From a virus, in the IMG/VR virus record IMGVR_UViG_3300008448_000339, positions 1 to 33,825 of that record: a stretch of 33,825 bases of DNA; one strand, written 5' to 3'. Under the pieces are notes generated by a model. The model was not told the DNA's origin. It worked only from the letters and a program-made list of their open reading frames with translations, and did no database searches. Both the position numbers and the translations under genes were made by a program. Below, piece after piece: positions 1 to 33,825 of the stretch (position 1 is its first letter; every line of letters starts with the position of its first letter).

Positions 1-3000
1 CCACGATTCACTTTCATTACAACGGTACCAACAAACAGATGATCGTATGCAGGAGCTCGATCCAATGTTATAACACTGCCTGATATTGCAGTTATGGTAT
101 AATATGTAGTCAACCCACCTGCAACCGAGCTGTCGGTTACTGCTCCGGTATGTATACCGGTTATGGTATCATATTGTAATCCTACGTAAGATGAAGGGCC
201 GGTATCTTGATTGAAATAATCAGATCTGGTTCCTGCTGAATCTTTATTCCAAAACATTATTTTATCACCAACTGCAAAATTCTGAGCACTACGCAATTTG
301 ATTTGGTTGGTGGTATTTGTAGCACCATATGCCCCATTGCTGGCAGTTGCAAAACTATATACTCCGAAGAATCCATGTTTATTGATATCAGCGTTGGCAG
401 ATCCAGATAGTCCGTTGGAATAGAATCGAATGAATCGTTTGTTAACAGATCCGCTAGGAAATGTATAGAATCGGATTGCATTGGCGCCTGTGCTTAAACG
501 AGTATCATTTTGTCTGCTCCACACCGTAGTCCAATTGTCTGGATCATCAGCAACATCTATACGGGATCCGCTAATAACTTGATTTACCACACTTTCGTAT
601 CCGACACTAGCATTACTAAATCCCACTCCAACCGTATCAAATTGGGAACCTGTTCCTAAATCATATGTTGCATAATAATCAGGTCCAGTTTTTCCATACA
701 TTGGTATTGAGTTATAAACTCGAGTTGCTGCGTATTGTAATCCTAAGGCACAATGACTGCTGAATGGTACGGTTGCGTTGGTTGCCCCATCTTGCACACT
801 GCCGCTTGTAAGATATATTTGATTGTGCATATATGGAAGCAGATTCGTATTGCCTTTTTTATAGTAATAGTCCCATGTTAGATTTTTGAAACCCATTGGG
901 TCTTCTATTTCATTGGCAATGAATTTGCATGTTTTTCCTGCAGTTTGTGTATCTATCAAACCGCCTTGTTTAACACGATCTCCATAGTTTACGACATTTT
1001 GAGTATCTAGTATTACAATTTGATAGCGATCTTTTATGCGTATAGAAAATAACGAAGCATATTTTTGTATGTGAACTGCTACCATGCCCCTAGGGTGTGC
1101 TGGATCTAAATGCTCATCTACTAATACTCCTTGTAAGTATGACTTACGAACTCCATTATTAAGTTCCATTTTTGCAGTGAATGATTGATTGGATCCAGTA
1201 AATGGAGTTATTTGCAAATCATTGTCAATTGCATGCACATCAAACGAAGCACTCTGCGGCCAATGTATTCGATTGCTGAAGGAATGGTTAGTGGCATTTC
1301 CTGTTCGAGTTCTTACTTGTATGTTTGCGTTATTAACTTGTAAGCCCGTTGCTACACTATACATAGCTGCCCCTGGTACGGCTGCTAAACTTGAAATATT
1401 CCATATTCGGTTAGACGGCGGCTCTCCAGCAAAAACACTTAAATATCCATCTATATTTGCTGATGCAGTATTTGTAAAATCTCTGATAATACTACCAGAA
1501 ATTTCTATTTCTCCTTCTTTAAAATAAGTATTTTTTAATGGTATATAAGCTTGGAATTCGTTTGCAAGTGGAGTAGCAGGAGTACTTAAGCTAGCACTAT
1601 TTAAATATAATGCAGCTTTACCTGCCCGGGATGCTGTAGTTAGCAATGTGTATTTTCTATACGATGGATTCCATGTAGCAGCAGACATATTGTATCCGGA
1701 TCCTGAATACATGTATGGATCTAATGCTACATATTGACGCCAATCATTGCTACTAGTGTCCGTAAAATCTATAAATTTAGATTGACTTAAATAGCTGCCG
1801 GCATATATAACTTTGTAAGCGCTGCCACTTATTATTACAGTTTCATCTGCTTGATAATTTAAATGTTGACTATCTATCAAAGCTACCCTTCGCGTTCCTG
1901 GAAAATAATTTACTTCACCGCCATATGTTTGAGTAAAGGTTTGATAATTCATTAAACCTAAATCTTGTTGCACATCTCCTTGTTTACCGTATCTTTTTGA
2001 TATGGTAGCTACACTTCCAGATATACTTTCTATTTGTACAACATCATCTGTTTCATATGAGGCACTGTCATACACTGAAAAATATGCAGCGCCATATGAT
2101 GAACCAGATGGGTATCTATAATCCATGTATAAGTTAGCATCTACGTATCTAGGAAGTATTCCATTTAATTTTGAGGCATCACTTCCTGATTTAACATTAG
2201 CAACCCGTTTCATGTTAGGAGTTGATTGTATGGTAATATAATCGCCTGCTCCAAAACTTTGCGGACTAGTTAATGTTATGGTACTTGTTCCTGCTGCAGA
2301 ACTGCTAGCAAGTAAACTAGATGAATAATTTGCCGCACCAGAAATTATTAGGTATGCATATGTATTTGACATATTTATTCCAGAATATGCCGAACCAGTG
2401 GCTGTCATGACAGACCCAGTTGTATACAGTGCGCATCTATCCAACATTCGAACTCCGCCATACATTGGACTGTTCATTGATTGAATCGCTGCGTAGTTAG
2501 TACTACCAGTAGAAAATAAATTTATTGTGGCAGTATCTTTGATTGTAAAATCAGTTCCATGCCCCATTTCAACTCTAGCAACATTCCATACATCGCTTCC
2601 TGTTAATTCATAACGATTCTGCCAATTGAATGGATTGGTTGTAGCTATGGATCCACTATAACCGCTATATAAATAATCACCCAATCTTAAGTCACCAATT
2701 GCTACTGGATTATCACCTGGGAATGCTTCGGTGTATGAATGTGAATTTTCATAACGCCATTCTCTGTATGTGTGATCTATACTGCAACTTACAAAAGTAG
2801 TACTGGATGCAGTAGTCTGATAATCAATTTTTATCGGAAGCAATGCATCTCGAAACAATGCAGGAAAACAATAAAAACTTCCTGATTTAGGAAATCCTAC
2901 AGTGGATGTTACTAAGATATCACGATTGCCCGTCCATGGAGTATATGGAACAAAGTTAGTTGCAGTGGTTTGATTGAATGTAGTTCTCAGTGATTGTTGT

Positions 3001-3110
3001 GGTAATACTGCAATATCATTCTGCCCTGGTACTACTCCGCCTACCCAAGTATTGGGATCTAGAACATTGTATATAGATCCAGATGTAAATTTTGCTGTTA
3101 TAGTTGCCAT
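1..3110 (-). CDS. Giant fibre/adhesin-like virion protein, G8-like N-terminus, 3' end off the window
   Basis: An open frame starts with ATG at 3110 and runs to the left edge for at least 1036 codons; codons I checked across it contain no stop, so the C-terminus is missing. The start follows the TAA of the upstream 99-aa gene by three bases and has no Shine-Dalgarno sequence. The N-terminus contains DPNTWVGGVVPGQNDIAVL (about residues 18-36), which resembles the opening of G8 domains (W..G.VP...D.V.I), a beta-rich domain of secreted and surface proteins. The rest is rich in Ser, Gly, Thr, Tyr and Asn with many SGS/GSA turns, as in phage fibres. It follows two repeat-bearing fibre genes, so a tail fibre, adhesin or baseplate-attached role is likely. 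The open frame and virion character are well supported; the G8 call is tentative. Confidence 0.75.
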   Translation of the reverse strand, partial: MATITAKFTSGSIYNVLDPNTWVGGVVPGQNDIAVLPQQSLRTTFNQTTATNFVPYTPWTGNRDILVTSTVGFPKSGSFYCFPALFRDALLPIKIDYQTTASSTTFVSCSIDHTYREWRYENSHSYTEAFPGDNPVAIGDLRLGDYLYSGYSGSIATTNPFNWQNRYELTGSDVWNVARVEMGHGTDFTIKDTATINLFSTGSTNYAAIQSMNSPMYGGVRMLDRCALYTTGSVMTATGSAYSGINMSNTYAYLIISGAANYSSSLLASSSAAGTSTITLTSPQSFGAGDYITIQSTPNMKRVANVKSGSDASKLNGILPRYVDANLYMDYRYPSGSSYGAAYFSVYDSASYETDDVVQIESISGSVATISKRYGKQGDVQQDLGLMNYQTFTQTYGGEVNYFPGTRRVALIDSQHLNYQADETVIISGSAYKVIYAGSYLSQSKFIDFTDTSSNDWRQYVALDPYMYSGSGYNMSAATWNPSYRKYTLLTTASRAGKAALYLNSASLSTPATPLANEFQAYIPLKNTYFKEGEIEISGSIIRDFTNTASANIDGYLSVFAGEPPSNRIWNISSLAAVPGAAMYSVATGLQVNNANIQVRTRTGNATNHSFSNRIHWPQSASFDVHAIDNDLQITPFTGSNQSFTAKMELNNGVRKSYLQGVLVDEHLDPAHPRGMVAVHIQKYASLFSIRIKDRYQIVILDTQNVVNYGDRVKQGGLIDTQTAGKTCKFIANEIEDPMGFKNLTWDYYYKKGNTNLLPYMHNQIYLTSGSVQDGATNATVPFSSHCALGLQYAATRVYNSIPMYGKTGPDYYATYDLGTGSQFDTVGVGFSNASVGYESVVNQVISGSRIDVADDPDNWTTVWSRQNDTRLSTGANAIRFYTFPSGSVNKRFIRFYSNGLSGSANADINKHGFFGVYSFATASNGAYGATNTTNQIKLRSAQNFAVGDKIMFWNKDSAGTRSDYFNQDTGPSSYVGLQYDTITGIHTGAVTDSSVAGGLTTYYTITAISGSVITLDRAPAYDHLFVGTVVMKVNR

Positions 3111-3113
3111 AAC

Positions 3114-3413
3114 TTATGAAAATGCTTTCATTTCTTCGTATATACTAATAATAGAATTGAATAAATTGATATCATTGTACGCCGGAACTATTCCTGCATC
3201 AACACATTGTTGTTGATACTGTTCCTTTGCTTGTTGCAATTGCATTTGATGCATCCCTATTAGATTAGGATCATATGGCATTTGCGATATATCGATAATT
3301 TTATTTTCTCGATCTACATCAACTTGTCCTTGTCGCAAACAGCCGTATAAAAACATCATTGGCATTGGCAACATTTCTGATAATGTTGGTACTGGAATTG
3401 GAGGTGTATTCAT
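3114..3413 (-). CDS. Small conserved-looking protein of the fibre cluster
   Basis: A 99-aa protein squeezed between two large fibre genes. It starts six bases after the upstream gene's end and its TAA lies three bases before the next ATG, so it is probably translated in the same transcript. The N-terminus is rich in Pro and Met (MNTPPIPVPTLSEMLPMPMM), followed by a Gln-rich helical stretch (MHQMQLQQAKEQYQQQ, about residues 54-69). I do not recognise the family. Its position suggests a fibre assembly factor, a small baseplate component or a linker protein. It has no signal peptide and no clear membrane segment. The tight packing and the lack of a better frame here support it as a real gene. 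Confidence 0.6.
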   Translation of the reverse strand: MNTPPIPVPTLSEMLPMPMMFLYGCLRQGQVDVDRENKIIDISQMPYDPNLIGMHQMQLQQAKEQYQQQCVDAGIVPAYNDINLFNSIISIYEEMKAFS

Positions 3414-3419
3414 AATGGT

Positions 3420-5930
3420 TTATCTATATAATGATTTGTAAGTTATTTCCGATCCTGCCGGAATGCTTAACTGATATTGTACAGATGCTGTTGAAATTGG
3501 AAAAAAGTCTCTGTCATATCGCAATCGCAATCCATTAATAAATATCTCAATGTATTCAAATTGGGATGAAGAAACGAAAGTTAATCCGCCAGGCAGTGTT
3601 ACGGTGCTGCCGGCAAGGATACTAGATGTAGTGTCGTAGTATTGTACGATTGGATTGATTAGTGTAATTGCACCTATATCAACATAACTTGCGGTTACTG
3701 CGTATGATGCAGTGGTTGCAAATGATGCTGATGTTACTCCGCCTAACAAATATGAAGCAGTTGCTGCGTTATTAGCAAAACTACTGGTAACAGAGTTCGT
3801 TGCCCAACTTGCAGTTCCAAATAAACTTGCAGTTACGCCGCTGGTTACAGTTAAACTACCGGTAATAATGGTGTTGGTGTTGATTTGGAACCCAGTGTCA
3901 GGTGATATGGATGCGGTAGCACTGCCTGACGCAATTTGAGATAGGTTTAACCCCACTATTCCTGTAGCTGGTATATTGTATAACCCTGACCCGTCACCGG
4001 TGTAAGATCCAGTAAAAGACCCCGTATTATAAGAGCTTGTAAAAGCATTAAAAGATGCAGTTGTAGCAAATGATCCTGACACACTAACAAATACCGGATC
4101 TGTTTCTGCATAATAGCTAGCAGTGGCAGACAGTTGACTGTATGATGAAGTTTCTGCATAACTTGAGCTAACAGATACTGATGCAGTTAGGGCATATGAA
4201 CCAGTACCAGTAAAACTTCCACTGAATGACCCTGTAAATGATGTTGCCGTTACATTGGTGTTGATTCGTAATCCGTTAACCGGATCAATTGATGCACTAA
4301 CACTACCTGAACTGATTTGACTTAAATTTAACCCAACGATACCGGCAGCAGGAATATTTGTTAACCCTGCACCATCTCCGGTAAAGCTACCTGTGAATGA
4401 TCCAGTAACACCTGCAGTTACAAACAATGAACCTGTTACCTGTGTGATGCTTCCACTATTGAATATTGTTCCTGGTTGTAAATGGTCAGTGCTTTGCCCT
4501 ACTGCTACAAAGTTTTCAATCATTCCGGTTTCGTTGCCTAATCCAGAAGTATTTTTAGGACCTGATAGCAATAACCCGCCATCATATGCACTACCTGATG
4601 GATTGGCATATACCCAACGATTCATAAATGAATCCCAGAATAGAGATCCAGTAGATGAATTTCCGAATGAACCAGAATCAATTACACTAATACCACCAAA
4701 TCTAATGGATGGATAATCAGTGTTTAATATTATTACATTTGAGCCAACTTGCACTATTGATGCGGTAGTATATGCAAATGATGCAGTTCCTATTACAGTT
4801 AAATCGCCGCTTATTGTTCCGCCAGTAAGTGGAAGATATGCAGGCGCATATGATGCAGTTGCTGCATATGATGCAGATCCTTGTAAGTTACCTCTAAATG
4901 ATGCAGTTACAGTAGTTATATTTAAATCATTAGACCAATTGGCACGACCATCTGCCGTTTGTGATACTAATACTTTATTAATACCCTCAGTTCCATCCTG
5001 CAACTGAATTGCATAATTAGAAACTGCTCCTTCTGCACTAGCATATACGCCGATTGCCGTTGGTGTATTAGTGTAATTTCCATATGCTCCGCCCAATATA
5101 CCATAGTTTAAAGGTACGCCCGCAATACTGTCATCAAATGAATTAAACTGACCGGCTACATTAGAATTTCCATAACCTCTAGCTTCGCCGTATATACCTA
5201 TAGTATTAGTGTTAATTGATGAACTAAACGAACTTATAAATGATAAAGCTATACCGCCATTGATAAAATTACTACCAGTTCCCCTATGTTCTACATATAG
5301 TTTTGACCGATCGAAAATATTACTTCCGGTAAATGGACTACTTATTCCTATACTAACACTACCTGTCGAATCAATAACAAATCTAGTAGCATCCGGATTG
5401 GTTGCATCTTCTACTACAAAAGCATTACCGGTACCAGTTTGTGTTATTCGGACTAAATCAGTGGCAGTCGAACCGGTAAATACAGATGTTGTATTAACTA
5501 AGAATCCATTATTAGGACTAATTGACGCAGTTGCCGAACCCGATGCAATTTGTGATAAATTTAATCCGGTTATTCCTGAAGCTGGTATATTAATTAAGCC
5601 AGCCCCGTCTCCGGTAAAACTCCCGGTGAATGAACCAGTAAATGAACCATTACCGCTCAATGCATAGCTTGACGTAGTCGAATAACTTGCTGATGTTGCA
5701 ATGCTGGATGATGTGTTTGAAATAAGTGACTGCCAGCTACTTGCACTAGATGGAGCAGTGGCATCAGTTAATACATATATTATGTTGGTATCTCGTTCGT
5801 ATACTGTTATACCTTCATACACATTGTTAACTGACAAACTAAATCTAGATGCCGAGTCTGCAACCGAAAGTCTTGAATCGACTGGTTCATTGTTTGTAAT
5901 TACAAAGCCACTAGGTAAAATAATTGCCAT
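3420..5930 (-). CDS. Tail fibre-like protein with three copies of a shared repeat module
   Basis: This 836-aa protein has low-complexity beta-type composition (Ser, Thr, Gly, Ala) and many ASYA/TASYA motifs. Residues 1-60 form an N-terminal attachment-like region with VDSR and YEGITVYERDTNIIYVL, a pattern seen in phage structural proteins. A module of about 50 residues, with GDGAGL..IPA.GI.GLNLSQI.SGS..ASI, occurs near residues 95-147, 510-560 and 640-690. A central part (about 150-330) looks like a separate beta domain. The C-terminal 45 residues carry EIFINGLRL, a small module common at the ends of virion proteins. No enzymatic motif is visible. Together with its neighbour, which shares the module, it is probably a trimeric fibre or adhesin. 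I see no Shine-Dalgarno sequence. Confidence 0.75.
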   Translation of the reverse strand: MAIILPSGFVITNNEPVDSRLSVADSASRFSLSVNNVYEGITVYERDTNIIYVLTDATAPSSASSWQSLISNTSSSIATSASYSTTSSYALSGNGSFTGSFTGSFTGDGAGLINIPASGITGLNLSQIASGSATASISPNNGFLVNTTSVFTGSTATDLVRITQTGTGNAFVVEDATNPDATRFVIDSTGSVSIGISSPFTGSNIFDRSKLYVEHRGTGSNFINGGIALSFISSFSSSINTNTIGIYGEARGYGNSNVAGQFNSFDDSIAGVPLNYGILGGAYGNYTNTPTAIGVYASAEGAVSNYAIQLQDGTEGINKVLVSQTADGRANWSNDLNITTVTASFRGNLQGSASYAATASYAPAYLPLTGGTISGDLTVIGTASFAYTTASIVQVGSNVIILNTDYPSIRFGGISVIDSGSFGNSSTGSLFWDSFMNRWVYANPSGSAYDGGLLLSGPKNTSGLGNETGMIENFVAVGQSTDHLQPGTIFNSGSITQVTGSLFVTAGVTGSFTGSFTGDGAGLTNIPAAGIVGLNLSQISSGSVSASIDPVNGLRINTNVTATSFTGSFSGSFTGTGSYALTASVSVSSSYAETSSYSQLSATASYYAETDPVFVSVSGSFATTASFNAFTSSYNTGSFTGSYTGDGSGLYNIPATGIVGLNLSQIASGSATASISPDTGFQINTNTIITGSLTVTSGVTASLFGTASWATNSVTSSFANNAATASYLLGGVTSASFATTASYAVTASYVDIGAITLINPIVQYYDTTSSILAGSTVTLPGGLTFVSSSQFEYIEIFINGLRLRYDRDFFPISTASVQYQLSIPAGSEITYKSLYR
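3870..5648 (-). repeat. Three diverged copies of a fibre module within one gene
   Basis: The copies lie at about 3870-4021, 4248-4405 and 5490-5648 and each encodes a version of (F/Y)TGDG(A/S)GL..IPA.GI.GLNLSQI.SGS..ASI followed by a short I/V-NT segment. Related copies occur in the adjacent gene at about 7080-7230 and 8120-8277. The copies are conserved in protein but diverged in DNA at synonymous positions, which points to old duplication with selection on the protein fold. Boundaries are by eye. Confidence 0.7.
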
Positions 5931-5948
5931 TACTAATATTTCTGTCTA

Positions 5949-8339
5949 TTATGTTAATACGTATGTTATCGAAGTACCAGCATACCCTGATTGCAACAAT
6001 GTTGTTTTATATACTTTATATGATCCTACGGTAGTTTTAGTAAATGAACTAAACACACTAAAACCGGCAGCAGTTATGTTGGTTAAATCAGCCAATGCCG
6101 AGTTGTATACTATGTAATGATATTTATCACCTGTCCATGTTAAGGATACACTTTGACCTGTTGCGGTAGTTGTTCCCTTTGCAATAGTACCAATGTTACC
6201 TCCCAATGTAGTATCCCATAAACTTAAATTTTCTAATTCTGCAGCACTGAAGCTACTTGATGTTGATACCCCATAGCGCAAACTTCTTATTTTGGTATAA
6301 GTAGTTGTCGCAGAATTCACTGAAGTATTTAATGGAGGATTGTTATCCGATCCACCTGCTCCTGATGATGAATAATATGCAGTTGCTAATATCGTTATAC
6401 TTGTAGACCCTGTGGCACTACCCGTTACATATATTGGAGTGGCAGGTGTGCTGGTCATGTAATTAAACACCCAACTATTTGAAGCACCCGATGCTGATGT
6501 AAATGCAATACTACCGGTCGCCCCTTGTTCAATTTGATTGCTAGCCGCACCCAATTGTACGGTCGGTGTAGCAGATATAGTTGGTGCACCTGGATTTGAT
6601 TTACTCAATGTTCCGGACAATGTAGTGGACTGCATGTTAATAGTTCCATCCAATGGACTACTTGCAGTTACTTCTAATCGGTATGTATGACTACCTGATG
6701 TAGTTGTGTTATATGTTATTGTAGTACCAGATCCAATATTGGATAGCAATGTACTACCTTCATAAATAGATGCACTTATAAGCGTATAGGCGCCTACTGC
6801 AACAGTTCCGGTAGCAGTATAATTATCTGTTACCTGATTGAATCTGTCCGTTGCAAATGTGCTGTTAAACGATAATGCAGGGGCAGATGGTGCTGTCGGT
6901 GTTCCGAATATAAATTTCAGTCTACCATTAACAAATGTTACTGCAACATTGCTATCAAAGTCGGCTACTTCTATTTGCGATAATGATTCGATGCTGCTTG
7001 TTACATATTGTATTGCCGCAGTCGATGCATAAGAAGCAGTTCCTTGTAAACTACCAGTAAATGATGTTGCGGTTACATTGGTGTTAACTTGCAATCCAGA
7101 ATCTGGTGAAATTGAAGCACTAACACTACCTGAGCTAATTTGATTAAGATTTAATCCTACTATACCACCTGCTGGTATATTGGTTAATTGTGACCCATCT
7201 CCTGCAAAACTTCCACTAAATGATCCAGATGCTCCTGCAGTTACTCGTATGCTACCAGTAACAAAAACATCACCTATAATATCTAAATTGGTAGTTGGAG
7301 TTTCTTTATTAATACCAACCCAACCGCGTAAGTAGTTCTGGAATGAAGATGTATTATATATGGACCAATTACCTGCAGGAATACTTCCCGTACCTAACAA
7401 CACCAATGCGTTGCTATTAGAACCAGTCGCATTTCCAGTAACCGTAACACCAGCATAGTTACTCATACTAGCATTGGTTAACATGCTGCTATTTAAATAC
7501 AATCCATATGCGTTTTGTATTCTACTCCATGTACCAGCTTGAGTTACGCCAAAGAATTGATAACTCGTACCAATTGATGAAGAATTGGCAGTAGCCATTC
7601 CTGTTCTTACACCAAATTGACTTCCTATAGAACTACTATTATTATTGCTAACTACCCATAGCCCATTCATTGCCGCAGTGTACGAGGACTCTGATACTGT
7701 ATTGACTATGTATGTGTTTGTAAATCCTACACTGTTATATCCTTTACCTCGCTGCGTAACATTGGTCCAATTGGCAGTTATATCACCAGATTGAGTGTAT
7801 GAACTTGATAAATTAATATCTATTATACCTCGATTCAAAGTAATACGGTCGGCATCGCTACTGGTATATGATAATTCTAAATAGTTCGCAAATTGCGTAT
7901 AATCATCATCTGTTACTGAGCCGAATGGTTTTTTGTTGACCAATGTAGCTAAAACAGTGTTGGTAGAATATGGCCCTAAGAAATTTAATTGGGAGCTAGA
8001 TGCATAATACTGACTATCCCATACTGTGAAGCTAGAAGTTAATGGAGCAATACCAAAGTTGGATACCACTCCAGCACTACCTGTTCCTACAACAGCTAAT
8101 TTACCACCTGTTATGGTAGTGTTGGTATTGATTTGCAATCCGGTGTTCGGAGCTATAGAAGCTGTTACGCTGCCAGATGCTATCTGAGATAAATTTAAAC
8201 CAGTTATTCCGGATGCTGGTATGCCAGTTAAGCCAGCACCACTTCCTTGGAAACTTCCAGAAAATGATCCGGATATATTGTATGATCCAGATTTAAGTTG
8301 TAACGGTTTAAATTGTCTAGTTTGTGTCATTATGCCCAT
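5949..8339 (-). CDS. Tail fibre-like protein with two copies of the shared repeat module
   Basis: The 796-aa frame opens at 8339, but the fourth residue is a second Met at 8330 whose ATG overlaps the upstream stop as TAATG. A GGGAG lies about nine bases before that second ATG, so the true start is probably 8330. The repeat module GLT.IPASGITGLNLSQIASGS occurs at about residues 20-75 and again near 366-436. Residues 80-360 form a Ser/Asn-rich beta region. The C-terminal 300 residues look like tandem beta-sandwich domains (SNPGAPTISATPTVQLG and similar). No catalytic motif is seen. It lies directly after the gp15-like gene and before a fibre gene sharing the module, so a fibre or tail-tip adhesin role is inferred. 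Confidence 0.75.
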   Translation of the reverse strand: MGIMTQTRQFKPLQLKSGSYNISGSFSGSFQGSGAGLTGIPASGITGLNLSQIASGSVTASIAPNTGLQINTNTTITGGKLAVVGTGSAGVVSNFGIAPLTSSFTVWDSQYYASSSQLNFLGPYSTNTVLATLVNKKPFGSVTDDDYTQFANYLELSYTSSDADRITLNRGIIDINLSSSYTQSGDITANWTNVTQRGKGYNSVGFTNTYIVNTVSESSYTAAMNGLWVVSNNNSSSIGSQFGVRTGMATANSSSIGTSYQFFGVTQAGTWSRIQNAYGLYLNSSMLTNASMSNYAGVTVTGNATGSNSNALVLLGTGSIPAGNWSIYNTSSFQNYLRGWVGINKETPTTNLDIIGDVFVTGSIRVTAGASGSFSGSFAGDGSQLTNIPAGGIVGLNLNQISSGSVSASISPDSGLQVNTNVTATSFTGSLQGTASYASTAAIQYVTSSIESLSQIEVADFDSNVAVTFVNGRLKFIFGTPTAPSAPALSFNSTFATDRFNQVTDNYTATGTVAVGAYTLISASIYEGSTLLSNIGSGTTITYNTTTSGSHTYRLEVTASSPLDGTINMQSTTLSGTLSKSNPGAPTISATPTVQLGAASNQIEQGATGSIAFTSASGASNSWVFNYMTSTPATPIYVTGSATGSTSITILATAYYSSSGAGGSDNNPPLNTSVNSATTTYTKIRSLRYGVSTSSSFSAAELENLSLWDTTLGGNIGTIAKGTTTATGQSVSLTWTGDKYHYIVYNSALADLTNITAAGFSVFSSFTKTTVGSYKVYKTTLLQSGYAGTSITYVLT
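7080..8277 (-). repeat. Two diverged copies of the fibre module within one gene
   Basis: The copies lie at about 7080-7230 and 8120-8277. Each encodes G.GAGL or GDGSQL, then IPA.GI.GLNL.QI.SGSV.ASI and an (I/V)NTN tail. They match the module found three times in the downstream fibre gene, so the two genes probably arose by duplication or module exchange. Boundaries are by eye. Confidence 0.7.
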
Positions 8340-9559
8340 CTCCCATGTACTACAATTAAATCATCTGATTCTATATTATATCCTAATAATGCAGTATCAA
8401 ATGTAATTGTTTGTGTGGATGTTGTGTCATTTGGTGTCCATGTATATGCTACTTTGTCGATATATTGTCCGTTAATATAAATATCAAATTCATTAACAGT
8501 AGCCGTTGTAAATGTCACTGGATTGATCTTAGGAGTACCATTTACGGTAACAGTGGTTGCATTAGAATATGTAGCAATCTTATCTGTTAATGTAGTTAAA
8601 TATGCCATAGCAGTTGCATTAATTGCAGCAGTTGTTCCGCCACCCGATACCACTACCCGTCCACCAGACATGATGCTACTTTGTTGTTGAAGCAGTTTGA
8701 TAGGTATAGTTGTCGAATCAAATATATTAGATCCAACATCTACAACAGTATCAAATGAAACTTTTTTAATAGAATACATTTTTTTAACTGTATTCACTCT
8801 AGTTTCTTGTGGACTTTGTATAGTTCCTAATACCGTTAATGGAATAACAGCTCGAACTAACCGATCTTCTCCGACTGTATTAACTGTTTCGAATGATACT
8901 GAACCCATACTTGTATGATATGAATTTGCATCTGTACCCCATAAGAATCTGTTGTATGTAAAAATTTGATTTACCAAATCGTTAAGTTGTGTTGTAAAAT
9001 CACACCACAACATCATTTCATAATCAACTGTTACATATTTTGGTATATCTATTACATATACCGGCAAACTAGGTACTCGTTCATGTTTTGGTATAGGAAA
9101 TAACTCATCTTCATAACGATTTCTAGGACCATAGTTATTTCTGTATATTATTCGGTTAGAATCTGGGTTTCTATTAACATCTAATGTTTTATAATTATCT
9201 CGTTCAGTAAATCCATTTCTTTTTAACATGATTACAGGAGATTGTAGCATACCTTTTTCATCTCGCATGTACCCTAATCTACGAACATTATCCCATTTTT
9301 CTCCATTTGCGAATACTACTGGAACTGATATTTTTGTTCCGTTATCATCGATAACCGGTTGTATTTCTTGATCAATATATGATTTTATGCCATAATCTAT
9401 ATCATATATACTACGACCTGTATTTTTTATAACATCATCGTCTCTGCGAATCTGTTCTGCTCTGTTTAATTTAACATCTGGATTAAATATACCTTCAGTA
9501 TATTCCGGATTAGGTTTATTTGTTTTACGGTCGATATTATCTCTGTTAAATTTAGGCAT
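8330..9559 (-). CDS. Probable gp15-like tail-end (sheath-terminator) protein with an extra C-terminal module
   Basis: A 409-aa protein. Residues 78-120 (SVPVVFANGEKWDNVRRLGY) and 165-245 (VYVIDIPKYVTVDYEMMLW followed by an amphipathic TTQLNDLVNQIFTY) resemble the layout of T4 gp15-type proximal tail stabilisers, in which a beta strand leads into a helix that counts subunits in a ring. T4 gp15 is about 270 residues; this protein has roughly 130 extra at the C-terminus. Those include a Gly/Thr-rich linker and a final 55-residue module with DIYINGQYIDKVAYTW, similar to the end of the fibre gene product encoded at 3420-5930. It follows the two neck proteins, the expected order for a connector-tail interface. 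The gp15 assignment rests on weak pattern similarity and gene order; a general virion protein is the alternative. Confidence 0.5.
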   Translation of the reverse strand: MPKFNRDNIDRKTNKPNPEYTEGIFNPDVKLNRAEQIRRDDDVIKNTGRSIYDIDYGIKSYIDQEIQPVIDDNGTKISVPVVFANGEKWDNVRRLGYMRDEKGMLQSPVIMLKRNGFTERDNYKTLDVNRNPDSNRIIYRNNYGPRNRYEDELFPIPKHERVPSLPVYVIDIPKYVTVDYEMMLWCDFTTQLNDLVNQIFTYNRFLWGTDANSYHTSMGSVSFETVNTVGEDRLVRAVIPLTVLGTIQSPQETRVNTVKKMYSIKKVSFDTVVDVGSNIFDSTTIPIKLLQQQSSIMSGGRVVVSGGGTTAAINATAMAYLTTLTDKIATYSNATTVTVNGTPKINPVTFTTATVNEFDIYINGQYIDKVAYTWTPNDTTSTQTITFDTALLGYNIESDDLIVVHGRWA

Positions 9560-9569
9560 AAATTATTTC

Positions 9570-10091
9570 TTATTTTCGATATGCCGGAGAATCATTATTT
9601 CCTCCATACCGTATATTACGTATTTGTTGTTGAGTCAATCTAGTTGCGTGTGCATTACAGATTACAGATACACTATAACCGTGTTCTGATCCATTTGGCC
9701 AAGTATCAGGATTTTTTCCAACAAAATATTGATTTGCATCAACACCATCAATTTCATAGTATTCATTATCCCAAAACACAATATCTCCAACTTCAGGATA
9801 AAAATCAGCTCGTTCTAATATGTCTCTAGATATTGCAAATTGCGATGTACGAGTATATGTATGACCATAATCATCCATAACTGGATTTTTCTGATCTTTA
9901 GTAATTAAACATGGTATTAATATAGAAGCATAATATGCTTTTGACTCAGATTCACCGTAAATATTTGAATTACTATGTTCTACATTGAGTTTAAAAAATT
10001 CAATCTCAGTGTCAACTACAGCATTCAATAATTCTCGATTGATAGAAGCTAAAAATCTAGCATCCCGTTTTCCACCAAATAACGCACACAT
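9570..10091 (-). CDS. 14: Neck / head-completion protein, gp14-like
   Basis: This 173-aa protein shows the pattern of T4-type gp14 and related head-closure proteins. It has an N-terminal helix, then NIYGESESKAYY (about 43-54), then a beta-barrel-like section with GDIVFWDNEYYEID (102-115) and NQYFVGKN (120-127). The segment describing an object that must be in the right format before an enclosing barrel (GDIV..W....YEI) is typical of stopper proteins. A good Shine-Dalgarno (AGGAG) lies six bases before the ATG. It sits immediately after the gp13-like gene, as neck genes do in T4-like phages. In the virion it would seal the packaged head below the portal and accept the tail. It is shorter than T4 gp14 (256 aa). 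The family is a pattern-level judgement. Confidence 0.6.
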   Translation of the reverse strand: MCALFGGKRDARFLASINRELLNAVVDTEIEFFKLNVEHSNSNIYGESESKAYYASILIPCLITKDQKNPVMDDYGHTYTRTSQFAISRDILERADFYPEVGDIVFWDNEYYEIDGVDANQYFVGKNPDTWPNGSEHGYSVSVICNAHATRLTQQQIRNIRYGGNNDSPAYRK

Positions 10092-10100
10092 ATATATCTC

Positions 10101-11324
10101 CTATCCAACATATATTTTTAATGGAACTTTTGCAAGCATTTCATTCATTTGATTTGCTTCTGCATTTTGACGAGTCATCATATTTTCTCGACTCATTTTA
10201 TCTAAAAATTCCCGAAGCTGTGCAATTAATGATTCTTTTTCTGCTTGTCCTTGTTGTATCAGATCCGACCCGTTTAGTGTTACCTCACCGCCTGGTATAG
10301 GAACTGAAGAATATTTATTTCGAACATATCCTAACATTTCTTTTACAAGTGCAGCACCATATCTAATGATCCAAGCACGGCCCATATCATTAATTTTACT
10401 ATATGTTTGATACGTATATGGTATATTTGATGCGTCCGAAACAGATCCTGTTATTAGTGCGGTATTACCAAATAATACAGCATCATTAGTTTTCTGTTCT
10501 TCAAATAAAAATTCAAACCAAACAGTTCCAAAATACTGCGTAGCCATCGAGCCTTGAGTTCCAGGTATTGGAAATATACGCATATCATCACCATGTATTT
10601 CAAATGAAAAATGAGATTTACGTATCTGATCATTAAATTCGATTGCTTGTAATCTCAATAAATCTGCATGTATTGGCATCATCATGAAACTAACTGCAGG
10701 TGAAAATGCACCAAACCCAAATGCATCTAACATTTGTTGTGAACCTAAACCAGTACCAACAAATGGATCAAAATATCTAACAATTGCAGGCGGTGGATTA
10801 TGAAGTACTTTTCTAATTTCAATTGAACTAGTTGAACTAAGTGTGATACCCAATGACTGCTCAACTGCTTGTTTAATGCTATAAGTTTGTTGTTTATCTA
10901 TTAAATCAAATGAAGCTGAATACCATTTTGTTGTACCGCCACTACCTGCTTCTGTTCCATATGCTTTTGATAACTTAGTTATATATCCTAATGATTGTCC
11001 TACCACTTTTCCTGTTAAACCATCAGATCCTAAAAAGGATGCATCGGTTTGCATCCCTAGAGTATTAACTAAATTATTTATGATATTAACTTGATTTATT
11101 TGGTTTGAATATTCAATTACCGCAGATTCAAATGCCGTATAAAAGTTAATATCTACCAATTCAACATCCATAATGGGATATCCAACATATTGTGCAGCAT
11201 ACTTTGCAAAACTATCTGCTTGTTGTTGAAATGTTACATCAGAATCAAAAAAACCAAATGGTGTTTTACCCGGAGAAAATGATGAGCTTCCGGGCCATAT
11301 TTGTCTGTTTTCTGAGTAGTCCAT
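10101..11324 (-). CDS. 13: Neck protein, gp13-like adaptor
   Basis: A 407-aa protein. Residues 45-76 contain YVGYPIMDVELVDINFYTAF, the pattern of T4-type neck/adaptor proteins (a small helical bundle with LG.P...VEL.D......I..A...Y). The remainder is longer than T4 gp13 (309 aa) and holds a Gly/Ser-rich surface region and a helical C-terminus ending in a Met/Asn-rich tail (about 365-400). AAAAGGA lies five to six bases before the start codon. The AT-rich box at 11338-11346 lies upstream. Its position just before the gp14-like gene supports a role as the first ring bound under the portal after packaging. Family membership is inferred from motif and order, not from an alignment. Confidence 0.6.
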   Translation of the reverse strand: MDYSENRQIWPGSSSFSPGKTPFGFFDSDVTFQQQADSFAKYAAQYVGYPIMDVELVDINFYTAFESAVIEYSNQINQVNIINNLVNTLGMQTDASFLGSDGLTGKVVGQSLGYITKLSKAYGTEAGSGGTTKWYSASFDLIDKQQTYSIKQAVEQSLGITLSSTSSIEIRKVLHNPPPAIVRYFDPFVGTGLGSQQMLDAFGFGAFSPAVSFMMMPIHADLLRLQAIEFNDQIRKSHFSFEIHGDDMRIFPIPGTQGSMATQYFGTVWFEFLFEEQKTNDAVLFGNTALITGSVSDASNIPYTYQTYSKINDMGRAWIIRYGAALVKEMLGYVRNKYSSVPIPGGEVTLNGSDLIQQGQAEKESLIAQLREFLDKMSRENMMTRQNAEANQMNEMLAKVPLKIYVG

Positions 11325-11337
11325 TATGTCCTTTTCC

Positions 11338-11346
11338 TATAAATAT
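11338..11346 (-). promoter_or_regulatory. AT-rich box ATATTTATA, candidate promoter element
   Basis: Read on the coding strand this is ATATTTATA, 13 nt before the gp13-like start codon and touching the PhoH stop. The same nine bases recur in five other short gaps before start codons. It may be a phage promoter core. Confidence 0.35.
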
Positions 11347-12011
11347 CAATATTTTTCATTTAATAAATTTAAAATTTCATCTAAAGCTTCGTGTCGATGA
11401 TTGTCAGTTAATATGATTTCATTGACATACTTTGATATTTTTATTTTTGGTATTTCATGTACTGCCGAATCATTTTGAAATTTTAAATCAATTTGATAAC
11501 GGTCTCCACATAATATCATTGTGGCATTTTTTCCTAAACGACTTAATACCATTTGTAATTGTTGTTTAGTTAAGTTTTGAAACTCATCAACTATACAAAC
11601 AGCATTATCAAATGTACGTCCTCTAAAATGTGCTAATGAAACTAATTCTATATTTTCTTGTTGTTCCATTTTTTCTAACAACTCCGGTTTATTATAAACC
11701 TTACGCATATTGCTACGAATTGGAACTAACCATGGTTCCATTTTTTCTCGTTCTGATCCGGGCAGGAATCCATTGTCTTCTGTTGATACAGTGGGTCTTG
11801 TTATTATGATTTTATCTACTTGCCGTTTAAAATATAAATCTAAGGCAATTTGTACAGCTAATAATGTTTTTCCGGAACCTGCTTTTCCTAGTATGAAATT
11901 GAACGGCGTTCTTAATATTAATTCTTTGGCTCGTTTTTGTTCTTCTGATAATGAAATACTAAATTTTATATCATTTTTTGGTGGAGTTTTCTCCTTATTA
12001 GTTGTACTCAT
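11346..12011 (-). CDS. phoH: PhoH-like P-loop ATPase
   Basis: A 221-aa protein covering the PhoH domain. The Walker A motif GKAGSGKT is at residues 42-49 and the Walker B motif CIVDEFQN at 139-146. Other family features are IIITRPTVS (68-76), GFLPGS (81-86), FRGRTFDNA (129-137) and LCGDRYQID (sensor region). PhoH proteins are ATP-binding proteins related to superfamily 1 helicases; they are very common in marine phages, and their role in infection is unsettled. Its position between the capsid and neck genes is unusual for a metabolic-type gene and suggests late expression. I see no Shine-Dalgarno sequence before the ATG. The enzyme motifs all look intact. Confidence 0.9.
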   Translation of the reverse strand: MSTTNKEKTPPKNDIKFSISLSEEQKRAKELILRTPFNFILGKAGSGKTLLAVQIALDLYFKRQVDKIIITRPTVSTEDNGFLPGSEREKMEPWLVPIRSNMRKVYNKPELLEKMEQQENIELVSLAHFRGRTFDNAVCIVDEFQNLTKQQLQMVLSRLGKNATMILCGDRYQIDLKFQNDSAVHEIPKIKISKYVNEIILTDNHRHEALDEILNLLNEKY

Positions 12012-12026
12012 ATAATAAAGTTTTAG

Positions 12027-12302
12027 TTAAAATAATTTGGTTAAAGTTGACTCTTGCAATTGCATATCTTTTAAAGTTTCAATCTTTCCCAATGACATCT
12101 GTCGTATTGCTAAAAATGTTTTTTTAGCTGGGTATGGTGTTAATGCAGTTATTTTAATTAATTCTTTATCTTCTCCTAAATCTTGTTCTATATGAACCAT
12201 AACCACTAAACGTATTGCTCGTATACGATCCAATACATCAATTAACCTTCCCTCATAACGAATTCTAGCTAACATGGAATACTTTGTTCTTGGTGCTGCC
12301 AT
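12027..12302 (-). CDS. Small basic protein of unknown function next to PhoH
   Basis: A 91-aa protein starting at 12302, with AAAGGA eleven bases before the ATG. It is rich in Arg, Lys and Ile/Leu, with a predicted alpha/beta mix (YEGRLIDVLDRIRAIRLVVM and a later AKKTFLAIRQMSLGKIETL). No signal peptide, membrane span or known motif is visible. It is separated from the major capsid gene by a 114-base gap holding a hairpin and an AT-rich box, and so may head a separate transcript with PhoH and the neck genes. I do not recognise the family. Confidence 0.65.
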   Translation of the reverse strand: MAAPRTKYSMLARIRYEGRLIDVLDRIRAIRLVVMVHIEQDLGEDKELIKITALTPYPAKKTFLAIRQMSLGKIETLKDMQLQESTLTKLF

Positions 12303-12326
12303 ATTTGTATATTTCCTTTACTTTAT

Positions 12327-12335
12327 TATAAATAT
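12327..12335 (-). promoter_or_regulatory. AT-rich box ATATTTATA, candidate promoter element
   Basis: ATATTTATA on the coding strand, 24 nt before the 91-aa gene's start codon and just after the hairpin that ends the capsid transcript. A fresh start of transcription after a terminator is the expected layout for a promoter. Confidence 0.4.
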
Positions 12336-12347
12336 TTAAACAGTAAG

Positions 12348-12373
12348 AAAGGGATGACCTAAGCCATCCCTTT
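12348..12373 (-). terminator. Hairpin terminator after the major capsid gene
   Basis: A 9-bp perfect inverted repeat (AAAGGGATG / CATCCCTTT) with an 8-nt loop lies 44 bases after the gp23 stop. On the coding strand the stem is followed by CTTACTGTTT, a weak T tract. It probably limits read-through from the strongly expressed capsid gene or protects its 3' end. Confidence 0.6.
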
Positions 12374-12416
12374 TCTCATTATTAATTGTTTAAATAATTA
12401 AATAATTAACTTACTA

Positions 12417-14066
12417 CTATAGTATGTTCAAACCGTGAACGTATACCTTACCGTAAAATTCTGGGCGGACAACCTTCTTAGCGTAACGAGTCATTACACC
12501 TTTTCTAGGAGTGAAGTTAATTGGATCGTAAACTAATGGAGTCATAATCAATGGAATATATGGACTAAATACAGCACCAGTTTCAAGGAATTGTGTTCCT
12601 CTGAATCCCATTAGAATTACGTTTTCTTTCATGTATGGGTTTTTGTAAACTGTGTATCTGTTATTGATAGCACCAATTTTTTGAACACCAGCGGCAAATT
12701 CCATCTTAGTTCCATCAGTATCGGCAGCAAATCCAGGAATAGATTCAAGGATAGTTGCAACAGCAGGAGAAGTTACTAAGAAGTTAGCACCACCTCTTAA
12801 GGTTTTTTGGTGAATTTTGTTAGATACTTTTTGAAGTTTAGTACCTAAAGTTTGGAACCAACCACCTTGAGTGTTATAGAAACCATCACCAGCAGCGGTA
12901 GCAGCACCTGCAGAAGTTTGACTAAATGCAGAACCGTTCCATACGTTGTTATTCAATGCTGACCAATACTCGGTAGTTGGAGCTGCAGAAATCAACATAT
13001 CTAAGATCTCTAAATCAATCTCCATTGATACATACTCTGATAACATTGAAGTTAATTCAGCTTCAGCATCAATTGAGTGATAAGCATTAAGATCTTGAGC
13101 GAATTCAGGAGTCCAAACTGCTTTCAATTTTCTTGTTTTAGCAACGATTGGATCTGATTGCATTTCTAAGTTTAATTCAGGAATATCAATATCAACATTG
13201 TATCCGTTAGAAAATGCACCTTTGTTATCTTCAAAATCACCTCTTGATACATCAGTTGGTTGTTTGCTGAATACTAATTTCAAGTTGCTAGCAGAAATTG
13301 CAGTTTGAATTGCAGTAGCTTGAGCAGTGGTTACAACAAATGTAGTTGCGTAAGCAGAATCAATTTTAGAAAATGCTTGTACTGGGATAATTTCAGTGTT
13401 AGCAGATCCTGAAGTTAATACGAATGATCTAACTGCATATAAATCAGCAGAAGATGGAGCAGTGAAAGTTACTTTCTTGTAAGAAGATAATGAAGCAGAA
13501 TATGTTCCATCAAAGTTTACATCAATTGGATCAGTAATAGAAGCAGTAGTTGCAGTTACTAATGAAGAAGTTTCGTTAATTGAATAACCAAATCTTCCAG
13601 CACCATAAAGACCACCAGTAGGATCACCAGTTGTAGTAGTAACACCAAATAAAGAGTCATCAGCGTTAGGAGAACCAAATGGATCACCAGTTCTATTTAA
13701 ATTGTCGTTATCAAAACCAGGTTGAGATGTACCATATTTAAAGTCTAGATAAAATACAAGACCTGAAGGTAAATTCATTGGTTGTACTGATACGAATTCT
13801 TTTGCAGCAAACTCAGCAAAAATTCTTCTTACTAATGGTAATGCTACACCAGCCCACTCTTCAGAACCAGCAGCGGTACCTGTTTGTGAAGCTTCTTTTA
13901 CTAACTGACGAGCTTGGTTCTCTAATAATTGAGCCATACCAGCTGTTTCAGTTTCAGTTTTTAGGCCTTCTAATAGACCCGTTTTTTGCCATTTGCTAAC
14001 TAGCGACTTTGCAGCTAATCTTTGAGATGCATCTGGGCTTTGTAATAAATTTTTAATGTTACTCAT
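12417..14066 (-). CDS. 23: Major capsid protein (gp23)
   Basis: A 549-aa protein typical of T4 gp23 in length (521 aa) and layout. The N-terminal region (1-65) is helical with LAAKSLVSKWQKTGLLEGL and GMAQLLENQARQL, followed by GSEEWAGVALPLVRRIF (68-84) and LPSGLVFYLDFKYGT (99-113), signature stretches of the family. Two LLE sites (31-33 and 47-49) fit the (L/I)xE cleavage rule of the T4 prohead protease, so the N-terminal part may be removed at maturation. A strong AAAGGAA lies ten bases before the ATG. It follows the scaffold gene after a 32-base gap and ends before a hairpin. It forms the hexamers of the shell. I saw no separate gp24 vertex gene here. Confidence 0.93.
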   Translation of the reverse strand: MSNIKNLLQSPDASQRLAAKSLVSKWQKTGLLEGLKTETETAGMAQLLENQARQLVKEASQTGTAAGSEEWAGVALPLVRRIFAEFAAKEFVSVQPMNLPSGLVFYLDFKYGTSQPGFDNDNLNRTGDPFGSPNADDSLFGVTTTTGDPTGGLYGAGRFGYSINETSSLVTATTASITDPIDVNFDGTYSASLSSYKKVTFTAPSSADLYAVRSFVLTSGSANTEIIPVQAFSKIDSAYATTFVVTTAQATAIQTAISASNLKLVFSKQPTDVSRGDFEDNKGAFSNGYNVDIDIPELNLEMQSDPIVAKTRKLKAVWTPEFAQDLNAYHSIDAEAELTSMLSEYVSMEIDLEILDMLISAAPTTEYWSALNNNVWNGSAFSQTSAGAATAAGDGFYNTQGGWFQTLGTKLQKVSNKIHQKTLRGGANFLVTSPAVATILESIPGFAADTDGTKMEFAAGVQKIGAINNRYTVYKNPYMKENVILMGFRGTQFLETGAVFSPYIPLIMTPLVYDPINFTPRKGVMTRYAKKVVRPEFYGKVYVHGLNIL

Positions 14067-14098
14067 GATTTTTTATTCCTTTCGAATGTTTTTAATAA

Positions 14099-15028
14099 TT
14101 ATAGTCCAGCTAATTTTTTCCATCTATTAGCTAATTCAAAACCTTCTGTTAAAATTGGTTTAGATTCTGGCTTAGTTGAAGCTACTGGTTTAGAAGCGTA
14201 AGATTCTTTTACTACTCTCTTAACTGCAGGTTTAGCAAAACTTTCAGCCATTGTGCTAAATACTAATTTTACTTCTCTGGTGTTTCCAGCTCTATCAAAT
14301 GATTCTAGAACTTTCATTTTTTGATTTTCGTTCAAATCAAAATTACGGAACAATTTGTTTGTGTAAAGCAATTTAGCGTTTAACAAATTAACTTCGTTGA
14401 TGATAGATTTAAGTTGACGAACTGTTTTGTAAGCTTCTTCTAATTCAGCTTTAACTTCTTTCAATTCTTCTTCTTTTTCAACAGGAGCTTCTTCTTCTTC
14501 AGTTTCTCTTAAGATAGCTTCGATGATTTCGTCGATGTTTTCTCCTTCTTCAGAATCATCTCCACCAAAACTACCATCATGTTTAGCATATCCAAGATCT
14601 TCAGCTTCTTCCATCGGAGCTTCCATTGTATCACCTTCTAATTCACGAATAATAGATTCTAAATCTAAATCTTCGTTGTATTCTTCTTCTGGTGCCATTT
14701 CTTCTTCTGCATCCATTTCCATTTCGCCTTCTACTTCACCAGCTTCTGGCTCATAAATAATTTTACCTGCAGGTTCTGGAAGATCGAATTCTACTTCATT
14801 TTCTCCTTCTACTTCATCACCCATTGCATCTACATCTAGATTCATTTCAGCATCTACTGGCTCTTCCATTTCTTCATCTTCTAATTCTTCAGAAAGTTTA
14901 GCAGCTAACATGCTTTCGATTCTAGGGGCAAATGCTTCTTGTAACGCAATTTTTGCATTTGCTAACGCCGTTTCTTTAACGGTTCTAGCATCAGCAATTG
15001 CTTCTTTAAGCAAATCTGATTTTGCCAT
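14099..15028 (-). CDS. 22: Prohead core scaffold protein (gp22-like)
   Basis: A 309-aa, strongly acidic protein. Residues 1-45 are an amphipathic helix (LKEAIADARTVKETALANA). Residues 46-185 are a Glu/Asp/Met-rich, probably disordered tract. A coiled-coil helix follows (about 185-250, with LKEVKAELEEAYKTVRQLK), and the C-terminal 60 residues are Lys-rich. This layout and the position directly before gp23 match T4 gp22, the core protein around which the shell assembles and which the protease then degrades. A clear AAGGAG lies eight bases before the ATG. The gap upstream carries hairpins and a terminator, so this gene may begin its own transcript with gp23. Confidence 0.8.
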   Translation of the reverse strand: MAKSDLLKEAIADARTVKETALANAKIALQEAFAPRIESMLAAKLSEELEDEEMEEPVDAEMNLDVDAMGDEVEGENEVEFDLPEPAGKIIYEPEAGEVEGEMEMDAEEEMAPEEEYNEDLDLESIIRELEGDTMEAPMEEAEDLGYAKHDGSFGGDDSEEGENIDEIIEAILRETEEEEAPVEKEEELKEVKAELEEAYKTVRQLKSIINEVNLLNAKLLYTNKLFRNFDLNENQKMKVLESFDRAGNTREVKLVFSTMAESFAKPAVKRVVKESYASKPVASTKPESKPILTEGFELANRWKKLAGL

Positions 15029-15060
15029 TTGTTTTTCTCCTTAAATTTGTTTTTTGGAAA

Positions 15061-15080
15061 TAAGACTATTCAGAGTCTTA
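15061..15080. other. Perfect inverted repeat in the gp22 leader
   Basis: TAAGACT-ATTCAG-AGTCTTA: 7-bp arms with a 6-nt loop, 33 to 52 bases before the gp22 start codon. It could form a hairpin in the gp22-gp23 leader RNA or be a protein-binding dyad. Confidence 0.45.
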
Positions 15081-15102
15081 ATAGAAATTAATAATAATAA
15101 GG

Positions 15103-15126
15103 ACGTTATATAAGAACTAATAACGT
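15103..15126. other. Second perfect inverted repeat in the gp22 upstream gap
   Basis: ACGTTAT, a 10-nt AT-rich spacer, then ATAACGT. The arms are perfect 7-mers. It lies between the terminator after bS21 and the hairpin nearer gp22, in the longest gap of the window. It may be an operator-like dyad or an RNA hairpin. Confidence 0.4.
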
Positions 15127-15163
15127 ATTTTAAAATAAATACCGGGTAGTTTGAAAAACCAGT

Positions 15164-15193
15164 AAAAAAGCCCTAACTTTAATAGCTAGGGCT
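15164..15193 (-). terminator. Rho-independent terminator after bS21
   Basis: On the coding strand AGCCCTA, an 11-nt loop and TAGGGCT form a 7-bp GC-rich stem, followed at once by a run of six T. It begins ten bases after the bS21 stop. In a window this AT-rich, the GC-rich stem stands out and is the best terminator here. Confidence 0.8.
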
Positions 15194-15202
15194 CATTTTA
15201 AC

Positions 15203-15451
15203 TTATTGATTTTCTTGTCTTGTTCTTAATTTTTGAAAAAATCTAGCATTGATCAATTCCATTCTTTGTTCTACGCTTTTCTTTACAAATTCTTGTCTAG
15301 ACTTTACTTTTTCTAAAATTCCAGAACTTTTAACTTTTCTTTTAAATGTTTTCAATGCAAAAGATAAATCTTCTTTTGTAGTTCCAACTACTTTTACTCC
15401 TAATCCAACTCCTGGATAAATTGATTGATGTTGTTTTTGTTTTTTGTTCAT
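15203..15451 (-). CDS. rpsU: Ribosomal protein bS21 homologue, Bacteroidota type
   Basis: An 82-aa basic protein. Residues 18-76 match small-subunit protein bS21: GVKVVGTTKEDLSFALKTFK, then RKVKSSGILEKVKSRQEF, then KKSVEQR and FFQKL. The SRQxF...SV..R...AxxxQKL pattern is that of Bacteroidota bS21 and not the enterobacterial form with its YEKP and long Arg-rich tail. An 18-residue N-terminal extension (MNKKQKQHQSIYPGVG) is added. bS21 sits on the 30S platform near the 3' end of 16S rRNA and affects initiation. Some phages are known to carry bS21, so incorporation into host ribosomes is plausible. The gene lies between core genes and scaffold, ends in a terminator, and has no Shine-Dalgarno sequence of its own. 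Confidence 0.85.
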   Translation of the reverse strand: MNKKQKQHQSIYPGVGLGVKVVGTTKEDLSFALKTFKRKVKSSGILEKVKSRQEFVKKSVEQRMELINARFFQKLRTRQENQ

Positions 15452-15468
15452 ATAACTGGTTTTATAAA

Positions 15469-16086
15469 TTAAATTTGTGGTTCTGGTGCTACTTTTGGTT
15501 TTTGTCCTCTTACATTGAAACGGAAATGTTTTATTTCTGGTTTCTGACTGATATATCCTTGTATTTGTTGAGATTCTTTTGCTGGATCTTCTCCTAATCT
15601 AAATTGAAAATATCCTACTTTACCAGATGGAGATAATTTAGATTTAATAACATATATTTTTTTCTTTGCAGCAAATTGTTTTATTTCATCAAATACATTT
15701 TCTGCGGTAGCTGGATCAAATAATACAAATTCAACTCCACCTCTATAATCAGTAATTTTATTTAATAGTTGAGCTTCATCTACTATTTCTTCTTCTATAT
15801 TTTTAGAAATAGCTTTTCTTCTCTTTTTTAAATACTCATCTGAATTATCTACGGTACCATCATTATTAATATCAGAATCTTCTTTTCCTACCGGATCCAA
15901 TCCATCTTCAATATGTAATCGACCTTTTGTAGTTTTCAATACATTCTGTGCAGCTAATACTTTTTTTGGATCTTTAGTGTCATCTGCAGATAATACTACA
16001 TCTTTTGTAGGATCTGGTTTCTTTCCGAATGAAGTTTGTTCAGTTAAACCAAAAAAGTCACGATACATTTTTTTAAAAATATTCAT
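15469..16086 (-). CDS. Prohead-region protein with an EF-hand/dockerin-like loop
   Basis: A 205-aa protein with AAAGG seven bases before the ATG. Residues 72-83 (DINNDGTVDNSD) match a calcium-binding EF-hand or dockerin loop, with D72, N74, D76, T78, D80 and D83 at ligand positions 1, 3, 5, 7, 9 and 12, followed by EYLKKRRKAI. The C-terminal half (about 105-195) looks like a compact alpha/beta domain (GGVEFVLFDPATAENVFDEI and KVGYFQFRLG). It lies between the protease-linked gene and bS21. A structural or core role is inferred from position. The motif is clear by eye, but calcium binding is unproven and the C-terminal domain is not recognised. Confidence 0.7.
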   Translation of the reverse strand: MNIFKKMYRDFFGLTEQTSFGKKPDPTKDVVLSADDTKDPKKVLAAQNVLKTTKGRLHIEDGLDPVGKEDSDINNDGTVDNSDEYLKKRRKAISKNIEEEIVDEAQLLNKITDYRGGVEFVLFDPATAENVFDEIKQFAAKKKIYVIKSKLSPSGKVGYFQFRLGEDPAKESQQIQGYISQKPEIKHFRFNVRGQKPKVAPEPQI

Positions 16087-16128
16087 TGTTCTACCTTTAA
16101 TATAAAAAATTTTTATTAGTTATCCAAA

Positions 16129-16506
16129 TTATTGAACATCATAATATCTGTTTAATGCAGAACCAATATTTTCATATGCCATAGATAAACGTTCTTGCAA
16201 TTGTGAAATTTCTTTTGCAGTCTCTTCAAACATTTTATAATCTTCTTCTAATCGTTTAAAATGTCTTTTGTGAGCCACTTCATTAAACCAATCACCCTCT
16301 TCTAATGCAATAGCTTGAGCTTTTTCTACAATATTTTTTACTCGTTCACATAATTCTTGCAAATTGCCTTTTCCATAAACAGATTCGCCCATTGCAGAAA
16401 AATTTTTTAAATCAGTAACAAATTTACGTTTTTCTTCAATTGATAATGGCATTTTTTCATTTTCACCATGTACCATTTCATATATTACTTTTAAATTGCT
16501 TTTCAT
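16129..16506 (-). CDS. Helical core-region protein downstream of the protease
   Basis: I place the start at 16506, giving 125 aa. TAGGA lies about six bases before this ATG, and it begins one base after the protease stop, suggesting coupled translation. An in-frame ATG at 16530 would overlap the protease by 23 bases and has no such signal. The protein is mostly alpha-helical, Glu/Lys-rich and coiled-coil-like, especially the last 60 residues (HFKRLEEDYKMFEETAKEI). No catalytic motif or membrane span is visible. Small helical proteins in this place in T4-like phages are often internal core proteins, which is the best guess. I do not recognise the family. Confidence 0.6.
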   Translation of the reverse strand: MKSNLKVIYEMVHGENEKMPLSIEEKRKFVTDLKNFSAMGESVYGKGNLQELCERVKNIVEKAQAIALEEGDWFNEVAHKRHFKRLEEDYKMFEETAKEISQLQERLSMAYENIGSALNRYYDVQ

Positions 16507-16507
16507 A

Positions 16508-17149
16508 TTATATCCTACATTTTCCATCATCGCATAATATAGATGTAATTATACTATTTACGCGTGAATATTTGTTTGTGATGTTATTTTCATTTATTTT
16601 TGGATCTACTGATTCATGCATTTTCATTGGTCGCATAAATGCTCCATGAGTCGATGGATTGGATACAAAGTCCCAACAAATTAATTCAAAATCTTCTTGA
16701 ACTTCGACAGCACTTTCGTTTCTTAATTCTTTAACAGATCCCAATCCTCTACTAGAAATACCTAATGTAATACCAGCTTTAAACAAAGCTTTTAATATAT
16801 TACCAGATGGTGTTTCTAATATTTGAACAGCACCTTTTAAATCATCACCATCCCACCAAATTTTCAATACATTGTGAGAAACGTTATTTAAATTAACAAC
16901 CGATGTCTCTGGATGATCTAATTCTCCCAACGCTCTGTGTTGTTGAATATATTCTTGTTCATATCTACGACATTCTCTTTCTAAGATATGTTTTGGATAT
17001 ATACGACCATTTTGATTTTTTGCTCCTGCTCTTTGAAGTACACCATGCACAACAAATCCACCAGGGATACCATAATCAGCACCTGCAGATTCATTTAATG
17101 AACCAATTGGCTTAAATGGCATGAAATCAAGTATTAATTGTTTTGACAT
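16508..17149 (-). CDS. 21: Prohead core protease (gp21)
   Basis: A 213-aa protein, the same length as T4 gp21 (212 aa). It is a serine protease that processes core and capsid proteins inside the prohead. GVLQRAGAKNQNGRIYP (36-52) is the usual N-terminal signature. The likely catalytic His79 is in GELDHPE and the Ser in GISSRGLGS (130-138, Ser132 or Ser133), with an Asp in WDFVSNPST (159-167). The C-terminal 40 residues are less conserved, as expected for a self-cleaved tail. AGGAG lies ten bases before the ATG, within the end of the previous gene. It sits between portal-associated genes and scaffold, the T4 order 20-21-22. Confidence 0.9.
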   Translation of the reverse strand: MSKQLILDFMPFKPIGSLNESAGADYGIPGGFVVHGVLQRAGAKNQNGRIYPKHILERECRRYEQEYIQQHRALGELDHPETSVVNLNNVSHNVLKIWWDGDDLKGAVQILETPSGNILKALFKAGITLGISSRGLGSVKELRNESAVEVQEDFELICWDFVSNPSTHGAFMRPMKMHESVDPKINENNITNKYSRVNSIITSILCDDGKCRI

Positions 17150-17154
17150 AATAA

Positions 17155-17829
17155 TTATTCTCCTAACGATCTTACTCGTTCTGCAATTTTAATTAATCGT
17201 TCTGAAATTTTATGTAAACTTTTTCTAGTTGCATTTCCATAATGATTTGATGTTACACCGGCTTCTGTCTTTAGCTTACTATTATAATTAACGAGTGTTT
17301 CAATTTCATGCAATTTTTTTGCAATTTCACGAATTGTACTGTTTACTTTCTTTACAGGAGATGTGTCTGGATCAGAATTTATAAATTTTCGATATGATTC
17401 TAAAATACTTTCGTATTTATTATCGATCATTTCACCTAATTTTTTCATATGCGTGGTTCGATCTGGTTTATTAGATTGGCCTGGGGTATCTACTAAAACT
17501 TTAGATGGATATTCATTTGGATTATTATACCAATCGTTGTCTTGAGATGCCCATGCAAATTTATCCATAAATACTTCTTCTTCGCTTTCTGGTTTTTGAT
17601 ATTCTCCAATTTTATACGAAGGTGGAGTATTTACTGATTCATATTTTGCTTTTTTCTGTTTCCATTTACCAGGAGCAGCAAAAGCAGCCGGTGTATTATA
17701 TCCAGCAATTGCCCCAGTTACATTTTGTTCATCAATTTCGTCATCCGAATCAGATTCTACCTTTTTTTCTAGTTCCGATTCTTCAATTTTGATAAACTTA
17801 TCCTCGATTTCTTTTATGAAAGATTTCAT
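17155..17829 (-). CDS. Conserved unknown between portal and protease
   Basis: A 224-aa protein whose ATG overlaps the upstream stop by four bases (ATGA), indicating translational coupling. The first 35 residues are acidic and helical. A conserved-looking segment VTGAIAGYNTPAAFAAPGKW (37-56) follows, then a Pro/Tyr/Asn-rich middle and a helical C-terminus (about 140-224, with STIREIAKKLHEIETLVNY). Motifs like AGYNTPAAF recur in phage proteins of head clusters as I recall them, but I cannot name a family. No membrane span or enzyme motif is visible. A core or internal head role is inferred from position only. Confidence 0.65.
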   Translation of the reverse strand: MKSFIKEIEDKFIKIEESELEKKVESDSDDEIDEQNVTGAIAGYNTPAAFAAPGKWKQKKAKYESVNTPPSYKIGEYQKPESEEEVFMDKFAWASQDNDWYNNPNEYPSKVLVDTPGQSNKPDRTTHMKKLGEMIDNKYESILESYRKFINSDPDTSPVKKVNSTIREIAKKLHEIETLVNYNSKLKTEAGVTSNHYGNATRKSLHKISERLIKIAERVRSLGE

Positions 17830-18677
17830 CGGTGTATTTCATTTAATTCATCAACTAAATCAAAATATCTCAACAAAGACAATATATGTGATTCTTTTAT
17901 TGTTTTCATTGTTTCAACATTACAAAGCATTTCTGATAATTTAGATACTTTTATTTTAGTAACATCATCCTCAATTTTTGATACATGCTCTGATAATTGT
18001 AATTTAATTTTTGGTATTATGCTTTTAATATATTCCTTTAGCGTAGAAGTATCATTAACATGGGTAATATATTTGTTTAAAAGTTGTTTTTGTGATTCTG
18101 ATAATACTGAGTATTTGCTATTAAATTTATCAACTAAAATTTTATAAGTTAATAAACGCATATCCTTTTCTTGTTTAGTATATGTTTCCATTACTATATC
18201 TTTAAGAACTGGTCGCTTTTCTGACAACATGGAATGATCAACAATTACATTTTTACATTCTAATAATTGTTTAGGATTATCAGTTTCTTCATACTCAAAT
18301 AACATGTATATAGAAGCTAATACTTTATAGTTATTTATGTGTATTTTTGAAATGTTATCAAATATAAAATTATCTGAAATTTCTTTAACCAAATTATATC
18401 TTTGACGACTTAATTGGGTTTTATTTAAGCGTTTATGTGCTTCTTTTATAGTTCTAATATAATCTAATGCTCTAGCCTCAGATTTGAACTGCTCTTTAAC
18501 AAGTAGGTTATATAATTGTAATTCTTTAGATAATTCTGTGTTTTTACCGAAATATTTTTTAATGATATCAATTGTTACCGATTTATCTGAAGTTAATGTT
18601 TCAGATGTTAATTTTCGGACCAACATTTCAAAAAGAATTCCAGTATTCTTATATTTCGAATGTTTTAGCTTCTTCAT
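17826..18677 (-). CDS. Conserved helical unknown after the portal gene
   Basis: A 283-aa, Lys-rich, mostly helical protein. The N-terminus has HSKYKNTGILFEMLVRKLTS (6-25), which looks like a strongly conserved motif of marine T4-like phages, though I recall no assigned function. Residues 55-110 are basic and helical. Scattered Cys residues (146, 252) form no metal site. It lies 37 bases after the portal gene and overlaps the next gene by four bases. A partial AT-rich box (AATAAATAT on the plus strand) lies 19 nt upstream of the ATG, and there is no Shine-Dalgarno sequence. A core or portal-associated role is a guess from gene order. Confidence 0.65.
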   Translation of the reverse strand: MKKLKHSKYKNTGILFEMLVRKLTSETLTSDKSVTIDIIKKYFGKNTELSKELQLYNLLVKEQFKSEARALDYIRTIKEAHKRLNKTQLSRQRYNLVKEISDNFIFDNISKIHINNYKVLASIYMLFEYEETDNPKQLLECKNVIVDHSMLSEKRPVLKDIVMETYTKQEKDMRLLTYKILVDKFNSKYSVLSESQKQLLNKYITHVNDTSTLKEYIKSIIPKIKLQLSEHVSKIEDDVTKIKVSKLSEMLCNVETMKTIKESHILSLLRYFDLVDELNEIHR

Positions 18678-18696
18678 GTATTTAATCTTTTTTTTA

Positions 18697-18705
18697 AATA
18701 AATAT
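18697..18705 (-). promoter_or_regulatory. Variant AT-rich box ATATTTATT
   Basis: One mismatch from the recurrent ATATTTATA, 19 nt before the start of the 283-aa gene. Weaker evidence than the exact copies. Confidence 0.25.
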
Positions 18706-18714
18706 ATTACATGT

Positions 18715-20538
18715 TTATAAAATGTTATTTTCGTCTAATAATGTACCAGCATCTGTATTACGGGCATCAATATTTTCAAATAACATTTTCGTAGTTTTAG
18801 ATTTACCTGATATTCGATTTAAAATATCTTTATTTTCTTTTGATAAAGAAGTTTTTCTATCTCTAACAGTTGGCTGAAATGTTCTATTTAAATTTTGAAA
18901 GTCAAATGCTTGTCGTAATTCTTTTTTTCCGGTCGGATCCCATCCAAATGCATTTGCATGTTGTCCCGATTTAATTCCTTCTTTTGGACGTCCACCTAAA
19001 TCTTTTTCTTCTACTTCGTTGCTACTCATATGAACGGTAGCTAAATCATGTGGCGTTCCATAAGATACTCCGGTGATAGCGGGATCATTTCCTTCTTGTT
19101 CAATTTGATTTTGACGGAATCTCAATTTTAAATCTTCAATAATATCATTACGTTCTTGTAACCATTGTTCTTCAGACATATTAAAGATATATTCATAAAT
19201 GTATCGATCTGAAACTAATTTACTATCTTTCATTGTGTTAGCTAATTGAATTTTTTCATTCATTAAAGCTACTTTTTGTTGATCGTAAATTATAGATGGA
19301 GCAGTTAGTTCTAATTCAAATCCAACTAAATCTTCTCCTTCAAATCCTTGTGTGTATAAATGAACTATGGCAATCTTTGTTAATTCAGAAACCATTATTT
19401 TTTGTATACGTTCTATTGTTCTAGCAAAACGAATATCCATAGAAGCTAATGTTGTTTTACCTTCAACTTCTTCAGCATATCCTAAAAATGGTTTTGGTAT
19501 TTTTAAACCAGCCATCATTTTATTTTTTACATATTCAATATCTTCAATTCCGGTAAAAGTCATACCAGGTAATGTATCAATATTAGTAGAACTTTGTCCT
19601 CCTCGAACTGGCAAGTAATAATCTTCTAACATGTTATTAAGATTAAACTTAAGATTGTAGTTTCCGGTACTTTGATCTACATGCGGTATCTTTTTCATTT
19701 TATTGATAATGGTTTCCATGAAAGTATCAACTTCATTTGGTGGAATATTACCAATATCAATTTTAAATATACGTTTTTCTGGAGCTCGCATAATACGATG
19801 TATTAGCATTGCATCTTCTAATAAAGTTAATTTTTGAAATTCTTTACGAGCTCCTTCTAACATACTTCTACCGTATGGTAAAAAATTAGAGTCTGACATT
19901 AATCGGAAATGTGCAATTTCAAAAACATCATATTCTTGTTTTGGCCCCATTAAGTGATTAAATTTAATTTTATAATCACCAGTTTTTTCATCATATTCTT
20001 CTAATCGCTCAACTTCATATGAAGATAATGGTCTTGCATTTAAGATACCAATTTCTTCTGCAATATCCAATTTTAAAAAGAAATCTCCATATTTTGCCAT
20101 GTTTCTAATCCATGGCCACAAATTAAATTCAATATTTAAAACATCATAAAATAAATTATAAAGTATTTTTTGTATGTTTGTTTTATTACTTTTAATTGTT
20201 AAAATTTCTCCAAATTGATCTGCTAATGTAGATTCATCTGCGTATATATCAAGTGCAGAAGAAATGATAGGATCTTTATCCATCATTTCATAATCAGCAT
20301 ATAGCTGTATACGATTTTGTGAAGTATTGTAATTAGTATCAAAACTACCAAATCCGCCAGCTTTATGTGGGCTACCACTATGTAGTCTAGTATAACGGTC
20401 GGTTATTTTTGTTTGTGTTATATTTCCGCGAGATTGTAAACGGTTGGTGTCGACTACTCTTACTTTATCTTTACCATATGCTCGTACAATAACATTGGTA
20501 CTAAATAAATTTTGTAATCTTTGTCTTAATGAAGCCAT
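18715..20538 (-). CDS. 20: Portal vertex protein (gp20)
   Basis: A 607-aa portal protein somewhat longer than T4 gp20 (524 aa). It would form the dodecameric ring at the DNA entry vertex, nucleate prohead assembly and bind the terminase. Family features include QNRIQLYADYEMMDKDPIIS and ALDIYADEST (about 76-107), NLWPWIRNMAKYGDFFLK (about 140-157), LPYGRSMLEGARKEFQKL and EDAMLIHRIMRAPEKRIF (about 220-258), GMTFTGIEDIEYVKNKMM and KPFLGYAEEVEGKTTLAS. The extra length is mostly a Lys/Arg-rich C-terminal tail (about 500-607). It follows the terminase by 40 bases with no sheath or tube gene between them, unlike T4. There is no Shine-Dalgarno; an AT-rich box lies 25 nt upstream. Confidence 0.93.
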   Translation of the reverse strand: MASLRQRLQNLFSTNVIVRAYGKDKVRVVDTNRLQSRGNITQTKITDRYTRLHSGSPHKAGGFGSFDTNYNTSQNRIQLYADYEMMDKDPIISSALDIYADESTLADQFGEILTIKSNKTNIQKILYNLFYDVLNIEFNLWPWIRNMAKYGDFFLKLDIAEEIGILNARPLSSYEVERLEEYDEKTGDYKIKFNHLMGPKQEYDVFEIAHFRLMSDSNFLPYGRSMLEGARKEFQKLTLLEDAMLIHRIMRAPEKRIFKIDIGNIPPNEVDTFMETIINKMKKIPHVDQSTGNYNLKFNLNNMLEDYYLPVRGGQSSTNIDTLPGMTFTGIEDIEYVKNKMMAGLKIPKPFLGYAEEVEGKTTLASMDIRFARTIERIQKIMVSELTKIAIVHLYTQGFEGEDLVGFELELTAPSIIYDQQKVALMNEKIQLANTMKDSKLVSDRYIYEYIFNMSEEQWLQERNDIIEDLKLRFRQNQIEQEGNDPAITGVSYGTPHDLATVHMSSNEVEEKDLGGRPKEGIKSGQHANAFGWDPTGKKELRQAFDFQNLNRTFQPTVRDRKTSLSKENKDILNRISGKSKTTKMLFENIDARNTDAGTLLDENNIL

Positions 20539-20563
20539 ATTGTATTTATATTAGTTGTATACT

Positions 20564-20572
20564 TATAAATAT
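20564..20572 (-). promoter_or_regulatory. AT-rich box ATATTTATA, candidate promoter element
   Basis: ATATTTATA on the coding strand, 25 nt before the portal start codon, in the 40-base gap after the terminase gene. A coding-strand TATAAATA (T4 late promoter consensus) also occurs at 20543-20550, but only 4 nt before the ATG, too close for an ordinary leader. Confidence 0.4.
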
Positions 20573-20578
20573 AAACTA

Positions 20579-22156
20579 TTACAAAAGCCATGTTAAATTT
20601 TCAGATCCAAACCCATTATCCCATTTCCACGAATCATTTGGTTTAGATTTTCCTGTATAAATAACATTATTGCTAGTTTTTTGAAATGCGTTTAATGCTC
20701 GTTTATTTAAATCAATTCCTTGCTGTCTTAATTTGAGTGAAGTGTCTCGCAACCAAAGTGCGATACAAAAAGACATAACCAAATCATCATTATAACCTTG
20801 CTGTGATTGTGCTTTACCATTTAACCATATAAATACAAATAGTTCTTGTATTAATCGTTTACTACGTATAATAGGTGTTTTTTCACGCATATACATCTCC
20901 AATGCTGATATCATTAATGGTCTAGTTCTTGCAGTTGTAGATACGCCAGGAACCATTTGTGATTTGTCTTTCATATCATAGCCTTTTTTCAACTGCACAT
21001 TAGTATCAATATACCCATCATCTTTATATGTATAAACTAAATTAGCATATCCTCGATCGATAGCTGGTTGTATTGCTGCCCAACCAATGTTTGCGTTTTC
21101 AATTGCTAGTAACGCATTATTCCATTCTGTTGCAACTGATACTAACATGTTACCAAATTCATTAGGTGGTATTTTTCCTTTATATTCTGCTACTTGTCGT
21201 ATGTCTTGTACATCAATAACATGAAATGTAGACCAGTCTGCGCCATCGCCTCGAGCAACATCCGCTACAACCATATAATCTCGAGAATAATCTGGATACT
21301 CCCATACCCAATATGCATTGTCGTATCCTCGCTTTTCTATAGGTTCTGTACATTTTGATTCGTATTCTTGTAATAAATTTCCGTCAACTACCGTATGTCC
21401 AGATGATATAAAATCACAATCACATTCCTGCGCAGCGCCATGTTCTCCTAATAATCTAGTTTGTTCATTACGCCATTCTGAATCTCGTTCTGGGTGTACG
21501 TCCCATTTTAATCTAATCGTATGAAATCCATTTGTACCAGATTCAGCATCTGCCCATGTTTGATGAAACCAATTACCAATACCATTTGGAGTAGACAATA
21601 CAATAGCACCACCACCGGTTGATAATGTTGCTTGTGATGCGATCCAAATTTCTTCAATGTTTCTAATAAATGCAGCCTCATCAACAATTAATAATGATAA
21701 TGCTTCTGAACGAGCTCCGGTTGATGCACTAGATATTGCTTTTATTTGAGAACCATTTTTGAATTTCAATGATAACTTGTTATTCGATGTTATAGTAGTT
21801 TTTAACCAACTTGGTAAATGTTCATTCATTATTTGAACTTTACTTACTAAGTTTTTTGCTACATCTTGTGTGGTTGCAATAACTAACACATTGAAATCAT
21901 CATTAAATAACATAGACCATAATGCAAAACCAGCAGTTAAAGTGGATATACCTAACTGTCTAGATTTTAGTATTATATTATATCTATTATCTCGTAATTC
22001 AGTTAATGAATCTTCTTGAAATGGAAATAAATTAAATTTTATTTTTCCTCGTTTAGGATGTTGTATATAACAATACTGTTTCATGAAAAAAACAGGATCT
22101 GCAGCACATTTCATGTACTGTTGTTGAATTACTTGTTTTAAATTTGCTTGTGCCAT
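20579..22156 (-). CDS. 17: Terminase large subunit (gp17)
   Basis: A 525-aa packaging motor that hydrolyses ATP to drive DNA into the prohead and cuts the concatemer. The ATPase half has a Walker A-like KSRQLGIST (64-72), Walker B LLIVDEA (155-161) and coupling motif STPNG (188-192). The nuclease half has the three acidic sites D299 (VADVARGDGADWS), E353 (IENAN) and D457/D458 (YNDDLVMS). It is shorter than T4 gp17 (610 aa), lacking much of the N-terminal extension and C-terminal tail. Its ATG overlaps the upstream TGA (TGATG), so translation is probably coupled. I see no clear gp16 small subunit; the small genes upstream are candidates by position only. Confidence 0.95.
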   Translation of the reverse strand: MAQANLKQVIQQQYMKCAADPVFFMKQYCYIQHPKRGKIKFNLFPFQEDSLTELRDNRYNIILKSRQLGISTLTAGFALWSMLFNDDFNVLVIATTQDVAKNLVSKVQIMNEHLPSWLKTTITSNNKLSLKFKNGSQIKAISSASTGARSEALSLLIVDEAAFIRNIEEIWIASQATLSTGGGAIVLSTPNGIGNWFHQTWADAESGTNGFHTIRLKWDVHPERDSEWRNEQTRLLGEHGAAQECDCDFISSGHTVVDGNLLQEYESKCTEPIEKRGYDNAYWVWEYPDYSRDYMVVADVARGDGADWSTFHVIDVQDIRQVAEYKGKIPPNEFGNMLVSVATEWNNALLAIENANIGWAAIQPAIDRGYANLVYTYKDDGYIDTNVQLKKGYDMKDKSQMVPGVSTTARTRPLMISALEMYMREKTPIIRSKRLIQELFVFIWLNGKAQSQQGYNDDLVMSFCIALWLRDTSLKLRQQGIDLNKRALNAFQKTSNNVIYTGKSKPNDSWKWDNGFGSENLTWLL

Positions 22157-22563
22157 CAGTGTAATGTAATTGTAACAATCATTTGACCGGTTAATAACGT
22201 TGTTATGATTCCGCTAGCAAACCAAATTGCTTTGTGATCATACCATTTAGTTTGATGTTCTTTTAATTTTTTTGAATACCATTCTTCTCGTTGTTGGTAC
22301 AATGTTATATTTTCTTGTAACAGTGTTATTTTTTGTTTTCTAAATTCATTCTCTACAGAATCTAGCCGAATCAATGTTTCTTGTTCTTGTATTATAGATT
22401 TTTGTTCGTGAATTATTTTTGTATTAACAGAATCTAAATGACATAATGAATCTAATGTAAATGATATATCAATTACCTCTTGCTCAGTAAAACAAGTATC
22501 ACTACTCTGAGACCAGGCAGTGATACTTATAAATAAAAAAAATAATGATATTAAATATTTCAT
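22156..22563 (-). CDS. Exported coiled-coil protein with C-terminal membrane segment
   Basis: A 135-aa protein with an N-terminal signal peptide, MKYLISLFFLFISITAWSQ, ending in the A-x-x-Q style common in Bacteroidota. A Glu/Gln/Ile/Leu-rich coiled coil follows (about 25-100, with repeated SIIQEQETLIRLDSVENEF-like heptads). A hydrophobic segment (about 112-133) could anchor the C-terminus in a membrane. It overlaps the upstream gene by four bases (ATGA) and the terminase by one. Small phage genes of this shape are sometimes spanins or holin-associated proteins, so a lysis or envelope role is possible; a membrane-linked packaging role is an alternative given its place. I recall similar proteins in Bacteroidota phages but cannot name a family. 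Confidence 0.65.
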   Translation of the reverse strand: MKYLISLFFLFISITAWSQSSDTCFTEQEVIDISFTLDSLCHLDSVNTKIIHEQKSIIQEQETLIRLDSVENEFRKQKITLLQENITLYQQREEWYSKKLKEHQTKWYDHKAIWFASGIITTLLTGQMIVTITLH

Positions 22564-22916
22564 CGTCTTCTTGTTTTGTTCAATATATTCTTTTTTGCTG
22601 CAGCTGCATCTTTTTTTTCTTCTGGAACATTCTTTTTTGAATCTTCTAAAATTTTAACTAAATCTTTTTTGTCAGTAATTTTCTTTTTAACATCAACTTT
22701 TTGTTCTTCAATTTGTTCAAGTTTTTTATCTACATCTTGTATCTGTTGATTGTTTGTATCTATTTTTTGTTTAATATCTGGCAATTCGTTATCGACAGTA
22801 TTTTCTTTTTTTGTTGATTTAATTAAAAAGAATACTCCAATAACTCCAGCAAGTATTCCTATAATAATTGCCCAATATTTTTTAATTGTTGCTATCATTT
22901 GTTTCCGTTTCCCCAT
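22560..22916 (-). CDS. Small membrane-anchored coiled-coil protein
   Basis: A 118-aa protein with one N-terminal transmembrane segment (about 15-33, WAIIIGILAGVIGVFFLI) flanked by Lys, then a Lys/Asp-rich coiled coil (40-95) and a basic tail ending KTRRR. A second possible start at Met7 (22898) would shorten the overlap with the upstream gene. It overlaps that gene by 35 bases and the next by four. The N-in anchored topology with a charged coiled coil complements the exported partner encoded downstream, so the two may form a pair spanning the envelope. The function is not recognised; lysis, superinfection exclusion and assembly are all possible. Confidence 0.6.
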   Translation of the reverse strand: MGKRKQMIATIKKYWAIIIGILAGVIGVFFLIKSTKKENTVDNELPDIKQKIDTNNQQIQDVDKKLEQIEEQKVDVKKKITDKKDLVKILEDSKKNVPEEKKDAAAAKKNILNKTRRR

Positions 22917-23538
22917 TTAGTTTATTTAAGAATTTTTCTTTAAATTTTTCAAATTCTTTTTGAATTTTTTCTTCAAATTCTTCTGGAGTCATTTTTGCTG
23001 TCCATGTTTCTAAGTCCCCAGATGAATTAGATACAAACTGTGTTGATTGGGTATATGCTTGTTTTAATAAATTAATATCTTGTTCGGCCGAACGTAGCCA
23101 AGCTAATGCATTATTTTTAACTCGATCTCGTTCATATTCTTCAAACTTACCCTGTTTCCTTAAGTCATGTTCCATTTCTATCACACAGTCAAAACACATA
23201 TCATGTATTCGTCGCATCTTTTCATCGATGCGTTGTGGATTTGTGCATGTGCATGTTTCTTTTGGACAACGATTAAATCTATTTAATTCATCTCGTACTT
23301 TTTGAAATACTTCTGAATTTTTTGATTTTTTAATTCGGAAGCCATCCCGTTGCTCAATAACATATACGTTACCAGTAACGGGATCAGTCTCTTCCCAGAT
23401 ATCTCCAATCTCGTGTCGTTCATTCTTTTTAGCTGCGGAATCTGCATCAGAAAATCCAACAGTTTTTTTAGTTTGAAACTTATGCGTGCCATCTAACATT
23501 TGTTTAATGGCTTTGATATTTTGTAACTTTTTTGACAT
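22882..23538 (-). CDS. Cys-rich, putative zinc-binding unknown
   Basis: A 218-aa protein. Its middle holds C91-x4-C96-x-C98 and C115-x2-C118 (RCPKETCTCTN and DMCFDCVIEMEHDLR), a spacing typical of a zinc-binding site. An N-terminal segment (42-70) has GDIWEETDPVTGNVYVIEQR, the C-terminus is a Glu/Lys-rich helix (about 185-205), and the last residues are acidic/Asn. I recall similar proteins (Cys pair plus MCFDC motif) near the packaging genes of marine phages, with no known role. A terminase-small-subunit role is conceivable by position but has no motif support. It has no Shine-Dalgarno sequence. Confidence 0.65.
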   Translation of the reverse strand: MSKKLQNIKAIKQMLDGTHKFQTKKTVGFSDADSAAKKNERHEIGDIWEETDPVTGNVYVIEQRDGFRIKKSKNSEVFQKVRDELNRFNRCPKETCTCTNPQRIDEKMRRIHDMCFDCVIEMEHDLRKQGKFEEYERDRVKNNALAWLRSAEQDINLLKQAYTQSTQFVSNSSGDLETWTAKMTPEEFEEKIQKEFEKFKEKFLNKLNGETETNDSNN

Positions 23539-23560
23539 ATATAACTAATTTTTAAATTTA

Positions 23561-24406
23561 TTATTTTTCAGAACTACCTGCTAATGTTGTTAATTTTTTA
23601 ATTGCTAATGTTCTTAATAGTTTATAAAAGTTTGCTTGATCAACTACTTCTACATCTTGCATTGCTAAGTTAATTACATTTGCAATAGATTTAATTCTAG
23701 CAACATTTCCAGCTTCACCTTTTAAACTTTCAACATATTTTTCTACTGCCACAGTTTCTTTTGCTTGTTTTTCTTCTTCTTTTTCTACAGCGGGCTCTTC
23801 TGGTGTAGCTGGCTCTTCTGTTTTTGCTACTGGTTGTGCTGCAGGTTCGGTGGTTACAGAAGCTGGTGTTTCAGCTGGAGTTTCTATTTCTGGTTCTGCA
23901 GTAGGTGTTTCTTCTGGAACTTCTGCAGCTGTATCGGGTTTTTCTTCTTCTTGTTCTCGCATTAAAATTGCTTGAACATTTCGACGAACATATTCTTTAA
24001 TTAATGCTTCTTTTTGTTCAGCAGTTAATTTTTTTATACGATCCTTAACAGATTCTCTAGTTAAATTTTCTTTTTTATCTTTAATCACATCAGCAATTTC
24101 TTTTTCTTCTTTATCTTCTCGTTTTTTCAATCTTTTAAGTGCATGTTTAGGATCATATTCACCGTTTTCTAAATCATCATATAATCTATCGTCAGTATTC
24201 CATTTTATATCGTACGAGCCATCATCAACCATCGGTTTATCAGTTTTACGTAGTAAATTAGGAATAGTATCACCATTTGATTTAGGATTCAATCCACCTT
24301 TTTTGTCATCCATTGTATAATCTTTAAGATCTTTTCTAGGTTTTATTTTTTGTGACTTTTCTAGATCTTTTGGTTCTTTGTACTTGCTTTTATGTTTTTG
24401 AGCCAT
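23561..24406 (-). CDS. Disordered Pro/Glu/Thr-rich protein with helical ends
   Basis: A 281-aa protein. The N-terminal 75 residues are Lys/Asp-rich and disordered. A basic helix follows (about 76-150, with LTAEQKEALIKEYVRRNVQA). A low-complexity tract rich in Pro, Glu, Thr and Ala covers about 150-215, and a final helical domain runs from about 220 to 281 (GNVARIKSIANVINLAMQDV). AGGA lies nine bases before the ATG. The low-complexity tract looks like a flexible linker between two interaction domains, as in scaffold or internal core proteins. No enzyme motif is visible, and I do not recognise the family. It may work with the membrane and terminase genes that follow. Confidence 0.6.
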   Translation of the reverse strand: MAQKHKSKYKEPKDLEKSQKIKPRKDLKDYTMDDKKGGLNPKSNGDTIPNLLRKTDKPMVDDGSYDIKWNTDDRLYDDLENGEYDPKHALKRLKKREDKEEKEIADVIKDKKENLTRESVKDRIKKLTAEQKEALIKEYVRRNVQAILMREQEEEKPDTAAEVPEETPTAEPEIETPAETPASVTTEPAAQPVAKTEEPATPEEPAVEKEEEKQAKETVAVEKYVESLKGEAGNVARIKSIANVINLAMQDVEVVDQANFYKLLRTLAIKKLTTLAGSSEK

Positions 24407-24428
24407 TGGTATATTTCCTATTTTTATA

Positions 24429-24437
24429 TATAAATAT
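24429..24437 (-). promoter_or_regulatory. AT-rich box ATATTTATA, candidate promoter element
   Basis: ATATTTATA on the coding strand, 22 nt before the 281-aa gene's start and overlapping the end of the preceding gene's stop codon. A separate Shine-Dalgarno-like AGGA lies between it and the ATG. Confidence 0.4.
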
Positions 24438-26476
24438 TATCGTTGATATTTTAATACTCCTAAAATTTGATTAACGGGGGCAAAAGCACCGGTTAATTTA
24501 TATGTATTGCCTTTGTATACGAATACAATGCCTTCTGATGGTACAATTGCTTCAAATCCGCCCAGCCGTTGTATACGAGCTAATTCGGTTTTTAATTTAT
24601 CTAATGTTTTAATATCATTACTAGTTTCCAATTCTCTAATTAATTGAGCTAATTCTGATTTTATGGTTTGTACTGATTTTGCAGGATTAACTGCTAAAAA
24701 ATTTTCCGCATTCTTTAATACCACTGCTCCTAATCTTAAAAATATAGATTCAAATGGTTCCATATTTTGTTTTTGAAACTTTTTAAAATCTTGTTTATCA
24801 AATTCAGTGACCCAATTTAAAAATTCTGGATTTGTAATTTGTTTTTTCAATGCAGTTATAGTAGTACCTTTATCATTAAATGCCCAACGATAAATTAATG
24901 TAGATATAACATCTTTTGGTATATCATAACCAAATTCATTTGCTTTTGTTTGTATTACTTCTTTCCACCATGCCTTATGATATTCAGTAACTAAATCAGT
25001 ATCTTTAAGGCTATATCTGTTACGTAATTGATCTACTTCATTAATAAATGAAGTTTGCTGATCTTCAAAATCAGATATTCTTCCTAATTTAATTTTTTGT
25101 GGAGGTATAATTTGAAATGTTTTTTGTAAGTGTGCATTTGCATCTTGTATTATATTTTGTACAGTAGCTCCACCTGTTGCATCGGTTTCTACAATGTTAC
25201 CTTGTTCATCATATTCAACTAAATTATGGAATTGTAGAACTGCAGTTTCATATGGAATAACATTTCTAGTTGCCGGATATATAATTTCCATATTTGCAAA
25301 TACTCGTCCATTTTTAAAAATTGCATTTAAACGGTCTTGTGGTATACGAGAAAATGCTTGAGCCAAATCTTCACTCGCATTTCCAAATGCTTCTGAAATT
25401 GGTCCTCGATTGTCAAATTTTGCTTGAAGTTCTTGAACAGTCATTGGATTAACAACTGTTGCTTTATTTCTAGCAAATCCAACTTTTCCATCTTTCCAAG
25501 TTACTTGTATATTTTGTCCATCTGTTTTTTCGGTAACAGCTTCTTCTATATCTAATCTGCCAGCCAATGCTCTAGATATCATTTCTTTCATGTCCCCAAA
25601 AGTCAATCCGTGTTGATCGTATGGATGAGCCATATGTCCAGCTGCACCGCCTTCTGTAATCAATGATTTTGAATTTACTGATTCTTTAATCATCGGAGAT
25701 TCGATTTTTGCTCCAAATACTGTTTTAGCAAATTTATCAAAATCATATTGAAAACCTTTACCAGTATTTGCATCTAAAAAATGTCTTAATTTTTTTATTT
25801 TAGCATCATGTTTTTCTTTATTCTTCTCGCCCATCGATCCTTCAAACATTGTTTTCCACCACTGTTCAGAAAATAATGATTCTTGTACTCCAGAAACTAT
25901 TTGCCATATATTTTTAACTATTTCGTCTGGTGTATTTGGATATCCAAATTTAAATGTTTCATAATCTCGATTTGCAATTGCAGCGCGAAGTGATGATGCT
26001 GATATAGGTTCTCCGTTTTTATATAATAGTGGATCAATATCAATATTCATTTCAATTGCATCTATACCAGTTGGAATTTTTCTACCTTTTTTGTCACCAA
26101 TCGTCTTATATTTATCTACATTTGGTGCAAAATCTTTTGCACGAACATAATCATCACCTTTAGTAGAAGCAGCCATTGCATAACGACCATTAGTATCTTC
26201 TGGTAATGAAAATAAATACTCGTATGCAGCCATTATTGGAGAATTGAATGCAGTTGGCTGTATTTCAATTTTTGGATTTTTATTTAACAGATTAAATATT
26301 TCCATACTTTTATCTCTAGTTATACCTTCTCGTTCTTTTTCTCCGATTAATAAAATAACTCGTTCAACTTCCGGATTTGCAGCATAACGTTCTGCTAATG
26401 CCATATGAGCACCAGTTAATGGTTTAAATCCACCAGGAAATAAAACTGTGATATTTCTTTTATTTATTTCTGCCAT
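24437..26476 (-). CDS. Fusion: HIGH-type nucleotidyltransferase + nucleic-acid-ligase-like domain
   Basis: A 679-aa two-domain enzyme. Residues 8-195 form an HIGH-type nucleotidyltransferase Rossmann domain: VLFPGGFKPLTGAH (11-24), with H24 as the key histidine, and ISASSLRAAI (158-167), matching the ISSxxxR motif. Such enzymes join a nucleotide to NMN, pantetheine phosphate, glycerol-3-phosphate or similar. After a linker (195-290), residues 290-679 have covalent-nucleotidyltransferase (ligase/capping) motifs: EKTDG with K317 as the expected nucleophile, RNK (336-338), FANMEIIYP with E397, EGIVFVY with E648 and YKLTG with K660. An insert of about 230 residues separates motifs III and IV. I recall the C-terminal part resembling a phage family annotated only as a domain of unknown function. 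Substrates are unknown; both activities are inferred from motifs. Confidence 0.75.
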   Translation of the reverse strand: MAEINKRNITVLFPGGFKPLTGAHMALAERYAANPEVERVILLIGEKEREGITRDKSMEIFNLLNKNPKIEIQPTAFNSPIMAAYEYLFSLPEDTNGRYAMAASTKGDDYVRAKDFAPNVDKYKTIGDKKGRKIPTGIDAIEMNIDIDPLLYKNGEPISASSLRAAIANRDYETFKFGYPNTPDEIVKNIWQIVSGVQESLFSEQWWKTMFEGSMGEKNKEKHDAKIKKLRHFLDANTGKGFQYDFDKFAKTVFGAKIESPMIKESVNSKSLITEGGAAGHMAHPYDQHGLTFGDMKEMISRALAGRLDIEEAVTEKTDGQNIQVTWKDGKVGFARNKATVVNPMTVQELQAKFDNRGPISEAFGNASEDLAQAFSRIPQDRLNAIFKNGRVFANMEIIYPATRNVIPYETAVLQFHNLVEYDEQGNIVETDATGGATVQNIIQDANAHLQKTFQIIPPQKIKLGRISDFEDQQTSFINEVDQLRNRYSLKDTDLVTEYHKAWWKEVIQTKANEFGYDIPKDVISTLIYRWAFNDKGTTITALKKQITNPEFLNWVTEFDKQDFKKFQKQNMEPFESIFLRLGAVVLKNAENFLAVNPAKSVQTIKSELAQLIRELETSNDIKTLDKLKTELARIQRLGGFEAIVPSEGIVFVYKGNTYKLTGAFAPVNQILGVLKYQR

Positions 26477-26494
26477 TTATATAAATTCTTTTGT

Positions 26495-26503
26495 TATAAA
26501 TAT
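26495..26503 (-). promoter_or_regulatory. AT-rich box ATATTTATA, candidate promoter element
   Basis: ATATTTATA on the coding strand, within TATAATATTTATAAC, 18 nt before the nucleotidyltransferase-ligase start codon and just after the stop of the upstream gene. Confidence 0.4.
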
Positions 26504-26511
26504 TATAATAA

Positions 26512-27084
26512 TTAAGTCCACGTACCAAATGCCGATAGTATTGCATAATCATATGTCGTACTATTCGTAGCTAATACTTCAATTGAAGCATATGTAGAAA
26601 CAGTAGATTGTGTTAACGCACCACCTATATTAACATTAATGGTTGGATCGATCGAAAATCTATTTGAGCCAGCAACCTTAACAAATTTTAAGATAGAACC
26701 AGATATTGATATATTACTAGGAACTTGTATAGATACAGAATTACTAGTAGTATCTACTAAATATACACTACCACTCGAATATATGTTAGTAGATGACATT
26801 GTTACAGAAGTATCAGTTAATATATGATACTGTCCAATTTTTTCTGTACCATGATTTACAAATACGCCTCGATTGTCTAATGTAGTACCACCAAAATCAG
26901 AAAAGTTACTGCCAGACCCATACATTATTGATCCGGTACTAGATCCTCGGGCTAATACAATTCCGTTTAAAAATGTTTTCTGTATTGGAATTTCAGTACC
27001 ATTTATTGCTGCTACATATGAATTGTTATTTTGTGCAGTACCAAATTGATATATATTTCCTGGACTTAATCGTATTGTTGACAT
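26512..27084 (-). CDS. Virion-type beta-rich protein
   Basis: A 190-aa protein of Ser/Thr/Gly/Asn-rich beta composition (GSGSNFSDFGG, SSTNIYSSGSVYLVD, SNISISGS). No signal peptide, membrane span or enzyme motif is seen. It follows a larger beta-rich virion-type protein after a 32-base gap and is probably part of the same structure, for example a fibre, head decoration or baseplate component. An AT-rich variant box lies 22 nt before its start. The family is not recognised; the structural role rests on composition and neighbours. Confidence 0.6.
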   Translation of the reverse strand: MSTIRLSPGNIYQFGTAQNNNSYVAAINGTEIPIQKTFLNGIVLARGSSTGSIMYGSGSNFSDFGGTTLDNRGVFVNHGTEKIGQYHILTDTSVTMSSTNIYSSGSVYLVDTTSNSVSIQVPSNISISGSILKFVKVAGSNRFSIDPTINVNIGGALTQSTVSTYASIEVLATNSTTYDYAILSAFGTWT

Positions 27085-27106
27085 AAAAATAAATTTAATT
27101 ATACAT

Positions 27107-27117
27107 TATAAAAATAT
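27107..27117 (-). promoter_or_regulatory. Variant AT-rich box ATATTTTTATA
   Basis: The recurrent box with two extra T, 22 nt before the 190-aa gene's start codon. The position fits the exact copies but the sequence is looser. Confidence 0.25.
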
Positions 27118-29729
27118 TATGAAAATCCGCCGCCGCCCGGAGGTAAACTTTCCCAACCACCATCCGGTGGACTTTGTTGTATTGAACTGTATCCGTTAAA
27201 TGATCCAACATCGGTAGATATATATACAACCGCTCCTGGTGCTATTTCAATAAAACATTCGGCTGATTGACCTGCAGATACTTCTGGAAATATAATTGAT
27301 CCGATCGGCATAATACCAGTATATGTATCAGGTCCTACTAAATCGGTATATGTTGCTCGAGCTAATGAACATGATATTATAACATATTGAACTTTTTCTC
27401 CACCTAATGAACCATCTAGATACAATCTATAGTATGGAACAGTTCCGGGCCCAGCTGCAGTCGTAGTATTTAAATAACTTCCAGAATTTTCTTTTGATAT
27501 AGTTACCGATTTTCTTTGTATAATATTAGATGTATTTACTCCCGAAAATAATGCGTTACTAGCAGTTACAGATCCATTGGCAGATACACTGAAATTACTA
27601 GATGATATTTGTAACTTTCCATTACTACCGGATAAAAACGATCCAGAATTACCTAAAAAGAATGTATCTGAAAATATTCGTAAATTCCCGTTACTAGCAG
27701 AAATAAATGATGCAGTACTACCAATAAAAACTTTTTGTGTTTTTATTTCTAATTCAGATGGGTTGGTTCGATAACGGAAATAATTATTTGAATCTGCGTA
27801 TAATTCTAAACCTACACCATCATACGCGGTACTAGATGCCGTCATAGCAGAACCAGACCAAAGTAAAAATCCAGGATATCCAGCATTAAAACCATCATAT
27901 CCTAATGATCGTACGAATCCAGAATTTTTATATCCGCTAATTGCAATTCCACTTTCTAATGAATCTGCTACATACAACGATCCAGTTAACATGGAATAAT
28001 CTCCATCTACATAACGATTCCCACCTTGCCAACTTATATTATTTATGTAATTTATTTGTTTACTTTTTGCGCCATCTGCGTTGTAATATTCAACTTTAAA
28101 AGAATATTGTACGTTTGATTTATGCTGAGTAGGAACTAAACTTCGTATTCTGGTATATGCTGGTGTAAATCCGCGGTCATTATCAGTTGTAGTTCGTATA
28201 TCTGATATTTGCCATTCACCACCTTTAATTAAAAATATTAATACACCAGACCCATTTTCATCAGCATCAAAATAAAATGTCTGATCATCAAATCTTTGTG
28301 AATCATTATTAACATATAAATCACCAATTTTTTTACCAATCGATACCGGTAGTTCTTGATTGTAATAATCATTATAATCATATTTAAATGCACTACCAGA
28401 AATATAAACTAAAATATTTGGATTAGTATTTCCGGTTGCTGTAGTTTTTGAACCTACTGCGTCAATTGTTACTTTATACGAAGCTCCTTTAATAAACTTA
28501 CCAGCTGCTGAAGATGTGGTTTGTAAAATATGTACACGATTTCTTGCAGATAAATCTGCGGCACTGGATATTTTTATTGAATTTGAAAGTTTTGTTGTAT
28601 CATATGTTAAGGTTGGTGTAATTTGTTGTATTTTACCAGCATATGATGATGCTGTGTAATACGTATCAATTACGTTTTGCGATGTAATATCACCGATTGA
28701 TTTATATGGCTCTATAGATGCTGTGCCCGTAACAAATATATCTGTTTCTTCTAATGCAATATCGTTAATTAATTCCCAAGCTCCAATCGTACCAGTATTA
28801 TTTAAAAATACTTTTATACGAGAAACATCTCCAGATACTGGTTCTAAATTATCAATCTCTACCAACGCATATGATTCTGAATTTTGTGTAGTTACATATG
28901 TTGGTGTAGCTTCATACGATATTGTATAATCGGATAATCCAAAAGAATTATATGCATGCGGTAATATACTTTCAGTTGCAGATACTTTATATACGGTATC
29001 TAATAATATACTACTAGTAGATAAAACTTTTTTTATCGTAGTAGAATATGGTAATGTACTGAAAGAATAATATGGAATAGGTTGTGGATTATTTGGAGAA
29101 GCTACTGTTAATGTTCCTCCAACCATTTCATTATTAAATGATCCGCCAGATATAATTAATGCTGGCTGTCCGTTATTTGAAATGTATTGTACTTTTCCAG
29201 TATTATATGTTGGATACTGCGTAGTAGCATATACTCGATTTAATTGTACACCTATCTGTTCTTTAACAGTTACAGTTGGTAATGTTTCAAATATAATCTC
29301 AGAAACGTTTTCTAAAGTTGGATTAACCGGAATTCTTCTAGACCAACGTACGTTTGGTTTATCTTTCCATTCTGCTGGTACTGTTTGTCCGAATAAGGAG
29401 TTTGCGGTAGTTACTAATGTTACCAATGCATCGCCCGGAGACGTATCTTCGTATATGTAAATCGTTACAATTCTAGAATCATCTTCAGTTATAACCGATG
29501 TTACTTCGTTATATATAGGATTACCATTATAATCTAATACTTCAATATTTAAATAACTACCATTATTTAAATTATTTGGATGTCCTTGAAGTTTAAATAT
29601 ATTTTTACCGGCAGTTAAACGCAGTGGAAATTCAGTAATTCGGAATACTTCATCTGATGTTAAACTAGTGTCTTCGAAATAAACTGGAATGCTTCGTAAA
29701 TTTCTATAGACTGGTTGTTTTTGTTTCAT
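27117..29729 (-). CDS. Large virion structural protein, fibre-like C-terminus
   Basis: An 870-aa protein. The N-terminal 120 residues (RNLRSIPVYFEDTSLTSDEV, then FRITEFPLRLTAGKNIFKLQG) look like a folded beta domain, possibly the attachment part. The middle is several hundred residues of Thr/Ser/Asn/Tyr-rich beta structure. Near residues 670-730 is a short repeat: SGSNGKLQISSSNFSVSANG and similar units (FISASNGNLRIFSDTFFLGN), typical of fibre shafts. The C-terminus is a globular beta domain ending in PPGGGGFS. No enzyme motif is visible. With the neighbouring 190-aa protein it probably belongs to a fibre or baseplate wedge. It has no Shine-Dalgarno; an AT-rich box lies 23 nt upstream. Confidence 0.65.
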   Translation of the reverse strand: MKQKQPVYRNLRSIPVYFEDTSLTSDEVFRITEFPLRLTAGKNIFKLQGHPNNLNNGSYLNIEVLDYNGNPIYNEVTSVITEDDSRIVTIYIYEDTSPGDALVTLVTTANSLFGQTVPAEWKDKPNVRWSRRIPVNPTLENVSEIIFETLPTVTVKEQIGVQLNRVYATTQYPTYNTGKVQYISNNGQPALIISGGSFNNEMVGGTLTVASPNNPQPIPYYSFSTLPYSTTIKKVLSTSSILLDTVYKVSATESILPHAYNSFGLSDYTISYEATPTYVTTQNSESYALVEIDNLEPVSGDVSRIKVFLNNTGTIGAWELINDIALEETDIFVTGTASIEPYKSIGDITSQNVIDTYYTASSYAGKIQQITPTLTYDTTKLSNSIKISSAADLSARNRVHILQTTSSAAGKFIKGASYKVTIDAVGSKTTATGNTNPNILVYISGSAFKYDYNDYYNQELPVSIGKKIGDLYVNNDSQRFDDQTFYFDADENGSGVLIFLIKGGEWQISDIRTTTDNDRGFTPAYTRIRSLVPTQHKSNVQYSFKVEYYNADGAKSKQINYINNISWQGGNRYVDGDYSMLTGSLYVADSLESGIAISGYKNSGFVRSLGYDGFNAGYPGFLLWSGSAMTASSTAYDGVGLELYADSNNYFRYRTNPSELEIKTQKVFIGSTASFISASNGNLRIFSDTFFLGNSGSFLSGSNGKLQISSSNFSVSANGSVTASNALFSGVNTSNIIQRKSVTISKENSGSYLNTTTAAGPGTVPYYRLYLDGSLGGEKVQYVIISCSLARATYTDLVGPDTYTGIMPIGSIIFPEVSAGQSAECFIEIAPGAVVYISTDVGSFNGYSSIQQSPPDGGWESLPPGGGGFS

Positions 29730-29752
29730 ATGAACATTTATATTCTTTTAAA

Positions 29753-29761
29753 TATAAATAT
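29753..29761 (-). promoter_or_regulatory. AT-rich box ATATTTATA, candidate promoter element
   Basis: ATATTTATA on the coding strand, 23 nt before the 870-aa gene's start codon, overlapping the last base of the preceding gene. It lies where transcription could switch from replication genes to virion genes. Confidence 0.4.
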
Positions 29762-32700
29762 CATACATGATGAATCTGGCTGTATTTATTAATTTTATTA
29801 ATCTCTAATAAATTATCAACCATATCTCGCATAGAATCAACATGAGATATAATAATTGAAAAATCAAACTTAGTACGGAAATATTCAAATAAATTTACAA
29901 CTGCAGAAATGTGTTCTTGATCTAAACTACCCCATCCTTCGTCAATTGCAATAAAGTTTGGACGAGGTAATGCAGAAACATTAATAAGTGCAATTCGAAT
30001 AGCTAATGAAGATAAGAATCTTTCCATACCGCTTGTTAATTCCAATGGCCAAAAATTATCTTCATCATAAATTATATATCCGTTGATATTTTTTCCATCT
30101 GTTTGCAATACCATATTAAAATCAACAACTTGATTTAAAACATTATTGATTTCCATTTCAATTTTTGGAAGAGCTTTAGATATTAATTCATAAGGAACTC
30201 CATCTCTGCTAACAGAATTTAAATAATATTCATATGCTTTATATTCAATTTCTAACTGTTTATATTTATTCAATTGTTCAATTGCATTTTGTTTATTAGT
30301 TTTAGCAACTTCAATTAAACCATGTTTAGATTTAATTGTTGTTGTTATATCTTTTAATTTTTTTGTAATTTCGTCAATTTTTGTTTTATTTTTAGAAATT
30401 GTAATATCTAATGTTGCATTGTGATTAATTGCAGATTCATTTGCACGAAATAATTCTTGTCGTTCCAATGTAGTTTCTAATTCAGATTCTCTAGTTTGTA
30501 ATTCATTTTCATGAACCTGTATTTGTAACTCACTTCTATCAATTTCTATTTTTTTAACATCTCGTTTAGTTTTTAAATCTACTAATAATTTATATCTCGT
30601 TTCTGAATTATTTAATGTTTTTATTTTTTCGTTTAATACATCAAGTTCAGAATTTAAATCTGTTAATATTCTATTATCTCCCGTAATCGTATTCTTAGCC
30701 TGTTCTGCATCTTGTACAAAAATGTTAGCTGTACAGTATTTGCAGTTCGGATCATATTCATGCTCGGTAAGATGATTAATCTTTTGTTGTTTTGCATCTA
30801 TAATTCCTTCTGTATATTTTATTTTATCATTTAAATCTGTTTTAGATTTATTATATATTTCCAATTGTTTAACATCTTGTTCTAATAACAATTCATTAAA
30901 CTTTTTTATTTCTTTTTTAATATTTTGTTGATCTTTTGTTAATGAATCTAAAACAGATTCTTCTGATTCTATAGATTTTTGTAAACGATCAATTAGTTTT
31001 ATTAATTTATTTTCAGTATCTATTAATTCATTGATAGATGGGCCTGTATACGTTGTTGGTTGTTTTGACTCTATTAAACGTACAATTTCATCTTGAAGTT
31101 CATTTCTTTGTTCTTGTAATTCATTTTCTTTATTTTCTAATTCTATAATTGATTGTTGATTGCTAATAATAGTAGAATTTGAATCATTAATTAAAGAAGA
31201 AAAATCTGTTTTCTTATATTCTTTAAGTTTGCCTGCAGTTTCTTTAATTTCATCTGCAGCTAACTGATATAATTGTTCGAATACGGTAATATCTAAAAAT
31301 TGTGATAGCAAATCTTTTCGTTCTCGTTGAGATTTTTCAATGAAATTATTATTATCTGCCTGTAATGAAAATGCAGTTAAAATAAAATCATCATATGTTC
31401 CTAAATAACGACGAATATTTTTATTTGTATCACTTCGCTCATCTCCGTTTAAATTTTCAGTATCTGTATAAAAATCAACATCTACTTTAACATGACCATC
31501 TCGTTTTCTTTCACCGGTACGTACAACAGTATACGTAGTACCGTTTAATTCAAAAACAAATTTACCTCGAAAGTTATTTTTTTTATTATTTAATACTTCG
31601 TGAGCTTTACCAGTTTTACTACATTTATCAAATATAGTATAAGTAATTGCATCTAATAATGAAGATTTTCCGCTTGTATTTGCCGCAAATAATCCTACTA
31701 CATCAGATAAATTTTGAAAATTAATAACATTACCATCTCCATATGAAAACATGTTATCAAATTCAAAAGAAATAGGATGCCATGTAACATAACGTACTGA
31801 ATCTAATACCGGTAGTTTTGAGTTTATGGTGCGATTAATATATCTAATCGCATCTATTTCCTCTGGAGTAGCCTGCGGATATTTTATATTAATATAATCA
31901 GTAATTAATGTATTTTGATATTCAGCATCACGAACATTACCAATTGAAATATTTGTATTTTTGTCTGAATTATTAATATCAGATTTTCTTTGTATTGATA
32001 TATCTTGAACATGATATTTACTTCGTATCATGGTTATGACTTTTTTCATGTCAGCTGCTGATGTACCATTAAAAATAATACGTACGCGAGGTTTATTTGG
32101 AACACGAGTTGGACTTTTTATTAACTGGGTACCTTGTAACTCAAAAGTAACATAACCATACTCATTTTCAATTTCTACAAATTCAGCACTTTTATTTTTT
32201 ATGTCCCAAACTAATAGTCCGTGCTCTAATGCTTCGCCATAATTTTGTTGTATGAGAGATCCGGGATATGCAATAGTTCGTTCTTCATTTAAAAATTGTG
32301 CTGGCTTATGTATATCTCCTAATAATGTAATATCGTGTCCATCAAAAATATCAGTAGTAACATGTTCATTTGATATAGTATACCCAATATCAGTTTTAGC
32401 TGAATTTACAGCGCCATGGTGTAATGCAATTTTATACTCGGCTTGAAAATCTTTTGCTGAAATATATTCTGATGGAGCAACATCAACAGCCATATGATTA
32501 AAAACAACACCGCCTAATTCAAATAATCCATTTTCTTTTACAAAAATAATATTTGGATTATTAATTACATCCAGTACTGGAGATACGGCATCAATACGAT
32601 TTAAATTATTTAAATTCATATCATGATTACCCAGTATAACTACTGTAGGTATTTTAAAGCCATTAAAGAAATAAACAAGCATTTGTACTAATTCTGGAGA

Positions 32701-32901
32701 CATATCTAGTTTTGCATGAACTATATCACCGGTAATTACTACAATATCATTTTTTGTACATGTGCTATCGATATATTCATATAATTTATTAAACACATCT
32801 CGATATTCAGTATGTCGTTTTAATGTACGAATATGAATATCTGAAACATGATAAATTTTATTAATCTTACTAATATTAGTTTGTATCTTTTTTATTTCCA
32901 T
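29761..32901 (-). CDS. Single-chain gp47-gp46 (SbcD-SbcC / Mre11-Rad50) recombination nuclease
   Basis: A 1046-aa fusion. Residues 15-235 are an Mre11/SbcD-type calcineurin-like nuclease: DIH (21-23), GDI (58-60), GNHD (91-94), HHG (161-163) and GDIH (195-198), the metal-binding set. Residues 375-1030 are Rad50/SbcC: an N-terminal ATPase half with Walker A-like AANTSGKSS (406-414), a long coiled coil (about 550-890) with a zinc hook CKYC (720-723) at its tip, then the ABC signature LTSGMERF (955-962), Walker B FIAIDEG (983-989) and switch H1020. T4 makes these as separate gp47 and gp46, which process DNA ends for recombination and degrade host DNA. The Walker A loop lacks the usual first Gly. 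It overlaps the primase gene by ten bases. Confidence 0.92.
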   Translation of the reverse strand: MEIKKIQTNISKINKIYHVSDIHIRTLKRHTEYRDVFNKLYEYIDSTCTKNDIVVITGDIVHAKLDMSPELVQMLVYFFNGFKIPTVVILGNHDMNLNNLNRIDAVSPVLDVINNPNIIFVKENGLFELGGVVFNHMAVDVAPSEYISAKDFQAEYKIALHHGAVNSAKTDIGYTISNEHVTTDIFDGHDITLLGDIHKPAQFLNEERTIAYPGSLIQQNYGEALEHGLLVWDIKNKSAEFVEIENEYGYVTFELQGTQLIKSPTRVPNKPRVRIIFNGTSAADMKKVITMIRSKYHVQDISIQRKSDINNSDKNTNISIGNVRDAEYQNTLITDYINIKYPQATPEEIDAIRYINRTINSKLPVLDSVRYVTWHPISFEFDNMFSYGDGNVINFQNLSDVVGLFAANTSGKSSLLDAITYTIFDKCSKTGKAHEVLNNKKNNFRGKFVFELNGTTYTVVRTGERKRDGHVKVDVDFYTDTENLNGDERSDTNKNIRRYLGTYDDFILTAFSLQADNNNFIEKSQRERKDLLSQFLDITVFEQLYQLAADEIKETAGKLKEYKKTDFSSLINDSNSTIISNQQSIIELENKENELQEQRNELQDEIVRLIESKQPTTYTGPSINELIDTENKLIKLIDRLQKSIESEESVLDSLTKDQQNIKKEIKKFNELLLEQDVKQLEIYNKSKTDLNDKIKYTEGIIDAKQQKINHLTEHEYDPNCKYCTANIFVQDAEQAKNTITGDNRILTDLNSELDVLNEKIKTLNNSETRYKLLVDLKTKRDVKKIEIDRSELQIQVHENELQTRESELETTLERQELFRANESAINHNATLDITISKNKTKIDEITKKLKDITTTIKSKHGLIEVAKTNKQNAIEQLNKYKQLEIEYKAYEYYLNSVSRDGVPYELISKALPKIEMEINNVLNQVVDFNMVLQTDGKNINGYIIYDEDNFWPLELTSGMERFLSSLAIRIALINVSALPRPNFIAIDEGWGSLDQEHISAVVNLFEYFRTKFDFSIIISHVDSMRDMVDNLLEINKINKYSQIHHV

Positions 32902-33825
32902 AACAATGACATTCTTAATTTCATTACATGTTCAAAAGTTAATATAGGCGTATTTTGTATCATTTCATTTATTTTGTAAAATCCTAAATCAGCAGCATCC
33001 GCATCTTTTAACTCTATAAAATAAACATTTAAACCTTCCGCCATAAACTTTTCAGCAATATCTAATGCATTTTTAATTGCATCAGCATCTAAACAAATAT
33101 ATATGTTTTTTACTCGTTTTTCTATAATTTTTTTCTGAAGTGCAGGTTGAATTATTTTACCAAATAATGGTATTGCATTTCTTTTAACTGCAATTGCATC
33201 AAATGCACCTTCACAAAGTATGATAGGTTGTGACCAATTTATAAACATATCAAATCCAATTATATCTTTTGATACTGTTGGATTTTTATGTTTTTGTGTA
33301 TCATCTTTATAAAATGCTCTAGATACAAAATAATTTAACATTCCATTACAATCATAACTAGGTATTATAATTTTTCCACTATACTGACCTGATTCAGAAT
33401 AACCAATACGATATTTTAATATGTCAAAAATTGTAACACCTCGTTTTTTTAAATAATGTATTGCATTACGATAATCTGGTGTATTTTTTGATATCCATAA
33501 CGGTTTATAATCTTCTGGTAATTGTAATGTTATTGTTTTTTCAGTAACCGATGAATCATGTTTATATTTTGCAGATTCAATTAATTTTGATAATTGTTCA
33601 AACTTATCTTTTGGAAGATTTAATTGTTTAAACAAAGAAGCAATGGTTCGACCTTTTTTATCAGAAATCCAACAATGCCATGGATTTTCTCCGGCAGTTG
33701 TAGTATTAATATTAATTTCTAATTTAGGTTTATAATGAGAAATAAAAGGAGAGAAAAATGCAATATTATCGCCAGAAGTATTTTTACCTTTTCCTAAGAT
33801 AGATTCTAATAATTCTAGTAGTTTT
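32892..33825 (-). CDS. DNA primase (gp61/DnaG type), 5' end off the window, zinc-finger residues degenerate
   Basis: The frame is open to the right edge (codons begin at 33824), giving 310 visible residues; no start is seen, and the TTG at 33635 is internal because conserved sequence lies upstream of it. The C-terminal half is a Toprim domain: ILCEGAFDAIAV (Glu of motif I) and YICLDADA (DxD), then KDADAADLGF. The visible N-terminal part (about 20-60) aligns by pattern with the primase zinc ribbon (CPFC...HKPKLEIN...WHCWVCGKKG), but here reads SPFI..HYKPKLEIN..WHCWISDKKG, so only one of four Cys remains. The enzyme makes RNA primers for lagging-strand synthesis. It overlaps the recombination nuclease gene by ten bases. 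Confidence 0.85.
   Translation of the reverse strand, partial: KLLELLESILGKGKNTSGDNIAFFSPFISHYKPKLEININTTTAGENPWHCWISDKKGRTIASLFKQLNLPKDKFEQLSKLIESAKYKHDSSVTEKTITLQLPEDYKPLWISKNTPDYRNAIHYLKKRGVTIFDILKYRIGYSESGQYSGKIIIPSYDCNGMLNYFVSRAFYKDDTQKHKNPTVSKDIIGFDMFINWSQPIILCEGAFDAIAVKRNAIPLFGKIIQPALQKKIIEKRVKNIYICLDADAIKNALDIAEKFMAEGLNVYFIELKDADAADLGFYKINEMIQNTPILTFEHVMKLRMSLLWK

Follow-up and report, generated by a model that had tools for sequence, protein, structure and literature searches.

The window, a virus record of 33,825 bases, carries on its minus strand an ORF of 82 aa with an ATG start (15203-15451), whose product belongs to the ribosomal protein family bS21. The product scored 37.4 bits (E 2e-9) with the profile PF01165 (Ribosomal_S21), for which the curated cut-off is 27 bits, and 30.0 bits with TIGR00030 (cut-off 28.95). 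Its core lies at about residues 26-69 and all three motifs SRQEF, SVEQR and FFQKL are present, so that the bS21 core and the motifs named in the original prediction were confirmed. The gene sits among T4-like head genes and all large neighbours are encoded on the same strand, namely the terminase large subunit (20579-22156, PF03237), a gp20-type portal protein (18715-20538, PF07230), a gp21-type prohead protease (16508-17149, PF03420) and a gp23-type major capsid protein (12417-14066, PF07068). Portal, protease and capsid follow each other as in the head module of a T4-like myovirus. The predicted placement between capsid assembly genes was likewise supported by the Pfam matches, with the protease on one side and the capsid gene, preceded by a scaffold-like gene, on the other. 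The scaffold-like gene (14099-15028, minus strand) encodes an acidic protein of 309 aa, matched no Pfam or PHROG family, and owes its putative role to its position upstream of the capsid gene. A terminator-like hairpin of 11 pairs followed by a T run (15168-15194, minus strand) lies right after the bS21 gene. A tRNA scan gave no tRNA in the window and one in the 17 pieces scanned.

Two genes lie between the protease and bS21. The gene directly upstream of bS21 (15469-16086, minus strand, 205 aa) ends 17 bases before the bS21 start, and its residues 56-103 or so (with DINNDGTVDNSDEYLKKRRKA) match five different PHROG families, as if a small common module were shared. The second gene (16129-16530, minus strand) encodes a helical protein of 133 aa, which a profile detected in 69 of 70 loci with bS21 (bS21-positive) and in one of 57 without it (bS21-negative). 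This protein had no family matches and its fold search was empty; a role in the prohead core or as a partner of bS21 is possible. The sole bS21-negative locus that encodes it, L451, has a longer version of 343 aa, which may be a remnant state. A similar link had appeared in tblastn searches for gene 17155 (66/70 against 1/57), but was discarded, as a profile found this gene in 22 of the 57 bS21-negative loci. The leader of the scaffold-like gene (15029-15202, minus strand) contains the hairpin TAAGAC-TCTGAATA-GTCTTA. A 6-bp stem with a loop ending in AAT(A/G) was observed in 58/69 bS21-positive and 39/56 bS21-negative scaffold leaders, compared with three and one, respectively, after shuffling. 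There were 32 distinct 5' stems, indicating that the stem sequence varies while pairing is kept. This hairpin is independent of bS21.

Alignment with bS21 of Flavobacterium johnsoniae (7jil chain z) placed residue 27 of the window protein at residue 10 of the bacterial protein, which leaves about 17-18 extra N-terminal residues (residues 1-18, MNKKQKQHQSIYPGVGLG), and placed Phe71 at Tyr54. The predicted structure (mean pLDDT 79.1, pTM 0.42) has helices at residues 26-43, 45-51 and 58-81 and a short N-terminal helix of low confidence; fold comparison with this model yielded no useful match. A first scan returned 80 viral loci with bS21 relatives and homologous neighbours, and bS21 was on the same strand as these in all 80. 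In ten compared pairs dN was lower than dS, indicating purifying selection. With 80 viral relatives in the same gene order and strand, and dN below dS, the gene is real and more than a chance ORF.

The original prediction had regarded the extension as new and had named it and the Phe-Phe near the C-terminus as places of possible functional difference. The extra residues are present, but they are common to all 80 relatives, whose N-termini read MNKK[QE]KQH (the search patterns included MNKKQKQH itself), and phage rpS21 with an extended N-terminus has been published before (Al-Shayeb 2020, PMC7162821). Related extensions, e.g. MNKKHKIWQSHIPG, MSKKQKHFESIIPG and MGKNYKHIQMTLPG, also occur in loci that were retrieved through their capsids without regard to bS21, so that a basic N-terminal extension with P-G marks a wider clade. 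Phe is the commoner residue at the Tyr54 position within the family (49 Phe, 30 Tyr) and the Phe-Phe is thus no peculiarity; the position is aromatic in 79 of 79 scorable sequences, while two of the 81 are truncated and could not be scored.

Among solved structures, the best match of the single window sequence was 7jil (27.3 bits), the F. johnsoniae ribosome (Chen 2022, PMC9723584). A profile built from 16 of the 81 sequences in the bS21 family alignment (A2) gave 49.5 bits with 7jil, 40.3 with 9i5v and 30.6 with the next structure. The structure 9i5v we take to be from Bacteroidales. When the profile was instead built from nine proteins of other N-extended clades, the scores were 49.8 bits for 9i5v, 47.0 for 7jil and then 39.1. 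The profile scores support a bS21 of Bacteroidota type, as predicted, since the family profile places 7jil 9 bits over 9i5v and 19 over the rest. The best 80 cellular loci kept of 504 confirmed were all from Bacteroidota by title, although they derive from a single biased search pattern. Phages resembling Microcystis phage Mel-JY01 (L082, L332-L355) belong to the same head-gene family and carry in the same slot a bS21 that is not of Bacteroidota type; the profile of these proteins matched another structure group best, which is presumably proteobacterial, with 44.7 bits compared with 30.0 for 7jil. Judging from these sequences, bS21 seems to be exchanged or to follow the host.

Several head genes of the window are preceded by Shine-Dalgarno (SD) sequences, a feature of the mRNAs that the original prediction had missed. 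On the minus strand, AAGGAG was found before the scaffold-like gene (15037-15042, -8.2 kcal/mol), AAAGGA before the capsid gene (14077-14082, -5.9 kcal/mol), AGGAG before the protease gene (17160-17164, -7.3 kcal/mol) and before gene 9570-10091 (10098-10102, -7.3 kcal/mol), and AAGGA before gene 10101-11324 (11329-11333, -5.5 kcal/mol). Gene 12027 also has an SD. The leaders of bS21 (+0.9 kcal/mol), portal (+2.3) and terminase (+1.0) have none. The same division was seen throughout the family: at -4.5 kcal/mol or stronger, SDs preceded all 75 protease genes, 96% of 72 scaffold genes and 98% of 49 capsid genes, and none of 79 bS21, 27 terminase and 44 portal genes. In a wider set with a looser cut-off, portal (0/46) and terminase (0/29) genes of the window family were still negative. 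When 87 dereplicated loci were compared, SDs preceded 49.6% of 564 genes of at least 100 aa in bS21-positive loci (shuffled leaders 11.7%) and 9.5% of 619 in bS21-negative loci (shuffled 4.7%). A GGA peak at -7 to -13 was present in bS21-positive loci only, and its position indicates that it marks SDs and not promoters.

The leader of the bS21 gene itself (15452-15481, minus strand) has no SD and is unstructured (0 kcal/mol), and GTTAT stands directly before the ATG. No SD was detected on the phage bS21 gene in any of 122 loci covering all N-extended clades and a clade around L249 (0/112 without the latter, 0/81 in the family). Cellular rpsU starts, of which 79 of 80 were readable, had an SD in 74 of 79 cases, 73 of them at -10 kcal/mol or stronger (median -13.1); the very strong SD typical of autoregulated Bacteroidota rpsU is absent from the window gene. 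Being SD-less and unstructured, the bS21 leader could be translated by host ribosomes that are blind to SDs, outside the feedback of the host. GTTAY right before the bS21 start (15452-15456 in the window) was observed in 38 of 70 loci and, for five other late genes taken together, in two of 534 leaders. A host-type bS21 gene in a 735-kb phage (L454, LR756501, position 19997) has the strong SD AAAGGAGG (-11.8 kcal/mol), as if host-like feedback persisted there.

Carriage of bS21 and SDs on the capsid gene were compared in loci with a visible protease-capsid slot and a capsid of at least 480 aa (206 of 331 kept), which were reduced to 127 by removal of capsids at least 93% identical. A cut-off of -4.5 kcal/mol was used for a comparison with 54 relatives, the first tree, the GGA positions, the SD rates of nested lineages and the within-contig test, and one of -3.9 or -4.0 kcal/mol for the wider sets (111 loci, gene counts per clade, 127 loci), where it was loosened because borderline capsid leaders had been seen in Mel-JY01-like phages. 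ORFs were called crudely, with the first ATG as gene start, and SD rates obtained in this way are rough. In the 127 loci, 68 had both bS21 and a capsid SD, 57 had neither, two had bS21 only and none had the SD only. The two exceptions were L288, which has bS21 and a scaffold SD but lacks the capsid SD, and L424, in which the start codon was misplaced; L424 was left as a miss in this count and scored SD-positive by hand for the trees (AAAAGGGA precedes an upstream in-frame ATG). The picture was the same with a stricter cut-off and with exact SD words: at -4.5 kcal/mol the 111-locus set gave 53 loci with both, 55 with neither and three with bS21 only, and exact words preceded the capsid gene in 55/57 N-extended bS21-positive loci, 0/7 nested bS21-negative loci and 0/50 outer bS21-negative loci. 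None of the 54 bS21-negative relatives with visible protease and capsid genes, Flavobacterium phage immuto included, had a capsid SD. It was thus shown that bS21 and the capsid SD are present together and absent together. SDs also preceded the protease gene in 77/77 bS21-positive and 4/48 bS21-negative loci, and gene 10101 in 31/31 and 0/34. Scaffold SDs occur without bS21 in part of the outer clade (10/53 at -4.5 kcal/mol; 13/59 in the wider set), in a leader with the conserved hairpin, and capsid and protease are for this reason the better markers.

The first tree, with 87 loci, contained one single change of state, so that the association was not independent evidence and loci were sampled by capsid similarity inside the bS21-positive clade. 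Several bS21-negative lineages proved to be nested in this clade (L308/L296/L292/L295, the L302 group, L430 and L451). PF01165 was absent from 11 full nested records, among them records of 142 kb and 98 kb, and from two more, though the records may be fragments. The first of these lineages had SDs at 7.0% of 129 gene starts and the second at 7.3% of 178, which is background level, and neither had capsid SDs (0/9 and 0/13), whereas in larger N-extended bS21-positive clades 38-68% of gene starts had an SD. A 140-kb stretch of one nested bS21-negative record had SDs at 2.2% of 138 genes. On the capsid tree bS21 changes five times; the SD follows in five of five independent pairs on the best tree and in three of three on supported branches only, and a five-gene tree (76 of 127 rows) likewise gave three of three on supported branches. 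With only three to five independent changes there are too few for significance (sign test on state changes, p 0.25). The coupling is consistent over the nested lineages, yet gain and loss are indistinguishable.

Within three bS21-positive contigs (109.6, 75.5 and 157 kb), a larger share of genes had SDs at up to 12 kb from the capsid gene (11/23, 14/25 and 7/20) than at more than 20 kb from it (19/77, 11/38 and 19/130). Fisher tests gave p 0.04-0.05 for each contig, and the pooled counts of 32/68 and 49/245 a stratified p of 2e-4. Three bS21-negative contigs had no such excess near the capsid (near 1/22, 2/15 and 2/19; far 2/107, 1/31 and 7/140).

The notion that any phage bS21 brings SDs with it was dropped, since regions with an unextended bS21 of host type had no clear SD excess; these comparisons cover 13-46 genes per region around bS21, possibly not the late region. 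In three huge-phage regions of this kind, SDs were found at 3% (L455), 8% (L456) and 5% (L457) of starts, and in a fourth (L454) at 22%, with 17% in the control. IMG/VR loci with host-type bS21 gave 18% with a control of 12% (L247), 12% with 19% (L248) and 31% with 23% (L256). The capsid relative L452 (LR756508), with an unextended bS21, gave 18% compared with 14%, and its capsid leader, at -3.0 kcal/mol, is below the cut-off. L257, with a bS21 lacking the aromatic residue and a GC content of 50%, had SDs at 44% compared with 6%. In the clade around L249, whose bS21 is unextended and lacks the aromatic residue, SDs preceded the capsid gene in 8/8 and the protease gene in 0/10 cases. SD coupling is therefore not general to phage bS21.

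According to McNutt 2023 (PMC9976891), SDs go unread by ribosomes of Bacteroidia because the 16S tail is held by bS21, bS18 and bS6. In F. johnsoniae, translation led by an SD increases when bS21 is lost or carries Y54A, and the SD of host rpsU, an autoregulated gene, is extraordinarily strong (McNutt 2023). We lean, if narrowly, towards a reading in which exchange of bS21 lets ribosomes read the SDs of the phage late genes. Late in infection the phage protein would displace host bS21 from the 30S platform and would leave the anti-SD usable, or help to hold the SD-anti-SD helix, probably through the basic N-terminal extension, which would lie close to where the mRNA passes. Genes for late head and tail proteins, with SDs of about -5.5 to -9 kcal/mol, would then have an advantage over host mRNAs without SDs. 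The SD-less bS21 gene would be translated first, by the unmodified SD-blind host ribosome, and would escape the feedback to which host rpsU is subject through its strong SD. Compared with the SD of host rpsU, those of the phage are much weaker, so that they would be expected to have little effect on the unmodified ribosome. The fuller proposal, that N-extended bS21 opens the hidden anti-SD, that the late leaders evolved to match and that the bS21 gene was kept readable by unmodified ribosomes, is more tentative and falls somewhat short of an even chance. From the bS21 type and the kinship with a Flavobacterium phage we infer a Bacteroidota host, and the entry of the protein into ribosomes, the freeing of the anti-SD, the role of the extension and the order of events are likewise inferred. 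Several points speak against this mechanism. The family has retained the aromatic residue to which blocking of the anti-SD is ascribed, and blocking is what Chen 2022 infers; SDs are not confined to the surroundings of the capsid gene but also occur at a distance from it (19/77, 11/38 and 19/130); the capsid SD is missing from L288, scaffold SDs occur in part of the bS21-negative outer clade, and unextended phage bS21s go with no clear SD excess; and state changes are few, with no significant phylogenetic test.

An SD-reading host would explain much of the pattern. bS21-positive phages would then infect SD-reading hosts and their bS21-negative relatives SD-blind Bacteroidota, both bS21 and SDs being marks of the host. 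Mel-JY01-like phages, with their other type of bS21, have SDs also on the portal (11/16) and bS21 genes (14/17), which resembles plain use of an SD-reading host, and a search for the phage capsid gene in Bacteroidota genomes found no host for the window family (0/296). The Bacteroidota promoter motif TAnnTTTG was tried as host evidence and rejected, as most contigs had no clear enrichment. We nevertheless regard a host effect as unlikely, though a serious contender, because SDs are absent from N-extended bS21 genes (0/112) and from the portal (0/46) and terminase (0/29) genes of the window family, because SDs concentrate near the capsid block, unlike in Mel-JY01-like phages, and because the bS21 is of Bacteroidota type.

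The proposal of Chen 2022 (PMC9723584), in which phage bS21 mimics the host protein and keeps the anti-SD blocked, would have phage mRNAs favoured through another contact, and the late-gene SDs would serve another purpose or bS21-lacking ribosomes. The aromatic residue kept in 79/79 scorable family members agrees with this, as do the host-type phage bS21s without SD excess. Mimicry does not, however, predict the disappearance of SDs along with bS21 in nested lineages, nor the peak in SD position; the coupling speaks against anti-SD blocking by phage bS21 in this clade, and we consider this explanation improbable. Least probable is a chance linkage, in which a gene block would on a few occasions have brought in or removed bS21 along with the SD leaders, the two having no functional link: the changes of state are few and gene 16129 vanishes together with bS21, but nested bS21-negative lineages are at SD background over whole loci and not in a replaced block only, as is the 140-kb stretch (2.2% of 138 genes), and 55/57 N-extended phages have retained the capsid SD despite their divergence.

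The preferred reading, in which the bS21 exchange opens ribosomes to SD leaders, bears on two older questions. A report of 2019 described bS21 encoded by phages, and a preference for phage mRNAs is its presumed effect; the literature found, as far as available, names no mRNA feature as its target, and the coupling supplies SD leaders as a candidate. Why Bacteroidota ribosomes are blind to SDs is a puzzle in its own right, and nature would here offer a system where exchange of one protein may reverse that blindness. If the fuller proposal is true, the swap of one ribosomal protein would act as a two-step translational switch and yield, during natural infection, a specialised ribosome moulded by selection on bS21 as well as on its mRNAs.

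Much of the frame is in print. Replacement of host bS21 by phage bS21 has been proposed (Mizuno 2019), as has late bS21 expression that favours phage transcripts (Chen 2022, PMC9723584); the latter source infers that phage bS21 keeps the anti-SD blocked, and relates that bS21 of HTVC008M enters E. coli ribosomes. For huge phages, N-terminal extensions of rpS21 were noted and preferential initiation was proposed (Al-Shayeb 2020, PMC7162821), whereas the extension is absent from the four Bacteroidota-type bS21s of huge phages compared here, and the genes around them show no clear excess of SDs. Phage bS21 beside capsid genes, N-terminal extensions and the favouring of late genes had thus been described before. 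The predicted favouring of late genes is supported in so far as SDs on head genes are coupled to bS21, but the idea as such was published (Chen 2022). What is new is the coupling of phage bS21 with SDs on capsid, scaffold and protease genes; no report linking phage bS21 with SDs in phage genes was found in the open-licence literature. The freshwater Bacteroidetes phages of clades a-e (Chen 2022, PMC9723584) share with the window a Bacteroidetes-type bS21 with an aromatic residue at position 54, encoded among terminase, portal, protease and capsid genes. Their bS21 is on the strand opposite its neighbours, whereas in the window and in 80/80 loci of the first scan it is on the same strand, and the available text of that paper contains no SD analysis of phage genes. 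The cultivated relative immuto (NC_055915) has the same head-gene order and a capsid 56% identical, but no bS21 in its 160 kb, and its capsid, protease and scaffold genes lack SDs. Microcystis phage Mel-JY01 (PP395634) has bS21 in the same slot and strand and late genes with SDs; its bS21 is of another type, without the MNKK extension or the aromatic residue, and the bS21 gene itself has an SD. With bS21 of F. johnsoniae the window protein shares the core and the aromatic residue over the 16S tail, and differs in that host rpsU has an extraordinary SD, while the phage gene has none and its protein carries the 18-residue extension.

Follow-up and report, generated by a model that had tools for sequence, protein, structure and literature searches.

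A HIGH-type nucleotidyltransferase coupled to a putative RNA-ligase-like domain in a widespread family of aquatic phage proteins

The minus-strand gene at 24437–26476 of a 33,825-nucleotide viral sequence (IMG/VR record IMGVR_UViG_3300008448_000339; the whole stretch is referred to here as the window) encodes a bifunctional protein of 679 residues, recognised from its open reading frame and translation and with hundreds of homologues, in which a HIGH-type nucleotidyltransferase (NTase) domain is followed by an RNA-ligase-like domain. Both domains are present, their catalytic residues are conserved, their coupling persists among relatives, and the gene is linked to that for the large terminase subunit. 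The best explanation we can offer, and one with about an even chance of being correct, is that this is a phage RNA end-processing enzyme of the late gene cluster, an ATP-dependent RNA ligase coupled to a HIGH adenylyltransferase. The coordinates assigned in the first-pass annotation are right and the coding strand is the minus strand, the plus strand being full of stops across the same interval. The protein has no confident match in Pfam, NCBIfam or PHROGs; the best PHROG hints are to phrog_562 (T4 RNA ligase 1, E 0.004, residues 389–438) and phrog_395 (cytidyltransferase, E 0.014), and in the hundreds of aquatic phages with the pair, whether fused or on adjacent genes, the ligase half is annotated only as 'unknown function'.

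The RNA-ligase-like covalent nucleotidyltransferase domain spans residues 281–679 (24440–25636, minus strand), as judged from an AlphaFold2 model, Foldseek and profile alignment. Motif I is KTDG (residues 317–320; 25517–25528, minus), in which K317 is the predicted AMP acceptor, and ARNK (25463–25474, minus) contains R336, the counterpart of the motif Ia arginine. Motifs III and IIIa lie in FANMEIIYPATRNVIPYETAVLQFHN (25223–25300, minus), which contains E397 and aligns with the corresponding T4 Rnl1 segment, and motifs IV and V, with E648 and K660, lie in EGIVFVYKGNTYKLTG (24488–24535, minus), a predicted beta hairpin with strands at 387–392 and 395–399 in the numbering of the model. FANMEIIYP (residues 393–401), EGIVFVY (648–654) and YKLTG (659–663) all occur where the first-pass annotation had placed them, as do the other motifs that it named. 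We aligned 170 ligase domains from freshwater, marine and huge phages, with identities down to about 34–40%, and found K317, D319, G320, R336, E397, E648, G649, K660, T662 and G663 identical in every one, as are N405 and Y409. The four motif residues named earlier (K317, E397, E648 and K660) are thus conserved in homologues (170/170), and since a 28-sequence alignment has just 55 invariant positions out of 417, the probability of all four being invariant by luck is about 3 in 10,000. Judged by this conservation, the ligase-half motifs are no chance resemblance. The domain is led in by EGGAAGHMAHP (residues 275–285; 25622–25654, minus), which is predicted to be disordered (pLDDT < 50) and is conserved in the alignment at E275 (160/170), G276, G277 and H284 (169/170 each) and H281 (170/170); it is possibly a linear motif or a prohead-protease site.

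The AlphaFold2 model of residues 263–679, for which the input was restricted to the window and IMG/VR rows, has a mean pLDDT of 85.6, and places motif I at the end of one strand and the start of the next, motif III on a strand, and motifs IV and V in a hairpin near the C-terminus. RNA ligases make up nearly all of the top 22 or so matches when this half is compared with the PDB using Foldseek. The best is 2vug, an archaeal Rnl3-type ligase (E 9e-4), and T4 Rnl1 (7e-3), T4 Rnl2 (1.5e-2) and a Naegleria ligase are among the others. These structural matches score only modestly (E 1e-3 to 1e-1), with low global TM and large rmsd, probably because of a helical insert at about residues 433–633 (24578–25180, minus), between motifs IIIa and IV, which is seen in the secondary structure of the model and is unmatched in the Rnl1 and Rnl2 profile alignments. 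Against a viral library, the matches run from close homologues labelled 'cytidyltransferase-like' through uncharacterised proteins and a cyanophage S-PM2 protein to annotated RNA ligases.

We also compared a core profile, consisting of the ligase domain with insert residues 433–633 removed, with families centred on T4 Rnl1 and Rnl2. It scores 27.6 with Rnl1 (best of 60 column shuffles, 23.7; reversed control, 17.4) and 31.5 with Rnl2 (26.4 and 16.8 respectively), and no more than 20.6 with any of seven unrelated phage families. K317 falls over K99 of Rnl1 and K35 of Rnl2, E397 over E159 of Rnl1, ANMEIIYPATRNVIPY over a matching 16-residue stretch of Rnl1, and FANMEIIYPATRNVIPYETAVLQFHNL over a matching 27-residue stretch of the T4 ligase. 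The full-length profile with the insert kept gives no alignment with T4 Rnl1 or Rnl2, a sequence search of the PDB with the ligase profile gives no match, and the Pfam RNA_ligase match is below the cut-off and confined to the motif I stretch. Because the core scores exceed those of the shuffles and K317 is correctly placed, we take the C-terminal half to be an RNA-ligase-like domain whose helical part lies between motifs IIIa and IV, its place in Rnl1 being after motif V; the case from sequence and model is good but not overwhelming, with few controls. The earlier expectation of a ligase-type fold is borne out by these scores and by the RNA ligases that dominate the Foldseek list.

The likeness to T4 Rnl1 (gp63) extends to the KxDG of motif I, the motif III segment ANxExxxPxxRxVxxY and the nucleotidyltransferase core, but the arrangement differs: Rnl1 has a continuous core with a helical C-terminal domain after motif V, whereas the window protein has its helical segment of about 200 residues inserted within the core, and has a HIGH NTase fusion that Rnl1 lacks. 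The acceptor cannot be read from the motifs by themselves, and DNA ligases are present lower in the Foldseek list, as would be expected if the domain were another kind of covalent nucleotidyltransferase that seals DNA nicks, caps 5' ends or nucleotidylates proteins or small molecules. We regard this as unlikely, however, given that the ranking favours RNA ligases, that motif III fits Rnl1, that only 16 residues follow YKLTG, leaving no OB-fold domain beyond motif V, and that the partner domains found in relatives act on RNA.

The N-terminal domain (residues 9–195; 25892–26452, minus) is an adenylyl/cytidylyltransferase-like member of the HIGH superfamily, as indicated by an AlphaFold2 model (pLDDT 77), Foldseek and profiles. 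GGFKPLTGAH (residues 15–24; 26405–26434, minus) is a (T/H)xGH-type nucleotide-binding motif in which G15, F17, P19 and H24 are nearly invariant, and ISASSLR (residues 158–164; 25985–26005, minus), within ISASSLRAAI (158–167), is the counterpart of the (I/V)S(G/A/S)(T/S)xxR motif of NMN adenylyltransferase (NMNAT) and phosphopantetheine adenylyltransferase (PPAT), with S159 and R164 nearly invariant; the (H/T)xGH and SxxxxR motifs and the fold of the superfamily are thus all found here. The identification of this half as a HIGH-type nucleotidyltransferase in the first-pass annotation agrees with the structure comparison, in which NaMN/NMN adenylyltransferases are the best PDB matches (E 5e-5), with NadM and PPAT close behind. 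A profile of the whole-protein alignment, mostly from the window clade, prefers PPAT (E 8e-6), and the best match of a marine-clade NTase profile is an archaeal NMN adenylyltransferase (E 1e-5), with which the marine GRFQPF and SGTxxR motifs align. The RTxGIST motif characterises CTP-using members of the superfamily. It is absent from the NTases of both the window and marine clades, and on this sequence criterion 'adenylyl-' is a likelier description than 'cytidylyl-'. Our findings suggest that many phage proteins recorded as 'cytidyltransferase' are misnamed. The domain shares a Rossmann-type fold and the (H/T)xGH and S(G/A)(T/S)xxR motifs with archaeal NMNAT, NadM, NadD and PPAT, but differs in its partner, which here is a ligase-like domain, and is a Nudix domain in NadM and a riboside kinase in NadR.

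The relation to NMN/NaMN adenylyltransferases, and the coupling of the two halves across very different phages, are consistent with the suggestion in the first-pass annotation that the NTase may convert NMN and ATP to NAD, which would then serve the ligase domain as AMP donor. Several observations argue against this. No Ia-type (LigA type) NMN-binding module is recognised upstream of motif I, where the window protein has no N-terminal Pfam match, and a stand-alone homologue (L003/L166) has only about 60 residues before its catalytic lysine, leaving no room for one; the gene for NMN-making NadV is found in just 1 of 12 carrier records searched. RNA ligases use ATP, and the nearest folds are ATP-dependent RNA ligases; moreover, NAD built from ATP for the sake of its AMP offers no gain over ATP itself. 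Because of the missing module, the short stand-alone N-terminus and the rarity of NadV, we rejected a self-supplied NAD-dependent ligase as the main account and consider it very unlikely; the other half of the same proposal, an RNA-end modifier, has fared better.

The pairing of the two domains is real, conserved and widespread. Three GenBank phage records share the C-terminal half by tblastn, those of Microcystis phage Mel-JY01 (where the homologue is annotated 'cytidylyltransferase like protein') and the huge phages LR756500 and LR756508, and the N-terminal half alone is found in Lak phages. In IMG/VR the window protein retrieved 281 relatives and the Mel-JY01 protein 304, which we call freshwater-type and mostly marine respectively, these being labels for the two query-derived sets and not sample origins. 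Among 106 ligase ORFs uncut at the 5' end, 102 contain both domains; the exceptions are LR756500, seen twice and with the NTase on the next gene, L097, with the NTase on the previous gene, and one broken fragment. One locus (L169) has the reversed order, ligase then NTase. The fusion in 102 of 106, the occurrence of both orders, the adjacent genes of cyanophages and the split genes of LR756500 together lead us to treat the two domains as coupled. A search of open-access papers on the fusion, DUF6267 and 'cytidyltransferase' returned no description of such a pair, so the earlier impression that it was undescribed stands as far as the literature goes, but the pair is not rare; it is widespread and has gone unnamed.

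Longer marine versions (1,200–2,400 residues) add a P-loop kinase, and two add a CCA-adding-type polymerase. In marine proteins of 1,050–1,640 residues the kinase typically comes first, with a Walker motif ahead of the NTase in 19 of 27 such ORFs (marine and genome-contig set). The best solved relative of the kinase profile is L-seryl-tRNA(Sec) kinase (E 7.5e-4), with a weaker match to bacterial Pnkp. Two proteins from separate assemblies, L167 (at least 2,428 residues) and L170 (about 1,907 residues), have an inserted CCA-adding/polyA-polymerase head together with its RNA-binding domain, and L167 also carries an HD domain; a conserved 'mid' domain of the marine proteins has no relative in the PDB. 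It is the tRNA-kinase-like P-loop kinase and the CCA-adding/polyA-polymerase head that point to RNA as the common theme. The combination of kinase and ligase in the long marine relatives resembles the bacterial Pnkp/Rnl/Hen1 RNA-repair system (PMC4411300), but we recognised no Hen1 methyltransferase or phosphatase here, and a HIGH NTase is present instead. Neither kinase nor polymerase is present in the window protein, which also lacks a head-targeting leader, and the whole 33,825-nucleotide stretch is without tRNA genes.

Two modules are observed in the marine multi-domain proteins, GTIKGLKFATVKDAxASVxKIKNSGRSHAHKIQAAVAMEQRA, whose position varies, and CSNPKGFSQKAHCAGKKKR; they were noted at the N-termini of L105, L111 and L115 and within residues 336–640 of L101. 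In L158 (1450–5058) and L160 a Zn_protease domain (PF05618) lies between NTase and ligase, and the kinase is encoded by a gene of its own upstream.

A probable relative of the family is present in cyanophages. S-PM2d138 (591 residues) matches PF19782 (DUF6267; E 2e-111) and then CTP_transf_like, an order reversed relative to that of the window protein. The S-PM2 query matches 521 phage records, and those matching both parts usually have two neighbouring genes, a 'hypothetical protein' and a 'cytidyltransferase'. In the viral library the S-PM2 protein matches the fold of the C-terminal half with probability 0.99 (E 7e-4). DUF6267 (the cyanophage T4-GC 71 family) shares KxDG, EG(F/Y)V and VK with the window family, with equal spacing of E to K (+12), its lead-in HLEHxED resembles HMxHPxD, and it too partners a HIGH NTase; it differs in having QGD rather than NxE at motif III, and in its order of ligase then NTase or its division into two genes. 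PF19782 itself has no Pfam match to the window protein and is not among the families listed for 21 members scanned. With the ligase-domain profile the motifs are collinear but the score is no better than with shuffled columns, and we therefore call DUF6267 a probable relative on grounds of fold and motifs only.

In 148 of the 167 loci examined (IMG/VR and genome-contig sets) a large terminase gene lies close by in the same orientation, in keeping with the earlier placement of the gene in a late cluster; in the window it is a conserved neighbour downstream (20579–22156, minus; phrog_2, E 1e-45). The stand-alone ligase of LR756500 begins MKFLKSYEEFLNE, similar to the MKTYQEFIAE with which the T4 internal head proteins IpII and IpIII begin, several marine proteins begin MNKLTxWLVExxLxE, and the ligase domain is preceded by the conserved, predicted-disordered xEGGxxGHMxHP. 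These sequences hint at packaging and processing in the head. The position in a late cluster and the leader-like N-termini of relatives, together with the relation of the NTase to NMNAT and of the ligase to RNA ligases, could also mean that the fusion serves only to co-deliver two separate jobs, salvage of NAD or another cofactor to counter defences that deplete NAD and repair of RNA to counter defences that cleave it; phages are known to encode both NAD salvage and RNA repair (PMC9503650, PMC7824862). This is unlikely, as co-delivery explains poorly why these specific partners are paired in both orders and as adjacent cyanophage genes.

T4 Rnl1 (gp63) also catalyses tail-fibre attachment. A role as a virion assembly factor, with enzyme activity secondary, would fit this precedent, the conserved site beside terminase and portal genes, and the neighbouring 870-residue ORF at 27117–29729, which looks structural and fibre-type in composition (an impression only). 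The chance of this seems slight to us, since the catalytic residues are all invariant and the partner domains are RNA or nucleotide enzymes.

If the protein is the RNA end-processing enzyme that we favour, the C-terminal half would bind ATP and move AMP to K317, while E397, E648 and K660 would keep the nucleotide and the metal in place and the helical insert would clamp onto the substrate; AMP would then pass from K317 to a 5'-phosphate RNA end, which would be sealed to a 3'-OH. The N-terminal half would use ATP to adenylylate a phosphorylated compound, most likely a small molecule, as in the conversion of NMN to NAD. Acting together, the halves would mend RNA (probably tRNA) that nucleases of the host defence have cleaved, make good the loss of a cofactor to defence, or do both, and the role of the protein is perhaps one of counter-defence. 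A large, unnamed phage protein family, whose domain occurs in hundreds of freshwater and marine contigs, thereby gains a testable function, and the apparently related PF19782 gene lies beside or inside a HIGH NTase gene in cyanophages, which are abundant marine viruses. An RNA ligase here would imply an RNA-repair system of aquatic phages missed by annotation, including single-chain versions with kinase and CCA-adding-type polymerase. There is a rather small chance that the adenylyltransferase builds an NAD- or CoA-like cofactor that the attached ligase uses covalently on RNA ends, for example in cofactor capping or cofactor-coupled sealing, and if so most T4-like cyanophages would share this chemistry, in proteins recorded as 'hypothetical protein' and 'cytidyltransferase'.

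Some further observations concern neighbouring and related genes. Adjoining the stand-alone ligase of L003 is a gene (6265–8223) whose product has a ligase-like N-terminal half in which the lysine is lost (ENLDG), with relatives in other huge phages, and a HIGH NTase at its C-terminal end. The Lak phage record L249 encodes a 385-residue NadR-like protein (1480–2637; NMN adenylyltransferase and kinase, identified by eye), and NadV is elsewhere in the same record. Within the window, 29761–32901 (minus) encodes a 1046-residue protein that combines a phosphoesterase (SbcD-like) stretch with an SbcC-like region on one chain. A 205-residue protein (15469–16086, minus) contains a short module also present in phrog_764 ('cytidyltransferase'), phrog_4359 and phrog_3326 and in the S-PM2, L013 and L167 records, which is perhaps a virion-packaging tag.
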